NCBI GenBank assembly: GCA_017520185.1
Contig: JAFXGO010000030.1
Span: forward strand, 62,001 to 126,000
From: Elusimicrobiaceae bacterium
Lineage (GTDB): Bacteria; Elusimicrobiota; Elusimicrobia; Elusimicrobiales; Elusimicrobiaceae
Reading direction: 5' to 3'
DNA: 64,000 nucleotides
Part shown: positions 1-64,000 of the stretch, one piece after another
Position numbering within the stretch: position 1 is the stretch's first letter
How the letters are laid out: every line of letters begins with the position of its first letter
Notes under the pieces: model-generated
What the model saw: only the letters and a program-made list of their open reading frames with translations
What the model was told of the DNA's origin: nothing
The model's database searches: none
Position numbers and translations under genes: made by a program

Positions 1-19
1 GCGGCTTTCTTTACTCAGA

Positions 20-1180
20 ATGCAATCTGCCGTAGAAATGTATGGTAGAGATTGCCGCGTGGTTCGTTGGGCATATATATATCGTCGATTACGTAATAAA
101 ATTTGGTGGCAGTATCGCCGTCAGTTCTTATCTTTGTTTACCAAAGGACCGGTGCAAGATAATCGCTTACACGTTTTTTGGCATTTGCGCGGTGGCGTAG
201 GCGATGTGGCAGCGGCACGTTTGGCGGTGTTGGCGATGCGTCAGCAATTACCGCACGCAGTATTTTATTATCATGCCGATTCCGCACAGGCTTGTTCGGC
301 TGTATTTGTGCAAGATGAAAAAAATATATTTTTACCCTCAGGTGAACCTTTGTGGTATAAATATGATATTGCCTTTGAGTTGTGTCAAAGTTTCCAACTG
401 GTCCATATCAAACAGAAACGAGTGGAAGTTTTGGCTCCGGATTTTTTGCCGATATTGGAAAAAATCCAACAACGCCAAAAGGATTTTTCTTTCTTTTTAA
501 AAGATAGTTATTTGTTGGAAGATTTGTTAGGACAATGGATGTGGAATCAAGGGCTAAAACGATTGGATTTGCACAGTTATTTGAGCGGTTTGGATTTTGA
601 TGTGGAGGCCACACCTGCTTTACCTGCCGGACTTATTCATCAAGAAATCCTTAAAAAATACAACCTGTCGGGAAAAAAATACATTACACTTCATGATGGG
701 ATTGATGCTGGTTTTCAGTTAAACGGTGCACGCGCACTAAAATGTTGGAGTATTGAAAATTGGAGAGATTTGGCCCGTCTTATTAAAGCCGCTTATCCGG
801 ATTTTCTATTGGTACAATTAGGGGGGAAAAACAGCCCTAAATTTGATTTTGCAGATATTTGCCTGGTGGGGAAAACGGCTTTGGCGGATTTGCCATCTTT
901 GTTAAACAGTTCTTCCCTGCATATAGACGGAGAAAGCGGGTTGGTGCAGTTATCTCGTTATTTACAAAATAAGTGTCTGGTTTTGTTTGGCCCTACGGAT
1001 AAACCGTACTTTCAAATCTCTAAAAATATAAATGTAAAAGAAAATGCCTGCCAAAGTTGCATGTGGTTGTTTGGTCCTCAATGGCATACCCAGTGTGTAC
1101 TAGGACATGAAACCTGCCTTAATATGAAAGCCCTTACCTCTTCCCATGTTTTTCAATTTGTGAAAGATGTTTTAAAATAG
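20..1180 (+). CDS. Glycosyltransferase family 9 (heptosyltransferase-like)
   Basis: Likely transfers a sugar (heptose-type) from a nucleotide donor onto an LPS core or another surface glycan at the inner membrane. The family call rests on the N-terminal glycine-rich loop HLRGGVGDVAAARLAVLAMR (about residues 55-74), a KYITLHDG strand near residue 219, the VQLGG strand, and the C-terminal LNSSSLHIDGESGLVQLSR and LVLFGPTDKPYF segments, typical of GT9 acceptor/donor domains. The last 45 residues hold four cysteines (CQSC, then two single Cys), an unusual cluster that may bind metal. The frame is open to the window edge upstream of ATG 20 and no clear ribosome site is visible, so the true start may lie outside the window or at ATG 38. 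The 3' end overlaps the convergent flippase gene by 9 nt. Family call firm; the sugar cannot be told. Confidence 0.8.
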   Translation: MQSAVEMYGRDCRVVRWAYIYRRLRNKIWWQYRRQFLSLFTKGPVQDNRLHVFWHLRGGVGDVAAARLAVLAMRQQLPHAVFYYHADSAQACSAVFVQDEKNIFLPSGEPLWYKYDIAFELCQSFQLVHIKQKRVEVLAPDFLPILEKIQQRQKDFSFFLKDSYLLEDLLGQWMWNQGLKRLDLHSYLSGLDFDVEATPALPAGLIHQEILKKYNLSGKKYITLHDGIDAGFQLNGARALKCWSIENWRDLARLIKAAYPDFLLVQLGGKNSPKFDFADICLVGKTALADLPSLLNSSSLHIDGESGLVQLSRYLQNKCLVLFGPTDKPYFQISKNINVKENACQSCMWLFGPQWHTQCVLGHETCLNMKALTSSHVFQFVKDVLK

Positions 1181-2704
1181 ATTTTTCGCAATTTTGGAAA
1201 TTTCCGTAGATTTAAGGAAAAGTTCCAAATCTCTACTCTTGTAAGAAATTAAAAGCAAGACAGTCATGTATAAAGAACCGCAGAAAAGTAAAGTCCAAAA
1301 ATAATTCATCTCCGGCAATAAAATCCGCAGAATTGCCGCCGGTACGAGCGAAATAATATTAATGGCGAGCAATCTTAGCAACTCCCAGAAAGAGCGGAAA
1401 TAATTTACAAATGGAAAGTGTTTGCGAAACAAGAAATAATTAAGCAAAAAACCAAATATGGTGCTTGCCAATAAAATATAAGGATAACTGAAGGCCCCCC
1501 ATTTCGGAAGTAAAAACCAAACGGCTCCCGTTAAAGCTAATGAGGATACAATTGCATAAGGGAAACTTTCTTTCATTTTTAACCAAGCGGCAATCGTGTT
1601 GTTTTGCAAATAAGCCGGCACTAATAAAATAAGCATAAAAATCATGGGCCGCAAAAAGCGAACGGTATTTTGCGCATCTTGAAGGTTAAAAGCGCCCCTT
1701 TCAAAGAAAAGACCTACAATATCCAATGCAAAGTAAGAACTAAATACAGCTACAGGGGTCAGTAAAAACAGCAAGAGATGATTAGTGGATAAAAAGTTTT
1801 TATTAAACACATTTACTTGCCCTTTAGAGGCATTTTCCGTTAGTTCTATTTTAGATACATTGGCTACGCGGATAGTGATAATTTCTGTCGGGGAATCGCT
1901 GAGTTGCTTGCAGTAGCTTAAAGCGCTTACAATCCCATACCCCATACCGCTGATTAAGAAAACCGGTAAAAGATTGTTTATGATGTCTATAATGGCTAAT
2001 GTTTGTCCGGTGATCATGTTTTTTTGAGCGCGCGGATGAATGGAGCAGGGACGGGGCGTAAAATCCCAATGCAAATGTTTGTGCATCAACCACATCAGCA
2101 ACCCGATCTGAAGAATATTTGCCGCCAAAAAGCCATAAATCATACAAATAATACCAACCGTTTTTCCCAACAATAATAGACTGATAAGCGGAAAAATAGC
2201 ATTTAGAGGGCCCAATAAAGATGTGGCAAAAAATTTATGCATTTCGGCAACGGCCAACAAGTAATAGTAAATCATGTGAGTGGCAAAGAGGAAAAAAGCA
2301 GCACAGATTAAAAACTGTTCGGACTTCAGTAAAGCCGGATCAAACCGAGAAAAAGCCCCCACCAATCCCACCGGAAATAATAATCCCAGCACGCACAATC
2401 CCAGCGCCAAAAGTACATAAAAATAAAAAATCATGGTTAAAAAGCGGCGGCTTGTTTGTTCGTTTTCTTCTGCCAAGAACATAGCCTCCGGAATCAAAAC
2501 ACTTCCGTTCAATTTAAGCATGAACGTAATCCCGAAACCGATTAGCATGAGAAGATAAAAATAAACGTCCGTATCCGCGCTGGCCCCGAAATAAAGGGCC
2601 ACCAAAATACTGCTGGCCAGAGAAGCCAATTTCCAAAAACCCGTAGCTACCACCGCTAAGGCAGCACCCGCTTTGTAAGAAGTAGTCTTAAAAATAGATA
2701 ACAT
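1172..2704 (-). CDS. murJ: MurJ/MviN-like lipid flippase
   Basis: A polytopic inner-membrane protein of 510 residues with about 12-14 hydrophobic segments, the usual size for the MOP-superfamily flippase MurJ, which moves lipid II or related undecaprenyl-linked sugars to the periplasm. Supporting features are the N-terminal segment with KLASLASSILVALYFGASADTD, matching the MurJ pattern in which a small-residue helix is followed by GAxxxxDxF, and later FFERGAFNLQDAQNT, which resembles the FExGxFxxxxT segment of MurJ. It is convergent with the GT9 gene and divergent from gatB. A Wzx-type O-antigen flippase is the main alternative, and the neighbouring glycosyltransferase leaves that open. The start ATG at 2704 begins an MLSIFKTTSYKAG N-terminus. 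Confidence 0.72.
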   Translation of the reverse strand: MLSIFKTTSYKAGAALAVVATGFWKLASLASSILVALYFGASADTDVYFYLLMLIGFGITFMLKLNGSVLIPEAMFLAEENEQTSRRFLTMIFYFYVLLALGLCVLGLLFPVGLVGAFSRFDPALLKSEQFLICAAFFLFATHMIYYYLLAVAEMHKFFATSLLGPLNAIFPLISLLLLGKTVGIICMIYGFLAANILQIGLLMWLMHKHLHWDFTPRPCSIHPRAQKNMITGQTLAIIDIINNLLPVFLISGMGYGIVSALSYCKQLSDSPTEIITIRVANVSKIELTENASKGQVNVFNKNFLSTNHLLLFLLTPVAVFSSYFALDIVGLFFERGAFNLQDAQNTVRFLRPMIFMLILLVPAYLQNNTIAAWLKMKESFPYAIVSSLALTGAVWFLLPKWGAFSYPYILLASTIFGFLLNYFLFRKHFPFVNYFRSFWELLRLLAINIISLVPAAILRILLPEMNYFWTLLFCGSLYMTVLLLISYKSRDLELFLKSTEISKIAKNLF

Positions 2705-2739
2705 ATTTGATATTATAGTATTTTAGGAGATAAAGCCAA

Positions 2740-4185
2740 GTGACTACACAATTTGAACCCGTTATCGGACTTGAAATACACGTACAACTGGCAAGCAAAA
2801 CTAAAATGTTTTGTTCTTGTCCCAACGGCATGGACGAAAGTTCCGGCCCGAATAGTGAAATTTGCCCCCGCTGCAGCGGTCAGCCCGGCACTTTGCCCGT
2901 TATCAATTTAGGAGCGGTGCGTTTGGGGGTGAGGGCAGGTTTGGCCTTGAGTTGCCAAATCAATGAAATTTCTTCTTTTGAGCGCAAGCATTATTTTTAT
3001 CCGGATTTGCCCAAAGGATATCAAATTACCCAAAATCTTCACCCCATCAACGGACGGGGAGAAATAGAAATTACCTTCGGTCCTAAAGAAAATTTGCAGA
3101 AAAAGAAAATTGGCATCCATCATGCCCATTTGGAAGAAGACGCTGCCAAATCTTCTCACTGTGCCGACTATTCTTTGGTAGATTACAATCGTTCCGGTTG
3201 TCCGTTGTTGGAAATTGTATCCATGCCGGATTTGCGCTCAGCCGATGAAGCTTATGCTTATTTGACGGAGATTAAACGTTTGATGCAGTGGGTGGATGCT
3301 TCTAACTGTGATATGGAAAAAGGCGAACTGCGCGTAGATGTAAACGTTTCTTTGCGTCCTGTAGGGCAAGAGACTTTCGGCACTCGTACCGAAATCAAAA
3401 ACTTAAATTCCTTTAAAGCAGTTCGCGATGCGATTAACTTTGAAATCAATCGCCAAACAGAAGTATTGAATAAAGGTGAAAAAGTGGTGCAACAGACGTT
3501 GCTATGGGATAAGGAAAATAATATTACCAAACCTATGCGTTCTAAAGAAGATGCATTAGACTATCGTTATTTTCCGGAACCGGACCTGCCTGCTTTGATC
3601 CTGCCGAAAGAACGCTTGGAAACGTTGCGTGCGGAAATGCCTGAGTTGCCCGCCTCCAAAGAGGCCAAATTTGTCGGGTTAGGATTATCTGCTTACGATG
3701 CAGGCGTATTAACTATTAGCCGTTCTATTTCAGAATATTTTGAATCGGTACTGCAAGCCGGTGTTCCGGCAAAAGCCGCCGCCAATTGGATTACTACTGA
3801 CTTGATGGGGCTTTTAAATGCCGATAAAAAAGATATTGCTCAAAGTCCTGTAGCAGCGGAAAATTTGGCTGAGTTGATTGGATTAGTGGAAAGTGGAAAA
3901 ATTTCCAGGAACCAAGCCAAAACCGTCTTTGAACAAATGTATAAAACAAAGGAAAAAGCCTCCGTATTGGTGGAAAAATTGGGTCTTTCTCAGGTGAGTG
4001 ATGAAGGGCAGCTTTTTGCTTGGGCGCAAGAAGCCATCAATGAATCCCCCAAAGCAGTGGCTGATTTTAAAAAAGGAAACCGCGCCGCAGTGGGTGCGTT
4101 GGTGGGTGCTGTAATGCGTAAGAGCAAAGGCAAAGCCAACCCTAAGAGAATGAATGAAATTTTGGTGGAACTGTTGAGTAAGTAA
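2740..4185 (+). CDS. gatB: Asp/Glu-tRNA amidotransferase subunit B
   Basis: Subunit B of the GatCAB complex, which converts misacylated Glu-tRNA(Gln) or Asp-tRNA(Asn) to Gln-tRNA or Asn-tRNA. It phosphorylates the acyl group and binds the tRNA. Diagnostic segments are VIGLEIHVQL at the N-terminus, the zinc-binding cysteine pattern CSC...CPRC within residues 28-48, RKHYFYPDLPKGYQITQ, and DYNRSGCPLLEIVS, followed by the C-terminal YqeY-like tail ending in MRKSKGKANPKRMNEIL. The 481 residues are full length. The start is GTG at 2740, supported by TAGGAGA at 2724-2730. gatA and gatC are not in the window, so the complex is encoded at more than one locus. A strong terminator follows at 4209. Confidence 0.97.
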   Translation: MTTQFEPVIGLEIHVQLASKTKMFCSCPNGMDESSGPNSEICPRCSGQPGTLPVINLGAVRLGVRAGLALSCQINEISSFERKHYFYPDLPKGYQITQNLHPINGRGEIEITFGPKENLQKKKIGIHHAHLEEDAAKSSHCADYSLVDYNRSGCPLLEIVSMPDLRSADEAYAYLTEIKRLMQWVDASNCDMEKGELRVDVNVSLRPVGQETFGTRTEIKNLNSFKAVRDAINFEINRQTEVLNKGEKVVQQTLLWDKENNITKPMRSKEDALDYRYFPEPDLPALILPKERLETLRAEMPELPASKEAKFVGLGLSAYDAGVLTISRSISEYFESVLQAGVPAKAAANWITTDLMGLLNADKKDIAQSPVAAENLAELIGLVESGKISRNQAKTVFEQMYKTKEKASVLVEKLGLSQVSDEGQLFAWAQEAINESPKAVADFKKGNRAAVGALVGAVMRKSKGKANPKRMNEILVELLSK

Positions 4186-4208
4186 AAGTGAGTTTTTCAT
4201 CAATTTCA

Positions 4209-4243
4209 CAAAGCACAAGATAACCTCTTGTGCTTTGTTTTTC
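4209..4243 (+). terminator. Rho-independent terminator of gatB
   Basis: A perfect 12-bp stem (CAAAGCACAAGA, loop taacc, TCTTGTGCTTTG) is followed by a run of five T. It lies 24 nt after the gatB stop. The A-rich left flank is weak, so it probably works mainly on the plus strand. Confidence 0.9.
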
Positions 4244-4352
4244 TAATCTAAAAAAGAACTGTCAAAAAATGAAACGATATGATATAGAATAATTAGACAC
4301 ATAAATAAATGGGGAAAAAGAAAAGGGGGGATTTGTCGCCGATAAAGAGCGG

Positions 4353-4382
4353 TTGACCCAAAACCTAAAAGTCTGCTATTAT
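4353..4382 (+). promoter_or_regulatory. Sigma70-type promoter of pal-cpoB-tolB
   Basis: TTGACC at 4353-4358, an 18-nt spacer, then TATTAT at 4377-4382 preceded by TG at an extended -10 position. The predicted start near 4389 gives a leader of about 40 nt, with GGAG at 4415-4418 before the pal ATG. Confidence 0.75.
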
Positions 4383-4428
4383 TTATGTGTAGAAATAAAT
4401 CTATAAATGCAACAATGGAGACACACAA

Positions 4429-4935
4429 ATGAAGAACTTGTTGAAACTGACCTTTGTGCTCGCTTTGGCCGCCGGCTTAACCGCCTGTAGCAAAAACGTC
4501 AAAGACGATGCCAATGCCGATGCCACCTTGCCGGCTGATACCACCACTGAAATGGTGTTAGAAGAAACCACGGTGACGGAAGCTATTCCTGCCCAAGTAG
4601 CTTTGGGTGTGGTGCACTTCGCGCTGGACAAATCCACTTTGACCGCCGAAGCTCGCAAAATTGTAGAAGCCAACGCTAAAGCCATCAAAGCTGTGGGAGA
4701 CAACTACAGCGTAGTGGTAGAAGGCAACTGCGATGACAGAGGCACCATTGCTTACAACATTGCTTTGGGTGAAAAAAGAGCCAACGAAGTAAAAGCTTAC
4801 TACGTTCGCTTGGGTATCCCCGCCGAGAAAATCAGCACCGTTTCTTACGGTAAAGAAAAACCGGTTTGCTATGAAGCCACGCAATCCTGCTGGGCTAAAA
4901 ACCGCCGCGCTGATACCGTCTTGACGGCCAACTAA
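4429..4935 (+). CDS. pal: Peptidoglycan-associated lipoprotein Pal
   Basis: Outer-membrane lipoprotein of the Tol-Pal system that holds the outer membrane to peptidoglycan. It has a lipoprotein signal with lipobox LTAC (Cys20), a short Thr/Ala-rich linker, and an OmpA-like C-terminal domain from about residue 60. Recognisable elements are VVHFALDKSTL, VVVEGNCDDRGTIAYN and ALGEKRANEVKAYY, which correspond to the peptidoglycan-binding loop and helix of the family (usual form GHTDxRGTxEYN and LGxxRAxAV). The 168 residues are normal for Pal. GGAG sits 10 nt upstream of the ATG. It is the first gene of a three-gene set with cpoB and tolB, downstream of a good promoter. Confidence 0.93.
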   Translation: MKNLLKLTFVLALAAGLTACSKNVKDDANADATLPADTTTEMVLEETTVTEAIPAQVALGVVHFALDKSTLTAEARKIVEANAKAIKAVGDNYSVVVEGNCDDRGTIAYNIALGEKRANEVKAYYVRLGIPAEKISTVSYGKEKPVCYEATQSCWAKNRRADTVLTAN

Positions 4936-4963
4936 TTGTTTTGAAAAAGGGGCCCGAACTGTT

Positions 4964-5653
4964 ATGAACAGAAATATAAAAATCTTTTGTTTAGGCGGTT
5001 TGGGCCTTTTGTTGTCCGGCTGCATCGCCAGCGAGCGTGATATGGGTACGCTCAAATTGCAGCTGAAAGAATTAAGCGAAACGATTGCTGTTATGCAGGT
5101 TAACCAAGCAGAGCTTGCCAGCAAAATGGAAGAACTTAATCAGAATTTATCAGTGTCTAACGAGAATCTTTCCCAATTAGATGCGCAAATTTTTAATTTA
5201 TCTGCCAAATTAGATGATATTAATGTTGCCGTAAAATCCGGCCAAAGCGGTGCGGAAAGTACGGCTGAGCAAAAAGTCTTGCTTCCTTCCGATATCTTTA
5301 ACGAAGCCAAAAATCACTTAAACAAACAATCCTATGATTTAGCGGTGACGGGTTTTAAACTTTACATTGATCAATATCCGGAAGGAGAAAATATTGAGCA
5401 AGCCTATATTTATATGGGGGATGCTTATTTTGCTCTAGAACAAGCTAAGCCTGCGGCTATTGCGTATGCCACTGTGCTACAAAAATTTCCTGAAAGTAAA
5501 ATTATTCCTACCGCGCGTTTAAAATATGCGCGCAGTATTATCCCATTAGGCAAGACGGAAGAAGCAAAACGCTATTTTAGTTCCGTCGTGCAGGACTTCG
5601 GCTCTAGTCCGGAGGCCCGTCTGGCCAAAGAAGAACTGGCTAAATTGAAATAA
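4964..5653 (+). CDS. cpoB: Tol-Pal cell division coordinator CpoB (YbgF)
   Basis: Periplasmic partner of the Tol-Pal system that links outer-membrane constriction to peptidoglycan synthesis. The N-terminus carries a lipobox, LLSGC with Cys20, so unlike E. coli CpoB, which is a soluble periplasmic protein, this one should be lipid-anchored. Residues about 30-80 form a coiled coil with heptad-like Leu/Ile spacing, the trimerising segment of YbgF. From about residue 105 come TPR-like repeats (FNEAKNHLNKQSYDLAVTGF, AYIYMGDAYFALEQAKPAA), ending in SPEARLAKEELAKLK. At 229 residues it is close to the family's size. It sits 28 nt after pal and 6 nt before tolB, so co-transcription is very likely. Confidence 0.88.
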   Translation: MNRNIKIFCLGGLGLLLSGCIASERDMGTLKLQLKELSETIAVMQVNQAELASKMEELNQNLSVSNENLSQLDAQIFNLSAKLDDINVAVKSGQSGAESTAEQKVLLPSDIFNEAKNHLNKQSYDLAVTGFKLYIDQYPEGENIEQAYIYMGDAYFALEQAKPAAIAYATVLQKFPESKIIPTARLKYARSIIPLGKTEEAKRYFSSVVQDFGSSPEARLAKEELAKLK

Positions 5654-5659
5654 ATTATC

Positions 5660-6955
5660 ATGAAAAAAACTGTTAAATTGGTGCTGACCGCCTTGTTGGG
5701 TTTGTGTGGCGCGGGTGCTTTGTTTGCGGCTGCGCAGACGGACGTTTATATTGGTATTACGTCTTCCGGAGGAAAAAAACTCCCTACGATTGCTATGCCT
5801 GCTTTTGTTGCGCCGGAAACGGCCCAAAATGCAGCCCAAAAGGTACACGATGTACTACGTGCCGATATTTTGTACGGACGTTATTTTGACGTATCTGAAG
5901 ACGGGCCTGTGTTTGATTCGAAAAATTTAAAAGACACGTTGAAAGGTTGGTCCCAAAAAAGAGCCAACTATATGATTGGTGGCAATATTTCCTATGAAGA
6001 TCCCTATTATACAATTCGGCTATATGTATATGATGTGGCCACGCAATCGCCTGTATTTGCCAAAGCCTTCAAAGGAAATGAATCCAGCTTGCGTCGTTTA
6101 GCGCATATCGCCTCAGACCAAATTATCCAAACTTTGACGGGTCGGCGCGGTATTGCCGATACCAAAATTGCTTTTGCCAACAACTCTACCAAACATAAAG
6201 AAATCTATGTGGTGGATTATGATGGTCAAAATTTGAAAAAATTAACCAATGACCGCAGTATTTCTTTGCTTCCGCGTTGGAGCAAAGACGGGCGTATTTA
6301 TTATACGACGTATCGTTATAAAAATCCGGACATTTTTGCCATTGATTTGAAAGCCGGCAAAATCGCCCCTGTTATTATTCGCGGTGGGTTGTCTTTGATT
6401 GGTGGTGTATCTCCGGATGGAAAAGCGTTGGTTTTTACTAGTTCTAAGGGAGCCAACCCCAGCATTTATATTTATAATTTGGAAACGGGTGAGAAAAAAC
6501 AAATTACCAATCGTCACTCGGTAGATGGTTCTCCGTCTTATTCTCCGGATGGTAAATTTATTACTTTTGTGTCCAATCGTGCCGGAAATCCTCAAATTTA
6601 TGTGATGGAGTTGGCTACCGGGCAAACTCGTCCGTTGACTAAAACGTTCAACTGGTCCGATAGTCCGCAGTGGTCTCCTACCGGAGAGTGGATTGTATTT
6701 GCAGGTCGTGAATCGCCATACCATCCGTTCGATATTTTTCTGGTGGACTTGACGGGTACGCAACTTCGTCGTTTGACCACTGATGCCGGATCTAATGAAG
6801 ACCCGACATGGTCTCCCGATGGGCGGTTTATTGCCTTTACCAGCACGCGAGACGGAGGCCGCCGCAAACTATATGTGATGGATTCTGACGGAAGTGCACC
6901 GCATTTAGTGGCCGATTTGAAGGGAGATAGTTTTACACCGCATTGGTCTTTTTAA
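5660..6955 (+). CDS. tolB: Tol-Pal system beta-propeller protein TolB
   Basis: Periplasmic protein that binds Pal and is part of the Tol energy-transducing envelope system. A Sec signal peptide ends near ALFAAAQ (residues 1-26). An N-terminal mixed alpha/beta domain (about 27-150) follows, with GGNISYEDPYYTIRLYVYD, and then a six-bladed propeller of about 45-residue repeats, each with an SPDG or SPTG turn (for example LLPRWSKDGR, GSPSYSPDGK, DSPQWSPTGE, EDPTWSPDGR). The 431 residues are full length. The gene order pal-cpoB-tolB is the reverse of the common tolB-pal-cpoB order, and tolQRA are not present here. A strong terminator follows. Confidence 0.95.
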   Translation: MKKTVKLVLTALLGLCGAGALFAAAQTDVYIGITSSGGKKLPTIAMPAFVAPETAQNAAQKVHDVLRADILYGRYFDVSEDGPVFDSKNLKDTLKGWSQKRANYMIGGNISYEDPYYTIRLYVYDVATQSPVFAKAFKGNESSLRRLAHIASDQIIQTLTGRRGIADTKIAFANNSTKHKEIYVVDYDGQNLKKLTNDRSISLLPRWSKDGRIYYTTYRYKNPDIFAIDLKAGKIAPVIIRGGLSLIGGVSPDGKALVFTSSKGANPSIYIYNLETGEKKQITNRHSVDGSPSYSPDGKFITFVSNRAGNPQIYVMELATGQTRPLTKTFNWSDSPQWSPTGEWIVFAGRESPYHPFDIFLVDLTGTQLRRLTTDAGSNEDPTWSPDGRFIAFTSTRDGGRRKLYVMDSDGSAPHLVADLKGDSFTPHWSF

Positions 6956-6982
6956 TAACTCTTTAGTAATAAATATTTTTAT

Positions 6983-7022
6983 ACACAGGAGAAAATACAG
7001 CGTTTTCTCCTGTGTTGTTTTT
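6983..7022 (+). terminator. Rho-independent terminator of pal-cpoB-tolB
   Basis: A perfect 13-bp stem, ACACAGGAGAAAA paired with TTTTCTCCTGTGT around a 7-nt loop, followed by TGTTTTTATC. It begins 27 nt after the tolB stop. The rest of 7022-7150 is AT-rich with no gene. Confidence 0.9.
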
Positions 7023-7153
7023 ATCAAGAAAATCTGAAAAATGAACAATTAATTTTTAGTGGTTAAAAAGAAATACCTATACGGCCATGTTGTTTTTTCT
7101 TGTCAAAGAAAACAATCATTAACTTTTTTTGCCAAAATTCTTTAGAGGGGAAA

Positions 7154-7182
7154 TTAATAGAAGCGGTAGTTTTTGCTATTAT
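7154..7182 (+). promoter_or_regulatory. Orphan sigma70-like promoter
   Basis: TTAATA at 7154-7159, a 17-nt spacer and TATTAT at 7177-7182 with a TG extended -10 dinucleotide at 7174-7175. The same TGC-TATTAT core occurs in the pal promoter. No gene follows on this strand: a transcript starting near 7189 would meet the terminator at 7204-7234 after about 45 nt. Confidence 0.4.
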
Positions 7183-7203
7183 ATGGATTAAAACGAACTT
7201 GCA

Positions 7204-7234
7204 AAAAACCCCCACCGATTTGGTGGGGGTTTTT
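7204..7234. terminator. Bidirectional terminator after the 13-gene minus-strand operon
   Basis: AAAAACCCCCACC, loop gattt, GGTGGGGGTTTTT: a perfect 13-bp stem flanked by A5 and T5, so it can work on either strand. It lies 16 nt beyond the stop of the RDD gene, the last gene of the long minus-strand operon. Confidence 0.92.
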
Positions 7235-7249
7235 AGTTAATGCTAAAAT

Positions 7250-8155
7250 TTACTCACAAACAGGTACGGATATATTTTGACAATTCTCTCCGGGATAAAT
7301 TTCACAACATACCTCTCCGTCCGGTTTGGGTAAATGTAGAACGTAGGCTTCTGCTGCTTCATCTTGGAATAATGCCCAATAGCCCGCTTCATCTTGAAAG
7401 AAAGTCACTTCATTTTGGATAATAGGCTCTGTTAAGGGTTCCTGATCCTGTGCCAAAACAGGAAGAACAGAACGGGCAATTTGGCTTTTCAATAAAGTAG
7501 GATTAGCCATTTTGCTAAGAACCGTTAAAGAAAATATTGCAAATACGAAAGCCAAAACCGCTACAATGGTGAAAAATATTCCCAAACGGTTGGGGGTATC
7601 GGGCAGAGGGTCCCCCGTTTGAAAACTGGCTTTTACAACATGAGTTTGTGCAATATAATCGTGTAAGGCTTTTTTTCGATTGCTAAAAGGAGCCATCAAA
7701 AAGCCCAAAGTAAAAATAAAATAAGACAAGGTTTTTGAGAACGTTCTTCCGGTGGCATGAGCAAAACCGATAGAAAACCCCTTTTCGTTAATGACTTTTA
7801 TTTTCATCAAACGTTTACCAAAGGTTGCTTGATGTTTGCCGCCTTCTTGAAGGGCAAAATAAAGCCAAAAGGAAATGGCACCCAATATATTCCATGCCAA
7901 ATAGGTAGAAAGAATGGCAAGGCTATATCCACTGGGATCTTGACCCATTTGTTCGCTAAGAGCGGCTTTATTGCCCAAAAATAACATGATAGGGAAACAT
8001 ATCAAAGCCGGAATAATAGCAGAGAACAAGACGTCTAGCAGAAATGCTATGGCTCTGCGGAAAAATCCTGCATAAGGGATAGAAGCGAGTTGCTGGCTTT
8101 CTTCCGGCAAGACCTCTTCTGTCCAAGGAGTTGCTAAAGTATTTTCTTGGTTCAT
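7250..8155 (-). CDS. RDD-family membrane protein with C-terminal soluble domain
   Basis: A 301-residue inner-membrane protein of the RDD family. Some members act as ion transporters, but most have no known function. The RDD domain starts at YAGFFRRAIAFLLDVL (about residue 27), where the usual Arg and Asp residues are visible, and includes GKRLMKIKVIN and KKALHDYIAQTHVVK, which matches the family's Arg/Asp-rich ending. A further hydrophobic segment (IFFTIVAVLAFVFAIFSL) leads to about 75 soluble residues with three cysteines (CCEIYPGENC) near the end, probably periplasmic; I do not recognise that tail. The frame is open further upstream (to 8293), but ATG 8155 is chosen because it overlaps the tdk stop as ATGA and gives a sensible N-terminus. 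It is the last gene of the operon. Confidence 0.8.
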   Translation of the reverse strand: MNQENTLATPWTEEVLPEESQQLASIPYAGFFRRAIAFLLDVLFSAIIPALICFPIMLFLGNKAALSEQMGQDPSGYSLAILSTYLAWNILGAISFWLYFALQEGGKHQATFGKRLMKIKVINEKGFSIGFAHATGRTFSKTLSYFIFTLGFLMAPFSNRKKALHDYIAQTHVVKASFQTGDPLPDTPNRLGIFFTIVAVLAFVFAIFSLTVLSKMANPTLLKSQIARSVLPVLAQDQEPLTEPIIQNEVTFFQDEAGYWALFQDEAAEAYVLHLPKPDGEVCCEIYPGENCQNISVPVCE

Positions 8156-8733
8156 TTTGCTTTTCTCTCTTTTGGTTTTCGGTAGCAGCGACGGCAACGA
8201 GCTTGGTAAGCATCGGTCGTTCCTACTACAATGCGCTTGGTATCTTTGGTCATGCGCTGGGTAAAAGTGGCAGGGTTGCCGCATTTGGTGCAAACGGCAT
8301 GGTTTTTCATTACAAATTCTGCTTTAGCCATCAAAGCGGCGGTCACTTCAAAGGGTTCTGCTCGATAGTCCGTATCCAATCCGGCCACGATGACGCGTTT
8401 GCCTTGATTGGCCAACTTTTCGCATACTTCCACAATCCCTTTATCAAAAAAGTTTACTTCGTCGATGGCAATTACTTGGGTGTCTTTTTCTACAAGCGGT
8501 AAAATTTCGGTTGAATTTTTAACGCAGCAAGCATCCACTTTATTTTGGTTATGGCTGATAATACTGCCAATTCCGTAGCGCGTATCCAAACGGGAATTAA
8601 ACAGTTGAACCTTTTGTTTTGCAATCAGTGCGGTACGCACGCGGCGAATAAGTTCTTCGGTTTTGCCGGAAAACATACAACCGCAAATTACTTCAATCCA
8701 GCCTTGTTTTTTAAACATTAGGTTCGGGGTCAT
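8152..8733 (-). CDS. tdk: Thymidine kinase (type II)
   Basis: Phosphorylates thymidine to dTMP with ATP in the cytoplasmic pyrimidine salvage pathway. It has a P-loop GCMFSGKTEEL (about residues 18-28), Walker-B-like VIAIDEVNFFD with a conserved Asp-Glu, and a zinc ribbon formed by CTKC and CRRC near the C-terminus. At 193 residues it has the usual size for the tetrameric bacterial enzyme. The stop overlaps the RDD start by 4 nt (ATGA). deoC, also a deoxynucleoside-salvage enzyme, lies at the other end of the same operon. Confidence 0.95.
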   Translation of the reverse strand: MTPNLMFKKQGWIEVICGCMFSGKTEELIRRVRTALIAKQKVQLFNSRLDTRYGIGSIISHNQNKVDACCVKNSTEILPLVEKDTQVIAIDEVNFFDKGIVEVCEKLANQGKRVIVAGLDTDYRAEPFEVTAALMAKAEFVMKNHAVCTKCGNPATFTQRMTKDTKRIVVGTTDAYQARCRRCYRKPKERKAK

Positions 8734-8765
8734 AAATCATCCTCTCTTTCTACAATCTTTAAATT

Positions 8766-10943
8766 TTACATGTCACGCAGGTCATTTTCACTGCGCCACG
8801 GATACCAGTAAGCCTCTTGCTCGTTTTGTTTTTCTTCTTTGCGTCCGTCTTTACCACACAATACAGAGATGCGGAAAGCAAAAGACAAATTGTCATTGCG
8901 GTCCCGTACGGTTAACTCACCGATAGCATCATGAAACCGTTTGGTAAAGCGGATCAACTTATTAAAAGAGTCAAAAGATCCACTTTGGATTTGAAAATCC
9001 GTTCCTAAATCCAAAGACCAAGTGGCATTTGGTAAACGCAAGCCAAAATTAGTGGTAAAGGTATAAGCATCGGAAATATTTTTATACAGTGCATAGTCAC
9101 TGCTTTCGGTAGTATCGTAGTTTGTTAAGCCGATGCCTAAATGCTGTCCTTTGATAATAAAATTGGTTTGCGCGATAAATGCTTGGTTCTTTTCTATTAA
9201 ATCATATAAATTCTGCGCAAACAAGTTTATTTTTCCATCGGGGGAGTTGTATCCTGCTTCCAATAAAATAGGCTCTACACGGTGTTTAAGGTGTTGCCAG
9301 GAGTTATTTTGGATATCGTGATTGGCCAAACTAAAACCGGTAGCTAAGCGCACATAGGTATTAAAAGTAGGGCGATAATAATTTTCCAAATACAAGCGGT
9401 TTCTTTCTTCCCCGCGATCTAAAGAGGAAGTATCGGTTTTTAACGTGCCGGTAGAGAGGCGTTTAGTATACTGATAACCAAAATCTAATGTGCCGATAGG
9501 CGTATCAGTCTGCAAGTTTAAGTCCGTACCCACACGCCCGACCCAAGCGGTTTTATCATTATAGTCATCATCATCTAAAGAAACATGCTGATCATAAAAA
9601 ACGCTGGGCAAAAAGGTAAGCCCTTTTGTTAAACGAATAGATTTTTCGGTGGTCCAACGTGCCGAGCCTTGTTTTTTCCACTCTTCTTCCATATGAGACG
9701 TATTATTAAAATTCACTTCCATGCGGTGCGTTAAGCCTAACAACGGGTCTTTGAATGGAAGTAATGTATAATCAAGCTGTGGCATATTTCGCTCTTTGGC
9801 AATAAAATCACCGCGTTGCCAATCAAAAATATCCATTTGCGTATAACTTAAACGCAAGGTGGAGCGGCGGCTTTGGCGGGAAAGAGAAAAATTGGTTTCC
9901 TGATCCGGAGTAAAAATATAAGGATTTCCGCGGAAGAAAGAATCGTTAAAATATGGGTCTGATACCATGCGGAACTGGGTCTGAAATTGATACAAAGCCC
10001 CTTTGTCATTGTTGAAATGATTAGAACTGTCGTACATTTCCCACCAATATCCGCCACGCATACCCCAGCGTTTGGTATCTTGGAGTTGGAAGGGGTGCCC
10101 GTCTAAGGTATATTCTTCGTCTGAGCTGGAGCGGTCATTAATATAATATACTTCACCCGTACCGCGTAAAGTTTCGCTCTCTACGGCCATTAATTCCAAC
10201 CCTAATCCTACGCCGGATTTGGTGTAATAATCTAAATTTACTTTCGGGCGGAAACCGGCTACTTCTCTAAAAACATTGGAAGTTAAAATACCAAAACCGG
10301 TATTGCCACTTTGAGTAAAATCTACATGCGTGGTCCACGGTTTTTGACTGTCTAAAGAACGCCAAAAAACAGGGAGCCACAATACGGGAAAACCGTCTAA
10401 TTTAAATACGGCATTGGTACCAAAAACTCGTTTTTCCGCAGAGACCTTCAAATTGCCCAAAGTGATGGTATAGTGCGGCTCCGGATTACCACAGCAGGTC
10501 AATACGGCCCCTTTTAAACGCTCCGTACCGTCTTTCATAGAAATTTCTTTGGCAGAAATTACGCGCAGAGGGGGGTACTCTGTTTGGATATCCTCTGCGT
10601 AGAAGTCTTTGGTTTTGTAATTAACGGAAACATTATTTCCGCTGACGGTAGCTCCCATCCCTTCCACTGTCATGGGCCCTACGGAGGAAATAGTGGTGTT
10701 TACTTGGTCAAAGGTAATATCTTCCCCTTTGGCGGTGCGAATTTCCCCTTCTTGGGTTTGCTGAACCAGTGTGACATTTCCTTTTAAATTAATTTTTTTG
10801 GCTGCAGGGTCCGCTGTTGCCTCATCTGCGGTAAAGAAAACAAACCCTTTCTCCGCTTGCGGTGAGGGCAGCACATTCTGCTCTGCCCAAAGACAGAGAG
10901 AAGTGAAAGTAAGTAAAAGAAAAAGAAGTGATTGTCTTTTCAT
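8766..10943 (-). CDS. lptD: LPS-assembly outer-membrane protein LptD
   Basis: Large beta-barrel that inserts LPS into the outer leaflet of the outer membrane. A Sec signal peptide (MKRQSLLFLLLTFTSLCLWA) is followed by an OstA/LptA-like jellyroll domain (about residues 30-170, with KKINLKGNVTLVQQTQEG and KGEDITFDQ), then a barrel domain to the end with many alternating aromatic and polar strands and the LptD-type linker VFKLDGFPVLWLPVFWRSLD. At 725 residues it is near the family norm. The ROK kinase stop and this ATG share one base (TAATG), implying translational coupling. No lptE was seen. With lpxA/B/C/D/I in the window it shows the organism makes and exports an LPS-like lipid. Confidence 0.92.
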   Translation of the reverse strand: MKRQSLLFLLLTFTSLCLWAEQNVLPSPQAEKGFVFFTADEATADPAAKKINLKGNVTLVQQTQEGEIRTAKGEDITFDQVNTTISSVGPMTVEGMGATVSGNNVSVNYKTKDFYAEDIQTEYPPLRVISAKEISMKDGTERLKGAVLTCCGNPEPHYTITLGNLKVSAEKRVFGTNAVFKLDGFPVLWLPVFWRSLDSQKPWTTHVDFTQSGNTGFGILTSNVFREVAGFRPKVNLDYYTKSGVGLGLELMAVESETLRGTGEVYYINDRSSSDEEYTLDGHPFQLQDTKRWGMRGGYWWEMYDSSNHFNNDKGALYQFQTQFRMVSDPYFNDSFFRGNPYIFTPDQETNFSLSRQSRRSTLRLSYTQMDIFDWQRGDFIAKERNMPQLDYTLLPFKDPLLGLTHRMEVNFNNTSHMEEEWKKQGSARWTTEKSIRLTKGLTFLPSVFYDQHVSLDDDDYNDKTAWVGRVGTDLNLQTDTPIGTLDFGYQYTKRLSTGTLKTDTSSLDRGEERNRLYLENYYRPTFNTYVRLATGFSLANHDIQNNSWQHLKHRVEPILLEAGYNSPDGKINLFAQNLYDLIEKNQAFIAQTNFIIKGQHLGIGLTNYDTTESSDYALYKNISDAYTFTTNFGLRLPNATWSLDLGTDFQIQSGSFDSFNKLIRFTKRFHDAIGELTVRDRNDNLSFAFRISVLCGKDGRKEEKQNEQEAYWYPWRSENDLRDM

Positions 10944-11905
10944 TATTTCTTCAACTCTTGGTGAATGGCATACATCGCTGCACCGACTCCACCGATGTTA
11001 GGGTCCTGAGAAACCATCAGTTTTAATTTCTTAAACGGTGTTTGAATTTGCTGATGATGCAGCACTTTTTCTGTAGCCGGCAAGAAATATTTGGCTGCAC
11101 CGGATACTCCGCCGGTCAAAACAACAGTATCTACATCTAACACTAAGCAAATATTAGAAATACCTATGCCTAAGAAAAAGCCGGTATCTTCCCATATTTT
11201 TAGTGCTAAGGGGCATCCTCGCTCAGCGGCGCGAGATACAAGCTCTATTTTGAAATTTTTTTCTTCTTCCACCATTTTTGCCAAGATGGACTGCGGATGT
11301 TGCAAAACACTTTCCATTACTCTGCGGCGAATGCCAATAGTGCCTACGAACGCTTCTAAGCAACCACGCGCACCACAACCGCACTGAGGGCCGGTTTGCG
11401 TGTTGGCTATTTTGGTGTGGCCCACTTCACCGGCAGTGCCGTTGGAGCCTTGATAAAGTTCTTTATTGATAATCAGCCCACCACCAACACCGGTGCCTAA
11501 TGTCACTACCAAAACATTATTGGCTTGGCGGTTCAAAGTGCTTTCATATACTCCCCAAGCGGCCATAGTGGCATCGTTGGCTACGTGTGGGCGGATACCC
11601 GTTAACTTTTCTAAAATATCGGCAATTGGCCAATCATCTACATCTTTAAATTTCAAATTGGGGTTATAGCGCAAAACACCGGCTTGATTATCTACATCTC
11701 CGGGAGCGCCTACACCTACAGCTATTTTATGATCGGAAAATTCTGCTTTAATTTGATTAATAAATCCAGCAATCTGCTGCAAAAAGGCCTCCGCCCCATT
11801 CTCATAATTGGTTTCTACTTTCTCTTTACGGATAATTTTTCCGCTTTCGCTCATTACATACAACTTTACAAAAGTACCGCCAATATCTACACCAATACCG
11901 ATCAT
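10943..11905 (-). CDS. ROK-family sugar kinase (glucokinase-like)
   Basis: Cytoplasmic ATP-dependent sugar kinase of the ROK family, most likely acting on glucose or an amino sugar. It shows the N-terminal phosphate loop GIGVDIGGTFVKLYV, the second phosphate region VLVVTLGTGVGGGLII, the sugar-contacting EVGHTK, and the zinc motif CGCGARGCLE starting at Cys175, followed by adenosine-site VLTGGVSGAA. No N-terminal helix-turn-helix is present, so this is an enzyme rather than a ROK repressor. Length 320 is typical. It overlaps xerC by 4 nt and lptD by 1 nt. The substrate cannot be set from sequence alone: glucokinase, N-acetylglucosamine kinase and fructokinase all share these motifs. Confidence 0.85.
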   Translation of the reverse strand: MIGIGVDIGGTFVKLYVMSESGKIIRKEKVETNYENGAEAFLQQIAGFINQIKAEFSDHKIAVGVGAPGDVDNQAGVLRYNPNLKFKDVDDWPIADILEKLTGIRPHVANDATMAAWGVYESTLNRQANNVLVVTLGTGVGGGLIINKELYQGSNGTAGEVGHTKIANTQTGPQCGCGARGCLEAFVGTIGIRRRVMESVLQHPQSILAKMVEEEKNFKIELVSRAAERGCPLALKIWEDTGFFLGIGISNICLVLDVDTVVLTGGVSGAAKYFLPATEKVLHHQQIQTPFKKLKLMVSQDPNIGGVGAAMYAIHQELKK

Positions 11906-12789
11906 GGTTTTAACTCCTTATTTTTGGGGTGTGCTTGCTGATACACACTTTTTAGTTTGTCCAACGACACATGGGTATATACCTGCGTGGCAGCCAGTGT
12001 CTTATGGCCCAACATTTCTTGCAAACTACGTAAATCACAGCCATTATTAAGCAAATGTGTTGCAAATGAATGGCGTAAACTGTGAGGACTTACTTTTCTT
12101 GCAATATGGGATTGTATCGCCAATTGCTTAAACAGATAGGCCAGTCCGTCTCCCGTTAAAGCGGTGCCATTTTTGTTTAAAAACAAAGGGTCCGTAGGTA
12201 AAGGTGTGGGTCTGCAAGCCAAATAATTTTTAATTGCCTGCAGGGCTTCGTCCGTGACGGGAACATATCTTTCTTTATTTCCTTTTCCCAATACCTTTAC
12301 GACACCGTTAAAAAAATCTACATCCGCTATTTTTAATTTTGTCACTTCGCTTCTGCGCAGTCCGCTGGAATAAATCAACTCAAACAGGGCTTTGTTGCGC
12401 AAGGCATAGCGTCCTTTATTTTCGGCGGTATCTATTAAACGGGCACTTTCTTCAACGGTTAAAAACTTAGGCAAAAGTTTTTCCCGTTTGGGTGCCGGCA
12501 AAAGTTTAAACGGGTTTTGCTCTATTTGCCCTTGCGCTAATAAATAACCGGCAAAACTGCGCAAAGTGGCAATCTTGCGCAAAATTGTATTTCTGCTGGG
12601 TTCTTTTTGCGTTAAAGCTGCTAAAAAAGAACGAATAAAACCGAGTGTAAAATCTTGCGGTTTTGTTTTGTTGCGCAAGTTGCAAAAATCAACCCATTCC
12701 TGCAAATCTTCTCCATAACTTTTGATAGTCATGGCAGAATAATTTTTATTCTTTAATTGCAATAAAAATCCTTGCACCAAGTCCTTCAT
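11902..12789 (-). CDS. xerC: Tyrosine recombinase XerC/XerD
   Basis: Site-specific recombinase that resolves chromosome dimers, probably at a dif site. It has an N-terminal SAM-like DNA-binding domain (residues 1-100) and a catalytic domain with the full set of active residues: Arg145 in SSGLRRSE, Lys169, His236 and Arg239 in HSLRHSFATH, His262 in GHKTLAATQ, and nucleophile Tyr271 in VYTHV. At 295 residues it matches XerC/D and not a phage integrase, and no attachment site or phage gene is near it. It sits between topA and the ROK kinase in the long operon. Whether it is XerC, XerD or a single-Xer system cannot be told here. Confidence 0.9.
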   Translation of the reverse strand: MKDLVQGFLLQLKNKNYSAMTIKSYGEDLQEWVDFCNLRNKTKPQDFTLGFIRSFLAALTQKEPSRNTILRKIATLRSFAGYLLAQGQIEQNPFKLLPAPKREKLLPKFLTVEESARLIDTAENKGRYALRNKALFELIYSSGLRRSEVTKLKIADVDFFNGVVKVLGKGNKERYVPVTDEALQAIKNYLACRPTPLPTDPLFLNKNGTALTGDGLAYLFKQLAIQSHIARKVSPHSLRHSFATHLLNNGCDLRSLQEMLGHKTLAATQVYTHVSLDKLKSVYQQAHPKNKELKP

Positions 12790-12802
12790 AGTTTTCTCTC
12801 AA

Positions 12803-15076
12803 CTAAGCGGCTTGTTTTTCATGTGCGGTCTTAATTTTTTCTATTTCCTCATTGGATATCGTGACGATATTTTTGCATTTCGGATATCCGCCACAACCCA
12901 AGAAATAACCGCGCTTAGAGTTGCGCAAGACCATTTTTTTACCGCATTTATCGCATACGTGTTCCGTGACGATAGGACCGGAGGAAGCCACCTTATTTCC
13001 TTCTTCGTCTATGGAATAAGTATTTTTACAGTTAGGATAAGCAGAGCAGGCCATAAACTTACCTCTGCGTCCTGTGCGTATAACCATCGGGGCACCGCAT
13101 TTATCACACACTTCGTTGGTAGTTTGCGGTTGCACTTTTTCGCCCTCTTTATTTAAATTTATTTTTCCTTTACAGGTACTGTCCGAGCAAGATAAATACT
13201 GCCCGAAACGGCTGGTTTTTAAAAGCATCGCTTTGCCGCAAAGAGGACATTTTTCATCGGTTTCTCTGGCGGCAGGGCGAAGCATACTTTTATCTGCTTG
13301 GTCTAATTCTTGTTTAAAAGAGGTATAAAACTGACCCAAAAGATCCACCCACTTTTGGCCGCCTTCGGCCACTTCGTCCAATTGTTCCTCTACGCCGGCT
13401 GTATAGGAAAGAGCCATAATTTCTTTAAAAAATTCTTTTAAACTTTCCGTGACGGTAATGCCCAATTCGGTAGCGACCAATTTGTTGGATTTGGGTTGGC
13501 GCGCAATATATTTGCGGTCCAAAATATTTTTAATGGTCGGTGCATAAGTGGAAGGGCGGCCGATACCGTGTTTTTCCAAAGTCTTAATCAAACTGGCCTC
13601 GTTATAATACGGAGGGGGAGTGGTTTTATGATCTTTGGTGGTGATTTCTTTAAGAGTTAACTGATCACCCTGTGCAAGTTCGGGTAAAAGAGCGGTTTCT
13701 TCATTTTCATTTTCAGTTTCGTCTTCGTCTTTGTAAATGGATAAATATCCCGAAAATTTAACGGTTCTTCCTCCTGCACGCAAAATACAATCTTTCTTTT
13801 CGCCGGCGGCAATATCTACCGTGACGGTATTAAATACCGCTTCAGTCATTTGGCTGGCCACAAAGCGCAACCAAATCAGTTCGTAAAGTTTGTATTGATC
13901 TGCCGTTAAAAACGGTTTCATGCTTTGCGGTGTGCGGTTTACGTCAGTAGGGTGAATAGATTCGTGGGCTTCTTGGGCGCCTTTAACCTTACTTTTATAT
14001 ATGTTTGGCGTTTTTGGCACGAAGTCTTCACCATATTTCCCGGCAATAAATTTTTTGGTTTGTTCTTGCAAAAGTTTAGAAACGTTAAAAGAGTCCGTTC
14101 TCATATAGGTAATCAAACCTACGGTTTGGCCGGCAATTTCAATACCTTCGTATAAGTGTTGAGCCGTCATCATGGTTTTTTGAGAAGGGAAACCCAATTT
14201 GTTGTAAGCATCTTGTTGCATGGAGCTGGTGATAAAAGGCGGTTTAGGTTTTTGTTTAACCGCTTTTTTCTCGATTTTTTCTACCGTACAGGGTCCTTGC
14301 CTCAATAGTGCATTAACCGGAGCCAATTTTTCCGGTGCATCAAAAACGGTATTTTTTACCTTATAATCTTCCGCAAAAAGATGATAGGTAGTGGTTTGTT
14401 CTACATTTTTGCCTTCCCATTTCAACAAACGTGCCCAAAAAAGCGGTTGTGCATTAGGTTTTTCAAACTGCGCTTTCATGCTCCAATAAGGTTTTTCGGT
14501 AAATTCGGCAATTTCTTTGGCACGTTCCGCCAACAGGCGTACCGTCACCGACTGTACACGTCCGGCAGAAAGACCGGAGGTGATTTTGCGTGACAATAAC
14601 GGTGAAAGTTTGTAGCCTACAATGCGGTCTAAGATACGGCGAGCCTGCTGAGCATTGACCAAATTTTCATCGATTTTACGCGCATGATCAAAAGATTCTT
14701 TGATGGCGGCGGGGGTAATTTCGTGAAAGAAAATACGATGGTATCTTTCTTTGGGAAGTTTTAAAAGTTCTACCAAGTGCCACGCGATGGCTTCGCCCTC
14801 GCGGTCAGGGTCAGTGGCCAAGTAAATTTCGGGAGCATTTTTAGCAACGACTTCCAAATCTTTGATTAAACGTTTGGCTCTTTCCACAGGCTGATAGGTG
14901 GGTTTAAACTGATTATCAATATCTACCCCTAAATCGCGAGAAGGCAAATCCCTCACGTGCCCAAAGGAGCTTCGAACCAAAAAATCTGATCCTAAAATTT
15001 TACTAATCGTTTTTTGTTTGGTGGGAGACTCTACAATAACGAGTTTTTTCCCTTTAAAATTGTTTGTTGTTGCCAT
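12803..15076 (-). CDS. topA: DNA topoisomerase I
   Basis: Type IA topoisomerase that relaxes negative supercoils. The TOPRIM domain starts with KLVIVESPTKQKTI (Glu16) and includes the DPDREGEAIAWHL acidic triad near residue 95. The catalytic tyrosine is Tyr324 in GLITYMRTDS. The GIGRPSTYA segment lies near residue 506. The C-terminus carries three four-cysteine zinc ribbons (CPLC...CSDSTC, CDKCG...CSAYPNC, CDKCG...CGGYPKC), as in many bacterial TopA proteins. Length 757. It follows dprA by 21 nt and precedes xerC by 13 nt, in line with the common dprA-topA-xerC arrangement. Confidence 0.97.
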   Translation of the reverse strand: MATTNNFKGKKLVIVESPTKQKTISKILGSDFLVRSSFGHVRDLPSRDLGVDIDNQFKPTYQPVERAKRLIKDLEVVAKNAPEIYLATDPDREGEAIAWHLVELLKLPKERYHRIFFHEITPAAIKESFDHARKIDENLVNAQQARRILDRIVGYKLSPLLSRKITSGLSAGRVQSVTVRLLAERAKEIAEFTEKPYWSMKAQFEKPNAQPLFWARLLKWEGKNVEQTTTYHLFAEDYKVKNTVFDAPEKLAPVNALLRQGPCTVEKIEKKAVKQKPKPPFITSSMQQDAYNKLGFPSQKTMMTAQHLYEGIEIAGQTVGLITYMRTDSFNVSKLLQEQTKKFIAGKYGEDFVPKTPNIYKSKVKGAQEAHESIHPTDVNRTPQSMKPFLTADQYKLYELIWLRFVASQMTEAVFNTVTVDIAAGEKKDCILRAGGRTVKFSGYLSIYKDEDETENENEETALLPELAQGDQLTLKEITTKDHKTTPPPYYNEASLIKTLEKHGIGRPSTYAPTIKNILDRKYIARQPKSNKLVATELGITVTESLKEFFKEIMALSYTAGVEEQLDEVAEGGQKWVDLLGQFYTSFKQELDQADKSMLRPAARETDEKCPLCGKAMLLKTSRFGQYLSCSDSTCKGKINLNKEGEKVQPQTTNEVCDKCGAPMVIRTGRRGKFMACSAYPNCKNTYSIDEEGNKVASSGPIVTEHVCDKCGKKMVLRNSKRGYFLGCGGYPKCKNIVTISNEEIEKIKTAHEKQAA

Positions 15077-15097
15077 ATCATTTCCCTACTTTAAAAA

Positions 15098-16216
15098 TTA
15101 AAATTTGCTTTTACTGTACAGCCCTGCCTTGCAGCAGAGCAGTCCTTTGACTTCCAACTCAAACAAAGCCCCAGCCGCTTCTTGTACCGAAAGCCCCGTC
15201 GCTTCTACTATTTGGTCGGTGGATACTTCCGCCGTTGAGATGAAATGCATAATCTTTTGTTGCTCAGGCGGCAAAGCATCATCTACCGGTTGGGCTTGTT
15301 GGCTCTGTTGCAACAACTGCAAATCAAAAAGTTGTGGGCTCGGTATATAGTCTATTATATCTTTTACTGAGGTGACAACACCTGCCCCATCTTTTATCAG
15401 ATTATTAGGACCGGCACTTTGCGGGCTATCTATCGGGCCGGGTACAGCCAAAACATCTTTGCCCATTTCCAAAGCCAGTTTAGCCGTAATCAGTGCGCCG
15501 GATTTTACTTCACCCTCTACTACGACTAGCAACTCTGACAAAGCAGCAATAATACGGTTTCTGCGCGGAAAGTGAAAAGCGTGGGGAGGTTTGTTAAAAG
15601 GCAATTCTGAAACAAGGGCTCCTCCATGTTGTAAAATAGCTCGAGCCAAGTCTCTATTTTCCGCAGGATAGCATCTTCCAATGCCTGTGCCGATGACAGC
15701 AATCGTCGGTTTTTGAAGGCGAACGGCGGCTGCGTGACATTCACTGTCTATTCCGCGTGCCAAACCGCTGACGACAACGGCTCCGGCTTGTGTTAAATCT
15801 GTAGAAAGTGTATTGGCTACCCTGCGCCCGTAAGCCGTAATTTTACGAGTACCCACCATACCGATATAGGCTTTATGAGTAGGCAAATCCCCTAAAACAT
15901 ATAAAGCAATGGGGGCTTCTTTACAATCGCGCAAACTTTGCGGATATTCTTCGTCTTCCGGTACTAAAATCCGTCCCCCGTATTTTTCGGTTTTTTCCAG
16001 TTCTTCTTCCGGATTAATAGAAAAAGCTTCTTTAAGAAAGTGAGCGGCGGTGGAAGGGTTCATTTGGGCTTGTTCTGCCAAAGAATGTGCATCTTGTTTT
16101 AAAATTTCTTGAGCAGAGCCAAAAATATCAATGAGTCTTTTTAACCAATCGGCCCGAAAATACAGAAAAGCATTTATACGAATGCGTGCTAAGCGCTCTT
16201 GCGTGGAGATGCTCAT
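15098..16216 (-). CDS. dprA: DNA-processing protein DprA (Smf)
   Basis: Cytoplasmic protein that protects incoming single-stranded DNA and loads RecA during natural transformation. A short N-terminal helical (SAM-like) domain leads to the Rossmann domain (about residues 100-290) with MVGTRKITAYGRR, SGLARGIDSECHAAA, FPRRNRIIAALSE and GALITAKLALE. A winged-helix domain follows at the C-terminus (EQQKIMHFISTAEVSTDQIVEATGLSVQEA). It overlaps comM by 4 nt, so two competence-related genes are coupled. Length 372 is typical. Confidence 0.95.
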   Translation of the reverse strand: MSISTQERLARIRINAFLYFRADWLKRLIDIFGSAQEILKQDAHSLAEQAQMNPSTAAHFLKEAFSINPEEELEKTEKYGGRILVPEDEEYPQSLRDCKEAPIALYVLGDLPTHKAYIGMVGTRKITAYGRRVANTLSTDLTQAGAVVVSGLARGIDSECHAAAVRLQKPTIAVIGTGIGRCYPAENRDLARAILQHGGALVSELPFNKPPHAFHFPRRNRIIAALSELLVVVEGEVKSGALITAKLALEMGKDVLAVPGPIDSPQSAGPNNLIKDGAGVVTSVKDIIDYIPSPQLFDLQLLQQSQQAQPVDDALPPEQQKIMHFISTAEVSTDQIVEATGLSVQEAAGALFELEVKGLLCCKAGLYSKSKF

Positions 16217-17751
16217 AAGTCAGGCACCCCCTTTCTGTCTAAGGGTCTGTATTGCAGAACTTCAATTAAATGTTGATTTTCTATATTTTCTTTTCCTTCC
16301 AAATCGGCAATGGTGCGGGCGGTTTTGAGCACTTTATCCAAACTGCGTGCGCTAAGGCCAAATTTACGCATTGCCGTTTCCAAAATACGGTCCGCTCCTG
16401 CCGGCAAGGGGCAAAATTCTTTAATTTGCTTTTGTGTCATAAAAGCATTGGCGGTGGTAGAGGTGCCTTGAAACCGCTTCTGTTGTATTTTTCGGGCCAC
16501 TATTACACGAGAGCGAATTTGAGCGGTGGTTTCTCCTTCGCTGGGTTTGTTCCAATCTCCGTATTGAACGGGGTTTAAATTAACTGTTAAATCAATACGG
16601 TCCAATAAAGGCCCAGAAATTTTGGATTGATAGCGGTTGATTTGCACCGGTGAACAAGTGCAGGGCTTGTATGGATTTCCCAAATTACCGCAAGGGCAAG
16701 GGTTCATGGCAGCTATCAGTGTAAAACGTGCCGGATAAGAGACCGTTTCTTTGGCGCGAGAAATAGTGACACTTCCATTTTCCAGAGGTTGGCGCAGCAC
16801 CTCTAATGTGGTGCGGGAAAACTCTGCAAATTCGTCTAAAAACAAAACGCCGTTATGGGCCAATGACACTTCGCCGGGTTTAGGGCTGCTTCCTCCGCCG
16901 ATAAGGGCCACGTCGGAAATGGTATGATGCGGATCTCTGAAAGGGCGTTGGGTTAATTTTTTTGTTTTCCCGATTAAATTGCAAACGGAATAAATTTTGG
17001 TAATTTCTAAAATTTCTTCTTCACAAAGAGGAGGTAAAATGCCCGGAAATCTCTTGGCCAGCATACTTTTCCCTGTTCCGGGTAAACCGATCATCAGCAC
17101 ATTATGTCCGCCGGCAGCTGCTATTTCCAAGGCTCGTTTGGCTACGGCTTGGCCTTTAACGTCACAAAAATCCAATGAAGAGCAAAAGGCTTCTTCTTGT
17201 TGCGGTATAAAAGATATTTTAACGCTTTCGTCCTCTTTTTTTTCTTCCAGCCAATCGGCCAAATCTCGCAGAGTGCGCGGTGTGATAAAAGAAACAGTGG
17301 AAGTTTGGGCTTCTAAAATATTGGCGGGGGGAACTACTACGGTTTTGCCCGTATTTTTAGCAGATATAAGCATGGGCAGCACCCCTGCGCAAGGGCGCAA
17401 AGAGCCGTCCAGCGCCAACTCCCCCAAAAAGAGCAGTTGTTTAGCCTTTTCTACCGCTTTTTCTGATAAAGATTGCGAAGCTGCCAAAATACCGACGGCA
17501 ATGGCTAAATCAAACTGAGTACCGCTTTTACGAAGTTCAGCAGGGCTTAAATTAACTGTAATTCTTTTTAAAGGAAAATCAAAGCCACTGTTGCGGATAG
17601 CCGCAATTACGCGGTCTTTGCTTTCTTTTACTTCCGCATCCGGCAATCCTACCACGGAGAAGGTGGGCATTCCCGAAGAAATGTCCACCTCTGCCGTCAC
17701 TTCAAATCCGTCTATGCCTTTTAAGGCGCATGTTTGGATGCTGGCTAACAT
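16213..17751 (-). CDS. comM: ComM / YifB-family AAA+ helicase-like protein
   Basis: Magnesium-chelatase-like AAA+ ATPase; the Vibrio homologue ComM is a hexameric helicase that aids branch migration during transformation. There is an N-terminal Lon-like (ChlI) domain (residues 1-170, VTAEVDISSGMPTFSVVGLPD). The AAA+ core has Walker A GLPGTGKSM (Lys228), Walker B GVLFLDEFAEF, and the family-specific FRDPHHTISD and PCPCGNLGNP segments. The C-terminal domain ends YRPLDRKG. Length 512 is usual. There is no clear ribosome site because only one base separates it from the upstream lipoprotein gene, so translation is probably coupled. Confidence 0.93.
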   Translation of the reverse strand: MLASIQTCALKGIDGFEVTAEVDISSGMPTFSVVGLPDAEVKESKDRVIAAIRNSGFDFPLKRITVNLSPAELRKSGTQFDLAIAVGILAASQSLSEKAVEKAKQLLFLGELALDGSLRPCAGVLPMLISAKNTGKTVVVPPANILEAQTSTVSFITPRTLRDLADWLEEKKEDESVKISFIPQQEEAFCSSLDFCDVKGQAVAKRALEIAAAGGHNVLMIGLPGTGKSMLAKRFPGILPPLCEEEILEITKIYSVCNLIGKTKKLTQRPFRDPHHTISDVALIGGGSSPKPGEVSLAHNGVLFLDEFAEFSRTTLEVLRQPLENGSVTISRAKETVSYPARFTLIAAMNPCPCGNLGNPYKPCTCSPVQINRYQSKISGPLLDRIDLTVNLNPVQYGDWNKPSEGETTAQIRSRVIVARKIQQKRFQGTSTTANAFMTQKQIKEFCPLPAGADRILETAMRKFGLSARSLDKVLKTARTIADLEGKENIENQHLIEVLQYRPLDRKGVPDL

Positions 17752-17752
17752 A

Positions 17753-18859
17753 TTAAATAAAGTTTAATACGATTTTCTGCGGGGAAATGCCCATCACCGT
17801 AAAATTTACATTATAATTTCTGATGATTTTAGCGGTTAATTCTTCTCCGGAAGAAACATTGGCTGCTATTTCAAAATGCGCATCGGAATTAGTGTATTGA
17901 GTTAAGTTATAGTCCTCAATTTCGCGCATTTCTTTGAAAATATCTTGGATTTGTTTCAAGCGTTCAATGGTTTTGACATTTTGTACCACTACATTAAATT
18001 TGGTGGCGGAATTGATGGCCGCATTAATGGGTTCTACCAACTGTTTGGCTGCCGCTTCACAAGCGGCGGAAATGGATTTTTGTGCGGCGATTTCTTCCAT
18101 TGGGTCCAAACCGCTGACTTGGTCTGCTCCTTCGGCTACCACTTGATAATTTTTGGTAGAAGCCACCTTTAAATTGGCTCTGGCGCGATAAGTCTTAAAT
18201 GCAGAAGTGATGCCCGGCAAGGCTTGCAAAGGCGCCGTTTGTACGTCTGCTATGATGATAAAGCGTGCCCCATCTTGGCGAGCTTTATCAATAAGGGGGG
18301 TGGGATTGTCTAAGTTGTTTTGGCTCAAATTATCTCCATTTACCAAAGCATAAGGTTGGGTTTTTAAGGCGCGGTAAATGGCTTGTTTACAATCTTGTTT
18401 TAAAGAGAGGTCTTCTCCTACCGCTTCCCGGGAGGTGACTAAAATGGTTGTTTTTTTGGCAAAGGCTTCGGCTTCAGATTGCTTAATAATTTCACCTACG
18501 TCTTTAACCAAGACCATCACCCGCATGCGAGTGTACCATTGGTCTGCTTTTCTATAGGCTTTTTGCACATAGCCTCTACGGATAAAACCGGCTGTTTTGG
18601 AAGTAATTTTTTCTTCCACCAATTGGGCTTGTTCGACAGTGGAAGTGGAGGAAATAAAAATGCCGGCCACTTTTTCTACAGCTGCTTTTTGAGCCGCCAA
18701 TTCTCCTTCTTTCTTCATAGCGGAAAGATTGTTTTCGTCATAAGGGACTAAAGATTCCGCCACTACATATTCCCCTTCTCCTTTTGGGCCAATGTGTAGC
18801 GCACGACATGCGCCCAAAGCAAAAGTGGCAATAAGAACAATGAATAAAAGTTTTTTCAT
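17753..18859 (-). CDS. Lipoprotein with LPP20/FlgT-like domain, function unknown
   Basis: A 368-residue probable lipoprotein (lipobox ALGAC, Cys18). After the signal, residues about 40-150 (GELAAQKAAVEKVAGIFISS, then KAYRKADQWYTRMRVMVLV) resemble the domain shared by LPP20-type lipoproteins and flagellar FlgT: an N-terminal helix rich in Ala and Arg/Lys followed by a strand with a YxV/MRV pattern. The rest holds a second alpha/beta region (ARFIIIADVQTAPLQALPG) and a third (NVVVQNVKTIERLKQIQDIF, then HFEIAANVSSGEELTAKII). The start at 18859 is chosen over 18922 because GGAGAA precedes it and the signal peptide follows. The upstream gene is a smaller lipoprotein of related type. No flagellar genes are near, so a flagellar role is not supported. 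Confidence 0.7.
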   Translation of the reverse strand: MKKLLFIVLIATFALGACRALHIGPKGEGEYVVAESLVPYDENNLSAMKKEGELAAQKAAVEKVAGIFISSTSTVEQAQLVEEKITSKTAGFIRRGYVQKAYRKADQWYTRMRVMVLVKDVGEIIKQSEAEAFAKKTTILVTSREAVGEDLSLKQDCKQAIYRALKTQPYALVNGDNLSQNNLDNPTPLIDKARQDGARFIIIADVQTAPLQALPGITSAFKTYRARANLKVASTKNYQVVAEGADQVSGLDPMEEIAAQKSISAACEAAAKQLVEPINAAINSATKFNVVVQNVKTIERLKQIQDIFKEMREIEDYNLTQYTNSDAHFEIAANVSSGEELTAKIIRNYNVNFTVMGISPQKIVLNFI

Positions 18860-18879
18860 AGTTTTCTCCAAAGGGTGAG

Positions 18880-19296
18880 TTATTGCAGTTTTTCTTTGCT
18901 TACACGCATAATGACGGTGCAAGCGCCATCTTCTAAATATTCGGTGGATACTAATTCCATATAACTAAGTACCCCCGCAGCAGAAGTGTGGATGGTAGAT
19001 CCTTCGGAAACAGCATCTACAATCTGCACATTGCTTTGCAAATTTGCTCCATAAATAACTTCGGTAGCTCTTTGATAAGCATGTGCGATGGCGGCTTCTC
19101 TGGATAAGATGCGGCGTTGAGAGTCAGATTTGTGGTTGGGGTTTGCTGCCCCAAATCCACGCACCCAAAGATAATCTTCGTCCAGTAAAGTGTCATTAAA
19201 AGAGGGTGCTATCGCACCGTCTTTGACGGCACTATTTAACCCGCCGCACGCGGCAAAACAAAAAAGACCCGTTAATAAAAGAACTAACTTTTTCAT
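18880..19296 (-). CDS. Small LPP20-like lipoprotein
   Basis: A 138-residue predicted lipoprotein (lipobox CFAAC, Cys17). The mature part has WVRGFGAANPNHKSDSQRRI and then REAAIAHAYQRATEVIYGA, the pattern of LPP20-type domains (a 'GxGxA' strand, then an Ala/Arg-rich helix), ending with a TVIMRVSKEKL strand. It overlaps the DnaA-like gene by 4 nt (ATGA), so it is probably translated by coupling to it, and lies 20 nt upstream of a larger lipoprotein of the same type. Function unknown; the conserved physical link to an AAA+ protein is the main clue. Confidence 0.72.
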   Translation of the reverse strand: MKKLVLLLTGLFCFAACGGLNSAVKDGAIAPSFNDTLLDEDYLWVRGFGAANPNHKSDSQRRILSREAAIAHAYQRATEVIYGANLQSNVQIVDAVSEGSTIHTSAAGVLSYMELVSTEYLEDGACTVIMRVSKEKLQ

Positions 19297-22200
19297 CTTA
19301 ACAACTCCGATATGATTTTGACATACGTGCTGGGGGCATTAACGTTTTCATAATTGATGACTCCACAACGAATGAGCATAATTTCTAACATATGCGTCAA
19401 AATATCATAGAAGTTTTCTCTGACAGAAGATTCGCAGATGCCCAATTCCGGCCCTAAAATAACGGCTCCTTTTAATTTTTTATTGTCACAGAGATTGGCA
19501 ATTTTAAAAGCGGAGGAAATGATGCTGTCTGTGGAATAAGAAGAACGCACAGACAGTTCCGGTCCTCCCGGAATGCCTAGTTCCTTAGCACGTTGTTGCA
19601 AGGCAAAGAGCATCCAATTCATCATATTGGAATTGTTTTGCGGATAGAAAAAGCCAATCCGGCCCCATTCCCCATTTCCTTCTACGGCTGTGTTTCCAAT
19701 TTCAGAAATGTCGCGAATGGCAACCTGGCTGGATCGGTCCTCTCCGGTGGTGGCCAATAATTGGTCAAAAATATTTTTGGAAGAACGTTGCTCCGGAGCA
19801 AGTTGTGGAAATATTAAACGTTCCAAAACGCGTACGCGACGAATGGCCCTGTTGACCGTACCTAAGGACATATTTGGCTTACCAAAGAAACGGGTGGATT
19901 CTTCGTCGGTGATATTGATGTTATTGGATAATAACATTTTTTGAATAATTTGAGAACGGGTCTTGCCGGCAGCATCTTTTAATTCGGAAATCCAGCCGGA
20001 ATCTAATTTGAAGTTTAATAATTCTTCCAACTTGGCCAAACTTTCCGGCGGATATTTAGAAGTGACGACAATTTGTTTGTGTTGCGCTCTAAAATCGTTC
20101 AGCAATTTGGAAAGGTGAGCCCGGTTTTGCTCATTGACGGCAATCAAGTGAATATCGTCAATCAAAATGGCTTTGGCATTGTTGGTAAATTCTTCAAACT
20201 TAGCAATATTGCCTTCCATGATATAACGTTGAATGCCGCGCGATAAGCGAACACCGTTGGTGATAAAAATGTTTTCCTGCCCGAATTTTTTGGACAAAGC
20301 ATAACCGATAGCATGCAGAAAATGCGTTTTACCGGTGCCGCTGGCTCCGTGCAAGACAAGCGGGTTGTACAGATGACCCGGATTATCAATGACAGAAATA
20401 GCCGTAGCATGGGCAAAGCGATTGACCGATATCGTCATATTTTCCAATGTATAAGTAGGAATCAAAGGAACCTCTAAGGGCCAATTATGCTTTTTAAGTT
20501 CAGAAAGGGGCAACTCAATAGAGTGGTCAATCGTTCTGGTCTTTTCTAAAATAGTGCTTGCGCTGGGGCGACGTCTACGCAAGACCGTATGATGCTTTTC
20601 CTCTTGAGGAGCAGGGGCCGGCGCAGCCGTTTGAACAGGAGCCGGAGGCACCGCCTCTACAGGCGCAACAACAGGGGGAACCGGTTTGGCAACAGGCGCC
20701 TCAGGCGCGGTCGGTGCTTTGGGAGCCGCAGGAGCCGGCGGTAAAGGAGCCGCAGGAGCCGGAGGTACCGGTGCTTGTACTTTTGGTTTAATGCGTAAAA
20801 TTGGTTTTTTATCCCCTGTATTTTCTGACATAGTTTTTTTCTCCATAATGGGTGCAGCCGGGGGCGGGATAACCCTATTTTCCCGCTCCGTTTGACCGGA
20901 TAAATCCGGTTGAGGCAAAGGTTCCTGCACAGAGACATCTTGTTTGTCTTCTTGAGGAACCGTAGAATGTCCATCTATATCTGATGCAGGAAAAACTCTT
21001 TGCACAGGGGGTTCCTGTGGGGTTTGGTCCTGCAAAATCGGTTGTTCTTGTGGCAATTCGTTTGACGTTGCCTGACTGTCTTCTTCTTTTTGGGCCGCAG
21101 AAGCCAATAATTGCTCAAAAGGATCCAGCACTTCTTCCTTTTTATCTTTTTGATGTTCAAAGCGACTAAAAGGTATTGGTACGGAAAGAGTCGGCTTTGG
21201 CGGGAGAGGAATATGTCTTTGCTCCTCAGGTTTCTCAGCCTCTGAAACTATTTCCACCGCTTTATCCGGTTGTGTGCTATCTAAATGGGCATGCTCTACA
21301 AACCCCAAATCCTTTTGCGTAATACGCTCTGTAATTTGTTTTACGTCTTCTAAATCAACGAAACAAGTTTGATCTTTTATTTTTTGGTCAAAGATATTGA
21401 AGGAATTATTTTCCGTATCCATTTCCGCTGCGCTCGCGTCTTGTGCGGGGAAAGTTTGTTTTTGCAAGGATAATTCTTCTTGTTTCTTTTGTTCTTCTTG
21501 TTTAACTTGAGTGGACTGTTGGTTATCCTCAGAAGACAATTTGCTCAAATCTAAGAACATATCGTATTTGGTCTCTGCCGAAAAAATATCTTCCAACGGT
21601 TGTTCTAAAACAGAACTTTCCATGTCTGCATTTAGCATATCATCGTTGGTAATAGGCATTTCTTGAGCCTCCAAATCCTCTTGTATTTCCGGTTGCGTTT
21701 CCGGTTCTGAGATAGGAGATGAAACAACGGAAGGAAGTTTTTCTGTCGGTAGTTTTTCTGCATTACCATCGTCTAAAGAAAAAGAATCTGTTTCCTGCGG
21801 TTTTTCTTCGGTTTTAGGTTGGTCAAGGTCAATTTCTTTGACTACACTTACAGGATCTGCCATCGGTTCAGAAGATGGTGTAATTTCGGGTAATACAATC
21901 GGTTCTTCTTTCGTTTTTTCTTCAGAAAAATCTCTTTCCGTTATTTCCGGAGCCGACTGAGCCAACTCTACCGTAGGTATATCAGTGCTTCGGATGGTAT
22001 CTAAATTAATCTGCCTGTGTTGAAAACCGTCCAACTCTTCTACATCTAAATTCACCGAAGCAATTTCTTCAGAAGTAGACGGTTGGAAAAAACTGGCAGA
22101 TGGATCTAACGTCAAAAAAGTAGGGAAGGCCTTGTCTTCTTTAGAAACATTTTCATTAAACAAAGTATTTCCAAAAGAACCGCCCGGCACAAATTCATTT

Positions 22201-22451
22201 ACTTTTTTGGCTTGTTCGATGCCTTCTCGTACGGCAGTACGTATTTTTTCTAGGGTATCTTCATCTAAATCATTAGGCAAAGAAAAACTATATACATAAG
22301 GGGCTAAAGCCGGTGTCGGCGCTTGTGCATAGCCTTGTAATTTTTTGGCAATCAAGCGCGCATCATGCTCCGTCCCATCAATAAGCAAAGTGTATAAGAT
22401 GGAATTATCTTTAGCACTGATATTAGAGATGATATCCCACTGAGTAATCAT
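19293..22451 (-). CDS. Giant DnaA-like AAA+ ATPase with disordered N-terminal half
   Basis: A 1052-residue protein that is not the usual initiator DnaA. Residues 1-110 form a small folded-looking domain. About 110-640 is low complexity, rich in Glu, Gln, Ser and Pro, ending in a Pro/Ala stretch ([20 protein letters not shown]). The C-terminal half holds a DnaA/Hda-type AAA+ module: [20 protein letters not shown] with Walker A Lys708, [16 protein letters not shown], Walker [11 protein letters not shown] with Asp765-766, and a sensor-2-like [13 protein letters not shown] segment. A final domain of about 120 residues ([20 protein letters not shown], then [10 protein letters not shown]) replaces the DnaA helix-turn-helix; I see no REHTTVxHA-type signature. 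It overlaps deoC and the small lipoprotein by 4 nt each. Function not known. Confidence 0.82.
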
Positions 22452-23092
22452 TTTTCCTCTACGATTTTAACTCCGGCACTGGCTCCGATGCGGGTGGCAC
22501 CGGCGGCTACCATTTTGTCAAAATCTTCCCGCGTGCGCACACCACCGGAGGCTTTGACCTGCATATCGGCGGAGATATTTTCTTTCATGAGTTTTACGTC
22601 TTCTGCCGTAGCACCGCCACCGGTAAAACCGGTAGAGGTTTTTACAAAATCAACCTTGGCCTGCGTACATAACTGGCAAAGTTTTACCTTTTCTTCTTCC
22701 GTTAAAACGGAAGTTTCAATAATGACTTTTAAAGTGAAATTTTCACCGGCGTGGCGCAAGGCCTCTATATCGGCCAAAACGGTTTGCCAATCTTGGCTTT
22801 TAACGGCGCCGAGATTGACTACCATGTCTAATTCATCGGCGCCATTTTTCAAAGCGTCCTTAGCTTCTAATACTTTGACTTCGGTTGTATTGGCCCCTAG
22901 CGGAAAACCGATTACCGTACATACTTTTACATCGCTTCCTTTGAGTTGTTCTTTGCAGAAAGAAACCCAATACGGATTGACACAAACACTGAAAAAGCCA
23001 TATTGGCGTGCTTCTTCGCACAGGGCTTTGATTTCGGATTGTGAAGCTTGCGGTTTGAGTAAGGTGTGGTCAATGTATTTGGCTAAGTTCAT
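22448..23092 (-). CDS. deoC: Deoxyribose-phosphate aldolase
   Basis: Cleaves 2-deoxyribose-5-phosphate to glyceraldehyde-3-phosphate and acetaldehyde in the cytoplasm, feeding deoxynucleosides into glycolysis. Signature regions are IDHTLLKP at the N-terminus, [26 protein letters not shown] (Asp of the proton relay), the Schiff-base lysine Lys151 in FVKTSTGF, and Lys180 in VKASGGVRT. Length 214 is typical. It follows tpiA by 9 nt, which is metabolically sensible because TPI handles the glyceraldehyde-3-phosphate product, and overlaps the next gene by 4 nt. Confidence 0.96.
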
Positions 23093-23101
23093 AAAAACTC
23101 C

Positions 23102-23857
23102 TTAGTTAAAGTTAATGATACGAGCGAATTTATCAGCCAACAAGGCTTGCCCGCCTACTAAAGCACCGTCTACGTCCGGTTGGGCCATAATTTCGTCCAC
23201 ATTGCTGTCTTTTACGCTGCCACCGTATAAAATGCGGGTAGCATCAGCATATTCTTGTCCATATTTGTCGGCCAAAAATTGGCGAATGGCGGCATGTACT
23301 TCTTGGGCTTGTTGCGGTGTGGCGGTTTTGCCGGTACCGATGGCCCATACGGGTTCATAAGCAATGATTAAACCTTTTAAGTCTTCAGCACTATAGCCTT
23401 TTAAACCATTTTCTAATTGACCGTTAATAACGGCGATGGTTTCATTGGCTTCGCGTTCTTGCAAAGTTTCGCCTACGCAGAAGATGATGGTTAAACCATG
23501 ACGCAAAGCAGCGGCTACTTTTTTGTTCAAAATTTCATCTGTATCTCCAAATACGCTACGGCGTTCGCTATGTCCTAAAATGGCATGGGTAGCACCGGCA
23601 TCTTTGGCTTGTACGGGGGAAACGGCGCTAGTGAAAGCACCTTTATCTTCCCAATGTACGTCTTGGCAAGAAACTTGAATGTGAGAGCCTTTGGCTAATT
23701 CAGCCACTTTGGCTAAAGAGGTGAAAGACGGAGCGACGATTACTTCGGCTTCATTTTTGTTGCCAGCTGTTTTTAAGGCTTCAATCAAAGCGGCAGATTC
23801 AGCTAATGTATTGTGCATTTTCCAGTTTCCGGCAATAATGGGGGTTCTTTTTGTCAT
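23102..23857 (-). CDS. tpiA: Triosephosphate isomerase
   Basis: Interconverts dihydroxyacetone phosphate and glyceraldehyde-3-phosphate in glycolysis. The 251-residue chain has the active-site lysine in AGNWKMHN (Lys13), the catalytic histidine in ILGHSERRSVFGD, the catalytic glutamate in AYEPVWAIGTGKTA, and the phosphate loops YGGSVKDSN and DGALVGGQAL. The start is ATG 23857, with GAGGAA 7 nt before it; an in-frame TTG or other codon at 23890 is not needed. It is the first gene of the 13-gene minus-strand chain. Confidence 0.97.
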   Translation of the reverse strand: MTKRTPIIAGNWKMHNTLAESAALIEALKTAGNKNEAEVIVAPSFTSLAKVAELAKGSHIQVSCQDVHWEDKGAFTSAVSPVQAKDAGATHAILGHSERRSVFGDTDEILNKKVAAALRHGLTIIFCVGETLQEREANETIAVINGQLENGLKGYSAEDLKGLIIAYEPVWAIGTGKTATPQQAQEVHAAIRQFLADKYGQEYADATRILYGGSVKDSNVDEIMAQPDVDGALVGGQALLADKFARIINFN

Positions 23858-23876
23858 AGTAATTCCTCGTGAATTA

Positions 23877-23882
23877 AGTATA
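23877..23882 (-). promoter_or_regulatory. Probable -10 box of the tpiA operon
   Basis: TATACT on the minus strand, 19 nt before the tpiA ATG. No good -35 at 16-18 nt is visible; the nearest TTG-type hexamer (TTGTAG, 23904-23909) has a 21-nt spacer. The rest of 23883-23990 is AT-rich with no gene. Confidence 0.3.
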
Positions 23883-23990
23883 AAAAACAACCACCGTCCT
23901 TTGCTACAAGGCGGCCTATATAGATGGTACCATAAAAAAGAAGGTTTTAAAAGAGGGGAAATAAATATATTTTAAGAAAAAGCAAAATAA

Positions 23991-24020
23991 AAAACCCCGC
24001 CTTGTAAAAAGCGGGGTTTT
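23991..24020. terminator. Terminator after the POT transporter gene
   Basis: AAAACCCCGC, 10-nt loop, GCGGGGTTTT: a perfect 10-bp stem with A/T flanks on both sides. It lies 15 nt after the stop of the minus-strand transporter gene and upstream of tpiA, insulating the long operon. Confidence 0.88.
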
Positions 24021-24035
24021 GAAGAAAAATATTTC

Positions 24036-25403
24036 TTAGTTGACGCCATGCATCCAACTTTTGATTTTTCCGGAAAACAACCAAACCAACAAACCAAAAA
24101 CCATCAAGGTAATGGCCGGAATGGTAAAGAAGGTGGTAATGGATTTTAATTCTGCAGACAAAGTAGCAAAATATCCACCCATCAAGTTTCCGAAGAAAGA
24201 GGAGGCCAACCACACACCCATTAACATGGACATGAATTTGGCAGGGGCCAACTTGGTCACCATAGACAATCCTACCGGTGACAAGCAGAGCTCACCGCAG
24301 GTGTGAATGATGTACAAAGCAACCAACCACATCATATTGATTTGATGTTCGGGGGTTAAGAAAGTGGAGCCGATGGCCAATACTAAGAAACCAAAACCCG
24401 TCAAAAATACGCCTAAAGCGAATTTTATGGGGATAGAGGGTTCTTTGCCTTTGGTGCCCAATTTAATCCACATTTTGGCAAACAACGGAGCCAAAATAAC
24501 TACGGCAATAGGGTTAATGGATTGGAACCAAGATGCCTTGATTTCCAAACTCCAACCAAAAAGGTTGAAAGTGGGCAAAGCAACAGAGGTTTGGGCAAAT
24601 TTGCTCAAAGAAGAACCGGCCTGCTCAAAGAAAGCAAAGAAGAAAATGGCAATAAAGGTAAAGGTAAATACGGCTTTGATTTTATCTTTATCTTCAGCGG
24701 TTAAGGGCTTATCTTCTTCAGCTGCTTTGGCAGTTTTGTGTTGAGATACGGGGTAAAGACCGATTTCACCCAAGAATCTGTTTTGTTGGGCTAAGTACCA
24801 AATTAAACCGATTACCATACCCACGCCGGCAGCTACGAAACCCCATCTCCAATCTACCCAAGCGGGGGAAGTGGTGGTCACTTCGCCTACATAACCGGTG
24901 ACAAACGGAGCGATAAAAGCACCCACGTTGATACCCATGTAGAAAATGGTGAAGCCGGCATCTCTGCGCGGATCATTGGGCTGGTAAAGTTCACCCACGA
25001 TGCTGGAAATATTCGGTTTGAAAAAACCATTACCGATGATGATTAATGCCAAACCGGCAAACAACGCTGTTCTGGCCGGCATAAACCCATAAGAGGCCAA
25101 AGTAAATTGACCTAAAGCCATCAAAATAGCACCTATGGTGATAGAACGTCTTTTTCCGATATAATTATCGGCAATCCAACCGCCAATTACAGGGGTAAGG
25201 TATACCAAAGCAGTAAACCAACCATAGATTTTGTAGGCTTGAGGATCGGAAAAACCGATCACAGCGCTTGTCATAAAATATACGAGCAGCGCTCTCATAC
25301 CGTAGTAGTTAAAACGTTCCCACATTTCAACCATAAAGAGCATGTACAAGCCTTTAGGATGACCTTGTTGGGGGACGTTGTTTTGTACTTCTTCTTTCGT
25401 CAT
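24036..25403 (-). CDS. POT/PTR2-family proton-dependent oligopeptide transporter
   Basis: Inner-membrane symporter that imports di- and tripeptides with protons. At 455 residues with about 12-14 hydrophobic segments it fits the family. The hallmark ExxERFxxYG motif is intact in EMWERFNYYGMRALL on helix 1. The loop motif GGWIADNYIGKRRSITIG and the PTR2 signature FTIFYMGINVGAFIAPF are also present, and there is a CGELCLSPVGLSMVTKL segment late in the protein. AAGGAGA lies 10 nt before the ATG. It has its own terminator and probably its own promoter (TAAAAT near 25444). Peptide uptake fits a fermentative organism that uses amino acids. Confidence 0.93.
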   Translation of the reverse strand: MTKEEVQNNVPQQGHPKGLYMLFMVEMWERFNYYGMRALLVYFMTSAVIGFSDPQAYKIYGWFTALVYLTPVIGGWIADNYIGKRRSITIGAILMALGQFTLASYGFMPARTALFAGLALIIIGNGFFKPNISSIVGELYQPNDPRRDAGFTIFYMGINVGAFIAPFVTGYVGEVTTTSPAWVDWRWGFVAAGVGMVIGLIWYLAQQNRFLGEIGLYPVSQHKTAKAAEEDKPLTAEDKDKIKAVFTFTFIAIFFFAFFEQAGSSLSKFAQTSVALPTFNLFGWSLEIKASWFQSINPIAVVILAPLFAKMWIKLGTKGKEPSIPIKFALGVFLTGFGFLVLAIGSTFLTPEHQINMMWLVALYIIHTCGELCLSPVGLSMVTKLAPAKFMSMLMGVWLASSFFGNLMGGYFATLSAELKSITTFFTIPAITLMVFGLLVWLFSGKIKSWMHGVN

Positions 25404-25486
25404 GTGTGTCTCCTTACATTTATTGAAAACAAACGTACTCCATATTTTACCAAAAAAAGATAAAAAAATGGGAAATAAATCCTGTG

Positions 25487-25849
25487 CTATATCATTAAGG
25501 AAAGAGTTTGCTTAAACAATAGATAAGATTGGTACAATGCGTAAAAAAGGTACGTAGAAACTAAACCAATTCCCACAGTCCAAAGAATTTTGGCTTTAAG
25601 ATTGAGTTTTTGTGATAGCCACAAAGGAAACAAAGAAAGAGGGCCAGCTATTAAAGTACATAGCAAAATTCCGCCGTGATCATACCAAAACCCCATATAC
25701 GGGCGAAGTGCTTTCCCACAATGGCGACAATAGCAATCCGTTTCATCAATCGTTTGTTGACAACGTGTACAACGACTATGGTATTTTTTAAGTACCTGTT
25801 GCATCAAAAGTTGTTCTTGCTCAGTCAGTTCCATGTTGGAATGCGGCAT
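25487..25849 (-). CDS. Small zinc-ribbon membrane protein
   Basis: A 120-residue protein with a zinc ribbon made of CTRCQ and CRHCG (two CxxC pairs about 10 residues apart) in its N-terminal half, then two hydrophobic segments (GGILLCTLIAGPLSLFPLW and ILWTVGIGLVSTYLFYALY), so the ribbon probably faces the cytoplasm. The start at ATG 25849 shares one base with the rel stop (TAATG); an upstream in-frame extension to 25927 would lie inside rel and is not supported. No family function recognised. Confidence 0.65.
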   Translation of the reverse strand: MPHSNMELTEQEQLLMQQVLKKYHSRCTRCQQTIDETDCYCRHCGKALRPYMGFWYDHGGILLCTLIAGPLSLFPLWLSQKLNLKAKILWTVGIGLVSTYLFYALYQSYLLFKQTLSLMI

Positions 25850-27288
25850 TAGATTTCCTCTCCATGATTTCTTAAATAACGTTTGATGCGGCTGCGAGCA
25901 TTGGCCGTTTTGGCAAATTCCAACCAATCTCGTTTCGGTTCAGCATTTTTCTTGGTAATGATTTCACAAACATCACCGGTTTTAAATACATAATCCATAC
26001 GCACCATACGGTTGTTGACTTTGGCTCCCATATAGCGGTCTCCAATGTCTGTATGAATAGCATAGGCAAAATCTATGGGGGTGGCCCCGTCCGGCAGTGG
26101 CTTTACGTCTGCTTGCGGTGTGAATACAAATACTTGCTGTAAGTTAATGTCGGTTTGAAACCCTTCCAAAAATTCACGAGGGGCGGTAAGGTCTCTTTGC
26201 CATTCAATCCATTGGCGAATCCAGTTGATTTTTTCGTCAAAGTTTTTGTCTTTTTTACCGCCTAGTTTGTACCTCCAGTGGGCCGCGATACCATATTCAC
26301 AGGTGCGGTGCATTTCTTCTGTGCGAATTTGTATCTCTACAATATCGCCCGTCGGCACCAAGACGGTGGTGTGGATACTTTGGTACATGTTGGCTTTGGG
26401 GGTGGCAATATAGTCGGTAAAAGTGCCTGCTAAGGGTTTGAAATGGGAGTGAACGATTCCTAATGCTTTATAACAGTCTTGTAAATTTTTGGTAATGATA
26501 CGTACACCCAAAGAATCTTGAATTTCGGCAAAAGAGAGGTTTTGCTTTTGCATTTTTCTGTAAATGGAATAATAATTTTTGGCGCGGGAAAGCAAACGAT
26601 AGTCCAAATTTTCTTCCTTCAAGGCGGGCTCTAATAAACGTTTGAACTCACTTAGCGCAAATTCACGGTCTGCGGTACGTTTTTCTACTTGGGCCACCAA
26701 ATCTACAAAATCTTGCGGATGCAAGTATTTAAAAGCCAAATCTTCCAATTCTGTTTTGATGGTAAACATACCCAAACGTTGGGCCAACGGAGCATATAAA
26801 GTAATCGTTTCGTAAGATTTGAATTTTTGTTTTTCCGGTGGCATAACATCCATAGTGCGCATATTATGGGTGCGGTCTGCCAATTTAATCAAAATCACGC
26901 GCACATCTTCCGCTACGGCAATCAGCATCTTGCGCCAGTTTTCCACCGTTTCTTCATCAGTGGAAGAAAATTTTAAATCGCTGATTTTGGTGACCCCTTG
27001 CACCATATGTGCAATATCTTTGTTAAACTCTCTTTTTAAATCTTCCGTCGTGACACCGGTATCTTCCACTGTATCATGCAACAGTCCCGCACACACCGTT
27101 TCTTCGTCCATTTTAAAATCCAATAAAATTTGGGCTACGGCTGCGCAATGGTTGAAGTAGGGTTCTCCGGTTTCTCTTTTTTGCTCTTTATGTGCCTTGT
27201 AGGCAAAAGAGTAGGCCTTCTCTAACAAAGAAGTGTCTGCATTAGGATTATATTCTTTAAATTGGACGATAAGATCTTTTAGTTGCAT
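25849..27288 (-). CDS. RelA/SpoT-family (p)ppGpp synthetase/hydrolase lacking the C-terminal regulatory half
   Basis: Makes and degrades the alarmone (p)ppGpp. Domains in order are an HD hydrolase domain (about residues 28-170) with HCAAVAQILL, GLLHDTVEDTG and LADRTHNMRTM; a synthetase domain (about 215-350) with RAKNYYSIYRKM, DSLGVRIIT, YQSIHTTV and EIQIRT; and a TGS domain (about 380-440) with VFVFTPQADVKPLPDGATPIDFAYAIH. The chain stops at 479 residues, just after the TGS domain, without the helical, zinc-finger and ACT domains of full-length Rel (usually about 730). The conserved GRFKDYI is GTFTDYI here and the G of GYQS is M. The RxK (not ExD) motif fits a bifunctional Rel. It lies 3 nt after lpxB. 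Confidence 0.92.
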   Translation of the reverse strand: MQLKDLIVQFKEYNPNADTSLLEKAYSFAYKAHKEQKRETGEPYFNHCAAVAQILLDFKMDEETVCAGLLHDTVEDTGVTTEDLKREFNKDIAHMVQGVTKISDLKFSSTDEETVENWRKMLIAVAEDVRVILIKLADRTHNMRTMDVMPPEKQKFKSYETITLYAPLAQRLGMFTIKTELEDLAFKYLHPQDFVDLVAQVEKRTADREFALSEFKRLLEPALKEENLDYRLLSRAKNYYSIYRKMQKQNLSFAEIQDSLGVRIITKNLQDCYKALGIVHSHFKPLAGTFTDYIATPKANMYQSIHTTVLVPTGDIVEIQIRTEEMHRTCEYGIAAHWRYKLGGKKDKNFDEKINWIRQWIEWQRDLTAPREFLEGFQTDINLQQVFVFTPQADVKPLPDGATPIDFAYAIHTDIGDRYMGAKVNNRMVRMDYVFKTGDVCEIITKKNAEPKRDWLEFAKTANARSRIKRYLRNHGEEI

Positions 27289-27291
27289 GAG

Positions 27292-28449
27292 TTAGTATTT
27301 TCCTATATCTTCCAAAATCTCTTTGGCCGCACGATGAGCGACCCCTTTTTCTCCCAAGCTGGCCCGTAATTTTAAAAGTTCATCTCTTTGGGCTTGCAGA
27401 TTAGCAGGGTTTTGGAACATAGATATGGTTTCTTGAGCAAGCGCTTCGGGGCTGGCCTTGTCTTGAATGAGTTCTTTGACCACTTCTTTCTGTGCCAAGA
27501 TATTGACCAAAGAAATATGTTTTACTTTAATCACCATTTTGGCAATTTGATAAGTGGGCCAGAACATTTTGTACGCCACGACCATCGGCACACCCAAGAG
27601 GGCATTTTCCAACGTGGCCGTACCGGAACAAGCCAACAAGAAATCCATTCTGCTTCTTAATTCATAATTTTTATCTTTTATGATATGAAAATTGGGGTGG
27701 GGTTCTTCGCCCAATAAGGCTAAAAACTTCTTTTCATCAGCATCGGGCAAAGCAAACAAATAAGCCTGTGTATTGGGAAACTCTTTGAGGATCAATTTAA
27801 ATGCTTGATAGAAAGCCGGCGTAAGGCGCGAAATTTCGCTATTGCGGCTTCCTGGTAAAAGACCTAGTTTCCACTCTTTATGCTTTACATCTTCAGCCGA
27901 ATAGATGTGTTCTGTCGGCTCCGGCATAATGTCTAACAAGGGGTTTCCTCTAAACACAGCATTTCCGCCAAATTTTTTATGAAAGTTCGGCTCAAAGGGA
28001 TAAATGACAAACATTTTTTGGGTAAGGCGTGCTAATTGTTTGGCCCGATACTGCCGGCTGGCCCATACTTGCGGTGCCACATAATAAAAAACGGGGATTT
28101 GCAATTCAGAAGCGATGTTTAACACTTGATGATTAAAGCCGTAAAAATCCACCGCAATCACAGCGCAGGGTTTTTGTTCGGTCATATATTGGCGGATTTG
28201 CTTTAACAAATTTAACCATAACGGCATTTTTTTAAGAGGCTCAACAAAACCGGTTGCTCCTTGTGCTGCTAAGTCAAACAGGAAAGAATCTGCCTCTTGT
28301 TTCATGAGTCTTCCGCCAATAGCAGTGATATTTATTTGAGGGCGTAAAGTTTTTATTTCTCGGATTAAATTGGCAGCGTGCAAATCTCCGGAAACATCTC
28401 CGGCTACAATTAAAATATTTTCTGCCAATGAATGGTTTGTATTTGTCAT
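27292..28449 (-). CDS. lpxB: Lipid-A-disaccharide synthase
   Basis: GT19 glycosyltransferase that joins UDP-2,3-diacylglucosamine and 2,3-diacylglucosamine-1-phosphate to the lipid A disaccharide at the inner membrane. The N-terminus has ILIVAGDVSGDLHAANLIREI (the AGEASGD-type loop), then YYVAPQVWASRQYRAKQL and LLPGSRNSEI, which carry donor-binding residues, and SGTATLENALLGVPMVVAYK. Length 385 is typical. AGAAGGAT precedes the ATG. It is not part of the lpx cluster 3 kb away but is followed directly by rel, an unusual pairing. Confidence 0.95.
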   Translation of the reverse strand: MTNTNHSLAENILIVAGDVSGDLHAANLIREIKTLRPQINITAIGGRLMKQEADSFLFDLAAQGATGFVEPLKKMPLWLNLLKQIRQYMTEQKPCAVIAVDFYGFNHQVLNIASELQIPVFYYVAPQVWASRQYRAKQLARLTQKMFVIYPFEPNFHKKFGGNAVFRGNPLLDIMPEPTEHIYSAEDVKHKEWKLGLLPGSRNSEISRLTPAFYQAFKLILKEFPNTQAYLFALPDADEKKFLALLGEEPHPNFHIIKDKNYELRSRMDFLLACSGTATLENALLGVPMVVAYKMFWPTYQIAKMVIKVKHISLVNILAQKEVVKELIQDKASPEALAQETISMFQNPANLQAQRDELLKLRASLGEKGVAHRAAKEILEDIGKY

Positions 28450-28475
28450 AGAGAAATCCTTCTGTTGTTCATTTT

Positions 28476-28535
28476 ATTATATCATAACTACGCGCGTAAG
28501 GAACGAAGAACTAGTAAAGCTTTTTTAGGTATAAT
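28476..28535. promoter_or_regulatory. Divergent promoter region, lpxB / ndk
   Basis: On the minus strand TATAAT at 28476-28481 lies 27 nt before the lpxB ATG. On the plus strand TATAAT at 28530-28535 lies so close to ndk that the predicted start falls at the ATG at 28542, which suggests a leaderless ndk message. No good -35 box is visible for either. Confidence 0.5.
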
Positions 28536-28988
28536 ATGCTTATGGAACAAACACTTATTTTAATCAAGCCCGATGCCATTGAAAAAAGACTGACGGGCAT
28601 TATTTTAAGCCGCTTTGAAGCGCTGGGGTTAGAGATTGCCGGTGCCAAAGTGGTATGCGCGACCGAAGAACTTTTGCGGGAGCATTATGCTAATTTACAA
28701 GGCAGTCCCTTTTTAGACGGAGTATTGAAGTTTATGATGGGGCAGTATAATAATTTGCCCGATCACCGCATTCATGCTTTTGTCTTGCGCGGAGAAAATG
28801 CGGTAGCACGCGTACGCGCCGCTTTGGGTGCCACTAATCCGGAAAAAGCGGAACCATATACATTGCGTGGTCAGTTCGGTTGCATTAAAAATGGCGTCAT
28901 GCAAAATGCCGTCCATGCTTCCGGCACGCCGGAAGAAGCCCAACGCGAAATTAATTTGTGGTTTAAACCGGAAGAAGTATTGAAATGA
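28536..28988 (+). CDS. ndk: Nucleoside diphosphate kinase
   Basis: Transfers phosphate between nucleoside tri- and diphosphates through a phosphohistidine. The family pattern is clear: TLILIKPDAIEKRLTG at the start, ENAVARVRAALGATNPEKA (nucleotide-binding loop), TLRGQFG, and the active histidine His127 in NAVHASG (usual form NxxHGSD), followed by EAQREINLWF. At 150 residues it is slightly longer than the usual 140-145 because of an insert around MMGQYNNLPDHRIH. Two ATGs are possible, 28536 and 28542; the second matches the family start and coincides with the predicted transcription start. It overlaps the next gene by 4 nt. Confidence 0.93.
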   Translation: MLMEQTLILIKPDAIEKRLTGIILSRFEALGLEIAGAKVVCATEELLREHYANLQGSPFLDGVLKFMMGQYNNLPDHRIHAFVLRGENAVARVRAALGATNPEKAEPYTLRGQFGCIKNGVMQNAVHASGTPEEAQREINLWFKPEEVLK

Positions 28989-29830
28989 AAAAAATAGGCT
29001 TGTGGGTGATGGCTGCTTTGATGGCTATGCCCGTATTTGCTCAAGAAGAAATGAAAGGCCGTCCGGCGGGGTTTCAAACGCAGGACGGTTGGGCTATTTC
29101 TGCTTTGTATCAGCCGGCAGAAGAAAATCAAAAAACGTTGCTTTTGTTGCATGACGTGGGCAAAAGTTATGTGGATTTTGCCACTTTTTCCGCTAAGTTA
29201 ACGGAGAAGGGGTTTGGTTATTTGGCTTTGGATTTGCGCGGTCATGGCAAAAGCATCGGCAAAGGGGTTTACAGTTCGTTTGCCAAAGAAGGTGTAGATA
29301 ATGACTATAATAAAATGACCCGAGATGTGAATGCCGCTATGGATTATTTGAAAGGGAAAGGAGTGCCTGAAGAAGACGTTTTCTTAGTCGGGGCCGGTAT
29401 GGGGGCTAATGTGGCGGCGAAGTCTGCTAGCTTGTGGCCTAATGTGGCCGGTGTGGCTTTGTTAACTCCGGTGACGAATTTTCGCGATGTGCTGCCTATT
29501 TCGGCTTTACGTGTGTATAAAGGCAATGTTTTTATTGCTTCTGCAGCCGATGATAAAAAGAATTTCTTAGAAGCCAGCGTTATGCGCAATGTATCTTTTC
29601 TTTCCAGCGGTGAAGGTAAAGTGACCTTCGCTACCGCCTATCATTTAAAAGGGCATGAAATGCTGGATAAATGGGTGACGGAGGAACTTATACAATGGTT
29701 GCAAACTCCGCAAAAGCCGCAGATCAGACCCGATGTGATAGAAACGTCCGAAGACTCTTATGAGGGAGATTATGAAGATATACCTGCTTCCTCAACGGAA
29801 GAAGCCCTATTTCCTTCTATATTGCAATAA
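28985..29830 (+). CDS. Exported alpha/beta-hydrolase
   Basis: A 281-residue protein with a Sec signal peptide (MKKIGLWVMAALMAMPVFA) and an alpha/beta-hydrolase fold. There is TLLLLHDVGKSYVDF (oxyanion-loop region), LALDLRGHGKS (the family's DxRGHGxS strand), and a nucleophile-elbow position reading VGAGMGANVA, where the expected GxSxG serine appears as GAGMG. The catalytic serine may therefore be lost or the elbow may lie elsewhere. A terminal helix with GHEMLDKWVTEELIQWL contains a His at the usual catalytic His position. The C-terminal 40 residues are acidic and low complexity. Substrate unknown. The overlap with ndk (ATGA) suggests co-translation. Confidence 0.75.
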   Translation: MKKIGLWVMAALMAMPVFAQEEMKGRPAGFQTQDGWAISALYQPAEENQKTLLLLHDVGKSYVDFATFSAKLTEKGFGYLALDLRGHGKSIGKGVYSSFAKEGVDNDYNKMTRDVNAAMDYLKGKGVPEEDVFLVGAGMGANVAAKSASLWPNVAGVALLTPVTNFRDVLPISALRVYKGNVFIASAADDKKNFLEASVMRNVSFLSSGEGKVTFATAYHLKGHEMLDKWVTEELIQWLQTPQKPQIRPDVIETSEDSYEGDYEDIPASSTEEALFPSILQ

Positions 29831-29839
29831 GGAGAATTT

Positions 29840-30790
29840 ATGAAACCCACCCGTATAGTTTTTCCCGGTTTTTGGTTTGGACAAAGTGATATAAACCTTG
29901 CTAAAGAGCAGGCAAAGCGCGGAGTGGGTGGCTTTTGTGTATATGGGGCAACGGCCGCTCAAACGAAAAATTTTATTGATACGGTAAGGGAGGCCTCCCC
30001 CTATGACCACCTTTTAATTTGTGCTGACATAGAGGAAGATTTGTCTGAAGTAGTGACCGATGCCCCCACCCTTCCCAGCAATGCTGAGTTGGGGAAAAAT
30101 GCCGATACGGAGGGCGCCTACCGCAAAGGGCTTATTAGTGCGCGTATGGCTCGTAGTATAGGGATAGATTGGCTTTTAGCTCCGGTTGTGGACGTAGGAT
30201 ATCAAAGCCCCGCTTTTTGTGAAACACCGATGTTGGTGGCTCGTATGTCAGGCGATTATGTGGCCGGCGTATCCAATGGCGGTTTGCTAAATTGTGTGAA
30301 ATACTTTCCGGGTGTTAGCGGATTTTTAAAAACATTGGCCCAAATGGAAGATGCGGAATTTGTGCCGTATAAGCATATGTTTAGGCGTGCAGATGCCGTA
30401 ATGCCCTCTGATATGGTTTTTGCTAATATTGACCCGGCCAATAGAGCCATGATGTCTGAAAACATTATCAAAGATCTTTTGAAAAAACGTTTAAATTACA
30501 AAGGATGTGTAATCGGGGCGCCGTTGTATAAGAGCCGTATTAAAAATGAATCCGCCGCCGCGCTTAAGATGATTAACTGTGGTGTGGAGATGATTATGGC
30601 CCCGCGTGAGGCCAATGCCATATTGGAGATGGTGGAAAGAGAATTTGATAAGGGCACGATTGTTGATGCGGTGATACGTTCTATTTCCAGTTTGGAGATG
30701 TTTACCAGCAAAGTGACCAGTTTTGCCATGACGGCTTTTTCTCAACAAGAAACTTTTGAACAGGCTAAAAACTTTAGAAAACAAAAATAA
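29840..30790 (+). CDS. GH3-fold protein, NagZ-like but degenerate
   Basis: A 316-residue protein whose order of segments matches the N-terminal TIM barrel of glycoside hydrolase family 3 (NagZ-type beta-N-acetylglucosaminidases). These are an N-terminal GVGGFCVYG strand, ICADIEED (the family's 'DxExG' position), ARMARSIGIDWLLAPVVDV, CVKYFPGVSG (family KHFPGHGD), and PSDMVFANIDPANRAMM. The strand that normally holds the nucleophile Asp (usually FSDDLxM) reads CVIGAPLYKS, and the catalytic His of KHFPGHG is also replaced, so it may not be an active hydrolase. No signal peptide is seen, so it is cytoplasmic. It follows the hydrolase gene by 9 nt with AGGAG before the ATG, and a terminator follows. 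Confidence 0.7.
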   Translation: MKPTRIVFPGFWFGQSDINLAKEQAKRGVGGFCVYGATAAQTKNFIDTVREASPYDHLLICADIEEDLSEVVTDAPTLPSNAELGKNADTEGAYRKGLISARMARSIGIDWLLAPVVDVGYQSPAFCETPMLVARMSGDYVAGVSNGGLLNCVKYFPGVSGFLKTLAQMEDAEFVPYKHMFRRADAVMPSDMVFANIDPANRAMMSENIIKDLLKKRLNYKGCVIGAPLYKSRIKNESAAALKMINCGVEMIMAPREANAILEMVEREFDKGTIVDAVIRSISSLEMFTSKVTSFAMTAFSQQETFEQAKNFRKQK

Positions 30791-30800
30791 ATTGAACCTA

Positions 30801-30830
30801 AAAAACGCAAGGCTTTGGCCTTGCGTTTTT
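30801..30830. terminator. Bidirectional terminator between GH3-like gene and lpxI
   Basis: AAAAACGCAAGGC, loop tttg, GCCTTGCGTTTTT: a perfect 13-bp stem with A5/T5 flanks. It can end both the plus-strand ndk group and the minus-strand bamA-lpxI operon. Confidence 0.93.
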
Positions 30831-30849
30831 CATTAGATTCAATTTTAAA

Positions 30850-31686
30850 CTAAATAGCCATTAAACACAGATGATGTTGATTAGCTAACGCGACAACTTC
30901 CTCTAAATCCAAGACCAATGTTTTTTCAGCCTCAAAAGCAAGCACTTTAAAACCTGCCTGTACGACAGATTCTATAGTTCCTTTGCCTACAACGGGTAAA
31001 TCAAAGCGGTTGTCTTGTGCAGAACGTGCCACTTTTACCACCGCTACGCTGGAACTTTTTTCGGCGGAGTTTTTATACAATTCTCCCGCACGACGGATGC
31101 AATTATCCGTCCCTTCCATACCTTCCACGGCAATAACCGCACTCTGACTGACTACACAAGTAAGGCCGATGTCCAAATCGGCGATACCTTTGGCGATCTT
31201 ATAGCCATATTCAACGGTTTGTAGTTCTTCTTGGCTTGGTTTTCGGTGCGAAAGAAGCCCTTTCTTGGGCATATAATGCTGCAAGTATTGGGCAGAATTG
31301 ATAAACTCCAATCCTTCTTTTTTAAACTCATCCATGATTTTGGATAAGAGATAGCTGGTTTGCATAGATTTGAGCGAGGCTAAGAACTTGGCCCCACGCA
31401 AATCAGGCATTAAATTTTTAAAAATAGTGCTATGTTGCACACGTCCTGCCATAATAATTTGGGTCACCTGATTCTCTTGAAAGAACTTAATGGCAGCCCC
31501 CAATTGGCCGATGCGCATTTCTTTGAAAACAGTCGCCGCACCCTGAAAATCTGCTTCTCGGGCGTTTGCTTTAATGGCGAGGACGAAAACTTCTACACCT
31601 TTTTCCGTCGCTTCGCGGGCGATATAAACGGGCATCTTGCCTTCGCCGGCAATGATGCCCAGTTTGTTATTCTTCATCAGAGTCAC
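30850..31686 (-). CDS. lpxI: UDP-2,3-diacylglucosamine pyrophosphatase LpxI
   Basis: Hydrolyses UDP-2,3-diacylglucosamine to lipid X and UMP, the fourth step of lipid A synthesis, replacing the unrelated LpxH of E. coli. It matches the LpxI (DUF1009) family: N-terminal GIIAGEGKMPVYIAREA, RIGQLGAAIKFF, IMAGRVQHSTIF, then the C-terminal domain with CVVSQSAVIAVEGMEGTDNCIRRAG and KVARSAQDNRFDLPVVGKGTIE, including the catalytic Asp region. Length 278 is typical. It overlaps lpxA by up to 20 nt; an alternative ATG at 31677 would shorten this. It is the last gene of the operon, before a strong terminator. Confidence 0.95.
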   Translation of the reverse strand: MTLMKNNKLGIIAGEGKMPVYIAREATEKGVEVFVLAIKANAREADFQGAATVFKEMRIGQLGAAIKFFQENQVTQIIMAGRVQHSTIFKNLMPDLRGAKFLASLKSMQTSYLLSKIMDEFKKEGLEFINSAQYLQHYMPKKGLLSHRKPSQEELQTVEYGYKIAKGIADLDIGLTCVVSQSAVIAVEGMEGTDNCIRRAGELYKNSAEKSSSVAVVKVARSAQDNRFDLPVVGKGTIESVVQAGFKVLAFEAEKTLVLDLEEVVALANQHHLCLMAI

Positions 31687-32476
31687 TATTTTTGCATCTC
31701 ACAGAAGCGATGCCACGCTGGGTGTTTTTGCAGAAATCCAGCATTTCCTGTACAGGAGGAATAGGATTTTCTGCTTCCAATTGGGCAATAGCATCTTTGA
31801 GCAACATTTTAGAGCGGAAAAGCGTCTTAAAGGCGCGTTTAACTGCCATAATTTCATCTCTGCTCATGCCGGCTCTGCGCATGCCGATGACGTTTAAACC
31901 CACCAAACGGGCACGCTCTCCCTGAGCCGTACAATAGGGCGGAATATCAAGTACGGTCATAGAACCGCCGGAAATCATGGATTGTCTGCCGATACGTACA
32001 AATTGGTGCACTCCTACTAAGCCGGAAGCAATGGCTCTATCGGCAATTTGTACGTGACCGGCTACACCGGTACAGTTGCCCAAGATAATATTATTGCCTA
32101 GTTGGCAATCATGCGCCACATGGGAATTGGCCATCAACAGACAATTATTCCCAATGCGGGTAGGTACATCTAATTTGGTAGAGCGGTGAATGGTGACGCA
32201 TTCGCGAATTTTATTGCCATTTCCCATTTCTACCATGCTTTGCATGGAATCGTCGTAGGATAAATCCTGCGGCTTCACGCCGATAGTAGCGTGTCCAATA
32301 AGTTCATTGCCATCGCCCATAACTGTATTTTCAATAATACAGAACGGCCCAATGCGGTTGTCCTTTCCGATAGTGACTCTCGGCCCGATAACAGTATACG
32401 GACCTATCACAGTGGAAGGATCAATCTTAGCGCTAGGGTCAATGATAGCGGTGGGATGAATGAGGTTGTCAGACAT
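31667..32476 (-). CDS. lpxA: UDP-N-acetylglucosamine acyltransferase
   Basis: Catalyses the first step of lipid A synthesis, moving an acyl chain from ACP to the 3-OH of UDP-GlcNAc. It is a left-handed beta-helix of hexapeptide repeats (IHPTAIIDPSAKIDPSTVIG onward) with the catalytic histidine in ANSHVAHDCQLGNN, and RMGISG-like VHQFVRIGRQSMISGGSM. The C-terminal helical domain starts around NVIGMRRAGMSRDEIMAVKRA. Length 269 is normal. It overlaps fabZ by 8 nt and lpxI by 20 nt, so all three are coupled. The C-terminus ends in an acidic SDSDEE tail. Confidence 0.96.
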   Translation of the reverse strand: MSDNLIHPTAIIDPSAKIDPSTVIGPYTVIGPRVTIGKDNRIGPFCIIENTVMGDGNELIGHATIGVKPQDLSYDDSMQSMVEMGNGNKIRECVTIHRSTKLDVPTRIGNNCLLMANSHVAHDCQLGNNIILGNCTGVAGHVQIADRAIASGLVGVHQFVRIGRQSMISGGSMTVLDIPPYCTAQGERARLVGLNVIGMRRAGMSRDEIMAVKRAFKTLFRSKMLLKDAIAQLEAENPIPPVQEMLDFCKNTQRGIASVRCKNSDSDEE

Positions 32477-32963
32477 GTAGGTTTTCTCCTAAGATAAACA
32501 TCAGGTTCGCCTCTACACAGAGCTTTCCGTTGACGTACGCTTGCGCGAAAATACGCGAAAGCTTGCCAAGTCTTAGCACCTGTATGGGCATTTCTAAAGT
32601 GTCACCAGGCACGACCATCCCTCTAAATTTAGCGTTTTCAACGCCTAAAAACAAGGGGATTCCTTTACCTGTTTTGTTGACGTGAGGCATCATGGCTCCG
32701 CCAAAGGCTTGGGATATGCTTTCCAATACCAATACTCCGGGCATAATTGGCTTTTGCGGAAAATGTCCTTTGAAAAAATATTCTTCTCCCGTCACTTTGT
32801 AAATTCCGATACAACTTTTTCCTTCTTCTGATATACGAATTTCATTAACTAAAAGAAAAGGCTCTCTGTGAGGAATATTTTGCTTGATTTCATCAATATC
32901 CATGATTCTTTGCACCGGCATAGATAACAACGGCAACAAAGACTTATCTTCTACTTTGCTCAT
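32469..32963 (-). CDS. fabZ: 3-hydroxyacyl-ACP dehydratase FabZ
   Basis: Dehydrates 3-hydroxyacyl-ACP in fatty-acid synthesis and competes with LpxA for 3-hydroxyacyl-ACP. It is a single hot-dog fold of 164 residues, with IKQNIPHREPFLLVNEI at the start and the catalytic GHFPQKPIMPGVLVLESISQ (His, and Glu on the following helix). The start at 32963 overlaps lpxC by 4 nt (ATGA); about 20 extra residues precede the usual family N-terminus, and an internal ATG at the MDIDEIKQNIPH position is an alternative. lpxC and fabZ are separate genes here, not fused as in some phyla. Confidence 0.94.
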   Translation of the reverse strand: MSKVEDKSLLPLLSMPVQRIMDIDEIKQNIPHREPFLLVNEIRISEEGKSCIGIYKVTGEEYFFKGHFPQKPIMPGVLVLESISQAFGGAMMPHVNKTGKGIPLFLGVENAKFRGMVVPGDTLEMPIQVLRLGKLSRIFAQAYVNGKLCVEANLMFILGENLHV

Positions 32964-33784
32964 TTAGCCTCCGAGTTTGCTACTAACAACCGTCCGAATA
33001 GCACATTATGCTTGTGCCCTCCCATGCGGCACGTAATTTTTAGCGGAGGTAATCGTTTGCCGATTAAACTAAAATCTCCTACTAAATCTAAAATTTTATG
33101 GCGGACCAATTCGTTGGCAAAACGCAATTCGTTTAAATATTTTTCTTTGCCAATCACGATGGCATTCTCCAAATTGCCGCCTTTAGCCAAGCCATGTGCT
33201 TTTAAGAAAGCCAATTCTTCTTCAAACCCAAAGGTGCGCGCAGAAGCGATTTGTTCCATATAATTTTGGGTATTTAACTCTATGGTATATTCTTGGCGGC
33301 CAACCAACGGATGCTTATGTTCATAGACAAACGTGACGGTCAGTTTGTCGGAAGGCTCTGCACTATAGAAAATAGGGCCATAGGAATAGGTGAGAGGTTG
33401 TTTAAGAGTGAATGTAGGCAAATCTCCCGCTAATTCGCGGATACCGGCCTGTTGTAAATGTTGGGCATATACATTGGCAGAGCCGTCCGTAATCGGCGGT
33501 TCGGGGCCGTCCATTTCTACCAGAACATCGGTAATGCCCAATGCACTTAAGGTGGAAAGGACATGCTCCACCGTCCATACTTCTGCGGTGGAGTTTTTTA
33601 AGTTTGTTCCTCGCAGGGTAGATCCTACATGATCTAAATCTGCCTTAATCGGCTCAGAGCCGGCAATATCTATACGGACAAAATGAATGCCGTCTTCAGC
33701 CGGTTTAAAAGTCATGGTAGAGGGCGCACCTGTGTGCAAGCCCACTCCTTTTACACTAACAGTATTTAAAATGGTTTTTCTCAT
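32960..33784 (-). CDS. lpxC: UDP-3-O-acyl-N-acetylglucosamine deacetylase
   Basis: Zinc amidase that commits the pathway to lipid A. Motifs are VKGVGLHTGAPSTM at the N-terminus, zinc ligand His74 in TVEHVLSTLSALGI, DGPEPPITDGSA, ASARTFGFEEELAFL, the second zinc group in RHKILDLVGDFSLIG (His and Asp), and the C-terminal GGHKHNVLFGRLL with the catalytic His. At 274 residues it is slightly shorter than the about 305 of E. coli. It lies between lpxD and fabZ, 2 nt after lpxD. Confidence 0.97.
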   Translation of the reverse strand: MRKTILNTVSVKGVGLHTGAPSTMTFKPAEDGIHFVRIDIAGSEPIKADLDHVGSTLRGTNLKNSTAEVWTVEHVLSTLSALGITDVLVEMDGPEPPITDGSANVYAQHLQQAGIRELAGDLPTFTLKQPLTYSYGPIFYSAEPSDKLTVTFVYEHKHPLVGRQEYTIELNTQNYMEQIASARTFGFEEELAFLKAHGLAKGGNLENAIVIGKEKYLNELRFANELVRHKILDLVGDFSLIGKRLPPLKITCRMGGHKHNVLFGRLLVANSEAK

Positions 33785-33786
33785 AA

Positions 33787-34812
33787 TTATTTTTCCACAG
33801 CCTTTTTAATGAGTTTCAAATCTTTGTAAATTTCGGGCAATTTTCCCTCAATGGCCAAAATTTTGAGGGTTTCTTTCATCGGGCGTGCAGGCGTGCCAAA
33901 ATAAGATTTTCCATCTTCCAAATTATCCATCACGCCGGACTTGGCGCCGATTTGAATGCCACTTCCGATTTTTAAATGGCCCATAATACCCACTTGGCCT
34001 GCGGCTATCACACCATTGCCGATGGAAGTGGTACCGGCCACACCTACTTGGGCGCACATAATACAACTTTGCCCCACCTTTACATTATGTGCAATTTGAA
34101 CTAAGTTGTCCACTTTTGTGTTGGCTCCAACTACTGTATGTGCTAATTTGGCGCGGTCTACACAACTGTTAGCTTGGATTTCTACATCATCTTCCAAAAT
34201 CACATTGCCGATTTGCGGCACTTTGTGGTGACGCCCTTCGTGGAACATAAATCCGAAGCCGTCATTACCTATTTTGGCACCCGGTTGCAAAATAACATGG
34301 TTTTTAAGCACGCAGTCTTCGCGCACAACAACTTGCGGATATAAAATACAATTTTGTCCGATTTGGGTGCGCTTTCCTACATATACTTGCGGAAAAATGA
34401 CCGTATTATCTGCGATGACTACATCATCTTCAATCACGCTGTAAGCACCTACGGATACATTGTTTCCCAATTTGGCAGATGGGCTGATAACGGCGGTGGG
34501 ATGAATGCCGGCCGTATGTTTGGGGGTTTGTGCGTCCCAATATTGAACTAATAAATTGAAAGCCCACTCCGGATTTTTGGCAAACAAGAAATTGGTTTTG
34601 ATAGGTAAAGGCAACCCTTTGGCTGCTTCGGGCAGGATAATGGCGCCGGTGGTAAAATGGGGGGGGACAGCCACTTTCTCAATGCTGACCAAATAGCAAA
34701 TACCGTCTGCTTGCGGGGCGGTTAAATCGCAAATGTGTCTAATGGTAAAATTTTCATCGCCTACCAACTCTGCTCCGGTAATTTTAGATACTTCTTTAAG
34801 TGTGATTTCCAT
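33787..34812 (-). CDS. lpxD: UDP-3-O-acylglucosamine N-acyltransferase
   Basis: Adds the second acyl chain, on the 2-amino group, in lipid A synthesis. It has an N-terminal uridine-binding domain (residues 1-100: ITLKEVSKITGAELVGDENF, with FLFAKNPEWAFNLLV) followed by a left-handed beta-helix of hexapeptides (IHPTAVISPSAKLGNNVSVG onward). The active histidine is in VQIAHNVKVGQSC, and ending segments GKSYFGTPARPMKETLK and a C-terminal helix are present. Length 341 matches the family. It sits 12 nt downstream of ompH. Confidence 0.96.
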   Translation of the reverse strand: MEITLKEVSKITGAELVGDENFTIRHICDLTAPQADGICYLVSIEKVAVPPHFTTGAIILPEAAKGLPLPIKTNFLFAKNPEWAFNLLVQYWDAQTPKHTAGIHPTAVISPSAKLGNNVSVGAYSVIEDDVVIADNTVIFPQVYVGKRTQIGQNCILYPQVVVREDCVLKNHVILQPGAKIGNDGFGFMFHEGRHHKVPQIGNVILEDDVEIQANSCVDRAKLAHTVVGANTKVDNLVQIAHNVKVGQSCIMCAQVGVAGTTSIGNGVIAAGQVGIMGHLKIGSGIQIGAKSGVMDNLEDGKSYFGTPARPMKETLKILAIEGKLPEIYKDLKLIKKAVEK

Positions 34813-34824
34813 AGATACCTCCGG

Positions 34825-35763
34825 TTATTTTTTCCGGTATTTTTTAGATTTTTTGAGTCGGTTGACGAAGTCCGTCGTCACGTTTACCGGCTCTTGTCCG
34901 TATAAAATTTCGTCTTTGCGTACGATCGCCCCAATGTTGCGTTTTTTGGCAAAAGACTTTATTTCATTATAAATATCTTGCAAAATGGCTTTGACTTCTT
35001 GCTCCTCCAGTCTCAAAATTTCTTCACGAGTCTGATACTTATAATTATCAATAAAAAAACTTCTTTCCGCAATGATTTTTTTGTTGGCTCCGATGCGTTC
35101 CGTTAAATCATCAAGTCTGGCAGGAGAGTTCAAGGGGGAAGTGGATAATACTTCCGTACCGGAAAAGATAAGACGGTTTAAAGTATTATTTAAAAGCAGT
35201 GTATCTGCCGACTCCGGCACTTTGGGCAATAAAATTTGGTCCGTGATGATTCTTTCGTAAAAAGGTTTTAATTCAGCCAGTTGTCTGGAAAGGAGTTTGT
35301 TTTCCAATTCTAAGGCATTGATAATATCTTTAGCGTTTTCTACTTCGCGTTGTTTGGATTTGATTTTTAGATCAATTTGTTTCTTGACGGCTTGAGTGCG
35401 AGGGTGCTCATTGAAGGCAATATCAATATCAATATAAGCCACCAAAAGGCATTTTTGAGGAGATTTTTCTTCTTGCGTAAGTTCTTGTACCGCTAACTCT
35501 TCCGGCAGATCCTCCGTTTGACTTTCTGTTTCAGCGAAGGCATCTTGTTTGGTTTGTTGCGAAAGTTTGATGTCTGTTGGATTAGAGAGTGCTTCCTGCT
35601 CCGTTTGTGGTTCTTGTATAGAAGGCTGACTTGTCGTTTGGTTTTTGGCCTTGATAGATTCTATAACGGACAATTCTTCTTGCGTCAATTCTCCTACCGC
35701 TTCCTGAGCAGAAAGCGGTAAGGCAAGAATTGTAAGAACAAAAAGCCAAAACAGTTTACGCAT
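34825..35763 (-). CDS. OmpH/Skp-family periplasmic chaperone with extended acidic N-terminal linker
   Basis: Probably the periplasmic chaperone that holds outer-membrane proteins on the way to BamA, which is encoded directly upstream. The signal peptide is MRKLFWLFVLTILALPLSA. The family core starts only at about residue 105 (LLVAYIDIDIAFNEHPRTQ) and continues as a long coiled-coil hairpin (KIKSKQREVENAKDIINALE, then NIGAIVRKDEILYG, the usual end of Skp-type proteins). Between them, residues about 20-100 are low complexity and rich in Glu, Gln, Thr and Pro. At 312 residues it is nearly twice the usual 160-180. The position bamA-ompH-lpxD is the classic one. Confidence 0.85.
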   Translation of the reverse strand: MRKLFWLFVLTILALPLSAQEAVGELTQEELSVIESIKAKNQTTSQPSIQEPQTEQEALSNPTDIKLSQQTKQDAFAETESQTEDLPEELAVQELTQEEKSPQKCLLVAYIDIDIAFNEHPRTQAVKKQIDLKIKSKQREVENAKDIINALELENKLLSRQLAELKPFYERIITDQILLPKVPESADTLLLNNTLNRLIFSGTEVLSTSPLNSPARLDDLTERIGANKKIIAERSFFIDNYKYQTREEILRLEEQEVKAILQDIYNEIKSFAKKRNIGAIVRKDEILYGQEPVNVTTDFVNRLKKSKKYRKK

Positions 35764-35770
35764 AAAATCC

Positions 35771-38134
35771 TTACATCATGTTAGAAATATTGAAATAAAA
35801 GTGGGAGCGATCTTCATTGCTCTTATGGTTTAACCCATAGCCCCAGTCAATGCGAATGGGCAAGGAAGGAGTGGTAAAACGCAAACCCACACCTACACCG
35901 GCTTTAAATTGGCTATCTTCAGGACCAAAAGAGAAATCTACATCGTCAAAGTGATTCCACGAGTTTCCAATATCGGCAAACAAAGCAAATTGAGCCATTG
36001 TACGGCGGCCTTCGCGAGCCAACGGAAAGCGAAGTTCGGCATTCATTACATAATAAGTGGTGCCTCCGTATTGAGGACCTACTTCGCCGGCGCGTTCATA
36101 ACCGCGTACGGTATCTGCACCGCCTAAGAAGAATTTTTCATAGGGGGGTACTTCTTTCGTGCGGCCATAAGAACGCACAGAACCTATTTTGTTGGATAAC
36201 ACGAAAACAATCGGATAATTGCCGCCGATATTTAAGACGGTATGGTTAAAAATAGAGCGGGCATTTAAGTACCACAGGTCCAAATCACCGCCAATCGGAC
36301 CGCCGGCCAAAGATACGCCCAAAGAGTTGCGCCAACCGGAAGTCGGGTCCCAAATATTATCCCGCGTATCTACGGCAATATCTGCGCTGAAGGTGGACAT
36401 ATATTGGTCTCCTTCAGGAATGCATTGGTCACTGGGGACGCCGGCAGCACATTGGAATTCTTCTTCCACGTCATAAATGTCGATATTTTCAAAAGAGTAG
36501 CCAAAACTTAACTGGTAAATATCATCGTTAAAGCGCGGCCCTACACGCAAGCGACCACCGACGCGTTTTTCCGTATAAGCTTGGTTTTCGTCGGAAAAAG
36601 AACGATAACGACGTGTATTAAATAAATCCGCTCCCAGAGAAATAGGTTTGTCATAAATCCACGGGGTGGACCAGCTGACCGTGTAGTCTAAAATTTCTTC
36701 ACCGAACAAGGTGCGCAACGATAAACGTTGTGCGCGCCCAAAAAGATTCATGTGATTGATGGATACTTCCCCATACAGACCGTCTAAAGAACTCATGGCA
36801 AGACCTGCCGTAAACATGCCGGGTCTTCCCTCGGTCACGTGAAAGCCGAGATCTACTTTTTGTGGGTCGGCGGTAGGCTGAATATCGATTTGTACATCAT
36901 TAATAAACCCTAAATTAAAAATTTTGGTTTGACTTCGTTGGATTTTTGCCGAATCATACAAATCTCCGGGTTTAATGGAGATTTCCCGCGTGAAAACATA
37001 TTTTTTAGTATTTTCATAACCTGTCACGTCAATATTATCGATATAGAAAACATTTCCTTCAGAGATATCATAATTAACGTTTAATAGTCCGTTTTCAATG
37101 TTTTTCTGCGGTTCTACGCGTACTTGCAAATAGCCTTTGTTGGCATACTGCTGTTGTATGGCGATGACCGTATCATCAAAATCTTTTTGGTTGTAAAGTT
37201 TTCCTTCGCGGATATAGACAGATTCCTTTAATTCCTCCGGAGTAAAAACATTGTTGCCGGCAAAAGAAACTGTACCAAAGTTCACTTTTTCTCCTTCCGT
37301 CACGTCATAAGAAAGAGTCACTTCTGTTTGGTCGGGGCTAATGTCTATTTTAGGCTCGGTAAGATTAAATTCGCTGAACCCTTCATTGCGTCCGTACAAG
37401 ACCATTTTTACCCAATCGCGTTGTAAGTTTTGAGGTTTAAATACTTTTCCGGTGCGGTTGGAGGCTTTTTTAATAATTTTTTCAGCCGGTAAAACATTAC
37501 TGTCAGAAAGGCCGTTTAAATTCAAAGCGGCCACCTTTACGCGAGGGCCTTCATCAATAATTAGATTAACAGTGACGGTATTGGTTTTTTCGTCGGGGAT
37601 TACTTCGTATTTTACTTGAGCGGAAATATAGCCTTTCTCTGCGTATTTGGCTTTAATGCGCTCCATGTCATTGATGAGTTTGCCTTCGTTGAAAGGATCT
37701 TTAAGTTTTAAAGTCATGGCAGAGGTAATGGCACTTTTACCCAATTTTTTCCTGCCCTGATAGGTAATTCGGTCAAAAATCGGTTTTTCTTCTACGATAT
37801 ACGTGATGCGATGGCAGGGGTAGGTTTGGCCCAGCTCGTCTTTGGCAGAGCCTTTGCTGCGGGAGATATCTACCTGTACGCTGTCAAAATTTCCCAACGA
37901 AGAAATATCCAAAATATCTTCATTGACGGAATATCTTTCGTACAATTCTCTTTTTTTAGAATGTGCCGCTTTGGTGACGGTGCGTTTGCTGATATTTTTA
38001 AGGCCGTCTACGTCGATATCACAAATCATCCACGGCCCGTAAGGATCAACATCTTCGATGTTTTCCTGTGCTGGCAAGGTCAAGGGCAGCAGTAAAAAAG
38101 AAAAAGCCCACAAGTACTTATTAAAAAACGTCAT
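35771..38134 (-). CDS. bamA: Outer-membrane protein assembly factor BamA
   Basis: Omp85 beta-barrel that inserts outer-membrane proteins. A signal peptide (MTFFNKYLWAFSFLLLPLTLPA) is followed by POTRA domains from about residue 30 to 400 (five by repeat spacing, for example ISKRTVTKAA, RITYQGRKKLGKSAI, NFGTVSFAGNNVFTPEEL, YIDNIDVTGYENTKKYVF). The C-terminal 16-strand barrel has the family VRGYERAGEVGPQYGGTTYY loop (VRGY), ADIGNSWNHF, and IRIDWGYGLN near the end, closing on an aromatic-rich strand. The start ATG 38134 is chosen over GTG 38140 because GGGGGTGG lies at the right distance. It is the first gene of the bamA-to-lpxI operon. Confidence 0.96.
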   Translation of the reverse strand: MTFFNKYLWAFSFLLLPLTLPAQENIEDVDPYGPWMICDIDVDGLKNISKRTVTKAAHSKKRELYERYSVNEDILDISSLGNFDSVQVDISRSKGSAKDELGQTYPCHRITYIVEEKPIFDRITYQGRKKLGKSAITSAMTLKLKDPFNEGKLINDMERIKAKYAEKGYISAQVKYEVIPDEKTNTVTVNLIIDEGPRVKVAALNLNGLSDSNVLPAEKIIKKASNRTGKVFKPQNLQRDWVKMVLYGRNEGFSEFNLTEPKIDISPDQTEVTLSYDVTEGEKVNFGTVSFAGNNVFTPEELKESVYIREGKLYNQKDFDDTVIAIQQQYANKGYLQVRVEPQKNIENGLLNVNYDISEGNVFYIDNIDVTGYENTKKYVFTREISIKPGDLYDSAKIQRSQTKIFNLGFINDVQIDIQPTADPQKVDLGFHVTEGRPGMFTAGLAMSSLDGLYGEVSINHMNLFGRAQRLSLRTLFGEEILDYTVSWSTPWIYDKPISLGADLFNTRRYRSFSDENQAYTEKRVGGRLRVGPRFNDDIYQLSFGYSFENIDIYDVEEEFQCAAGVPSDQCIPEGDQYMSTFSADIAVDTRDNIWDPTSGWRNSLGVSLAGGPIGGDLDLWYLNARSIFNHTVLNIGGNYPIVFVLSNKIGSVRSYGRTKEVPPYEKFFLGGADTVRGYERAGEVGPQYGGTTYYVMNAELRFPLAREGRRTMAQFALFADIGNSWNHFDDVDFSFGPEDSQFKAGVGVGLRFTTPSLPIRIDWGYGLNHKSNEDRSHFYFNISNMM

Positions 38135-38165
38135 ATCCACCCCCGATTATGCGTTTAAATAAAAA

Positions 38166-38193
38166 AGCCCGCGCCAAACTACCAGCGCGGGCT
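38166..38193 (-). terminator. Terminator of rpmB
   Basis: AGCCCGCGC and GCGCGGGCT around a 10-nt loop; read on the minus strand the stem is followed by a run of six T. It lies between the rpmB stop and the bamA start, so rpmB and bamA should be separate units. Confidence 0.85.
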
Positions 38194-38229
38194 GACTATC
38201 AGAAAACAAAAAACAGCGCAAAGCCGGAC

Positions 38230-38424
38230 TTATTTGGCCGGTCTTTTGGCCAGTCCGCTTTTGATGCAATTGGTGCACACGTAGGCCGTTTGCGTTTTGC
38301 CTTCCAACACCACTTTTTGTTTTTGCAAGTTGGGGTTGAAGGTACGTTTCGTTCTGAGGTTAGAGTGGCTGTAAGAACCGCCGGAGACGGGGCCTTTGCC
38401 ACAGATTGCACATTTATACGCCAT
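38230..38424 (-). CDS. rpmB: 50S ribosomal protein L28
   Basis: Small basic ribosomal protein of 64 residues. The N-terminal KCAICGKGPVSGGSYSHSN and RTKRTFNPNLQ are diagnostic. It is the zinc-binding type, with Cys5/Cys8 and Cys50/Cys53 as two CxxC pairs. AAGGAAGGA precedes the ATG. It has its own promoter (TTGGAC/TAGAAT) and terminator. Confidence 0.97.
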   Translation of the reverse strand: MAYKCAICGKGPVSGGSYSHSNLRTKRTFNPNLQKQKVVLEGKTQTAYVCTNCIKSGLAKRPAK

Positions 38425-38463
38425 AAAGTCCTTCCTTATATATAAGTTAAATTCGGTCTTTAT

Positions 38464-38493
38464 ATTCTAGTAAATATTGCCGAGTTTGTCCAA
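38464..38493 (-). promoter_or_regulatory. Promoter of rpmB
   Basis: On the minus strand: TTGGAC (38488-38493), an 18-nt spacer, TAGAAT (38464-38469). The -35 box directly abuts the stop codon of the upstream terC-like gene. The leader is about 30 nt with AAGGAAGGA before the start. Confidence 0.75.
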
Positions 38494-39435
38494 TTAATTA
38501 GCAGTTTCTTTCGGCGGAAAGAATTTGCTGGCTAACATAGATAACACCAAAATGAACACGATAATACCCAAAGAAACAGGTACGGCAATCTTGATAAAGT
38601 GGGAAACAATCATCTTGACCCCCACAAAAAATAAAATGACGGAAATGCCATATTTGAGGTACGGGAATTTGCCTGCCATGCCGGAAAGCAAGAAGTATAA
38701 AGAGCGTAAACCGATAATGGCAAAAATATTGGAGGAATAAACCAAAAAAGTATCCTGCGTAATACCCAAAATGGCCGGAATAGAGTCAATGGCAAAAATA
38801 ACATCAGACATTTCAATCACCAAAAGCGCCGCAAACAAAGGAGTGGCAAACCATTTGGCATTTTCTTTGATGAAAAAGTTTTCTCCATGATAATCGGTTT
38901 TGATAGGCATGATTTTTTTGAAAACTTTTAAAATAAAAGATTCGCTGGGATTAAATTTGTCGTCTTCTTTTTGTAAGAGCATTTTAAGGGCGGTGAAGAT
39001 TAATAAGGCTCCAAACACATAAATCATCCATGCAAAGGCGGATATGAGTTGCACTCCGACGAAAATAAATAAAAAGCGCATGGCCACTGCCCCCAAGATA
39101 CCCCATAAAAGCACTTTGGGTTGTAAATCATTAGGTACAGCAAAGTAGCCGAAAATCATAATAAAGACAAACATATTGTCTATGGAAAGCGAATATTCCA
39201 ACACATAACCGGTGTAGAATTCCAAGGCATGGCGCGGACCTTCAAACAACCAAATGGCCGCCCCGAAAAGCAGGGCCAAAGAAATCCACGCACTAACCAT
39301 AATGCCAGCTTCTTTGATAGACACATGGCCTTTATGTTTGTTCATAATGGCTAAATCAATAAACAGGGCCGCCAAAACGATGACCCAAAAAGCAATCCAC
39401 ATCGCAATGGATACGCCGGTGGTGACAGGTTCCAT
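38494..39435 (-). CDS. TerC-family (Alx-like) membrane protein
   Basis: A 313-residue inner-membrane protein with about nine hydrophobic segments. It belongs to the TerC/Alx family, whose characterised members export manganese or load it onto secreted enzymes. Conserved acidic motifs in membrane segments are present: EYSLSIDNMFVF and EMSDVIFAIDSIPA, matching the family's SxDN and DxxFAxDSIPA. The latter half contains GITQDTFLVYSSNIFAIIGLRSLYF, also typical. No yybP-type riboswitch is visible in the short upstream region. The gene lies downstream of tRNA-Thr on the same strand with TATACT at 39462-39467. Metal specificity is inferred from the family only. Confidence 0.85.
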   Translation of the reverse strand: MEPVTTGVSIAMWIAFWVIVLAALFIDLAIMNKHKGHVSIKEAGIMVSAWISLALLFGAAIWLFEGPRHALEFYTGYVLEYSLSIDNMFVFIMIFGYFAVPNDLQPKVLLWGILGAVAMRFLFIFVGVQLISAFAWMIYVFGALLIFTALKMLLQKEDDKFNPSESFILKVFKKIMPIKTDYHGENFFIKENAKWFATPLFAALLVIEMSDVIFAIDSIPAILGITQDTFLVYSSNIFAIIGLRSLYFLLSGMAGKFPYLKYGISVILFFVGVKMIVSHFIKIAVPVSLGIIVFILVLSMLASKFFPPKETAN

Positions 39436-39510
39436 AGAAAATACTCCTTAACTGAAATTGTAGTATAAAAGCCTATTTTAAAGGGTTTGTCGAAAAATCC
39501 CAATAAAAAA

Positions 39511-39583
39511 AGCCGAGGATGGGAGTCGAACCCACAACCTACGGTTTACAAAACCGTTGCTCTGCCAGTTGAGCTACCTCGGC
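39511..39583 (-). tRNA. tRNA-Thr(UGU)
   Basis: On the minus strand a 73-nt cloverleaf: 7-bp acceptor stem GCCGAGG/CCTCGGC, D arm GCTC...GAGC, anticodon stem ACGGT/ACCGT with loop TTTGTAA (anticodon TGT), T arm with TTCGACT, discriminator T. CCA is not encoded; instead a run of T follows the acceptor stem directly. Confidence 0.96.
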
Positions 39584-39594
39584 ACTACTCATTT

Positions 39595-39623
39595 ATGATA
39601 TCAAATTTTTGTCTCTCTCACAA
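39595..39623 (-). promoter_or_regulatory. Promoter of tRNA-Thr
   Basis: On the minus strand: TTGTGA (39618-39623), a 17-nt spacer, TATCAT (39595-39600). It is 11 nt before the tRNA 5' end, a normal tRNA leader length. A plus-strand TATAAT at 39650-39655 with no good -35 probably serves the divergent TldD-like gene. Confidence 0.65.
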
Positions 39624-39676
39624 ATGGAAAAACAAAAAGAGAAAATTACTATAATGAAAATTGGAGGAACTGTATT

Positions 39677-41374
39677 ATGAAGAAAATATTATTGTTTTTC
39701 ATTCTTTTTACAACCGTAGTCGTACATGCGCAAGAAAATTGTGATTTAACAAATCAACTTCCCTTGCAATTAATGCAACAGGAATTAAAGAGAAATTTTA
39801 AAGTACTAAAAAAGCAAAATCCGCCCATTTATTATATGGTCTATACCTATACAAACGGAGAGGAAATTTATATCAATGCCAGCAATGGCGCCATTCAACA
39901 AGAAGTGGTCAAACCGGTGTCAGATATAGAGGTGTCACTTCGGGTTGGAAGCCCTCAAACTGACAACACCCACTCTTTAAGAGGGGAGGACAATGTGGCT
40001 TATGATCTGGCATTGGAAAAAACAGGTTTGCTCTCTGAAGATAATACGGAAGATTTTCTGCATAGTTTGTGGAGACGTACGCATTACTTGGTCAAAACAG
40101 CACAAGAAGATTATATCCGCGTTAAAACAAATGTCCGTTCTCGGGCAGAGAATAAAGACAAGTCTGCTGATTTTGTATTTCCTCCGCAGAGTTTATATTG
40201 TCATGAAGAACCTTTGCAAACATTTGATTTAAATAAAATAAAAGCCTTGTTGACAGAGGCCTCTGCTTTAACTCTGCAAGAAGAAACAGTATTAAAATCT
40301 TCTTTTGTTTTTTCTGTAGAGCAAGGGCATCGCTATTTTGTTGATAGTCGCGGTAGTCGAATCAAAACGCCTTATTCTTATATTAGACTTATTTATTCTT
40401 TGTATGGATTAGGAAAAGACGGAGCAGAAATTGAACGCTTTAAAGATTATAATTTAAAATCTCCTCAGGATATACCCTCTTTTGAGAAGGTAAGCCAAGA
40501 TATTGCTCGTTCCATTTCTGAATTAAAGGCTTTGTCTAAAGCACCGGAAGGAGAATCTGCCAATGTGCCTGTTATTTTAAAAGGTCGCGCGGCTGCAGTA
40601 TTTGTGCATGAAGTTATGGGGCATCGTTTGGAGGGAGACCAATTGAAAGATGCTGAAGACGGGCAAACTTTGTCCGGTAAAGTAGGCCAACAAGTGATTT
40701 CTCCGCTTATTACCATTACCGCCGATCCTACCCTGAAAGAATTTAATCAAGAACCTTTACGCGGAGCGTACGAATATGATGATGAGGGAGTGAAAAGCAG
40801 ACCGGTGGTTTTGGTTGAAAAGGGTGTTTTGCGTAATTTTATGATGCGTAGTTCTCCGATAGCAGGTTTTTCAGTTTCCAATGGACATGGAAGAAAAGAA
40901 AAAGGATTTAAGGCTGCTGCACGTATGAGTGTACTAAGAACTACGGCTTCGGAAACGGTAAACTATGATGAATTGGAAAAATTGCTTTTAGAGCAAATCC
41001 AAAAGCAAAATAAACCCTATGGTTTTATTGTGGAAGATTTGGGCGGCGGTTTTACTTTTACAGGGGCTTCTATGCCACAGAGTTTTAAGTTGGAAACAAA
41101 ACTGGTGTATAAATTGTTTCCCGACGGAAGAAAGGAAGTGGTGCGCGGTTTAGACGTAATTGGCACACCGTTGGTAAGTTTTAACCGTATTATTGCAGCC
41201 GGAAATGACGACGCCATATTTAACGGCAGCTGCGGCAGTATATCCGGTTGGGTGCCTCAAACCAATATTTCTCCTAGCCTATTGTTTGAAAATATGGAGT
41301 TTCAAAAAGCACAAAAAAGTGCTTTTAAGCCGCCCGTGCTTCCGGCCCCGAATTTTAAAAAGGAGGGTAAATAA
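39677..41374 (+). CDS. Exported TldD-like metalloprotease
   Basis: A 565-residue protein with a Sec signal peptide (MKKILLFFILFTTVVVHA) and the C-terminal TldD/PmbA domain. The zinc site is intact: HEVMGHRLEGD with His311, Glu312 and His316, and a candidate third ligand Cys519 in NGSCGSISG, the position where TldD carries its cysteine. Other TldD features are GAYEYDDEGVKSRPVVLVEKG, LRNFMM and IVEDLGGGFTF. In E. coli TldD works in the cytoplasm with TldE to trim small peptides; a signal peptide here implies a periplasmic role. GGAGG precedes the ATG. It is immediately followed by a second TldD-like gene without the zinc motif, suggesting a TldD/TldE-type heterodimer. Confidence 0.86.
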   Translation: MKKILLFFILFTTVVVHAQENCDLTNQLPLQLMQQELKRNFKVLKKQNPPIYYMVYTYTNGEEIYINASNGAIQQEVVKPVSDIEVSLRVGSPQTDNTHSLRGEDNVAYDLALEKTGLLSEDNTEDFLHSLWRRTHYLVKTAQEDYIRVKTNVRSRAENKDKSADFVFPPQSLYCHEEPLQTFDLNKIKALLTEASALTLQEETVLKSSFVFSVEQGHRYFVDSRGSRIKTPYSYIRLIYSLYGLGKDGAEIERFKDYNLKSPQDIPSFEKVSQDIARSISELKALSKAPEGESANVPVILKGRAAAVFVHEVMGHRLEGDQLKDAEDGQTLSGKVGQQVISPLITITADPTLKEFNQEPLRGAYEYDDEGVKSRPVVLVEKGVLRNFMMRSSPIAGFSVSNGHGRKEKGFKAAARMSVLRTTASETVNYDELEKLLLEQIQKQNKPYGFIVEDLGGGFTFTGASMPQSFKLETKLVYKLFPDGRKEVVRGLDVIGTPLVSFNRIIAAGNDDAIFNGSCGSISGWVPQTNISPSLLFENMEFQKAQKSAFKPPVLPAPNFKKEGK

Positions 41375-43045
41375 ATGAAAAGAGTTATTTTGTTTCTGGC
41401 CTTTTTGATTTCCTTATCGCTTTCGGCCCATTCTTTGCCGGAACATGTATATTTTCAGGCGATGAATGATGAACTTATGCGTACCCAAAAACAGTTGCGG
41501 GTAAAAGGCAGTGCTTCTCCTTTTTTTATAGCGTACAAATTGAAAGAGGAACATAAACATCAAGTTTCTGCTTCGTTGGGCTCTGCTTTGCCGGAAAATG
41601 CCCCTACGAATCATCTATCAGCTTTGGTCTATATGTATACGGGCAAAGCGGCTAAAAACAGCTCCGGCTTTGTGCCGATGTTTCAATTTTCTAATAGCGG
41701 GCGGGAGTTTGCGGTAGAATTTGCGAAATATGTGCCTAAAAGTTATGAAGCCATCCGCAGGAAATTGTGGGAGTTAACAGATAAGGCCTATATTTTTGCA
41801 TCTTCTGCTTATGATAAAAAAGAGGTTTATAAAAAAAGAAAAGGCTTACAGGATGAACTTCCTGATTTTAGTAAAGCACCTGTTTCTGCTTACCGGCAGG
41901 AAATACCTGATTTTGAGCCTTTGCCGGCAGATACACAGGCGGTGATTAATCAAATTTCCGCGCAAGGGAAAAAAATTCCTTATTTGGAGCGTTTTGTTGT
42001 TAGAAGAGAGCGGGTGCAAAACCGTTATTATTTTATAGATAGCGAAAAAGATTTTGCCCAATATTTTGTACCGCAAGACTACGTGCATGTGCAGGCCTTA
42101 TTTCGCGGAAAAGAGGGGGATTTTCACAATATCTTTCGCAGTTATAATCTCTCTGATGACCCGCAACAACAAATAAAGCAAATGCAAGAGGCTGCCTCTG
42201 AAATATTGGCAGAAGTAGAAGCACAACACCAGGCAGTACGCGCCAAACAACCGTATGTGGGGCCTGTTTTATTTGAAAAGAAAGCAGCGGTGGATTTTTT
42301 CTTTTTCTTTTTTTATCCGTCTGCCCGTCACAGTAAGTCTCTTTTAAGAGCAGATGACCGAACAGACAACGAAGCAGGCTACTTCAAAGACCGTTTGGGT
42401 ATGAGAGTGATGAGTGCTTTTTTTGATGTCTATGATAAGCCTCTTTTGTCTTATAAAGATGGAATTTATTTATCCGGATTTATGCCGGTAGATGATGAAG
42501 GAGTAGCTGCGGAAAATATACAACTGGTAAAAGATGGAAAGTTAATTGCTTTACCCACGATGAGAAGCCCCATGAAAGGACAAGAGAAAAACAATGGTCA
42601 TGCCAGAGCCAATTATCATATGTTTCCCAGAGCCGGCCTGACAAATCTGTTGTTTGAGGCTAAAGAATCTTTATCTCAAGAGCAAATGCAAGAAAGACTG
42701 TTGCAGCGTTGTCGGGAATTGGAGTTGGAATATTGTTATATTATCCCCTCCTCTTTTGAATATTGGAGAGGGAAAGGGTTGCCGGAGTTAGTACAACGCA
42801 TTTATACAAAAGACGGAAGAAAAGAAGCAGTAAACGGTTTAGAAATAGAAGGTCTTTCTGCCCGTAGTTTGAGAAGCATTTTGGCAGCAGGAAAAGAGTC
42901 GTATGTATTTGGCGATTTTTCAAAATATGAGATGGACGGAGCCAGCCCTATTTCCATTACTGCCCCTTCTATCTTGGTAGATGAAATAGAATTGGTGCCC
43001 GATATGAAAGTGCCCGATACTCCGCCTTCTGTTGATTTGCCATAA
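41375..43045 (+). CDS. Exported TldE-like partner lacking the zinc motif
   Basis: A 556-residue protein with a signal peptide (MKRVILFLAFLISLSLSAHS) and a C-terminal half that aligns by eye with the preceding TldD-like protein: GIYLSGFMPVDDEGVAAENIQLVKDG and RIYTKDGRKEAVNGLEIEG parallel its EYDDEG...VEKG and KLFPDGRKEVVRGLDVIG. At the position of HExxGH it has DFFFFFFYPSARHS (residues 307-320), so no zinc site, and the matching cysteine is also missing. In E. coli the TldE (PmbA) subunit likewise lacks the motif. AGGAGGG at 41361-41367 drives translation and the start follows the previous stop with no gap. A terminator follows at 43047. Confidence 0.8.
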   Translation: MKRVILFLAFLISLSLSAHSLPEHVYFQAMNDELMRTQKQLRVKGSASPFFIAYKLKEEHKHQVSASLGSALPENAPTNHLSALVYMYTGKAAKNSSGFVPMFQFSNSGREFAVEFAKYVPKSYEAIRRKLWELTDKAYIFASSAYDKKEVYKKRKGLQDELPDFSKAPVSAYRQEIPDFEPLPADTQAVINQISAQGKKIPYLERFVVRRERVQNRYYFIDSEKDFAQYFVPQDYVHVQALFRGKEGDFHNIFRSYNLSDDPQQQIKQMQEAASEILAEVEAQHQAVRAKQPYVGPVLFEKKAAVDFFFFFFYPSARHSKSLLRADDRTDNEAGYFKDRLGMRVMSAFFDVYDKPLLSYKDGIYLSGFMPVDDEGVAAENIQLVKDGKLIALPTMRSPMKGQEKNNGHARANYHMFPRAGLTNLLFEAKESLSQEQMQERLLQRCRELELEYCYIIPSSFEYWRGKGLPELVQRIYTKDGRKEAVNGLEIEGLSARSLRSILAAGKESYVFGDFSKYEMDGASPISITAPSILVDEIELVPDMKVPDTPPSVDLP

Positions 43046-43046
43046 T

Positions 43047-43072
43047 AAAACCCCGCCAATCGGCGGGGTTTT
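43047..43072. terminator. Bidirectional terminator
   Basis: AAAACCCCGCC, loop aatc, GGCGGGGTTTT: an 11-bp stem with A/T flanks on both sides. It ends the plus-strand TldD-like pair and the minus-strand six-gene envelope operon; its last base is the first base of the TPR gene's stop complement. Confidence 0.9.
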
Positions 43073-44031
43073 TAATTGAGTAAATGTTGGGCTACTCTGC
43101 GTGCAAAAGAATCGTTGTTGGAATTTTTGATTCTTTTGAGAAGTTCTAAGGCTTGTTGTTTTTTATTTAACTTCATCAAATTTAGATAAATTGTGAAAAG
43201 GGCTAGTTCGTTTTCCGGTTCTAGTTTTAGCACAGTTTGCGCCACTTTAAGAGAATCCTCATATTGTTTTTCTTGATAAAGCCATAATGCTTTAATACTT
43301 TTTAGTTCATTGCGCTGAGGAGCCAAAAAAATGGCTATTTCCAAATCCGACAAGGCATCTTGTGGCATAGAGAGGCCTTTGTATGCGCGCGCACTTAATA
43401 ACCAATAGTCGGCTACAGAAGGTTCCTCCATTTTAGCCATGGTGATATGAATCAAAGCATCATCATAGTTGCGCTGTTTAGAAAAAGTGTATGCATATCT
43501 GGCGCGATTGATGGCGGGAGCTTGCGGATCTAGTTCAAAAAAACGGTCATAATATTCGCGTGCTTTGGAGTAAAACCCCATATCAATATAATTTTCCGCT
43601 TGGCCCGATAAAGCAATTAAATTATTCGGTTCTATTTTTAGGACTTGGTTATATAAATCAATAGATTGATCTGTTAAATCGGTCCGATGATAAAGTTCGG
43701 CGGCAGACAAAAGCAACGGAATATCTTTTTCGTGAAAGGCTAAGGCTTCTTTGTAGGTTTCCAATGCTTTTTCGGGCATGTCTAACTTTTCATAGGTTAA
43801 GCCTAGTAGACGATAGGCTCTTGCTTCACGTCGTTTGATGTTTTTTGTTTTATAAATATAGTCGGAAAGCAGAGCAACGGCTTGTTTATAATCTCCTTGA
43901 TTATAAGTTTCGCGTGCTTGCACAAACTCTTGTCTGTCAGCGGGGCTGATGCCAAACAGTCCCGCTTGTGCAGGGGAAACTACCAAGAAAAAGAAAAAGA
44001 ATAGATGAAAAAGTTTATTTTTTAAGTACAT
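43072..44031 (-). CDS. Exported TPR-repeat protein
   Basis: A 319-residue protein with a very hydrophobic signal peptide (LFHLFFFFFLVVSPAQA) and about eight tetratricopeptide repeats of 34 residues. Examples are AYRLLGLTYEKLDMPEKALE, AELYHRTDLTDQSIDLYNQV, AENYIDMGFYSKAREYYDRF and SARAYKGLSMPQDALSDLEI. It is probably periplasmic and acts as a protein-binding scaffold. It overlaps the patatin gene by 17 nt, so the two are coupled. It is the last gene of the six-gene operon. No specific function can be named. Confidence 0.8.
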   Translation of the reverse strand: MYLKNKLFHLFFFFFLVVSPAQAGLFGISPADRQEFVQARETYNQGDYKQAVALLSDYIYKTKNIKRREARAYRLLGLTYEKLDMPEKALETYKEALAFHEKDIPLLLSAAELYHRTDLTDQSIDLYNQVLKIEPNNLIALSGQAENYIDMGFYSKAREYYDRFFELDPQAPAINRARYAYTFSKQRNYDDALIHITMAKMEEPSVADYWLLSARAYKGLSMPQDALSDLEIAIFLAPQRNELKSIKALWLYQEKQYEDSLKVAQTVLKLEPENELALFTIYLNLMKLNKKQQALELLKRIKNSNNDSFARRVAQHLLN

Positions 44032-44968
44032 GGTCTATTGAAAATAACAGAAGATCTTCCTGTAAAATATTTAAATTTTTGTTGGCCGAGCGAATGCCAA
44101 TCTCTCCGGCTTGATGCAGTTTATCTAATTCCAGCGTGCTGATACCCAATACTCTGTTTTGAATAACAAAATTTGCTTTTTGTGAGGCTTCTTCTATCAT
44201 GGCGGCACCTCTCACATCTCCAATACGCAACAAATAGGCCGCCACCGTTTTAGGTACTTGAGAAGAAAAATCCAATGGAGTCACAGACGCAATAATATAA
44301 TCTGCTCCTTTATTTTTTACCAAATTCACCGGCAAATAGTTTACTACCGCGCCGTCTACCAAATAGCGGTGTCTATACTCAACAGGGGCAAAAACACCCG
44401 GTAAGTTCATGCTGGCTCTGACGGCAATATCTAACGGACCGGAATCAAAAATCACCTGTTCTCCTGTTTTTACATCCATTGCTGCAGTGGCAAAAGGAAT
44501 ATCCAGATCCTCAAAACGCATGTGACCGATTTGGTTTTGGAAAAAGGATTGTAAATTTTGCGAAGAAGGAAGTTTTTGAAGAAAAAGGAATTTTATAACC
44601 CCCATGAGGTTGAAATCGGGTGTTATTTTGTCTATAGTTATATGTTGACCGATATTCCAAAGTTGTTCAGTAGGAAGGCCCGCTGCATACAAAGAGCCAA
44701 TAACAGCCCCCATAGAAGTACCGGCCATCATATCAATGGGCATACCGGCATTATTAAGCACTTCCAGCACGCCCACATGAGCAAAGCCGCGTACGCCGCC
44801 GGCGGAAAGCGCAAGCCCTATTTTGGGCCGTTGGCTGGCAGGGACGGAGATAAATTCCTCCCATAAAAAATCACGCAAAATACCGTCATTTGTCACATCG
44901 GGTAATGCCCACAAGGAAGGTGACAAAGAGAAAAAAATCAAAAATAAAAACCAGCGTAATTTTTTCAT
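44015..44968 (-). CDS. Exported patatin-like phospholipase
   Basis: A 317-residue serine acyl hydrolase with a signal peptide (MKKLRWFLFLIFFSLSPSLWA). The patatin motifs are all present: glycine-rich oxyanion region LALSAGGVRGFAHVGVLE, nucleophile Ser85 in AGTSMGAVIG, and the catalytic Asp205 in YLVDGAVVNYLPV (DG[AG]). Export distinguishes it from cytoplasmic RssA-type proteins and suggests action on envelope lipids or exported lipids. Its neighbours are a TolC-like protein upstream (13 nt gap) and a TPR protein downstream (overlap), which makes joint secretion or envelope-lipid remodelling plausible but unproven. Confidence 0.87.
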   Translation of the reverse strand: MKKLRWFLFLIFFSLSPSLWALPDVTNDGILRDFLWEEFISVPASQRPKIGLALSAGGVRGFAHVGVLEVLNNAGMPIDMMAGTSMGAVIGSLYAAGLPTEQLWNIGQHITIDKITPDFNLMGVIKFLFLQKLPSSQNLQSFFQNQIGHMRFEDLDIPFATAAMDVKTGEQVIFDSGPLDIAVRASMNLPGVFAPVEYRHRYLVDGAVVNYLPVNLVKNKGADYIIASVTPLDFSSQVPKTVAAYLLRIGDVRGAAMIEEASQKANFVIQNRVLGISTLELDKLHQAGEIGIRSANKNLNILQEDLLLFSIDHVLKK

Positions 44969-44981
44969 GAAAAACAGTATT

Positions 44982-46283
44982 TTATAAATCTCTGCCGATG
45001 GCCCATTCCAAAGAAGCCTTAGATGTTAAATTATGCAAAATACTTTGGTAATAATCTTTTCCGCTGTGGAAATAAGCCTCCAACGCTTCCAGCGCGTTTA
45101 AATTTACACGAGAGGTTTGTTGATTTTGGGCCAAAAGTTTTTGTACTTCTTGCCAAGTATTTTGATGGATAGGGACTTCTTTTTGCCAAAAGAGAAAATT
45201 GGCATAGTTTTCTGCCACTTGTACGCGTATTTTATCTTCTATAGCAGCACGACGAAGGGTGCTTTGTTTTTGCTCAGCTTTTCGTTGAGATGTTTGAGAA
45301 GACACGTTGTAGGGGAGCGGTAATTTGACGGCTAAAGAAATTTGTTTGTTTTCATCGTCCAAGTTTTCGGCTCCCAAGCGCTCATAACTGCCGGTTAATA
45401 CTAAATCCGGATAACGGTGCGATAAAGCCAAATCAATGGCCAAATTATCTAATTCCAACGCATAAATAGCTGTTTTTAATTCCGGTCTAAATTCCATAGA
45501 CCATAAGTTAAGGGTGGCTAAATCCAATTTCATTTCTATGGGGGAAAAATCGCCCTTTACTTTTACCGGACTATTCAGTTCTTTGTTTAAACTGACCAAC
45601 ATGGACAGTTGGGCTTTTTGCAATTCATTGGTGGCAATATTTTTTAGAGAGAGCAGTTTGGATAAAGCATACTGCGCTTTGATTTTATCCCAAGAAGAAA
45701 CATTTAATGAACGTGCAAAAGTCTGGGCTTTTAGGTCTACTTGATGAGATAATTCCAAAAGATATTGTGCATATAACAACTGAAAAAAAGATTTTTTAAT
45801 GTCTAATACAACGGCATTTTTAACGGATTCATATTTGCTTTGAACCTGCTTTAAATTGGCTTCGGCCATTTTTAATGCGCCGCGTATTCGACCACCGGAG
45901 TAGAGATATTGTGTGCCGGTCACTCCTACACCAAAAAATTGATGTTTGTCTCCTGTTTCTAATGCGTCATTGTTGGGGATGAGGCGATTGGCCACCGATT
46001 CCGGCAAAACCATCGGATAGTCCAAGTCATACCAAGTGGCAGTGCCTTGTAAAGAAAATTGAGGCAAAAAAAGGAACTTGGCTTGTTTTACTTTTTGCTC
46101 AGCAACGATTACTTCCTGCTGCGCCAGCAAAAAGTCATTGTTATTTTCTAGTCCGATGCGAATGGCATTTTCCAGCGTTAATTCATCATTAATCAAGCTG
46201 GAAAAACGCAAGCCATATTCTTTTTGTGCAACTGCCGGCAAAGCCAAAAGCAGTGCCAAACATAAAAAAGTTAATTTTTTCAT
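44982..46283 (-). CDS. TolC-family outer-membrane efflux protein
   Basis: Outer-membrane channel component of the TolC/OEP type, 433 residues. A signal peptide (MKKLTFLCLALLLALPAVA) is followed by two OEP repeats with long coiled-coil helices: LTLENAIRIGLENNNDFLLAQQEV, the second repeat with STLNLWSMEFRPELKTAIYALE, DLALSHRYPDLVLTGSYERL and LEAYFHSGKDYYQSI. No periplasmic adaptor (HlyD/AcrA type) or pump is in the window, so its partner is elsewhere or it works with the unusual neighbours here. It sits 9 nt after the HAMP-only gene. Confidence 0.86.
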   Translation of the reverse strand: MKKLTFLCLALLLALPAVAQKEYGLRFSSLINDELTLENAIRIGLENNNDFLLAQQEVIVAEQKVKQAKFLFLPQFSLQGTATWYDLDYPMVLPESVANRLIPNNDALETGDKHQFFGVGVTGTQYLYSGGRIRGALKMAEANLKQVQSKYESVKNAVVLDIKKSFFQLLYAQYLLELSHQVDLKAQTFARSLNVSSWDKIKAQYALSKLLSLKNIATNELQKAQLSMLVSLNKELNSPVKVKGDFSPIEMKLDLATLNLWSMEFRPELKTAIYALELDNLAIDLALSHRYPDLVLTGSYERLGAENLDDENKQISLAVKLPLPYNVSSQTSQRKAEQKQSTLRRAAIEDKIRVQVAENYANFLFWQKEVPIHQNTWQEVQKLLAQNQQTSRVNLNALEALEAYFHSGKDYYQSILHNLTSKASLEWAIGRDL

Positions 46284-46292
46284 AAGTCCCCA

Positions 46293-46751
46293 TTACTTCT
46301 TATTTTTATTGATTTCTTCTTCCACGCGGTCCATCATTTTGTTGAAATCGTCTTGCAACTCTGTAAATTGATCTCCTTTGCGCAAGCGGACTCGTTGACT
46401 AAAGTCTCCTTTGGCAATGGCTTTGCAGGTTTGTTCAAAACGATAAACAGGGCCGGCCATTCTGTGAGATAAAATGGCGGAAATTAAAATGACAAAAATG
46501 ACATAGATAATAATTTTATAGATAAATCCGTATGCCAAAGAGGGAAAGTGATCGTATAACGGTTGCAGAAGAACGGGGTGTTGGTCAAAGATATCATTTA
46601 ACGTAAACACCAATTCGAAGGACATAATCAAAAGTCCGGCCAAGACACTTAAGACAATTAAGGTCATGTAGCGGAATTGAAGATTTTTTTTAATAAAAAT
46701 GGTTCTTCTTTTAAATTGAGTTTTCTGGGAGGGGGATTGCTGTGTTTGCAT
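46293..46751 (-). CDS. HAMP-domain-only membrane protein
   Basis: A 152-residue inner-membrane protein with two hydrophobic segments (YMTLIVLSVLAGLLIMSF at about 28-45 and FIYKIIIYVIFVILISAIL at about 76-94), a short periplasmic loop between them, and a HAMP linker directly after the second. The HAMP signature is visible in HRMAGPVYRFEQTCKAI (Pro in helix 1) and AKGDFSQRVRLRKGDQFTELQDDFNKM (helix 2 with DExxxL-like QFTEL). Nothing follows the HAMP: no kinase, cyclase or methyl-accepting domain. It must signal through a partner or act structurally. It lies inside an operon of envelope proteins. Confidence 0.82.
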   Translation of the reverse strand: MQTQQSPSQKTQFKRRTIFIKKNLQFRYMTLIVLSVLAGLLIMSFELVFTLNDIFDQHPVLLQPLYDHFPSLAYGFIYKIIIYVIFVILISAILSHRMAGPVYRFEQTCKAIAKGDFSQRVRLRKGDQFTELQDDFNKMMDRVEEEINKNKK

Positions 46752-46763
46752 GATAGTCCTGAA

Positions 46764-47471
46764 TTAGAAATTGGTGACGTAGCGCAGTTGTAAAATGCGT
46801 TCATTGTCGCTTCCTCTGCCGATCCGGCGAACGGCACCGGTTAAGGTTAAAGCCGGAGAAATGAAAATATTGGCACCTATGTTGAAGCGAGAGTCACGAA
46901 TATTGTTAATATTATCCCATTCTGCCAGGAAAGAAAAATATTCTTTCAAATTCCAAGACATACCGGTGAAGGCGTAAATGTCGTGACGATCAAAATCAGA
47001 TAAATTGGCCCCCAAAGAAAAATTTAAGCCGGGTGTAAAAAGTTCACGAGTTAAGGTGATATATCCGCCCTTGCGGTCATCTAAATAGTCTTTGGTTTTT
47101 TTGTTATAACCATAACGGCGGCCATCATATCCGATAGCAACAGCCGGCAAATACAAACTGCCGTCAAATACTTTCCATTTTACTTGAAAATCAGGATCTA
47201 GTACTTTGATATCATCGGAACTGCCCACCAATTCATAAACGGCCAAAGATACACCGATATTAACTTGTGGTATGACCCCAAAATCCAAACTTTCCATAAT
47301 GGTTCCGTTGGCATAGGAGCGTGTTAACAAAGACGCTTGATATTTATCCAACACATTGGCGGTAGGTACGTCTAAAAGCAAGGTTTCGGGAGATAAAATA
47401 TCAGACTCTTGTGCAAAAATTCCAAAGGGAAATAATAAACAAACGGCTAAAAGTAAAGATTTTTTCAGCAT
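46764..47471 (-). CDS. Probable outer-membrane beta-barrel protein
   Basis: A 235-residue exported protein (signal peptide MLKKSLLLAVCLLFPFGIFA). The mature part is made of alternating short strands with aromatic ends (DFGVIPQVNIGVSLAVYEL, GGYITLTRELFTPGLNFSLG, NIGANIFISPALTLTGAVRR) and ends with the strand LQLRYVTNF; a C-terminal Phe is a typical signal for Bam-mediated insertion. About 10-12 strands are likely. I do not recognise a family beyond this; it somewhat resembles YjbH/GNA-type barrels. It lies 14 nt after the lipoprotein gene. Confidence 0.65.
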   Translation of the reverse strand: MLKKSLLLAVCLLFPFGIFAQESDILSPETLLLDVPTANVLDKYQASLLTRSYANGTIMESLDFGVIPQVNIGVSLAVYELVGSSDDIKVLDPDFQVKWKVFDGSLYLPAVAIGYDGRRYGYNKKTKDYLDDRKGGYITLTRELFTPGLNFSLGANLSDFDRHDIYAFTGMSWNLKEYFSFLAEWDNINNIRDSRFNIGANIFISPALTLTGAVRRIGRGSDNERILQLRYVTNF

Positions 47472-47485
47472 GTTTTAGTTCTCTC

Positions 47486-48046
47486 CTATAACCAAATGCG
47501 AGGGTCTTTTTGTTCCGGTTTTTGAATATAACGGACATTGTGTAAGAAGATAAATTCTCTGGCGGCCATAAAATCATTGCGGTCGCGAGGGAATTCTAAC
47601 TCCACAATGCCTTCGTCCATACGGGAGGTGTCATAGACTATCCCTTTTTGCCAGCGATCCAACTTAGCGATGTCTTTGTCTTGTGTGCGCGGATTATGAT
47701 AATTGCGAAGGACTACTTCCCCTTTGAGTAGTTGTCCGCCGGAAACGGGGGATGTTTTTTCAATAATATCTGAGGAAAAAATAGTTTTTCCTTCGCAAGG
47801 TCCGTTTAAAAAGGTCACTTTAAAGCGCGGGTCATTTTGGGTTGGTTTGCGGTTGATGCGAGCCAAAGAATAAGTGGAATAAGGCTTTCCTTCATTGAGA
47901 CAAGAGGCAAACACATTGTCTCGGAAGTTGCGTTCATAAGAATCGGCACTGCTTTGCCTGTTGTAAGGGGTTTCATCCTTTTTTTCTTGATGACAGGCAA
48001 CTGTGAAAGCAATTACAAAAAGCAAAGGTAAAATAATTTTTTTCAT
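47486..48046 (-). CDS. Unknown lipoprotein
   Basis: A 186-residue predicted lipoprotein (lipobox FTVAC, Cys18) of unknown family. The mature part has two cysteines (ASCLNEG and NGPCEGK) that may form a disulphide, and a beta-rich region with GQLLKGEVVLRNYHNP. ATG 48046 is chosen over the longer frame from 48133 because GGAG lies 8 nt upstream and a clean signal peptide follows. It is the first gene of the six-gene operon, behind a good promoter at 48104-48133. Confidence 0.7.
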   Translation of the reverse strand: MKKIILPLLFVIAFTVACHQEKKDETPYNRQSSADSYERNFRDNVFASCLNEGKPYSTYSLARINRKPTQNDPRFKVTFLNGPCEGKTIFSSDIIEKTSPVSGGQLLKGEVVLRNYHNPRTQDKDIAKLDRWQKGIVYDTSRMDEGIVELEFPRDRNDFMAAREFIFLHNVRYIQKPEQKDPRIWL

Positions 48047-48103
48047 AAAATCTCCATATCCATACATAGAATAAAAACAACAGGTACAAAGACCCTTATT
48101 TTC

Positions 48104-48133
48104 AGTATAACTGTTTTGCTTCTCTTTTGACAA
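48104..48133 (-). promoter_or_regulatory. Promoter of the six-gene envelope operon
   Basis: On the minus strand: TTGTCA (48128-48133), an 18-nt spacer, TATACT (48104-48109). The leader to the first gene is about 50 nt. Confidence 0.7.
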
Positions 48134-48144
48134 GATTTTTTAGA

Positions 48145-48204
48145 ACGCGCGGGCGCATTGCGCGCGTGGTCACCAAAACACCCGCCTCTTTCGGGGCGGG
48201 TGTT
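48145..48204 (-). terminator. Double hairpin after the 639-residue protein gene
   Basis: Two GC-rich hairpins lie here. AACACCCGCC/GGCGGGTGTT (48177-48204) is nearest to the gene end and is followed on the minus strand by only TTTT-GG, a weak T-tract. ACGCGCG/CGCGCGT (48145-48167) lies beyond it. Together they probably terminate the unknown gene ahead of the envelope operon promoter. Confidence 0.65.
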
Positions 48205-48240
48205 AGACAGTTTAATGAAGGGAGTAATTTGAGGTGATAG

Positions 48241-50160
48241 TTAGAAGAATTCTTTCCATAAGGCTCCATCTTGTCCGGCGTCTAAAGGGTCTAAAGAGTC
48301 TAAAGCAGCTCCCAACAGATCACCGGAAAGGATACTATGCGCTTCTAAGGTTTCAGGTGTGTTTTGTTTGTTTTCATACACTTCTTTCATTCTGCTTAAA
48401 ATTTGCCGATGAAGCATGTCTCCTCTTGTTTCCAGATCAGTAGATCCGTCGTCATTTAATATTCCATGATTTTCAGTATCATCGTAGACAACGAGGGACG
48501 GATTTAATACATCTGACATAGCCACGACCTCTGATACTTGAGGAACAAAATAAACAAATTCCGGTTTTTCAGCATTTTGTTGTTTCAGAGCAAGCATATC
48601 TTCTTTATTATAAGGGACATACTTAAAAAATCCTCTCAACTCCTCCTTGCTTTTTTCTACCTGCTTTCCTTCTTGTTCTTTTTGTGCCAGAAATTCATCT
48701 ATCATCGTGCTGCTATGGCCTAAGGGGTCCCCGTAATATTCCATGCCCGAATATAATACGGTATATTTAAGTTCGGGGTTTCCTCCTAAATCTTTGGCTC
48801 CCACCCAATAGCAGGTTTCTCCATTAGAACAACCTTGTCTCTCCAATACAAAGTCAATCATCTCTTGGGTGGTCTCATCGAGAGATTGTTGTTCCAGCAA
48901 TTTTTGAAACGGGTTATCTTTTGTATGGCCCAACAAAACCATCATATTTAAAGGTTGGGCATCAAAAGCCGCTTCTTTTTCAGGGGTATCTATTTGTAGA
49001 GTTTCTTTTAACGCTTGAATTTTCTCTTTGCCTGCTTTTCTAGCATCATCCTCCGTATCAGGAGGCAAACACTGTCCCGTTGTATTTTCTTTTGTTCTGT
49101 ATAAAGAAGAAGATACATTACCGGAAGATCCATTATCGGAACAAGAGGCATAAATAGTCTTTTCGACTAAATTGTCAAATTCTTTGTCTTGAGCTTTTTC
49201 TCTTAACGATTCCCAATTTTTGTCTTCAACTGCTTGTGCTACGCGGTCTTCATTTTGCTGTTGGTAGGCGTTGGCTTTTTCTTCAAAATCTCTTAATTGT
49301 TGGCCCGACAAAATTTTTCTGGCGGCTTGGATATAACTATCCTTAACATTTTGAAGGGTAGAACCGGGAGATAAAATGTCAAAGAGAGGGTTTGTGTTCC
49401 CTCCGAGTCCAAATTCCCATTCAGAGGTGGAAACATTGGCAGATTTTCCTTTTTTGTAGGTGCTGCCTTGCTTGTGGGTATCTTTTCCTAAGCCGGACGA
49501 GGCAGAAGCCAACAGGTAATCTTTTTCCTGCGGGGCAGCTTTCGGAGTAGCGATATCGTCACTTCCTGTAAAAAAGCTCTTAATCGGCTTCCACAAACGA
49601 GCCCATTTAGAGTCTGGGATAGCCGGATCAGACGTCTGGGCAGATTTAGCGGCATAGCGTGCGGCCCGCTCTTGGCGGATATGACGTTCGTAGGCATTGT
49701 CTCTTAAACTGACTTCGTGCATACCCGGATCGGCAGATTCAGGGACGGTTTGCCGCACTAAAATCCATTCACCGTCTTTATCGATGAAGCCGGTTTCAGT
49801 ATATTCGTAGTCAGTATCTACTTCGGTGCTGTAGTCGAAATTTTTTCCTTCTTCGCCCTCTTTTAGAAAAGCATATTTTTGTTGTTCTTCTGAAGTTAAA
49901 GAGGCCAACATTTCATCATTTACTTCTCTTTGAGGGAGGGGAGCATTTTTTTGTGAATCTCGCTTAAATAAAGCATACACTTTTTTCACCAAACCACTTA
50001 AGGGATTAGAGGTGAAAATTTGCGGGGTTGCTTTTTTCCTATTTATGCTTTCAGAAGCAGCGTTATCCAACAAGGGAAGTAGTAAAAAAAGCAAAATAGC
50101 AGTGCTTAAAGCGATAATAATGATTTTTCCGGCGGTTTTCGCCTTTTGTTTGTTAAGCAT
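48241..50160 (-). CDS. Large membrane-anchored protein of unknown function
   Basis: A 639-residue protein with one N-terminal hydrophobic segment (IIIIALSTAILLFLLLPLLD, about residues 13-32) preceded by Lys residues, so an inner-membrane anchor with the bulk in the periplasm. The mature part is strongly charged and polar, with many Glu/Lys/Gln-rich helical stretches. It has six cysteines grouped as ASCSDNG...QCLPPD and GCSNGETCYW, which could form disulphides, and a segment NPELKYTVLYSGMEYYGDPLGHSS. I do not recognise any family. It has its own well-formed promoter, directly preceded by an inverted motif shared with the region upstream of tdh. Codon use and GC look like those of its neighbours. 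Confidence 0.75.
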   Translation of the reverse strand: MLNKQKAKTAGKIIIIALSTAILLFLLLPLLDNAASESINRKKATPQIFTSNPLSGLVKKVYALFKRDSQKNAPLPQREVNDEMLASLTSEEQQKYAFLKEGEEGKNFDYSTEVDTDYEYTETGFIDKDGEWILVRQTVPESADPGMHEVSLRDNAYERHIRQERAARYAAKSAQTSDPAIPDSKWARLWKPIKSFFTGSDDIATPKAAPQEKDYLLASASSGLGKDTHKQGSTYKKGKSANVSTSEWEFGLGGNTNPLFDILSPGSTLQNVKDSYIQAARKILSGQQLRDFEEKANAYQQQNEDRVAQAVEDKNWESLREKAQDKEFDNLVEKTIYASCSDNGSSGNVSSSLYRTKENTTGQCLPPDTEDDARKAGKEKIQALKETLQIDTPEKEAAFDAQPLNMMVLLGHTKDNPFQKLLEQQSLDETTQEMIDFVLERQGCSNGETCYWVGAKDLGGNPELKYTVLYSGMEYYGDPLGHSSTMIDEFLAQKEQEGKQVEKSKEELRGFFKYVPYNKEDMLALKQQNAEKPEFVYFVPQVSEVVAMSDVLNPSLVVYDDTENHGILNDDGSTDLETRGDMLHRQILSRMKEVYENKQNTPETLEAHSILSGDLLGAALDSLDPLDAGQDGALWKEFF

Positions 50161-50191
50161 AAAGACCTCTCAACGTGGGAGTTATAAGTAA

Positions 50192-50221
50192 AGTGTATCC
50201 ATTTTCCTTATCATAAATCAA
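50192..50221 (-). promoter_or_regulatory. Promoter of the 639-residue unknown protein
   Basis: On the minus strand: TTGATT (50216-50221), an 18-nt spacer, TACACT (50192-50197). The leader is about 25 nt, with GAGAGG before the ATG at 50160. Confidence 0.65.
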
Positions 50222-50230
50222 GGACCTTTA

Positions 50231-50251
50231 GACCTATAGTTCAAATAGGAC
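50231..50251. promoter_or_regulatory. Inverted motif GACCTA-N9-TAGGAC
   Basis: GACCTA, 9 nt, TAGGAC: an imperfect palindrome 9 nt upstream of the -35 box of the unknown-protein promoter. A second copy with an 8-nt spacer lies at 54227-54248. The position suits a transcription factor site. Function inferred only. Confidence 0.4.
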
Positions 50252-50997
50252 TATTCGTCTTTTTGAAAAGGACGGCACAGAATATTCCATGCTTTGGCAG
50301 TATGATTGGAAAATTTATTCCACCAAGAGGTTTCTTTGTTCGTGTCGGTTCCTGCAACGGGGGGAAAATAATTTTTGGCATTTAATAGCTTAATCAAATA
50401 GTTGGAAGGCACTGAAAAATTTAAGTTTTGGTTTCCCTCTCCCTTATAGCTGGAAAATGCAACTGAGATTACTGCACCTTCTTTGTTAAATACGGGGCTT
50501 CCGCTGGAGCTGGGGGAAATGGGTGCGCTGATTTGATGCCAAATAATACCATCAGATTTTTTGCGCACTTGGCTAATCAGACCGGAGGTGACGGTGTTTT
50601 GCAAACGGCGCGGATTACCGATAACGGTGATTTCTTCTCCCGGAAGGACATAATCGGAGTTGCCTAAAGAAACGGTGGGTAAATTTTTGCCTTCTATTTT
50701 AATAAGTGCCAAATCCACCTCTCCGGCTTGGACCAATTGTTTGGCTTCGCCCGATATGACACCTGTATTAAAAGTGACATTTAGGTACATGGCTCCTTCC
50801 ACTACGTGCCGACTGGTGGCGATGACGCCGTCTTGCGTGACAACAAAACCTGTGCCGTTAAAGGTGGTGCCGTCTTTTTTGAGCACGTTTACAGCCACGA
50901 TGGCAGGGGAGTTTTCCTCCGCTATTTCCACGTGGCTTTTGGCATAAATCGGCATGTATAAGACAATGGCGGTTATTACACAAAAAAGCAATCTCAT
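50251..50997 (-). CDS. Trypsin-like periplasmic serine protease without PDZ domain
   Basis: A 248-residue exported protease (signal peptide MRLLFCVITAIVLYMPIYA) of the S1C/HtrA type. The catalytic triad is visible as His64 in TSRHVVEG, Asp95 in EVDLALIKI and Ser165 in SPSSSGSPVF (usual GNSGGP). It ends about 35 residues after the protease domain, so there is no PDZ domain, unlike DegP/DegS at 350-470 residues. It probably cleaves periplasmic or envelope proteins. Its stop lies 90 nt upstream of the 639-residue membrane protein gene; that gene has its own promoter in the gap, but readthrough is possible. Confidence 0.86.
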   Translation of the reverse strand: MRLLFCVITAIVLYMPIYAKSHVEIAEENSPAIVAVNVLKKDGTTFNGTGFVVTQDGVIATSRHVVEGAMYLNVTFNTGVISGEAKQLVQAGEVDLALIKIEGKNLPTVSLGNSDYVLPGEEITVIGNPRRLQNTVTSGLISQVRKKSDGIIWHQISAPISPSSSGSPVFNKEGAVISVAFSSYKGEGNQNLNFSVPSNYLIKLLNAKNYFPPVAGTDTNKETSWWNKFSNHTAKAWNILCRPFQKDE

Positions 50998-51044
50998 GTA
51001 GTGATTATATAAATTTCATAAAAGATTGTAATGTTTTTATGCGG

Positions 51045-51073
51045 TTGCTTATTTTGTGCATAAATAGTACACT
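51045..51073 (+). promoter_or_regulatory. Promoter of greA
   Basis: TTGCTT (51045-51050), a 17-nt spacer, TACACT (51068-51073). The predicted start near 51080 leaves a leader of about 17 nt that contains AGGAG at 51084-51088. Confidence 0.65.
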
Positions 51074-51096
51074 CTATATCTACAGGAGTGTGTTTT

Positions 51097-51567
51097 ATGG
51101 AAAAATATTATGTAAGCCGTAAGAAGTACGAAGAACTTGTGCAGGAACTGAAAAATTTGAAAGATTTAAAAGCATCTCTTTCGGTGGAAATCGGTGAGGC
51201 TGCCGCTCAGGGGGATTTAAGAGAAAATGCCGAATATCATGCCGCCAAAGAAAAACAAGCCGAGACTTTGATTCGTATCCAAGAATTAGAAACCAAACTC
51301 AGAAATGCGGAAATTACCGATAATTTAGACGTTGACCATAGCGAAGCGCGCATCGGTGCTACTGTCACTATTAAAGATGAAGACGCCGATATTGAGTTTA
51401 CTTATACTTTGGTAGGTTCTATGGAGTCTAACCCCGACAAAGGTTTGTTATCTGTGAAAAGTCCGTTAGCCTCTGGCGTATTGGGCCATAAAGAAGGTGA
51501 TGAATTTGAAGCACAGTTGCCGCGCGGACCGAAGAAATATAGACTTGTGAAATTGGAATATAAATAA
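51097..51567 (+). CDS. greA: Transcription elongation factor GreA
   Basis: Rescues backtracked RNA polymerase by stimulating transcript cleavage. The 156-residue chain has the N-terminal coiled-coil with GEAAAQGDLRENAEYHAAKE, which holds the tip acidic residues, and the C-terminal FKBP-like domain with ARIGATVTIKDEDAD, YTLVGSMESNPDKGLLSVKSPLASGVLGHKEGDEF. ATG 51097 is used rather than GTG 51088, which lies inside the ribosome site AGGAG. It is monocistronic, with its own promoter and a strong terminator. Confidence 0.96.
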   Translation: MEKYYVSRKKYEELVQELKNLKDLKASLSVEIGEAAAQGDLRENAEYHAAKEKQAETLIRIQELETKLRNAEITDNLDVDHSEARIGATVTIKDEDADIEFTYTLVGSMESNPDKGLLSVKSPLASGVLGHKEGDEFEAQLPRGPKKYRLVKLEYK

Positions 51568-51581
51568 GTTATCCTTAATTT

Positions 51582-51617
51582 GACAAACACCCCCGCTTTT
51601 CGGCGGGGGTGTTTGTC
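51582..51617. terminator. Terminator of greA and of the GH57 gene
   Basis: GACAAACACCCCCGC, loop ttttcg, GCGGGGGTGTTTGTC: a perfect 15-bp stem between two convergent genes. T-tracts are short on both sides but the stem is very stable. Confidence 0.85.
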
Positions 51618-51624
51618 TATATAC

Positions 51625-53250
51625 TTATTTATACTGATTGAGCACTTTGTCTTTGGCCGCAGAAGAATAGACATTGTAGTCTATTTGCTGGAAGATAGAG
51701 TCTCTGGTTTCCAAGTTATAGACGTATCCTTCATCAATGCGGTTGTGTTTCACTTGCTCGTAAAGTTCGTTGAAGCGTTTGATATGGTCTTTAGTACGTT
51801 TGGTGGAATATTCTTTAGCCGTACCGGTAGTGACCAAGAACGCCCAGTCCGAAGATTGCATAAGCACCAATTCGCGCGCCATTTGATTTAACGTGCGTTT
51901 AAGCAAACCGTCTGCATTGGGGAAGCGGTTGGCATATTCGGTCATGCGTTCGGCGGCTTTGATGAGGTGGCGGTAAATCCAGTCATTGCCGGAGTTAAGC
52001 CATACATCATGATAGCCCTTATCGCCCCAAGAAGACATGGAAGGCTGTACCGTTTGGTTGGTGGGGTACATTTCCAAATATTCCATCGGGGTAATGAGTT
52101 TAATGTCAGTTTGATCGTAGTGAATTTTCTTAAATAAAAATTCCAAAAATTCAATACCTTCATACCACCAGTGACCGTACAGTTCCGCGTCATACATAGA
52201 TACTACCAGCGGTTTGCGGTCCATAAGCGTGGACAAATATTCAATTTGTTTTTGGCGGTTGAACATAAAGTTCCCGGCGTGCTGAGCAGCCACTTCACGC
52301 GCTTCCTGCGGGTTGTAGGCGGCTTTTTGATTCAAAGGTACTTTGCCGGTAATTTTGCAGTATTTCATGCCGATATTGCGGCGTACGCCGTCGGAATGCA
52401 AATACGGTTTGATATAATCATAGTCCAAATCATAGCCTAAATCGCGGTAAAATTCACGATAGCGGGCATCACCGGGATAGCCGGATTCAGCACTCCATAC
52501 TTGTTGGGCAGACTCCATATCGCGCGCAAAGGCGGCCACGCCGGTTTTCGGGCAGTATACAGGGGCATAGATGCCGTATTTCGGGCGCGGAGTACCATGC
52601 AAGACACCGTGTGATTCCATAAAGTAAAAGCGAATGCCTTCATCGCGCAAGAATTTATCGTCTCCGGGGTTGTAGGCACATTCACCCAACCAAATACCGC
52701 GAGGACTTTTGCCAAAGCGTAAGCGGTAGTCATTAGCGGCGATTTTTACTTGGGCATTGACGCTTTCTTTATGCACCATCAAAGGCAAATATCCGTGTGT
52801 AGCACCACAGGTAATGATTTCCAATTTGCCCATATCTTGGAATTTTTTAAAACCTTCCAATACGTGGCAATGGTACACGTTTTCAAAGAGGTGTTTGAAG
52901 CGGCGGAATTTGTCCAAATACATATGGGCGACGGCTTCAAATTCGGTTCCTTTAGTGCGTTCAATTTCTTTTTCAGAAAGTTCTAAACGTTGGTTTAAGT
53001 AATGTTGAAAACGGCTGATTAAAAGCGGGTCGCTCATCATATTGCACAAAGGCGGCGTGACGGACATTGTTAAGCGGAAATCTACCCCTTCGGCCGTCAA
53101 GTTTTCAAACACATTAAGCAAGGGAAGGTATGTTTCTACCATCGCTTCATAAAACCAGTCTTCTTCCAAAAAGTCAGGATATTCCGGATGTTTGATAAAC
53201 GGTAAATGAGCATGTAAAACAAGTGCTAAATAACCTTTTTCTTGTCCCAT
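51625..53250 (-). CDS. GH57 1,4-alpha-glucan branching enzyme
   Basis: Makes alpha-1,6 branches in glycogen. It belongs to the GH57/DUF1957 family, unrelated to GH13 GlgB. The barrel starts with GYLALVLHAHLPFIKHPEYP. The likely nucleophile is Glu190 in GIWLGECAYNPG and the acid/base is Asp354 in SMYDAELYGHWWYEG; the aspartate number is the one I recall for the archaeal TK1436 enzyme. TCGATHGYLPL and the C-terminal helical domain with ERMTEYANRFPNADGLLKRTLNQ follow. Length 541 is typical. It is preceded by the DUF4912 gene with a 2-nt gap, a pairing known in several phyla. No glgA or glgC lies nearby. Confidence 0.93.
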   Translation of the reverse strand: MGQEKGYLALVLHAHLPFIKHPEYPDFLEEDWFYEAMVETYLPLLNVFENLTAEGVDFRLTMSVTPPLCNMMSDPLLISRFQHYLNQRLELSEKEIERTKGTEFEAVAHMYLDKFRRFKHLFENVYHCHVLEGFKKFQDMGKLEIITCGATHGYLPLMVHKESVNAQVKIAANDYRLRFGKSPRGIWLGECAYNPGDDKFLRDEGIRFYFMESHGVLHGTPRPKYGIYAPVYCPKTGVAAFARDMESAQQVWSAESGYPGDARYREFYRDLGYDLDYDYIKPYLHSDGVRRNIGMKYCKITGKVPLNQKAAYNPQEAREVAAQHAGNFMFNRQKQIEYLSTLMDRKPLVVSMYDAELYGHWWYEGIEFLEFLFKKIHYDQTDIKLITPMEYLEMYPTNQTVQPSMSSWGDKGYHDVWLNSGNDWIYRHLIKAAERMTEYANRFPNADGLLKRTLNQMARELVLMQSSDWAFLVTTGTAKEYSTKRTKDHIKRFNELYEQVKHNRIDEGYVYNLETRDSIFQQIDYNVYSSAAKDKVLNQYK

Positions 53251-53252
53251 AA

Positions 53253-54149
53253 TTATTTCCCCTGTTCGCGCGCGGCTTTGATATGTACTTGACGCGTTTT
53301 GGTACCGGCTTTGTTAGAAGCCTTGATGGGCAAATCCAACACTGCGCCGGCAGGCAAGGCCTGACGCAAAGAGAATTTGCCGTTTTGTAATTGGATTTCT
53401 TTTCCGTTGATAGTGACAAAGGCATTCGGAGAAGCAGAACCGTATACGATAATTTCGCAATCGGCCTGCAACCAAATATCTTCATCTTCTTCGGTCTGTA
53501 CGGCAGCCGGAACGGTATGCAAAGCAAAAGAAGACCAAGAACTCATAGCAGAAGAAGGTGCATTACCGGCTCCGGCCAGTTCGGTCAATCTCCAGCGTTG
53601 GTCAATTACTTGCATAAGTTCGCTGGCACCGATGCCAATGCGGTCTGCACCGGAAAGTTGCAACAACTTAATAAAATCGCCTTCCACACACATCCATCTG
53701 TCATCTACCAAGTCAGACACTTTGCCCGGAGGCAAGGTCATTTGGTTGCTGCGAGTAAGTAAAATAAATTGCCCTTGCGCAGTGATATAACCTAAATCAG
53801 CGATATAACTATGTCCCGGCTGAGGGGCATGAATATACCAACTGCCGGCTTCAAAAATAACGTTCATGTCATAATAAGCGCGGGAGTTGGTGCCATCAAA
53901 ATATTCCACTCCGGTGACATCGTGCAAACGGATAACGGCGCGAGATTGGTCAATTACTTGATGCCCGTATTGAGCGCGCACATAATCAAAAGTTTCGTGC
54001 GTAATTTCCCAGAACAAAAACAACCAAGAAGGATCCTTCGGTAATAAATAACTTTCCGTAGTACCGTATCCGCTCGGGATATCACCCAATTCTTCCGGTA
54101 CGGTGGGCCGCACTTGATGAAATGCAGCAGAAGATAAATTTTTCTCCAT
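53253..54149 (-). CDS. DUF4912-domain protein, glycogen-associated
   Basis: A 298-residue protein whose N-terminal half matches DUF4912: YGTTESYLLPKDPSWLFLFWEIT followed by RLHDVTGVEYFDGTNSRAYYD and WYIHAPQPGHSYIADLGYIT. The C-terminal part (about residue 215 onward) has an Ig-like, carbohydrate-binding-looking segment: DCEIIVYGSASPNAFVTINGKE, then GKFSLRQALPAG. It probably binds glucan and assists the branching enzyme. ATG 54149 is used, with GAGG 7 nt upstream; a TTG four codons earlier overlaps that site. It lies 2 nt before the GH57 gene. Confidence 0.85.
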   Translation of the reverse strand: MEKNLSSAAFHQVRPTVPEELGDIPSGYGTTESYLLPKDPSWLFLFWEITHETFDYVRAQYGHQVIDQSRAVIRLHDVTGVEYFDGTNSRAYYDMNVIFEAGSWYIHAPQPGHSYIADLGYITAQGQFILLTRSNQMTLPPGKVSDLVDDRWMCVEGDFIKLLQLSGADRIGIGASELMQVIDQRWRLTELAGAGNAPSSAMSSWSSFALHTVPAAVQTEEDEDIWLQADCEIIVYGSASPNAFVTINGKEIQLQNGKFSLRQALPAGAVLDLPIKASNKAGTKTRQVHIKAAREQGK

Positions 54150-54226
54150 ATCAAACCTCAACCTATATAATATTTATTATGTTCTATTCTATTTTACCAT
54201 TTTTGGAGGGTTTATAGGATGTTTTT

Positions 54227-54248
54227 GGACCTAATAAAAACTAGGACC
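54227..54248. promoter_or_regulatory. Inverted motif GGACCTA-N8-TAGGACC
   Basis: An imperfect palindrome in the 223-nt gap between the divergent DUF4912 and tdh genes, and similar to the copy at 50231-50251 (core GACCTA-N8/9-TAGGAC in both). The gap also holds a possible tdh -10 box, TAGAAT at 54325-54330, with no good -35. Confidence 0.35.
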
Positions 54249-54372
54249 GCAAAAGGATATTTGTATTTTGCCAAACTTCTGCAAACAATCGCGTAAAATT
54301 TATGGCAAAAGATAAAAATTTATGTAGAATAAAATCAGCGGGTTCTTTGTGATGAACCTTAGGAGGAAAATC

Positions 54373-55410
54373 ATGAAAGCTCTTTGCAAAACTCAACCTG
54401 CCAAAGGTGCGCAGTATATTGATGTAGACATTCCTAAAATAGCCAAAGATGAATTATTGGTAAAAATTTATAAAACTTCTATTTGTGGTAGCGATATCCC
54501 CGTTTATAATTACACGGGCTGGGCTCCGCAACGCATTCCTATTCCGTTTATATTCGGACATGAATTATGCGGAACCGTAGTGGAAGTGGGCGAAGCGGCA
54601 CACGGATTTAAAAAAGGAGATTTTATCTCTATTGAGTCACACGTCTGGTGTGGCTATTGTGACCAATGTCGCAGTAATCACCGCGACGTATGTGCCAACA
54701 ACAAAACTATCGGGCTGGACCGTCCCGGCGGTTTTGCCGAATATGCTGCCATTCCGGCCAGATGCGGGTGGAAACACAAAGACGATTCTTTAAAAGATAT
54801 TGCTTCTATTATGGAACCGTTGGGCAATGCCGTATATGCCACGTTAGCCAATGATGTAGCAGGCAAGGTGGTGCTAATTACCGGTTTAGGAGCGCAAGGT
54901 TTATTCTCTGCCAATGTAGCCAAAGCCTGCGGTGCGGCTAAAGTAATCGGTACGGAAACTTCCGCTTTCCGCAAAAAATTAGCCGAGCAAATGGGAGTAG
55001 ATGTGGTCATTGACCCCAGCGAATCCAATGCTTTGGAGAAAATCTTGAAGGCTTCCGGCGAAAACAGAGGGGTGGATATCGTGATTGAAATGTCTGGTCA
55101 CCCTGCCGGCATTGATTTGGCTTTGCATGCCATTAAACCGGCCGGTCACTTTGTGGCTTTCGGTTTACCCGGTGCTCCGATTACTATTGATTATTCCAAC
55201 TTAATCGTTTTCAAAGGAGTGCAGATACAAGGGTTGACGGGTCGTCAGATTTATGACAGCTGGACCACGATGGATGCCCTGCTTCGCAGCGGCAAAATTG
55301 ATCCGCGCCCCGTCATTACTCATGAATTTGAAATGAAAGATTTTGAAAAGGCTTTCGCCGCTATGATGGACCCGGAAAGAAAATGCGGCAAAGTAATTAT
55401 GATCCCGTAA
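54373..55410 (+). CDS. tdh: L-threonine 3-dehydrogenase
   Basis: Zinc-dependent medium-chain dehydrogenase that oxidises threonine to 2-amino-3-ketobutyrate with NAD+. The catalytic zinc ligands are Cys38, His63 and Glu64 (TSICGSD, GHELCG) and the structural zinc is held by Cys93, Cys96, Cys99 and Cys107 (CGYCDQC...C). There is a Rossmann fold around VLITGLGAQGLFSANVAKACGA, and RQIYDSW, typical of Tdh, near residue 290. ATG 54373 is used because TAGGAGGAAAATC precedes it; the frame is open further back to 54349. Length 345 is typical. kbl follows 9 nt later, completing the pathway. Confidence 0.95.
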   Translation: MKALCKTQPAKGAQYIDVDIPKIAKDELLVKIYKTSICGSDIPVYNYTGWAPQRIPIPFIFGHELCGTVVEVGEAAHGFKKGDFISIESHVWCGYCDQCRSNHRDVCANNKTIGLDRPGGFAEYAAIPARCGWKHKDDSLKDIASIMEPLGNAVYATLANDVAGKVVLITGLGAQGLFSANVAKACGAAKVIGTETSAFRKKLAEQMGVDVVIDPSESNALEKILKASGENRGVDIVIEMSGHPAGIDLALHAIKPAGHFVAFGLPGAPITIDYSNLIVFKGVQIQGLTGRQIYDSWTTMDALLRSGKIDPRPVITHEFEMKDFEKAFAAMMDPERKCGKVIMIP

Positions 55411-55419
55411 GGAGAAAAT

Positions 55420-56610
55420 ATGAACGAAAAATTTAATTTTTTGGACGAAGAAATTTCTAATTTAAAAGCAGAAAATCGGTTAATCAAACTACATATTTTA
55501 GAGTCGGAGCAGGCCCCCGTAGCCACGATTGACGGCAAAAAAGTGGTCAACTTAACCTCCAACAACTACCTCAGTTTAACCACGCATCCGAAAGTAAAAC
55601 AAGCCGCCATCGAAGCAGTGGAAAAATACGGCATCGGTACGGCTGCCGTACGTACTATTATCGGTACGATGACGATGCATGAAGAATTGGAAAGACGCTT
55701 GGCCGCATTTAAATCAACGGAAGCGGCTTTACTTACCCAATCTGGTTTTACTGCTAATACGGCCACTTGCCAATGTTTGATGACCAGCCCGGAAGACGTG
55801 TTAATTTCTGATGAATTAAATCATGCTTCTATTATTGACGGCGGCCGCTTGGCAAAGGCTAAAAAGAAAGTCTACCGCCATAGCGACATGGCTCATTTAA
55901 AAGAAATTTTGGAAAGTGATGAGGTAAAGCATGCCCGTCGCAAACTGTTGGTGACGGACGGGGTGTTTAGCATGGACGGAGACGTTTGTAATTTGCCCGA
56001 TATTGTGGAACTGTGTGATAAACACGGTGTAATTACCATGATTGACGATGCTCACGCTTCCGGCGTACTCGGAGAGCATGGACACGGAACAGTGGAACAT
56101 TTTAAAATGCAGGGAAAAGTGGATATCCAAATCGGTACTTTGTCTAAAGCCTTTGCTGCCGTTGGCGGATATGTGGCGGGCCCGCAGAAATTACGTGATT
56201 ATATGATTTCTACTGCTCGTCCGTTCTTATTTTCCAGCTCTCAGCCACCCTCTGTGATTGCCACTTGTCTGGCGGGATTAGACGTTATTGAAAACGAACC
56301 CGAACGTTTGAAAAAATTGTGGGAAAATACCCGTTATTTCAAAGAGGCTTTGACGAAAGCCGGCTTTGATACCGGAAATAGCGAAACACCGGTCACCCCC
56401 GTTATGGTAGGAGATAGTGCCAAAGCGCAGGAATTGAGCAGACGTTTGTTTGATGAAGGGGTCTTTGCTTTGGCTATCGTATTTCCGACTGTACCGCGCG
56501 GCAAAGAACGCTTGCGTACGATTGTGACGGCCGGACACACGAAAGAAGATCTGGAGTTTGCCGTTGAGAAATTTACCAAAATCGGCAAAGAAATGGGTCT
56601 GATTAAATAA
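55420..56610 (+). CDS. kbl: Glycine C-acetyltransferase (2-amino-3-ketobutyrate CoA ligase)
   Basis: PLP enzyme that splits 2-amino-3-ketobutyrate with CoA to glycine and acetyl-CoA, working with Tdh. The alpha-oxoamine synthase family pattern is clear: NLTSNNYLSLTTHPKVKQAA, IGTAAVRTIIGTMTMHEELE, SDELNHASIIDGGRLAKA, VTDGVFSMDGDVCNLPDIV, IDDAHASGVLGEHGHG, and PLP lysine Lys243 in GTLSKAFAAVGGY. Length 396 is typical. GGAG lies 6 nt upstream of the ATG. A strong terminator follows. Glycine and acetyl-CoA are the products, so threonine serves as a carbon and energy source. Confidence 0.95.
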   Translation: MNEKFNFLDEEISNLKAENRLIKLHILESEQAPVATIDGKKVVNLTSNNYLSLTTHPKVKQAAIEAVEKYGIGTAAVRTIIGTMTMHEELERRLAAFKSTEAALLTQSGFTANTATCQCLMTSPEDVLISDELNHASIIDGGRLAKAKKKVYRHSDMAHLKEILESDEVKHARRKLLVTDGVFSMDGDVCNLPDIVELCDKHGVITMIDDAHASGVLGEHGHGTVEHFKMQGKVDIQIGTLSKAFAAVGGYVAGPQKLRDYMISTARPFLFSSSQPPSVIATCLAGLDVIENEPERLKKLWENTRYFKEALTKAGFDTGNSETPVTPVMVGDSAKAQELSRRLFDEGVFALAIVFPTVPRGKERLRTIVTAGHTKEDLEFAVEKFTKIGKEMGLIK

Positions 56611-56628
56611 GTAAATTTATAAGTGGAT

Positions 56629-56667
56629 AAAGGAGTACAAAGATTTTTCTTTGTACTCCTTTTCTTT
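56629..56667 (+). terminator. Terminator of tdh-kbl
   Basis: AAAGGAGTACAAAG, loop atttttt-type, CTTTGTACTCCTTT: a perfect 14-bp stem followed by a T-rich tract (TTTCTTTATT). It starts 19 nt after the kbl stop. Confidence 0.9.
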
Positions 56668-56720
56668 ATTTCTAAAAATACATTCAAAATGATAAAATAA
56701 GCGTATATTTAGGAGAGGGT

Positions 56721-57623
56721 ATGAAGAAAGGAATATATGCTTTTTTATTAATTGTGCTACTGATTGTCTTCGGAATATGGTGGTTTGCTGTCGGAGAAAA
56801 AACGCAGCTCATCGTTGCACCAAGTCATCAAAAATTAAAAGTAGTAGCTTCCGGCTATGTGCCTTATGATTTAGCGCGCCAAATAGGAGGCGATAGGATA
56901 GAACTGTCCCAACTCATTGCTGCCGGTACGGAGCCGCATCATTTTGAGCCGACGCCGGGCGATATTATCAAAGTAAATCATAGCGATTTGTTTATCTATG
57001 TTTCCAAAGAGTTAGAGCCTTGGACACAAGATATTTTAAAAGGTATGCCGAGTGTGTCTTTTGTAGAGAGCGGTCCTTTGTTTGAAGGAGAAGATCCTCA
57101 CGTATGGATGACACCGTACGGTGCTTTATCCATGTCTGAATCAATTTTGGAGGCTTTGATAAGAAAGGATCCCAAAAATAAATCTTATTACAAAAAGAAT
57201 TTTAAGAATTTTGAAGAACAAATCCAATCTCTGCATGCTGCCTTTAAACAAGGTCTTTCCTCTTGCCAGAGTCGGGAGATGATACATATCGGCCATTTGG
57301 CTTTTGCTGCATTGGCAAAGGATTATGGCCTTAATTTACATGCTTTGACAGGCACTTCTCATCAAAGCGAACATTCTGTGCGTAAATTGGCCGGTTTAAT
57401 CAAATTGATTAAAAAAAATCAAGTAGGGGCCGTTTTTACCGAAGAGATGCTTTCGTCGGATTTGGCAAATACCGTTTCTTTGGAAACGGGTGTACAAATT
57501 TTACCGCTTTATACCGTTCATGCTGTAAGTAAAGAAGATTTTTCTCAACAAAAAACATATTTGGAGTTCATGAATCAAAATTTAACAAATCTGCAAACGG
57601 GGTTAAGATGTCAAGCGTTATAG
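56721..57623 (+). CDS. znuA: Zinc/manganese ABC transporter substrate-binding protein
   Basis: Periplasmic metal-binding protein of cluster A-I, anchored by an uncleaved or signal-like N-terminal segment (IYAFLLIVLLIVFGIWWFA). It binds Zn2+ or Mn2+ with the usual ligands: AAGTEPHHFEPTP (His), DPHVWMTP (His), MIHIGHLAFA (His) and VFTEEMLSSDLA (Glu/Asp). The His-rich acidic loop of many ZnuA proteins is not present (the region after DPHV is short), so zinc versus manganese is open. Length 300. AGGAGAGG lies just before the ATG. The gene overlaps znuC by 16 nt. Confidence 0.88.
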   Translation: MKKGIYAFLLIVLLIVFGIWWFAVGEKTQLIVAPSHQKLKVVASGYVPYDLARQIGGDRIELSQLIAAGTEPHHFEPTPGDIIKVNHSDLFIYVSKELEPWTQDILKGMPSVSFVESGPLFEGEDPHVWMTPYGALSMSESILEALIRKDPKNKSYYKKNFKNFEEQIQSLHAAFKQGLSSCQSREMIHIGHLAFAALAKDYGLNLHALTGTSHQSEHSVRKLAGLIKLIKKNQVGAVFTEEMLSSDLANTVSLETGVQILPLYTVHAVSKEDFSQQKTYLEFMNQNLTNLQTGLRCQAL

Positions 57624-58447
57624 AAATCAAAGATTTGTCCTTTCGCTATAGCCATGCTTGGGTGTTGGAAAATATTTCGGCCGATATTCAATCCGGTGAT
57701 TATGTAGGTATTATCGGTCCCAACGGAGGCGGAAAAACCACCCTGCTGAAATTAATTTTAGGATTAGAAAAAGGGAAAGGCAAGATAAAACTTTTTGGTA
57801 CGGAAATAGAACGATTTTCCGATTGGAAAAAAGTGGGATATTTGGCGCAAAAAAGCCCCATAGCGCAGGCGCGTTTCCCTATTTCAGTAGAAGAAGTGGT
57901 GCTGATGGGATTATGTTATGACGGAAAACATAAAGAGGCTACCGCCGATAATTTAAAGCAGGTTTATCAGGCATTGTCTATGACACATACGCTTGATTTG
58001 GCAAAGCGGATTTTTGGTCATTTATCCATTGGCCAACAGCAACGGGTTTTGTTGGCACGTGCTTTGGTTAGTAAACCGAAACTTTTGATTTTAGATGAAC
58101 CTTCTGCCGCTTTAGATGTAGATAGTCGGGATTTATTTTTTGGATTATTGGGTGAGTTAAATCAAAATTATCATGTCACTATTTTGCTTATTACCCATGA
58201 TACCAGTGAAGTAGGAAAATATATCTCTAAGTTTATGTACATAGATAAAGAATTGGTCTTTTTAGGAGATAAAGAGCAATTTTGCCAATCTCAAAAAGTG
58301 GCCGAAAGACTGGGCCGCTTTGCTCAGCATACCATTGACCATTTGCACAATCAGGGGCATTGTCCGTTGGGGTGCGACTGTGCCCACTCGCAGGAGCCGG
58401 CACATCATCAAGCCCAACACGGGGCGGAGGCTTTGCATGTTAAGTGA
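57608..58447 (+). CDS. znuC: Zinc/manganese ABC transporter ATP-binding protein with His-rich tail
   Basis: ATPase subunit of the metal importer. It has Walker A GPNGGGKTT (Lys43), the Q-loop GYLAQKSP, the signature LSIGQQQR, Walker B LLILDEPSAALD, and the H-loop LITHDTSE. Residues about 240-279 form an unusual tail rich in His and Cys (FAQHTIDHLHNQGHCPLGCD, then CAHSQEPAHHQAQH), which may bind metal and sense cytoplasmic levels. The start and znuA's end overlap by 16 nt, and its end overlaps the permease start. Confidence 0.92.
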   Translation: MSSVIEIKDLSFRYSHAWVLENISADIQSGDYVGIIGPNGGGKTTLLKLILGLEKGKGKIKLFGTEIERFSDWKKVGYLAQKSPIAQARFPISVEEVVLMGLCYDGKHKEATADNLKQVYQALSMTHTLDLAKRIFGHLSIGQQQRVLLARALVSKPKLLILDEPSAALDVDSRDLFFGLLGELNQNYHVTILLITHDTSEVGKYISKFMYIDKELVFLGDKEQFCQSQKVAERLGRFAQHTIDHLHNQGHCPLGCDCAHSQEPAHHQAQHGAEALHVK

Positions 58448-59276
58448 GTTTATTAGTTATGGCTTTGTACAACGCGGGCTTTTGGCCGGCTCCTTGGTGG
58501 CGGTGGTATGTGCAATACTAGGGGTGTTTTTAGTATTGAAAAGACTCTCTTTAATCGGTGATGGTCTGAGCCATGTCTGCCTGACGGGAGTGGCATTGGG
58601 TCTTTTGACGCAAAACAATCCTTTATATATGTCTATACCGGTGGTTTTGTTGTCTTCTTTGGGCATTGTAAAGATTATGGATAAGGTTAAAGTGTATGGT
58701 GATGCGGCTATCGGTATTGTCAGCGCGGTTGGGTTGGCGGTGGGAGTGATGATTACTGCGCAGGCCGGTGGATTTAATGCTGATTTATTTGGTTTTTTAT
58801 TCGGCAGTATTTTAACGGTTGGTAAGACGGAAGTTTTTTTATGTGCGGTGCTGCTGGTATTGTTGTTATTATTCTTATTGTTTTTTTATCGGGATTTGAT
58901 TGCCGCCTGTTTTGATGAATCTTTCGCTCACACACGAGGCATTTGCGTTAAACATTTAAATATGGTGCTGATTTTATTCACCTCCGTAGCGGTGGTGTTG
59001 GCCTTTAAAGTGGTAGGGATATTTTTGATTTCTGCATTGATTATTTTGCCGCCTGTTTCTGCATTAATGTTGGCCAGAACCTTTAAGCAAGTGTTGATAT
59101 GCTCGGTGGGGGTGGCTTTGTTAAGCGTGTGGAGTGGAGTATATTTGTCTTTTGTTTTTAATATTCCGTCAGGTGCTACCATTATTTTGATAAATTTATT
59201 CTTTTTGGTGTTAAGTTTTATATATTCCAAATTAACAGCGATATTTGGAAAAGCGGGAGAACAAAATGCTGATTAA
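58437..59276 (+). CDS. znuB: Zinc/manganese ABC transporter permease
   Basis: Membrane channel subunit of the metal importer, 279 residues, about 8-9 hydrophobic segments. The family pattern is visible: FISYGFVQRGLLAGSLVAVVCAILGVFLVLKRLSLIGDGLSH, then DLIAACFDESFAHTRGI (DxExAxxxG motif before the coupling helix) and GIFLISALIILPPVSALMLARTF. The ATG at 58437 overlaps the end of znuC by 11 nt; a longer frame upstream lies wholly inside znuC and is not supported. It overlaps nth by 11 nt, so all four genes of this group are coupled. Confidence 0.9.
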   Translation: MLSEFISYGFVQRGLLAGSLVAVVCAILGVFLVLKRLSLIGDGLSHVCLTGVALGLLTQNNPLYMSIPVVLLSSLGIVKIMDKVKVYGDAAIGIVSAVGLAVGVMITAQAGGFNADLFGFLFGSILTVGKTEVFLCAVLLVLLLLFLLFFYRDLIAACFDESFAHTRGICVKHLNMVLILFTSVAVVLAFKVVGIFLISALIILPPVSALMLARTFKQVLICSVGVALLSVWSGVYLSFVFNIPSGATIILINLFFLVLSFIYSKLTAIFGKAGEQNAD

Positions 59277-59904
59277 AAAAACAGATTTGCCTCTGGTGCT
59301 GGCCGAACTTAAAAAATTATATCCCAAAGTCATCATTCCGCTTAAGCATAAAAACGCATGGGAACTGCTGATGGCGGTGATATTATCAGCTCAATGCACG
59401 GATGAACGTGTTAATCAAATTACGCCACATTTATTCAAAGCCTATCCTACTGCGCAAGACTTAGCCGCGGCAGATATTAAGGAGGTAGAAAAAATTATTC
59501 ACTCGGCCGGTTTTTATCATAGCAAGGCTTTGTCTTTGATAGAAAGTTCTAAGCGTATTTGTGAAGTGTACGGGGGGGAAGTGCCTCAAAGCATGGCAGA
59601 ACTTCTGACCCTGCGCGGTGTGGCGCGCAAGACGGCAAATGTGCTCTTAGGCGATTATTTTAATAAACCAGAAGGCGTAGTGGTGGATACTCATGTAAAA
59701 AGACTTTCTTTTCGTTTGGGTTTTACGCGCCAAACCGATCCTGTTAAAATAGAGCAGGATTTAATCAAATTAATTCCCAAAGATAAATGGCAATGGATTG
59801 GAATTGCGCTTATTTTACATGGCAGAAGTATCTGTCCGGCTCGCAAACCTAATTGTGAGGCTTGTTCGTTGAAGTTGTACTGTCCCAAAAATGCAGTGAA
59901 GTAA
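59266..59904 (+). CDS. nth: Endonuclease III
   Basis: Base-excision DNA repair glycosylase/AP lyase for oxidised pyrimidines. The HhH-GPD core has AVILSAQCTDERVN, LRGVARKTANVLL with the catalytic lysine Lys122, and Asp141 in VVVDTHVKRLSFRLG. The 4Fe-4S cluster ligands are Cys190, Cys197, Cys200 and Cys206 (C-x6-C-x2-C-x5-C). ATG 59266 overlaps znuB; a longer frame from 59245 lies in znuB. Length 212 is typical. The reason for joining a metal transporter operon is not evident. A terminator follows. Confidence 0.96.
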   Translation: MLIKKTDLPLVLAELKKLYPKVIIPLKHKNAWELLMAVILSAQCTDERVNQITPHLFKAYPTAQDLAAADIKEVEKIIHSAGFYHSKALSLIESSKRICEVYGGEVPQSMAELLTLRGVARKTANVLLGDYFNKPEGVVVDTHVKRLSFRLGFTRQTDPVKIEQDLIKLIPKDKWQWIGIALILHGRSICPARKPNCEACSLKLYCPKNAVK

Positions 59905-59917
59905 AGATTTTTAGTAA

Positions 59918-59945
59918 AAAACCCCCGCTGTAAAGCGGGGGTTTT
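59918..59945. terminator. Bidirectional terminator, znu-nth / oad operon
   Basis: AAAACCCCCGC, loop tgtaaa, GCGGGGGTTTT: an 11-bp stem with A/T flanks on both sides, between convergent nth and oadB. Confidence 0.9.
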
Positions 59946-59961
59946 GATTTTTAAAACTAAC

Positions 59962-61128
59962 TTATTTGCCTAGCAAAGCCAACAATATACCGGCCGCTAC
60001 GGCACTGCCGATTACACCGGCCACGTTCGGACCCATGGCGTGCATCAACAGATAATTGTTTTTGTCATATTCCAAACCGACTTTGTTGGAAACGCGGGCC
60101 GCCATCGGTACGGCAGAAACACCGGCAGAACCGATAAGCGGGTTGATTTTTGTTTTGCTGAAGCAGTTCATCAGTTTGGCCAACAACACGCCGGAAGCGG
60201 TGGCTGCAGAGAAGGCGATGATACCGAGCAACAAAATACCCAAAGTTTCCGTGACTAAGAAATGGTCGTATTGGAGTTTGGAACCTACAGACAAACCGAG
60301 CAAAATCGTCACGATATTGCAGAACTCGTTTTGCAAGGTTTTGGAAAGTCTTTCCGCTACGCCGGATTCTTTGATTAAATTGCCAAATGTCAACGCACCG
60401 ATTAACGGAGCGGCAGAAGGCAATAAGAAAGCGCACAAGAGCAAAATTGCCAACGGGAAAAGGATTTTTTCGCGTTTGGACACAGGGCGCTGTTGCGTCA
60501 TGCGGATTTTGCGTTCTTCCGGAGTGGTCAAAAGTTTCATGATGGGCGGTTGAATGACCGGCACCAAAGCCATGTAAGAATAGGCCGCTACCGCGATAGA
60601 TCCCAGCAAATGAGGTGCCAGACGTGAGGTAAGGTAAATAGACGTCGGGCCGTCAGCACCGCCGATGATACCAATAGAGGCTGCTTCTTTTAGACCAAAG
60701 GCAAAGAGTTGTTTGTCGCCAACATAAATATACCCTAAGGCTACAGCACCGATGAGGGTGGCAAAGATACCAAACTGAGCCGCACCGCCCAAGAGGGCCA
60801 TTTTCGGGTTGGCAATCAAAGGACCAAAGTCCGTCATCGCGCCCACTGCCATAAAGATAAACAACGGGAACAAGCCGGAATTGATACCAAAGTTAAACAC
60901 AATGCCCAAGAACCCGTTCGGGCCGGCGATTTCTTCGCCGGCGAGCATGGGGATGTTGGCCAACAGGCCACCGAAAGCGATGGGAATTAACAAAAGCGGT
61001 TCAAACTGCTTTTTAATACCCAACCATAAGAGGAAACAACACACGGCAATCATGACGACTTGTTGCCAGCAAATCATGTAAAGACCGGTGGTTTGCCAGA
61101 TTTGAGAAAATGCTTGCATTAAATCCAT
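59962..61128 (-). CDS. oadB: Oxaloacetate decarboxylase beta subunit (Na+ pump)
   Basis: Polytopic membrane subunit that decarboxylates carboxybiotin and pumps Na+ out. At 388 residues with about 9-11 hydrophobic segments it matches the OadB/GcdB/MmdB family. There is [31 protein letters not shown], which holds the Asp implicated in Na+ coupling, [16 protein letters not shown], and the C-terminal [20 protein letters not shown]-type and [18 protein letters not shown] segments. GCCTCTC-type ribosome site AGAGAGG lies just upstream. It is the last gene of the birA-oadG-oadA-oadB set. The substrate specificity is set by oadA. Confidence 0.95.
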
Positions 61129-61140
61129 AGCAGGCCTCTC

Positions 61141-62931
61141 TTATTTGATTTCCGCCAAGGCATGACCGGTTTGCACCTGATCACCTTGTTTGACGAGGAA
61201 ATGTACCGTTCCGGCAGCAGGAGCGCTGACAGGGGTTTCCATTTTCATGGCTTCAAGCACCAAGACTTCTTGGCCTTCGGATACGGTTTCACCGTCTTTA
61301 ACGCTAAAGCGCAACACAGCACCCGGCATGGGAGCAGATAACGTGGCGCCGGCACCGGCAGCAGCCGGTTTGGCGGCTTGAGCATCAGCAGCGCCTACAC
61401 CGATGGTGTAGCGTTTGCCGTTGACTACGGCCACATTGTCTCCTTCAAAAGATACATTGTAATCTTTGCCTTCTACGGTCACTTTGCAAGCATCGCAGTT
61501 AGCGGCAGCAGCGGCTTTGGCCTCTACTTTGCGTACGCCGTTTACTTTGGCTTCGCCTTTGAGGTACATTAAGCCTTTGTCACCGCAGGTAGCCACGATG
61601 AAAGCATTTTCTTCGTTGACGGGTAAGCCGGCTTCTTTGAGTTTTTCTTCCGCCACTTTGAGGCCTTTTTTCGGGTTGGCATCATTGAGTTCGAGCGGAG
61701 TTTTGGTGGTGGGTTCTAAGCCTAATTGCTCAGCAGCAATTTTGACCACGTTGGCATCCGGTTCCACCGGAGTTTTGCCAAAATAGCCCAAGACCATTTT
61801 GCCATAACCGTCGGTAATTTTCTTCCAGGGACCAAACATGACGTTGGCATAGGCTTGTTGGAAGTAGAACTGAGAAACGGGGGTGACGGAAGTGCCGAAA
61901 CCACCCAATTTTACACATTCGCCCATCGCTTCTACTACTTGGGGGAATTTGTCAAAAGTACCGTTGTCGCGCATCATTTGCGTATTGGCAGTCAAAGCAC
62001 CGCCCGGCAAGGGGGAGAACGGAATAATCGGGTTGACTTTGGTGGCCTCAGGCGGCAAGAAATAGTCTTTCATGCAGTCGCAGAACACATTTTCTGCTTC
62101 TTGAATTTTCTTAGGATCAATGTCTAAGGTATATTCGCTTCCGCGCAAAGCATGCCACATGGTCAAGATGTCCGGTTGGCAGGTGCCGCCGGAAACGGGC
62201 TGCATAGAGAGGTCCAAAGAATCGGCACCGTTTTCAATAGCAGCTAAACAGCAGGCAATAGCGTTGCCGGCGGTTTCGTGCGTATGGAAAACGATTTTGG
62301 TACCTTCGGGTAAAAGTTTGCGGGCCATGGCAATTGTGCGACCAACGGTCACCGGAGTAGAGGTGCCGGAAGCGTCTTTAAAGCACACAGAATCAAACGG
62401 TACACCGGCATCTAAAATGGAGCGCAATACTTTTTCGTAAAAAATTTCGTTATGGATTTGACCGGTGGTATCCCAGCCGGGAGCCAAAGACATCATGCTT
62501 ACGCAGACTTCGTGTTTAAGGCCGGCTTCATGAATGCATTTACCGGAGTAGATGAGGTTGTTGACGTCGTTTAAAGCATCGAAGTTGCGAATAGTGGTGG
62601 TGCCATGTTTTTTGAAAAGTTGAGCATGGGCTTTGATTACATCGGAGGATTGGCTTTCTAAGCCTACTACGTTTACGCCGCGTGCCAAAGTTTGCAAGTT
62701 GGCATCGGGACCGGCGGTTTTGCGGAACGTGTCCATCATGTCAAAGGCGTTTTCATTGCAGTAGAAGTATAAAGCCTGAAAGCGCGCACTGCCGCCAAAT
62801 TCTATGTGGTTGATGCCGGCATGTCTGGCAGCTTCCACGGCGGGCATAAAATCTTTGGTGAGTACGCGCGCACCATAGACAGATTGAAAGCCGTCACGGA
62901 ACGCGGTGAGCATAAAATTAACTTTTTTCAT
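61141..62931 (-). CDS. oadA: Oxaloacetate decarboxylase alpha subunit with biotin carrier domain
   Basis: Cytoplasmic carboxyltransferase that moves CO2 from oxaloacetate to biotin, leaving pyruvate. It has an HMGL-like pyruvate carboxyltransferase domain (about residues 1-300, with TAFRDGFQSV and FHTHETAGN for the metal site, and a carboxylase conserved domain to about 470), an Ala/Pro-rich linker, and a C-terminal biotinyl domain with the biotin lysine in VLEAMKMETPV. Length 596 is typical. The transcarboxylase type points to oxaloacetate rather than methylmalonyl- or glutaconyl-CoA. It is preceded by oadG (17-nt gap). Confidence 0.94.
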   Translation of the reverse strand: MKKVNFMLTAFRDGFQSVYGARVLTKDFMPAVEAARHAGINHIEFGGSARFQALYFYCNENAFDMMDTFRKTAGPDANLQTLARGVNVVGLESQSSDVIKAHAQLFKKHGTTTIRNFDALNDVNNLIYSGKCIHEAGLKHEVCVSMMSLAPGWDTTGQIHNEIFYEKVLRSILDAGVPFDSVCFKDASGTSTPVTVGRTIAMARKLLPEGTKIVFHTHETAGNAIACCLAAIENGADSLDLSMQPVSGGTCQPDILTMWHALRGSEYTLDIDPKKIQEAENVFCDCMKDYFLPPEATKVNPIIPFSPLPGGALTANTQMMRDNGTFDKFPQVVEAMGECVKLGGFGTSVTPVSQFYFQQAYANVMFGPWKKITDGYGKMVLGYFGKTPVEPDANVVKIAAEQLGLEPTTKTPLELNDANPKKGLKVAEEKLKEAGLPVNEENAFIVATCGDKGLMYLKGEAKVNGVRKVEAKAAAAANCDACKVTVEGKDYNVSFEGDNVAVVNGKRYTIGVGAADAQAAKPAAAGAGATLSAPMPGAVLRFSVKDGETVSEGQEVLVLEAMKMETPVSAPAAGTVHFLVKQGDQVQTGHALAEIK

Positions 62932-62948
62932 ATGTTTTCCTCGTTTAA

Positions 62949-63182
62949 TTATTTACCTTGAAATCTCTTCGCCGCCGCAATGGCAATGGCCACTAAGGCG
63001 TTATCCGCACTGGCGGCCGCCTTTTGTTGGGGCACTTGCTGCGGGAAATATTTTTCCATCACTTTTACCAGCAGACTCATGCCGTTCATAATCCATATCA
63101 TTACAAACAGGAATACGAACACGGTGAGCGTCCCGATAATAGTGATGTATACGCTTGACATCATTAGATTTTCTGCGTTCAT
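62949..63182 (-). CDS. oadG: Oxaloacetate decarboxylase gamma subunit
   Basis: Small membrane subunit (77 residues) that joins OadA to OadB. One hydrophobic helix (YITIIGTLTVFVFLFVMIWI, about residues 12-31) is followed by a polar tail with Lys/Gln and a C-terminal helix VAIAIAAAKRFQ. OadG of Klebsiella has the same shape and size. It overlaps birA by 4 nt and lies 17 nt before oadA. Short length and low conservation make this a call by context as much as by sequence. Confidence 0.85.
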   Translation of the reverse strand: MNAENLMMSSVYITIIGTLTVFVFLFVMIWIMNGMSLLVKVMEKYFPQQVPQQKAAASADNALVAIAIAAAKRFQGK

Positions 63183-63880
63183 ACCATCATATCTCCTATT
63201 GATATTTCTATAAATCCTTCGGGGGTTTGTAAAACCAATTTGCCCTCGGGGGAAATCGTTTGTACCGCACCTATTACATTTTGCGCGGTATTTTTGATTT
63301 GTACCTTTTTTCCCACATAAGGAAAAAAGTTTAAATACTCATTGCGTATAAATCTAAATCCGCACTGTAATAGTTCTTCGTATTTATCGAAGAAACGGTT
63401 TAATATATCTTGTAAAAGAGCATCTTCGTTTGTGTGTATGTTTTGTAATGCCAGTGAGGTGGCAGGTTGACCGACATTTGCCAAGTCCTGCTGAGCGATA
63501 TTTAGCCCTACTCCAAGCACCAATCCTTCAAAGCCTTTTGGACTAAAAAGAGCCTCGCTTAAAATGCCGCAAATTTTCTGGCTATGGACTAATACGTCGT
63601 TGGGCCATTTCAAATGGCTTTCAGCCCCCAACTCACGCAAAGATTCGCACACGCATAGGGCCATCAGCTGTGTGAGATTGGGCAAAAAGTCGGTTTTTTG
63701 AGGCTTGAGTAAGAGTGAAAAATACAGCCCGCCTTCTTGGGAAATCCACTTACGGTCTAAACGTCCGCGTCCGGCAGTTTGTTGCCGCGCGATAATGACG
63801 GTTTGGTCGGCTAACAAAGAACAATTACGTTTTGCGTAAGCATTGGTAGAGTCTAGCACGTCAAAACGAAGAATTTGCAT
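63179..63880 (-). CDS. birA: Biotin protein ligase (BirA, no DNA-binding domain)
   Basis: Attaches biotin to carrier lysines, here presumably OadA. It has the catalytic loop GRGRLDRKWISQEGGLYFSLLL, the KWPNDVLVHSQKICGILSEA segment, GLVLGVGLNI, and the C-terminal SH3-like domain ending TPEGFIEISIGDM. At 233 residues it lacks the N-terminal helix-turn-helix of E. coli BirA, so it is an enzyme only, not a repressor. TAAAAT at 63888-63893 lies directly before the ATG with no ribosome site, suggesting a leaderless message. It is the first gene of birA-oadG-oadA-oadB. Confidence 0.95.
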   Translation of the reverse strand: MQILRFDVLDSTNAYAKRNCSLLADQTVIIARQQTAGRGRLDRKWISQEGGLYFSLLLKPQKTDFLPNLTQLMALCVCESLRELGAESHLKWPNDVLVHSQKICGILSEALFSPKGFEGLVLGVGLNIAQQDLANVGQPATSLALQNIHTNEDALLQDILNRFFDKYEELLQCGFRFIRNEYLNFFPYVGKKVQIKNTAQNVIGAVQTISPEGKLVLQTPEGFIEISIGDMMV

Positions 63881-63978
63881 ATATCATATTTTACCAAATT
63901 ACAAGAGCAAGCGCAGGCTTTTAAAGGATAGAAAAGTATAATTTTTAAAGTTTGTCAGATTGGCAGAGGTTATTTTTT

Positions 63979-64000
63979 ATGTGCAGTAAACAAAATAGCC
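63979..64000 (+). CDS. Start of an unidentified gene (cut by the window edge)
   Basis: ATG at 63979 with AGAGGT at 63965-63970 eight nt upstream and TATAAT at 63937-63942 as a possible -10 box; only seven codons (MCSKQNS) are visible. Divergent from birA. Too short to identify; the frame could also close just beyond the window. Confidence 0.35.

What the first reader, a model, noticed from the sequence alone, without database searches (positions are those of the whole stretch)
19293..22451. Giant DnaA-like AAA+ protein without the DnaA DNA-binding domain
A 1052-residue protein carries a DnaA/Hda-type AAA+ module (Walker A Lys708, Walker B Asp765-766) in its C-terminal half. About 530 residues of Glu/Gln/Pro-rich low complexity lie before it, and an unrecognised domain of about 120 residues follows in place of DnaA domain IV. 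Such a shape fits a scaffold or regulatory ATPase rather than an initiator: Hda-like control, polar localisation or clustering are all open. It sits between deoC and two lipoproteins, not near dnaN or an origin.
Basis: partly seen in the sequence, partly recalled or inferred. Interest (0 to 1): 0.78.

Follow-up and report, generated by a model that had tools for sequence, protein, structure and literature searches.

The report
DnaA-derived ATPase repurposed in Elusimicrobiota
Bacteria across one poorly known phylum carry a second, ancient relative of the DNA-replication starter DnaA that kept its ATP pocket but lost the replication parts and gained new end domains, so it probably works as a signalling switch rather than starting replication.

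Summary
The 1052-aa gene at 19293-22451(-) has a DnaA-type AAA+ module, no DnaA domain IV, and the genome has a normal dnaA elsewhere. It belongs to an old Elusimicrobiota family: 41 of 41 close genomes, and its C-terminal domain in 204 of 294 phylum genomes (67 of 90 genera). The layout is a conserved ~88-aa N-terminal domain, a tether of very variable length, the AAA+ core and a ~126-aa C-terminal domain. Walker A/B residues are invariant, but most residues that E. coli DnaA uses for oligomerisation and ATP hydrolysis are gone. AlphaFold plus a PDB comparison gives the C-terminal domain the fold of Argonaute MID domains (Z 10.2-12.8); the phosphate-pocket residues do not look kept. Outside the window's own family the gene is usually followed by a GAF histidine kinase, often preceded by a protein ending in a homologous domain, and in 10 of 22 distant loci preceded by a PilT-sized ATPase; all three are missing beside it in the window's family. 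Best reading: a DnaA-derived, ATP-binding regulatory scaffold of a membrane-signalling module, possibly tied to type IV pili. Hda-like control is not supported. Family and anatomy are shown; function is inferred.

The parts
22188..22451 (-). N-terminal domain, residues 1-88, small beta-beta-alpha-beta-alpha domain; also found in front of a GGDEF domain in a distant relative (L132)
   Evidence: Alignment of 21 relatives; AF2 mean pLDDT 79.6 for residues 1-110, block means 87-93 over residues 1-80; no strong PDB match, best Z 7.3; GGDEF fusion
20478..22187 (-). Tether, residues 89-658, P/E/Q-rich, not conserved in length
   Evidence: 379-1139 aa, median 558, in 70 Elusimicrobiaceae proteins, one of them (L190) cut at its 5' end; shorter in family f2, whose whole proteins have 536-762 aa
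19674..20477 (-). DnaA domain III-type AAA+ core with lid, residues 659-926; Walker A K708, Walker B D765-D766
   Evidence: Pfam/NCBIfam; profile match to a DnaA chain of known structure, 8btg, E 9.9e-47; residue census
19296..19673 (-). C-terminal alpha/beta domain, residues 927-1052, Argonaute-MID-like fold
   Evidence: AF2 of residues 819-1052, pLDDT 93.2, pTM 0.89; VIA-align 2, 50 of 50 listed entries Argonaute/PIWI, Z 10.2-12.8; no PDB sequence match at E <= 1 and no convincing Pfam match
22448..23092 (-). deoC, overlaps the start of the gene by 4 bases
   Evidence: PF01791 82.6 bits; coordinates
18880..19296 (-). lipoprotein-like ORF 1 (FlgT_N-like, 17.5 bits, below Pfam's 28.8), overlaps the gene's stop by 4 bases
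   Evidence: lipobox read by eye
17753..18922 (-). lipoprotein-like ORF 2; next or next-but-one gene downstream in 10 of 10 f1 loci
   Evidence: lipobox read by eye
16213..17751 (-). comM/yifB-like gene, downstream in 10 of 10 f1 loci
   Evidence: coordinates, conservation; the name is recalled, not from a family search

Best explanation
It is an old Elusimicrobiota paralogue of the DnaA AAA+ domain that has become an ATP-binding regulatory scaffold. Shown by sequence: conserved Walker A/B residues, loss of the DnaA-DnaA interface, Arg-finger and sensor-2 arginines, loss of domain IV, a conserved N-terminal domain on a long tether, and a MID-fold C-terminal domain (predicted) whose homologue ends a second protein encoded next door in other families. 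Inferred: the ATP/ADP state changes the AAA+ core, which gathers its tethered N-terminal domain, the partner protein and a membrane-anchored GAF histidine kinase into a signalling complex, and the output acts at the envelope, most plausibly on type IV pilus activity. In the window's own family the adjacent kinase and partner genes are gone and a longer tether remains.
For: Normal dnaA elsewhere. 22 relatives form one side of a branch against 14 DnaA at 100/100. K178/D235/D236 (E. coli numbering) kept in 22 of 22; R227 0, K243 0, R281 2, R285 1, R334 1 of 22, against 13, 14, 14, 14, 14 of 14 true DnaA; roles of these residues from passages of PMC5742627. MID-like fold. Partner's C-terminal domain homologous: hhalign 94.8%, E 5e-8 with the 13 partner rows found by profile, 98.3%, E 1.7e-14 with all 20; reversed-sequence controls 0.4 and 1.0%. 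GAF-HisKA-HATPase kinase (six tested by Pfam) downstream in 7 of 8 f2 loci and 14 of 22 more distant loci; PilT-sized T2SSE ATPase upstream in 10 of those 22 (three tested by Pfam; counts). N-terminal domain shared with a diguanylate cyclase beside such an ATPase.
Against: No experiment. Kinase, partner and PilT are all missing beside the gene in 10 of 10 f1 loci, the window's family, and the partner domain is not found in the own genome (without a positive control). PilT is not adjacent in any of the 8 f2 loci either, and the kinase is lacking in 8 of the 22 distant loci, some of them cut by contig ends. No receiver domain was found, so no phosphotransfer route is evident. In f1 the finger position is often still basic (K 46, R 27, H 4 of 78). 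The gene also sits beside comM-dprA-topA in the class, and neighbourhood alone cannot choose a process. Nucleotide binding itself is predicted.
Confidence: 0.5

Rival explanations
1. A polar or envelope landmark: a long tethered hub, like FimV or HubP in role only (recalled), that clusters envelope machines, with the AAA+ core as a binding module that does not cycle.
For: Tether of 379-1139 aa, sensor-2 arginine lost in 80 of 80 f1 loci, lipoprotein-like genes in the same run.
Against: Walker A and B residues intact in 78 of 78 readable f1 rows, which suggests that nucleotide matters; no localisation data.
Confidence: 0.2
2. A competence or DNA-processing factor: the protein handles incoming single strands together with ComM and DprA encoded just downstream, with the MID-like domain holding a 5' end.
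For: comM and dprA follow in 10 of 10 f1 loci, comM in 7 of 8 f2 loci and 6 of 22 distant loci; own genome has a ComEC and four T2SSE ATPases; MID fold; recJ follows in one distant locus, L130.
Against: comM is labelled in 0 of the 9 fetched loci from other classes (L121, L123, L125, L126, L128-L132). The ssDNA positions V211 and R245 are not kept (R245 is itself basic in only 9 of these 14 true DnaA). The Y/R-K-Q-K pocket given for MID domains in PMC6299218 is not recognisable by topology-based reading.
Confidence: 0.17
3. A replication regulator in the style of Hda: stimulates hydrolysis by DnaA or sequesters it through AAA+ contacts.
For: AAA+ core is clearly of the DnaA type; a basic residue remains at the finger position in 77 of 78 f1 rows.
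Against: 0 of 70 proteins with a clamp-like QL[SDP]L[FPL] motif; the finger position is Q or E in the 10 f2 rows (alignment); far below the Hda model's cut-off; the tether and two added domains are not explained.
Confidence: 0.08

Closest known systems
DnaA, chromosomal replication initiator (TIGR00362; PF00308 + PF08299)
   Same: AAA+ domain III and lid, Walker A/B
   Different: No domain IV, different N-terminal domain, long tether, oligomerisation and sensor-2 residues lost; separate clade from the genome's true DnaA
Hda (TIGR03420), regulatory inactivator of DnaA
   Same: DnaA-type AAA+ without domain IV
   Different: No clamp-binding-like motif found, no conserved Arg finger, extra domains; 49 bits against a cut-off of 194.8
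Argonaute/PIWI MID domain
   Same: Predicted fold of the last ~126 residues (Z 10.2-12.8, rmsd 2.4-3.6 over 114-125 residues)
   Different: No PIWI domain, no sequence match found, 5'-phosphate pocket residues not recognisable; Piwi rings in only 3 of 294 phylum genomes, 2 of them over the cut-off
GAF-domain histidine kinases
   Same: Recurrent neighbour outside f1, not part of the protein
   Different: The DnaA-like protein has no receiver match in Pfam at E <= 1

Membership tests
DnaA initiator | AAA+ domain III with Walker A/B | tested here: met
   K178, D235, D236 in 22 of 22
DnaA initiator | Domain IV helix-turn-helix (PF08299) | tested here: not met
   No match in the protein; genome's only match is the other dnaA; the region is predicted to fold differently
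DnaA initiator | Box VII R281, Arg finger R285, sensor 2 R334 | tested here: not met
   R kept in 2, 1 and 1 of 22; 14 of 14 in true DnaA
DnaA initiator | Scores above the TIGR00362 cut-off | tested here: not met
   138 against 343.9 bits
Hda | Clamp-binding motif | tested here: not met
   0 of 70 proteins with QL[SDP]L[FPL]; no Q[LM].L[FPL] in the window protein (patterns recalled)
Hda | Stimulates DnaA-ATP hydrolysis with clamp-DNA | not testable with these tools
   needs biochemistry
Argonaute MID domain | MID fold | tested here: met
   VIA-align 2: 50 of 50 listed entries Ago/PIWI, Z 10.2-12.8. Foldseek ranks lumazine synthases first (E 6.6e-4, TMt 0.54), Piwi at rank 17, so a commoner Rossmann-like arrangement is not excluded
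Argonaute MID domain | 5'-phosphate pocket Y/R-K-Q-K | tested here: inconclusive
   Read from strand order only, not from superposed coordinates; alignments; motif from PMC6299218
Argonaute MID domain | Sequence homology to MID | tested here: inconclusive
   No PDB sequence match at E <= 1 and no Argonaute family in Pfam; hhalign to two near-identical pAgos 0.6%, a weak single-sequence test

The most novel reading that the evidence does not exclude
Elusimicrobiota run a two-protein, nucleotide-gated signalling hub in which a DnaA-derived AAA+ switch and its partner meet through paired MID-fold domains that bind a small phosphorylated ligand or nucleic-acid end, linking a GAF histidine kinase to type IV pilus retraction. 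This would be a MID-fold module working outside Argonaute and a DnaA domain working outside replication.
Probability: 0.12. Interest if true: 0.85.

Novelty: new variant of a known kind. Interest (0 to 1): 0.6.

Why it matters
DnaA is treated as the defining protein of bacterial replication initiation. Here one phylum has kept a second copy of its ATPase core for what looks like an unrelated job, with the nucleotide pocket under strong constraint and the replication surfaces erased. That makes it a natural test of what the DnaA ATP switch can do alone, and gives a poorly known phylum a widespread candidate signalling system.

Tried and rejected
Initiator reading: rejected because a complete dnaA exists elsewhere and domain IV is absent.

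Receiver domain at the C-terminus: considered because of the kinase neighbour; no Pfam receiver match and no invariant acidic residue at the end of strand 3. Rejected as a phosphoacceptor.

C-terminal domain against the partner's domain: the first comparison (22 against 8 rows) gave hhalign 2.7%. Wider alignments gave 98.3% (40 against 20 rows), but the 20 partner rows were listed by hand and six of them were picked by eye. Recheck: 8 f2 rows 56.5%, 13 rows found by profile 94.8%, six eye-picked rows 97.6%; controls 0.4, 0.5 and 1.0%.

N-terminal domain: no convincing PDB relative (best Z 7.3). Families absent from those lists are not excluded.

PADLOC: two matches, mad8 (E 2.4e-7, 28.6 bits, within the AAA+ stretch) and TRIP13 (12.3 bits); defence not pursued. 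Viral contigs: 11 pattern matches, none a relative.

pAgo comparison: Piwi rings in 3 of 294 phylum genomes, 2 over the cut-off; hhalign to those two, nearly identical, 0.6%.

E. coli Hda could not be placed: the core profile did not find it in L221, so the tree holds 14 DnaA (13 of them Elusimicrobiota) and 22 relatives. Age of the split against other phyla's DnaA is therefore not settled.

Distribution: the first profile, from the own class, rang in 185 of 294 genomes and 10 outside the class. A profile with distant rows rang in 204 of 294 and 27 outside the class.

Literature: searches listed no paper whose title or abstract start describes this family (one search listed 10 of 83). They cover open-licence PubMed Central only. 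Listings were seen, plus passages of PMC11257099, PMC6299218 and PMC5742627 (found).

Corrections: the gene picker dropped the DnaA-like ORF in L118, L122 and L127; one search recovers all three. Gene labels come from similarity to window genes or to f2/L128/L132 genes; names other than deoC, the kinases, T2SSE and GGDEF were given by eye. A 360-aa gene in L131 is a glycosyltransferase by eye, not PilT.

Full report
What is there. The gene at 19293-22451(-) encodes 1052 aa. Pfam Bac_DnaA matches residues 665-820 (103 bits) and TIGR00362 matches 640-917 at 138 bits, well under its cut-off of 343.9; Hda scores 49 against 194.8. The genome has an ordinary dnaA on another contig with both the ATPase domain and domain IV. 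The gene shares 4-base overlaps with deoC upstream and with a small lipoprotein-like ORF downstream (coordinates).

Where it occurs. In this report f1 is the window's family and f2 the other family of its order. The core plus C-terminus is found in 41 of 41 close genomes, own included. For the C-terminal domain, a profile with distant rows rings in 204 of 294 phylum genomes, 148 of 189 good-quality ones and 67 of 90 genera; a narrower profile rang in 185 of 294. Outside the own class 27 genomes ring. The misses shown are 12 of the own class and 8 of one family, f10; 70 more are not listed. No genome of the own order is among the listed misses. I fetched 20 of the 26 distant genomes, and 20 of 20 carry the same AAA+ core.

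Anatomy. Three conserved parts are joined by a variable tether. The N-terminal domain is shared across f1, f2 and f7, and AlphaFold gives it a small beta-beta-alpha-beta-alpha shape (mean pLDDT 79.6, block means 87-93 over residues 1-80) with no strong PDB relative. The tether ranges from 379 to 1139 residues in 70 f1 proteins, median 558, while whole f2 proteins have 536-762 aa. The AAA+ core aligns with DnaA of known structure, best E 9.9e-47. The last ~126 residues replace domain IV.

What the AAA+ core kept and lost. In an alignment of 22 relatives with 14 true DnaA, K178, D235 and D236 (E. coli numbering) are kept in 22 of 22. The residue of E. coli is kept at 227 in 0, 243 in 0, 281 in 2, 285 in 1 and 334 in 1 of 22 relatives, against 13, 14, 14, 14 and 14 of 14 true DnaA. 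V211 is V or I in 14 of 14 DnaA and I in 1 of 22 relatives; R245 is basic in 9 of 14 DnaA and in 3 of 22 relatives, not counting H, so this last position discriminates less. Among 80 f1 loci, Walker residues are intact in 78 of 78 readable rows and the sensor-2 position is G or S in 80 of 80. The finger position there is K 46, R 27, H 4, N 1 of 78, so a basic residue often remains in f1, while the 10 f2 rows have Q or E (alignment). PMC5742627 (passages) assigns R285, R281, R227 and K243 to DnaA-DnaA contacts, V211 and R245 to ssDNA, and R334 to hydrolysis. The relatives form one side of a branch against DnaA with 100/100 support; the f1 and f2 rows fall on separate branches (87/88 and 86/96, below the tool's star).

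The C-terminal domain. AlphaFold with 78 sequences, all from the f1 loci and the window, gives pLDDT 93.2 and pTM 0.89 for residues 819-1052. VIA-align 2 places 50 of 50 listed entries in the Argonaute/PIWI family, Z 10.2-12.8, rmsd 2.4-3.6 over 114-125 residues. Foldseek's own first hits are lumazine synthases at E 6.6e-4 and TMt 0.54, with Piwi at rank 17, so a general Rossmann-like arrangement cannot be excluded. There is no PDB sequence match at E <= 1, no convincing Pfam match, and a weak single-sequence test against a pAgo was negative. The Y/R-K-Q-K pocket described in PMC6299218 (passages) is not recognisable, but I judged this from strand order only.

Neighbours. From 40 loci (corrected). 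In 10 f1 loci lipoprotein-like genes, comM and dprA follow in 10 of 10, and none has the kinase, the partner or PilT beside it. In 8 f2 loci a partner protein precedes the gene in 8, a histidine kinase follows in 7 and comM lies downstream in 7. In 22 more distant loci, some cut by contig ends, the kinase follows in 14, a PilT-sized T2SSE ATPase precedes in 10 and comM is labelled in 6, all six of the own class. Pfam identifies six tested kinases as GAF-HisKA-HATPase and three tested ATPases as T2SSE. The partner has a P/E-rich tether and a C-terminal domain homologous to that of the DnaA-like protein: hhalign 94.8%, E 5e-8, with the 13 rows found by profile, and 98.3%, E 1.7e-14, with all 20 hand-listed rows; controls 0.4-1.0%. 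With the 8 f2 rows alone it is 56.5% and an early narrow comparison gave 2.7%. In L132 the N-terminal domain fronts a GGDEF protein beside the ATPase.

Interpretation. The evidence shows a DnaA-derived paralogue that keeps its nucleotide-pocket residues and has lost initiator features. Its most frequent partner outside f1 is a sensor kinase with an apparent N-terminal membrane segment (by eye), and two of its parts are shared with other proteins of the locus. I therefore favour a nucleotide-controlled scaffold in a signalling module. A link to type IV pili rests on adjacency in 10 of 22 distant loci and on the GGDEF fusion; the alternative link to competence rests on comM and dprA adjacency within the class. 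PMC11257099 (two passages) states that Elusimicrobiota genomes lack flagella and that isolates are non-motile, so a pilus output need not mean motility. The own genome has 4 T2SSE, 5 HisKA and 1 ComEC matches.

Limits. Nothing here is experimental, the window's own family lacks the kinase and partner next door, the family is missing or undetected in 90 of 294 phylum genomes, and many genomes are metagenome assemblies.

Noticed in passing
L077 8477-8710; L122 12532-12825; also L116, L119, L121, L124, L127, L069: A family of small proteins (77-107 aa in most, 155 in L069) between deoC and the DnaA-like gene or PilT, with a conserved C-terminal half; no Pfam match for the one tested.
   Followed up: partly
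L132 4051-5484: GGDEF diguanylate cyclase whose N-terminus is the same domain as residues 1-88 of the window protein.
   Followed up: partly
window 17753-18922: The listed TTG start makes the ORF overlap its neighbour by 43 bases; an internal ATG about 21 residues later gives a cleaner lipoprotein signal (by eye).
   Followed up: no
L234, L235: A short Argonaute-like protein (471 aa frame) in two species of the window's genus.
   Followed up: no
L231: The true DnaA of genome G040 sits in an unusually long 586-aa frame.
   Followed up: no
L189, L194, L196: The family's frame is short here (202, 511 and 513 aa) with no N-terminal domain match; split gene or assembly error not resolved.
   Followed up: no
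window 18880-19296; L073 5758-6813; L076 12765-13991: Lipoprotein-like neighbours match FlgT_N weakly, below Pfam's cut-off, in a phylum reported to lack flagella.
   Followed up: no
phylum family f10: The 8 misses listed outside the own class are all of family f10, at 99-100% completeness; the domain may have been lost there.
   Followed up: no

What the first reader, a model, noticed from the sequence alone, without database searches (positions are those of the whole stretch)
43072..48046. Six-gene envelope operon with a HAMP-only protein at its centre
Behind one good promoter (48104-48133) and before one terminator lie a lipoprotein, a beta-barrel candidate, a HAMP-only membrane protein, a TolC-like channel, an exported patatin and an exported TPR protein, with gaps of 14 nt or less or overlaps. 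All are envelope proteins. No pump, adaptor or kinase is present. The set could move or remodel envelope lipid, with the patatin cutting lipid and the TolC-like protein as exit.
Basis: partly seen in the sequence, partly recalled or inferred. Interest (0 to 1): 0.66.

Follow-up and report, generated by a model that had tools for sequence, protein, structure and literature searches.

The report
Pumpless TolC channel paired with patatin
In a little-studied bacterial phylum (Elusimicrobiota), an outer-membrane channel of the TolC family that has lost the parts that dock to a drug pump is always encoded next to an exported fat-cutting enzyme and a scaffold protein, which suggests a dedicated outer-membrane lipid-maintenance unit rather than an efflux pump.

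Summary
In detail: six same-strand genes (LP, BB, HAMP, TolC, patatin, TPR), gaps 9-14 nt or a 17-nt overlap, behind a promoter conserved in relatives and before a strong terminator. The six are not one evolved unit. LP occurs only in this family; BB sits elsewhere phylum-wide, next to accA; the HAMP-only protein belongs to a floating family with unrelated neighbours. The conserved unit is TolC-patatin-TPR: in all 73 Elusimicrobiota patatin loci examined, TolC lies directly upstream, and TPR follows in 71. It was ancestrally placed argG-argH-[triad]-lysA-dapF-dapA, and was deleted precisely as a block in one genus. The TolC lacks the hairpin-tip glycine of pump-linked TolC proteins and has shorter periplasmic hairpins (68/71 residues; pump-linked 75/75 in 25 of 25; triad 0 of 45). 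All three recognised adaptors already sit in pump operons with their own TolC-family protein. The patatin is closest to the PlpD patatin domain, keeps its Ser-Asp dyad, but lacks PlpD's barrel. Most likely it is a periplasmic, outer-membrane-linked phospholipase module, a split analogue of PlpD. The catalytic, anchoring and channel roles are inferred.

The parts
48104..48133 (-). Promoter TTGTCA-N18-TATACT of the operon
   Evidence: 10 of 12 consensus match; -35, spacer and -10 conserved in the window and four relatives
47486..48046 (-). LP: predicted lipoprotein, found only in this family
   Evidence: ORF, lipobox cysteine invariant, 34 of 34 family genomes in the 120-genome sample and none convincingly outside; model pLDDT 82, weak tandem Tudor/SH3-like match
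46764..47471 (-). BB: predicted 12-strand outer-membrane beta-barrel, weak YjbH similarity
   Evidence: ORF, AF2 pLDDT 87 with 12 strands, FapF best fold; found in 183 of 198 phylum genomes, nearly always single copy, elsewhere mostly beside accA
46293..46751 (-). HAMP-only inner-membrane protein
   Evidence: PF00672 33 bits vs cut-off 25, no output domain; phylum-wide family with unrelated neighbours outside the class
44982..46283 (-). TolC-family outer-membrane channel without pump; core of triad
   Evidence: PF02321 4.1e-32; tips shortened and tip Gly lost
44015..44968 (-). Exported PlpD-type patatin without barrel; core of triad
   Evidence: PF01734 2e-29; S85/D205 invariant; best PDB match PlpD 5fqu 2.3e-60 with the family profile
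43072..44031 (-). Exported TPR protein; core of triad
   Evidence: TPR Pfam hits; downstream of patatin in 71 of 73 Elusimicrobiota loci
43047..43072 (-). Intrinsic terminator, shared by the convergent neighbouring gene
   Evidence: RNA fold -20.3 kcal/mol, z -4.63

Best explanation
The functional unit is the TolC-patatin-TPR triad. Shown: the three genes are contiguous in every informative Elusimicrobiota locus examined, the patatin dyad is intact, and the TolC has lost the tip features kept by every pump-linked TolC homologue measured in the phylum. Inferred: the TolC trimer is an outer-membrane station, not a pump exit; [quoted passage not shown] hydrolysis products may leave through the TolC pore. 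LP, BB and HAMP are later co-transcribed neighbours, not required parts.
For: Phylum-wide order argG-argH-TolC-PAT-TPR-lysA-dapF-dapA in outgroups; 73/73 patatin loci with TolC upstream, 71/73 with TPR. Precise loss of the block in G038: HAMP stops at 9351 and dapF starts at 9352, BB and PFK kept. Of the 15 patatin-less genomes in the TolC sample, 8 have no TolC hit and 7 only weak hits. Tip loss: hairpins 68/71 in class members, down to 49/45 in outgroups, versus 75/75 in 25 of 25 pump-linked homologues. The 3 recognised adaptors are already used by pump operons. Nearest solved relative of the patatin is PlpD, whose patatin domain is periplasmic and whose deletion raises phospholipids (PMC11116518). 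OMPLA/PldA absent in 79 of 80 genomes.
Against: No experiment and no predicted complex. Gene order here is generally slow to change (argGH, lysA-dapF-dapA and accA-BB are also kept), so synteny alone is weak evidence for physical partnership. Enzyme activity is inferred from two residues and homology; export is inferred from sequence. The TolC pore as product exit has no direct evidence. Several reduced Endomicrobium-like genomes lack the patatin and TolC altogether. PldA is absent in almost all genomes, with or without the triad, so its absence does not discriminate.
Confidence: 0.42

Rival explanations
1. Positional neighbours only: the three genes stay together because gene order drifts slowly in this phylum; the patatin and the TolC have separate jobs.
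For: Unrelated housekeeping neighbours (argG, argH, lysA, dapF, dapA) are also kept over the same distances, as is accA-BB.
Against: The argGH, lysA and dap neighbours were lost or replaced in different lineages while the triad was never split in 73 loci; precise block deletion in G038; co-absence of patatin and TolC; a TolC that has lost its pump tips needs some other role.
Confidence: 0.25
2. The triad TolC is a shared exit duct of one or more tripartite pumps encoded elsewhere, as TolC is in E. coli.
For: It is a true OEP-family protein with both repeats, and the genome has MacAB-like and RND pumps.
Against: Each recognised adaptor lies in an operon with its own TolC-family protein. The tip glycine and the 75/75 hairpin length kept in 25/25 pump homologues are not found together in any of 45 triad TolCs; both hairpins are cut by up to 30 residues in some outgroups.
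Confidence: 0.12
3. The patatin is a secreted enzyme that leaves the cell through the TolC channel in two steps (Sec, then TolC).
For: Sec-type signal-peptide-like N-terminus and an adjacent outer-membrane channel; TolC-dependent release of periplasmic peptides is known in E. coli (own knowledge).
Against: No energy source or adaptor in the locus; a folded enzyme of about 32 kDa is unlikely to pass; the PlpD patatin domain was shown to stay in the periplasm (PMC11116518).
Confidence: 0.1
4. The whole six-gene set is one envelope-remodelling machine with the HAMP protein as its inner-membrane sensor.
For: One conserved promoter and terminator; in the window genus the only soluble-enzyme gene of the older cluster, phosphofructokinase, was lost and the envelope genes stayed contiguous.
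Against: LP in one family only; BB elsewhere beside accA in the rest of the phylum; HAMP elsewhere beside panC, nadB or comEC-like genes; triad kept where HAMP is absent.
Confidence: 0.11

Closest known systems
PlpD / patatin-Omp85 (PL-Omp85) proteins of Pseudomonas and Fusobacterium
   Same: Same patatin subtype (family profile vs 5fqu, 2.3e-60), exported, Ser-Asp dyad, enzyme linked to an outer-membrane barrel protein; PlpD patatin domain is periplasmic and affects phospholipid levels (PMC11116518).
   Different: No POTRA and no 16-strand barrel in the same chain; the protein ends at 317 aa. The outer-membrane partner would be a separate TolC-family trimer, with a TPR protein.
TolC / OEP outer-membrane factors of tripartite pumps
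   Same: Two OEP repeats over the full length (PF02321).
   Different: No pump or adaptor in the locus, tip glycine motif lost, periplasmic hairpins shortened.
Outer-membrane phospholipase A (PldA/OMPLA)
   Same: Proposed role: hydrolysis of outer-membrane phospholipid.
   Different: Unrelated fold; absent in 79 of 80 genomes of the phylum.
YjbH (exopolysaccharide operon yjbEFGH)
   Same: BB has weak similarity to the N-terminal part of YjbH.
   Different: Below Pfam cut-off (19.7 vs 24 bits), about a third of the length, no yjb neighbours seen.
HAMP signal transducers (histidine kinases, chemoreceptors)
   Same: Membrane-anchored HAMP domain.
   Different: No kinase, cyclase or receptor output domain; ends just after HAMP.

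Membership tests
OEP / TolC superfamily | Two OEP repeats | tested here: met
   PF02321 with 2 stretches, 112 bits vs cut-off 22; 25 of 25 class members match
Tripartite-pump outer-membrane factor | Adaptor and pump in the operon, or an unpaired adaptor in the genome | tested here: not met
   None in the operon; the 3 PF16576 adaptors all sit in other pump operons with their own OEP. Adaptors too divergent for PF16576 could be missed
Tripartite-pump outer-membrane factor | 75-residue hairpins with tip glycine, as in all pump-linked homologues of the phylum | tested here: not met
   Triad 68/71 or shorter, 0 of 45 with 75/75; pump-linked 25 of 25
PL-Omp85 (PlpD, type Vd) | Patatin domain with GxSxG serine and DG[AG] aspartate | tested here: met
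   S85 and D205 invariant in 25 sequences; PlpD best PDB match
PL-Omp85 (PlpD, type Vd) | POTRA plus 16-strand barrel in the same chain | tested here: not met
   Only PF01734 matched significantly; protein ends at 317 aa
Patatin phospholipase | Phospholipase activity | not testable with these tools
   Needs purified protein
YjbH | Pfam PF06082 above cut-off | tested here: not met
   19.7 bits vs 24; 12 of 35 members match weakly
HAMP signal transducer | HAMP domain | tested here: met
   33 bits vs cut-off 25
HAMP signal transducer | Output domain in the same protein | tested here: not met
   No other significant Pfam domain; 152 aa

The most novel reading that the evidence does not exclude
Elusimicrobiota carry an ancient, phylum-wide outer-membrane lipid module in which a TolC-family trimer has been repurposed: cut loose from pumps, it serves as the outer-membrane dock and/or product exit for a periplasmic PlpD-type patatin with a TPR scaffold, that is, a PlpD-like machine made of separate chains with a different barrel.
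Probability: 0.35. Interest if true: 0.8.

Novelty: new variant of a known kind. Interest (0 to 1): 0.57.

Why it matters
TolC-family proteins are treated as exit ducts of pumps and type I secretion. A whole lineage in which one of them has systematically lost the adaptor-docking end and travels with a lipid-cutting enzyme would be a second use of the TolC fold. It also gives a concrete candidate for outer-membrane phospholipid turnover in a phylum that mostly lacks PldA, and a testable parallel to PlpD, whose role in outer-membrane lipid homeostasis is only recently proposed.

Tried and rejected
1) HAMP protein as the core: rejected, because outside the class it sits beside unrelated genes and the triad persists without it. 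2) Gene fusion of TolC and patatin as direct proof of partnership: none found in the loci held; long ORFs in L125, L128 and L129 were overlapping frames or an argH-TolC read-through. 3) An orphan pump or adaptor for the triad TolC: none found in the own genome. 4) An MCE/Mla system as obligate partner: MlaD/MCE is present in 79 of 80 genomes, including ones without the patatin (G038, G061, G123), so its distribution does not match. 5) The triad outside the phylum: the nearest foreign patatins (about 66 loci) had no adjacent OEP gene; one locus had an OEP several genes away. 6) Literature: no description of a TolC-patatin-TPR set found in four searches; no paper for 'HAMP-only'. The library lacks most subscription papers. 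7) Pattern-count statistics for the promoter were uninformative; conservation was used instead.

Full report
WHAT IS THERE. The six ORFs are on the minus strand at 43072-48046 with gaps of 14, 12, 9 and 13 nt and a 17-nt overlap. Pfam gives OEP/TolC (4.1e-32), patatin (2e-29), TPR and a lone HAMP domain (7.6e-8); BB has only a sub-threshold YjbH hit and LP none. BB is modelled as a 12-strand barrel (pLDDT 87; best fold match FapF). LP is modelled as two small beta domains with weak Tudor/Agenet-like matches. The promoter 48133-48104 is unremarkable by pattern counting but conserved between the window and four relatives together with a leader AATAAGGG. The terminator 43047-43072 is strong. The genome is an Elusimicrobiaceae MAG of 1.4 Mb; a close relative in the named collection is isolate RGIG4559 from a roe deer rectum.

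WHICH GENES BELONG TOGETHER. Regions of 60 relatives chosen by their HAMP homologue show BB-HAMP-TolC-PAT-TPR in order in families f1, f2, f7 and f8 of the same class. In f2 and f7, and in some f1 genera, a 6-phosphofructokinase gene lies between BB and HAMP, and dapF and dapA follow TPR in the f2 loci read in full. That phosphofructokinase has been lost from the window genus, where only a ~43% paralogue remains. LP is found only in family f1. In other families of the class and in other classes HAMP sits alone beside comEC-like, panC, nadB or ribosomal genes. BB is found in 183 of 198 genomes, nearly always as one copy, and outside these families mostly lies beside accA. By contrast TolC and the patatin are adjacent across the phylum; in outgroups the order is argG-argH-TolC-PAT-TPR-lysA-dapF-dapA (not every locus shows every flanking gene). 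Counting all loci held, 73 of 73 Elusimicrobiota patatin loci have TolC directly upstream and 71 have TPR downstream; of the two others, one is at a contig end and one has a very divergent TPR. Most of these loci were fetched by searches with HAMP or patatin, but 20 were picked because TolC and patatin hits were close, so the count is not an unbiased sample. In G038, of the same order, the triad is missing exactly between HAMP (ending 9351) and dapF (starting 9352) while BB, PFK and HAMP remain. Of 15 genomes without the patatin in the TolC sample, 8 have no TolC-family hit and 7 only weak ones, one of which (G038) was checked to be a pump protein. So the window operon is a recent assembly around an old three-gene core.

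THE TOLC IS NOT A PUMP TOLC. The genome has three other OEP genes, each inside a complete pump operon (MacAB-type, RND, RND), and the only three HlyD_D23 adaptors belong to those operons. I measured the two periplasmic hairpins between fixed landmarks on an alignment. All 25 pump-family OEPs measured in the phylum (23 with a pump or adaptor gene seen nearby, the rest at contig edges or beside a partial match) have exactly 75 residues in both hairpins and a glycine at the tip. All 25 class triad TolCs have 67-69 and 70-72, and the 20 outgroup triad TolCs have 49-72 and 45-75, none 75/75; the tip motif is gone from the first hairpin in nearly all. That the adaptor docks at this end is established for tripartite pumps (PMC8277102). 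Loss of the docking end across a phylum is the strongest single indication that this TolC works without a pump.

THE PATATIN. The Ser-Asp dyad (S85, D205) is invariant. With the family profile the best solved relative is the patatin domain of PlpD (2.3e-60). PlpD is one chain of patatin, POTRA and 16-strand barrel; its patatin domain stays in the periplasm and its deletion raises phospholipids (PMC11116518). The nearest patatins outside the phylum in a genome scan are mostly ~750-aa chains, a length that fits PlpD, and none of these loci has an OEP gene adjacent. The window protein has no barrel. PldA is absent in 79 of 80 genomes. MCE is present in 79 of 80, including genomes without the triad.

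MECHANISM, AND WHAT IS INFERRED. Shown: gene unit, intact dyad, tip loss, no unpaired recognised adaptor. Inferred from sequence: export of all three proteins. Inferred from homology: phospholipase activity, TolC trimer in the outer membrane. Inferred without direct evidence: that TolC and/or TPR hold the patatin at the outer membrane and that products leave through the pore. The main alternative is that slow gene-order drift alone keeps the genes together; the independent changes of flanking genes, the block deletion and the altered TolC argue against it but do not exclude it.

NOVELTY. The parts are known families; the combination and the pumpless TolC were not found described in the open-access papers searched. 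I rate it a new variant of a known kind.

Noticed in passing
L122:6400-8241, L238:5291-7177, L230:6710-8596: Single ORFs of 613-628 aa joining an N-terminal TetR DNA-binding domain to a full OEP outer-membrane channel through a signal-peptide-like hydrophobic stretch, in an operon with an adaptor and RND pump, in three genomes from two classes. A repressor fused to an exported protein it may control would be remarkable.
   Followed up: partly
39677-43045: Two TldD/PmbA-like genes, convergent to the operon, both with signal-peptide-like N-termini; the first keeps an HExxxH motif, the second seems to lack it. TldD/PmbA are usually cytosolic.
   Followed up: no
L203-L218 (BB region): The BB barrel gene is next to accA (then fba or pfk) in most of the other families read, an unexplained link of an outer-membrane protein with fatty-acid synthesis genes.
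   Followed up: partly
L075:5475-10042, L081:5570-6807, L080:8255-8752, L082:5833-6366: HAMP-only proteins in other classes occur in two or three copies near each other or next to panC and nadB.
   Followed up: no
48241-50160: 639-aa protein upstream of the operon with no significant Pfam or NCBIfam match, kept next to a trypsin-like peptidase (50251-50997) in the genus.
   Followed up: no
48046-48103: Conserved leader (AATAAGGGTTTTTG...CCCG) between the promoter and the LP start codon.
   Followed up: no
L128: Record titled 'Clostridia bacterium CSMAG_496' has Elusimicrobiota-type TolC-patatin-TPR gene order; probably a mislabelled MAG.
   Followed up: no
L219:5551-9772, L220:5069-10549, L222:3382-8841: Single MCE operon (MlaE, MlaF, long ~430-aa MlaD) conserved between alr and radA in the three genomes read; MCE gene present in 79 of 80 genomes.
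   Followed up: partly
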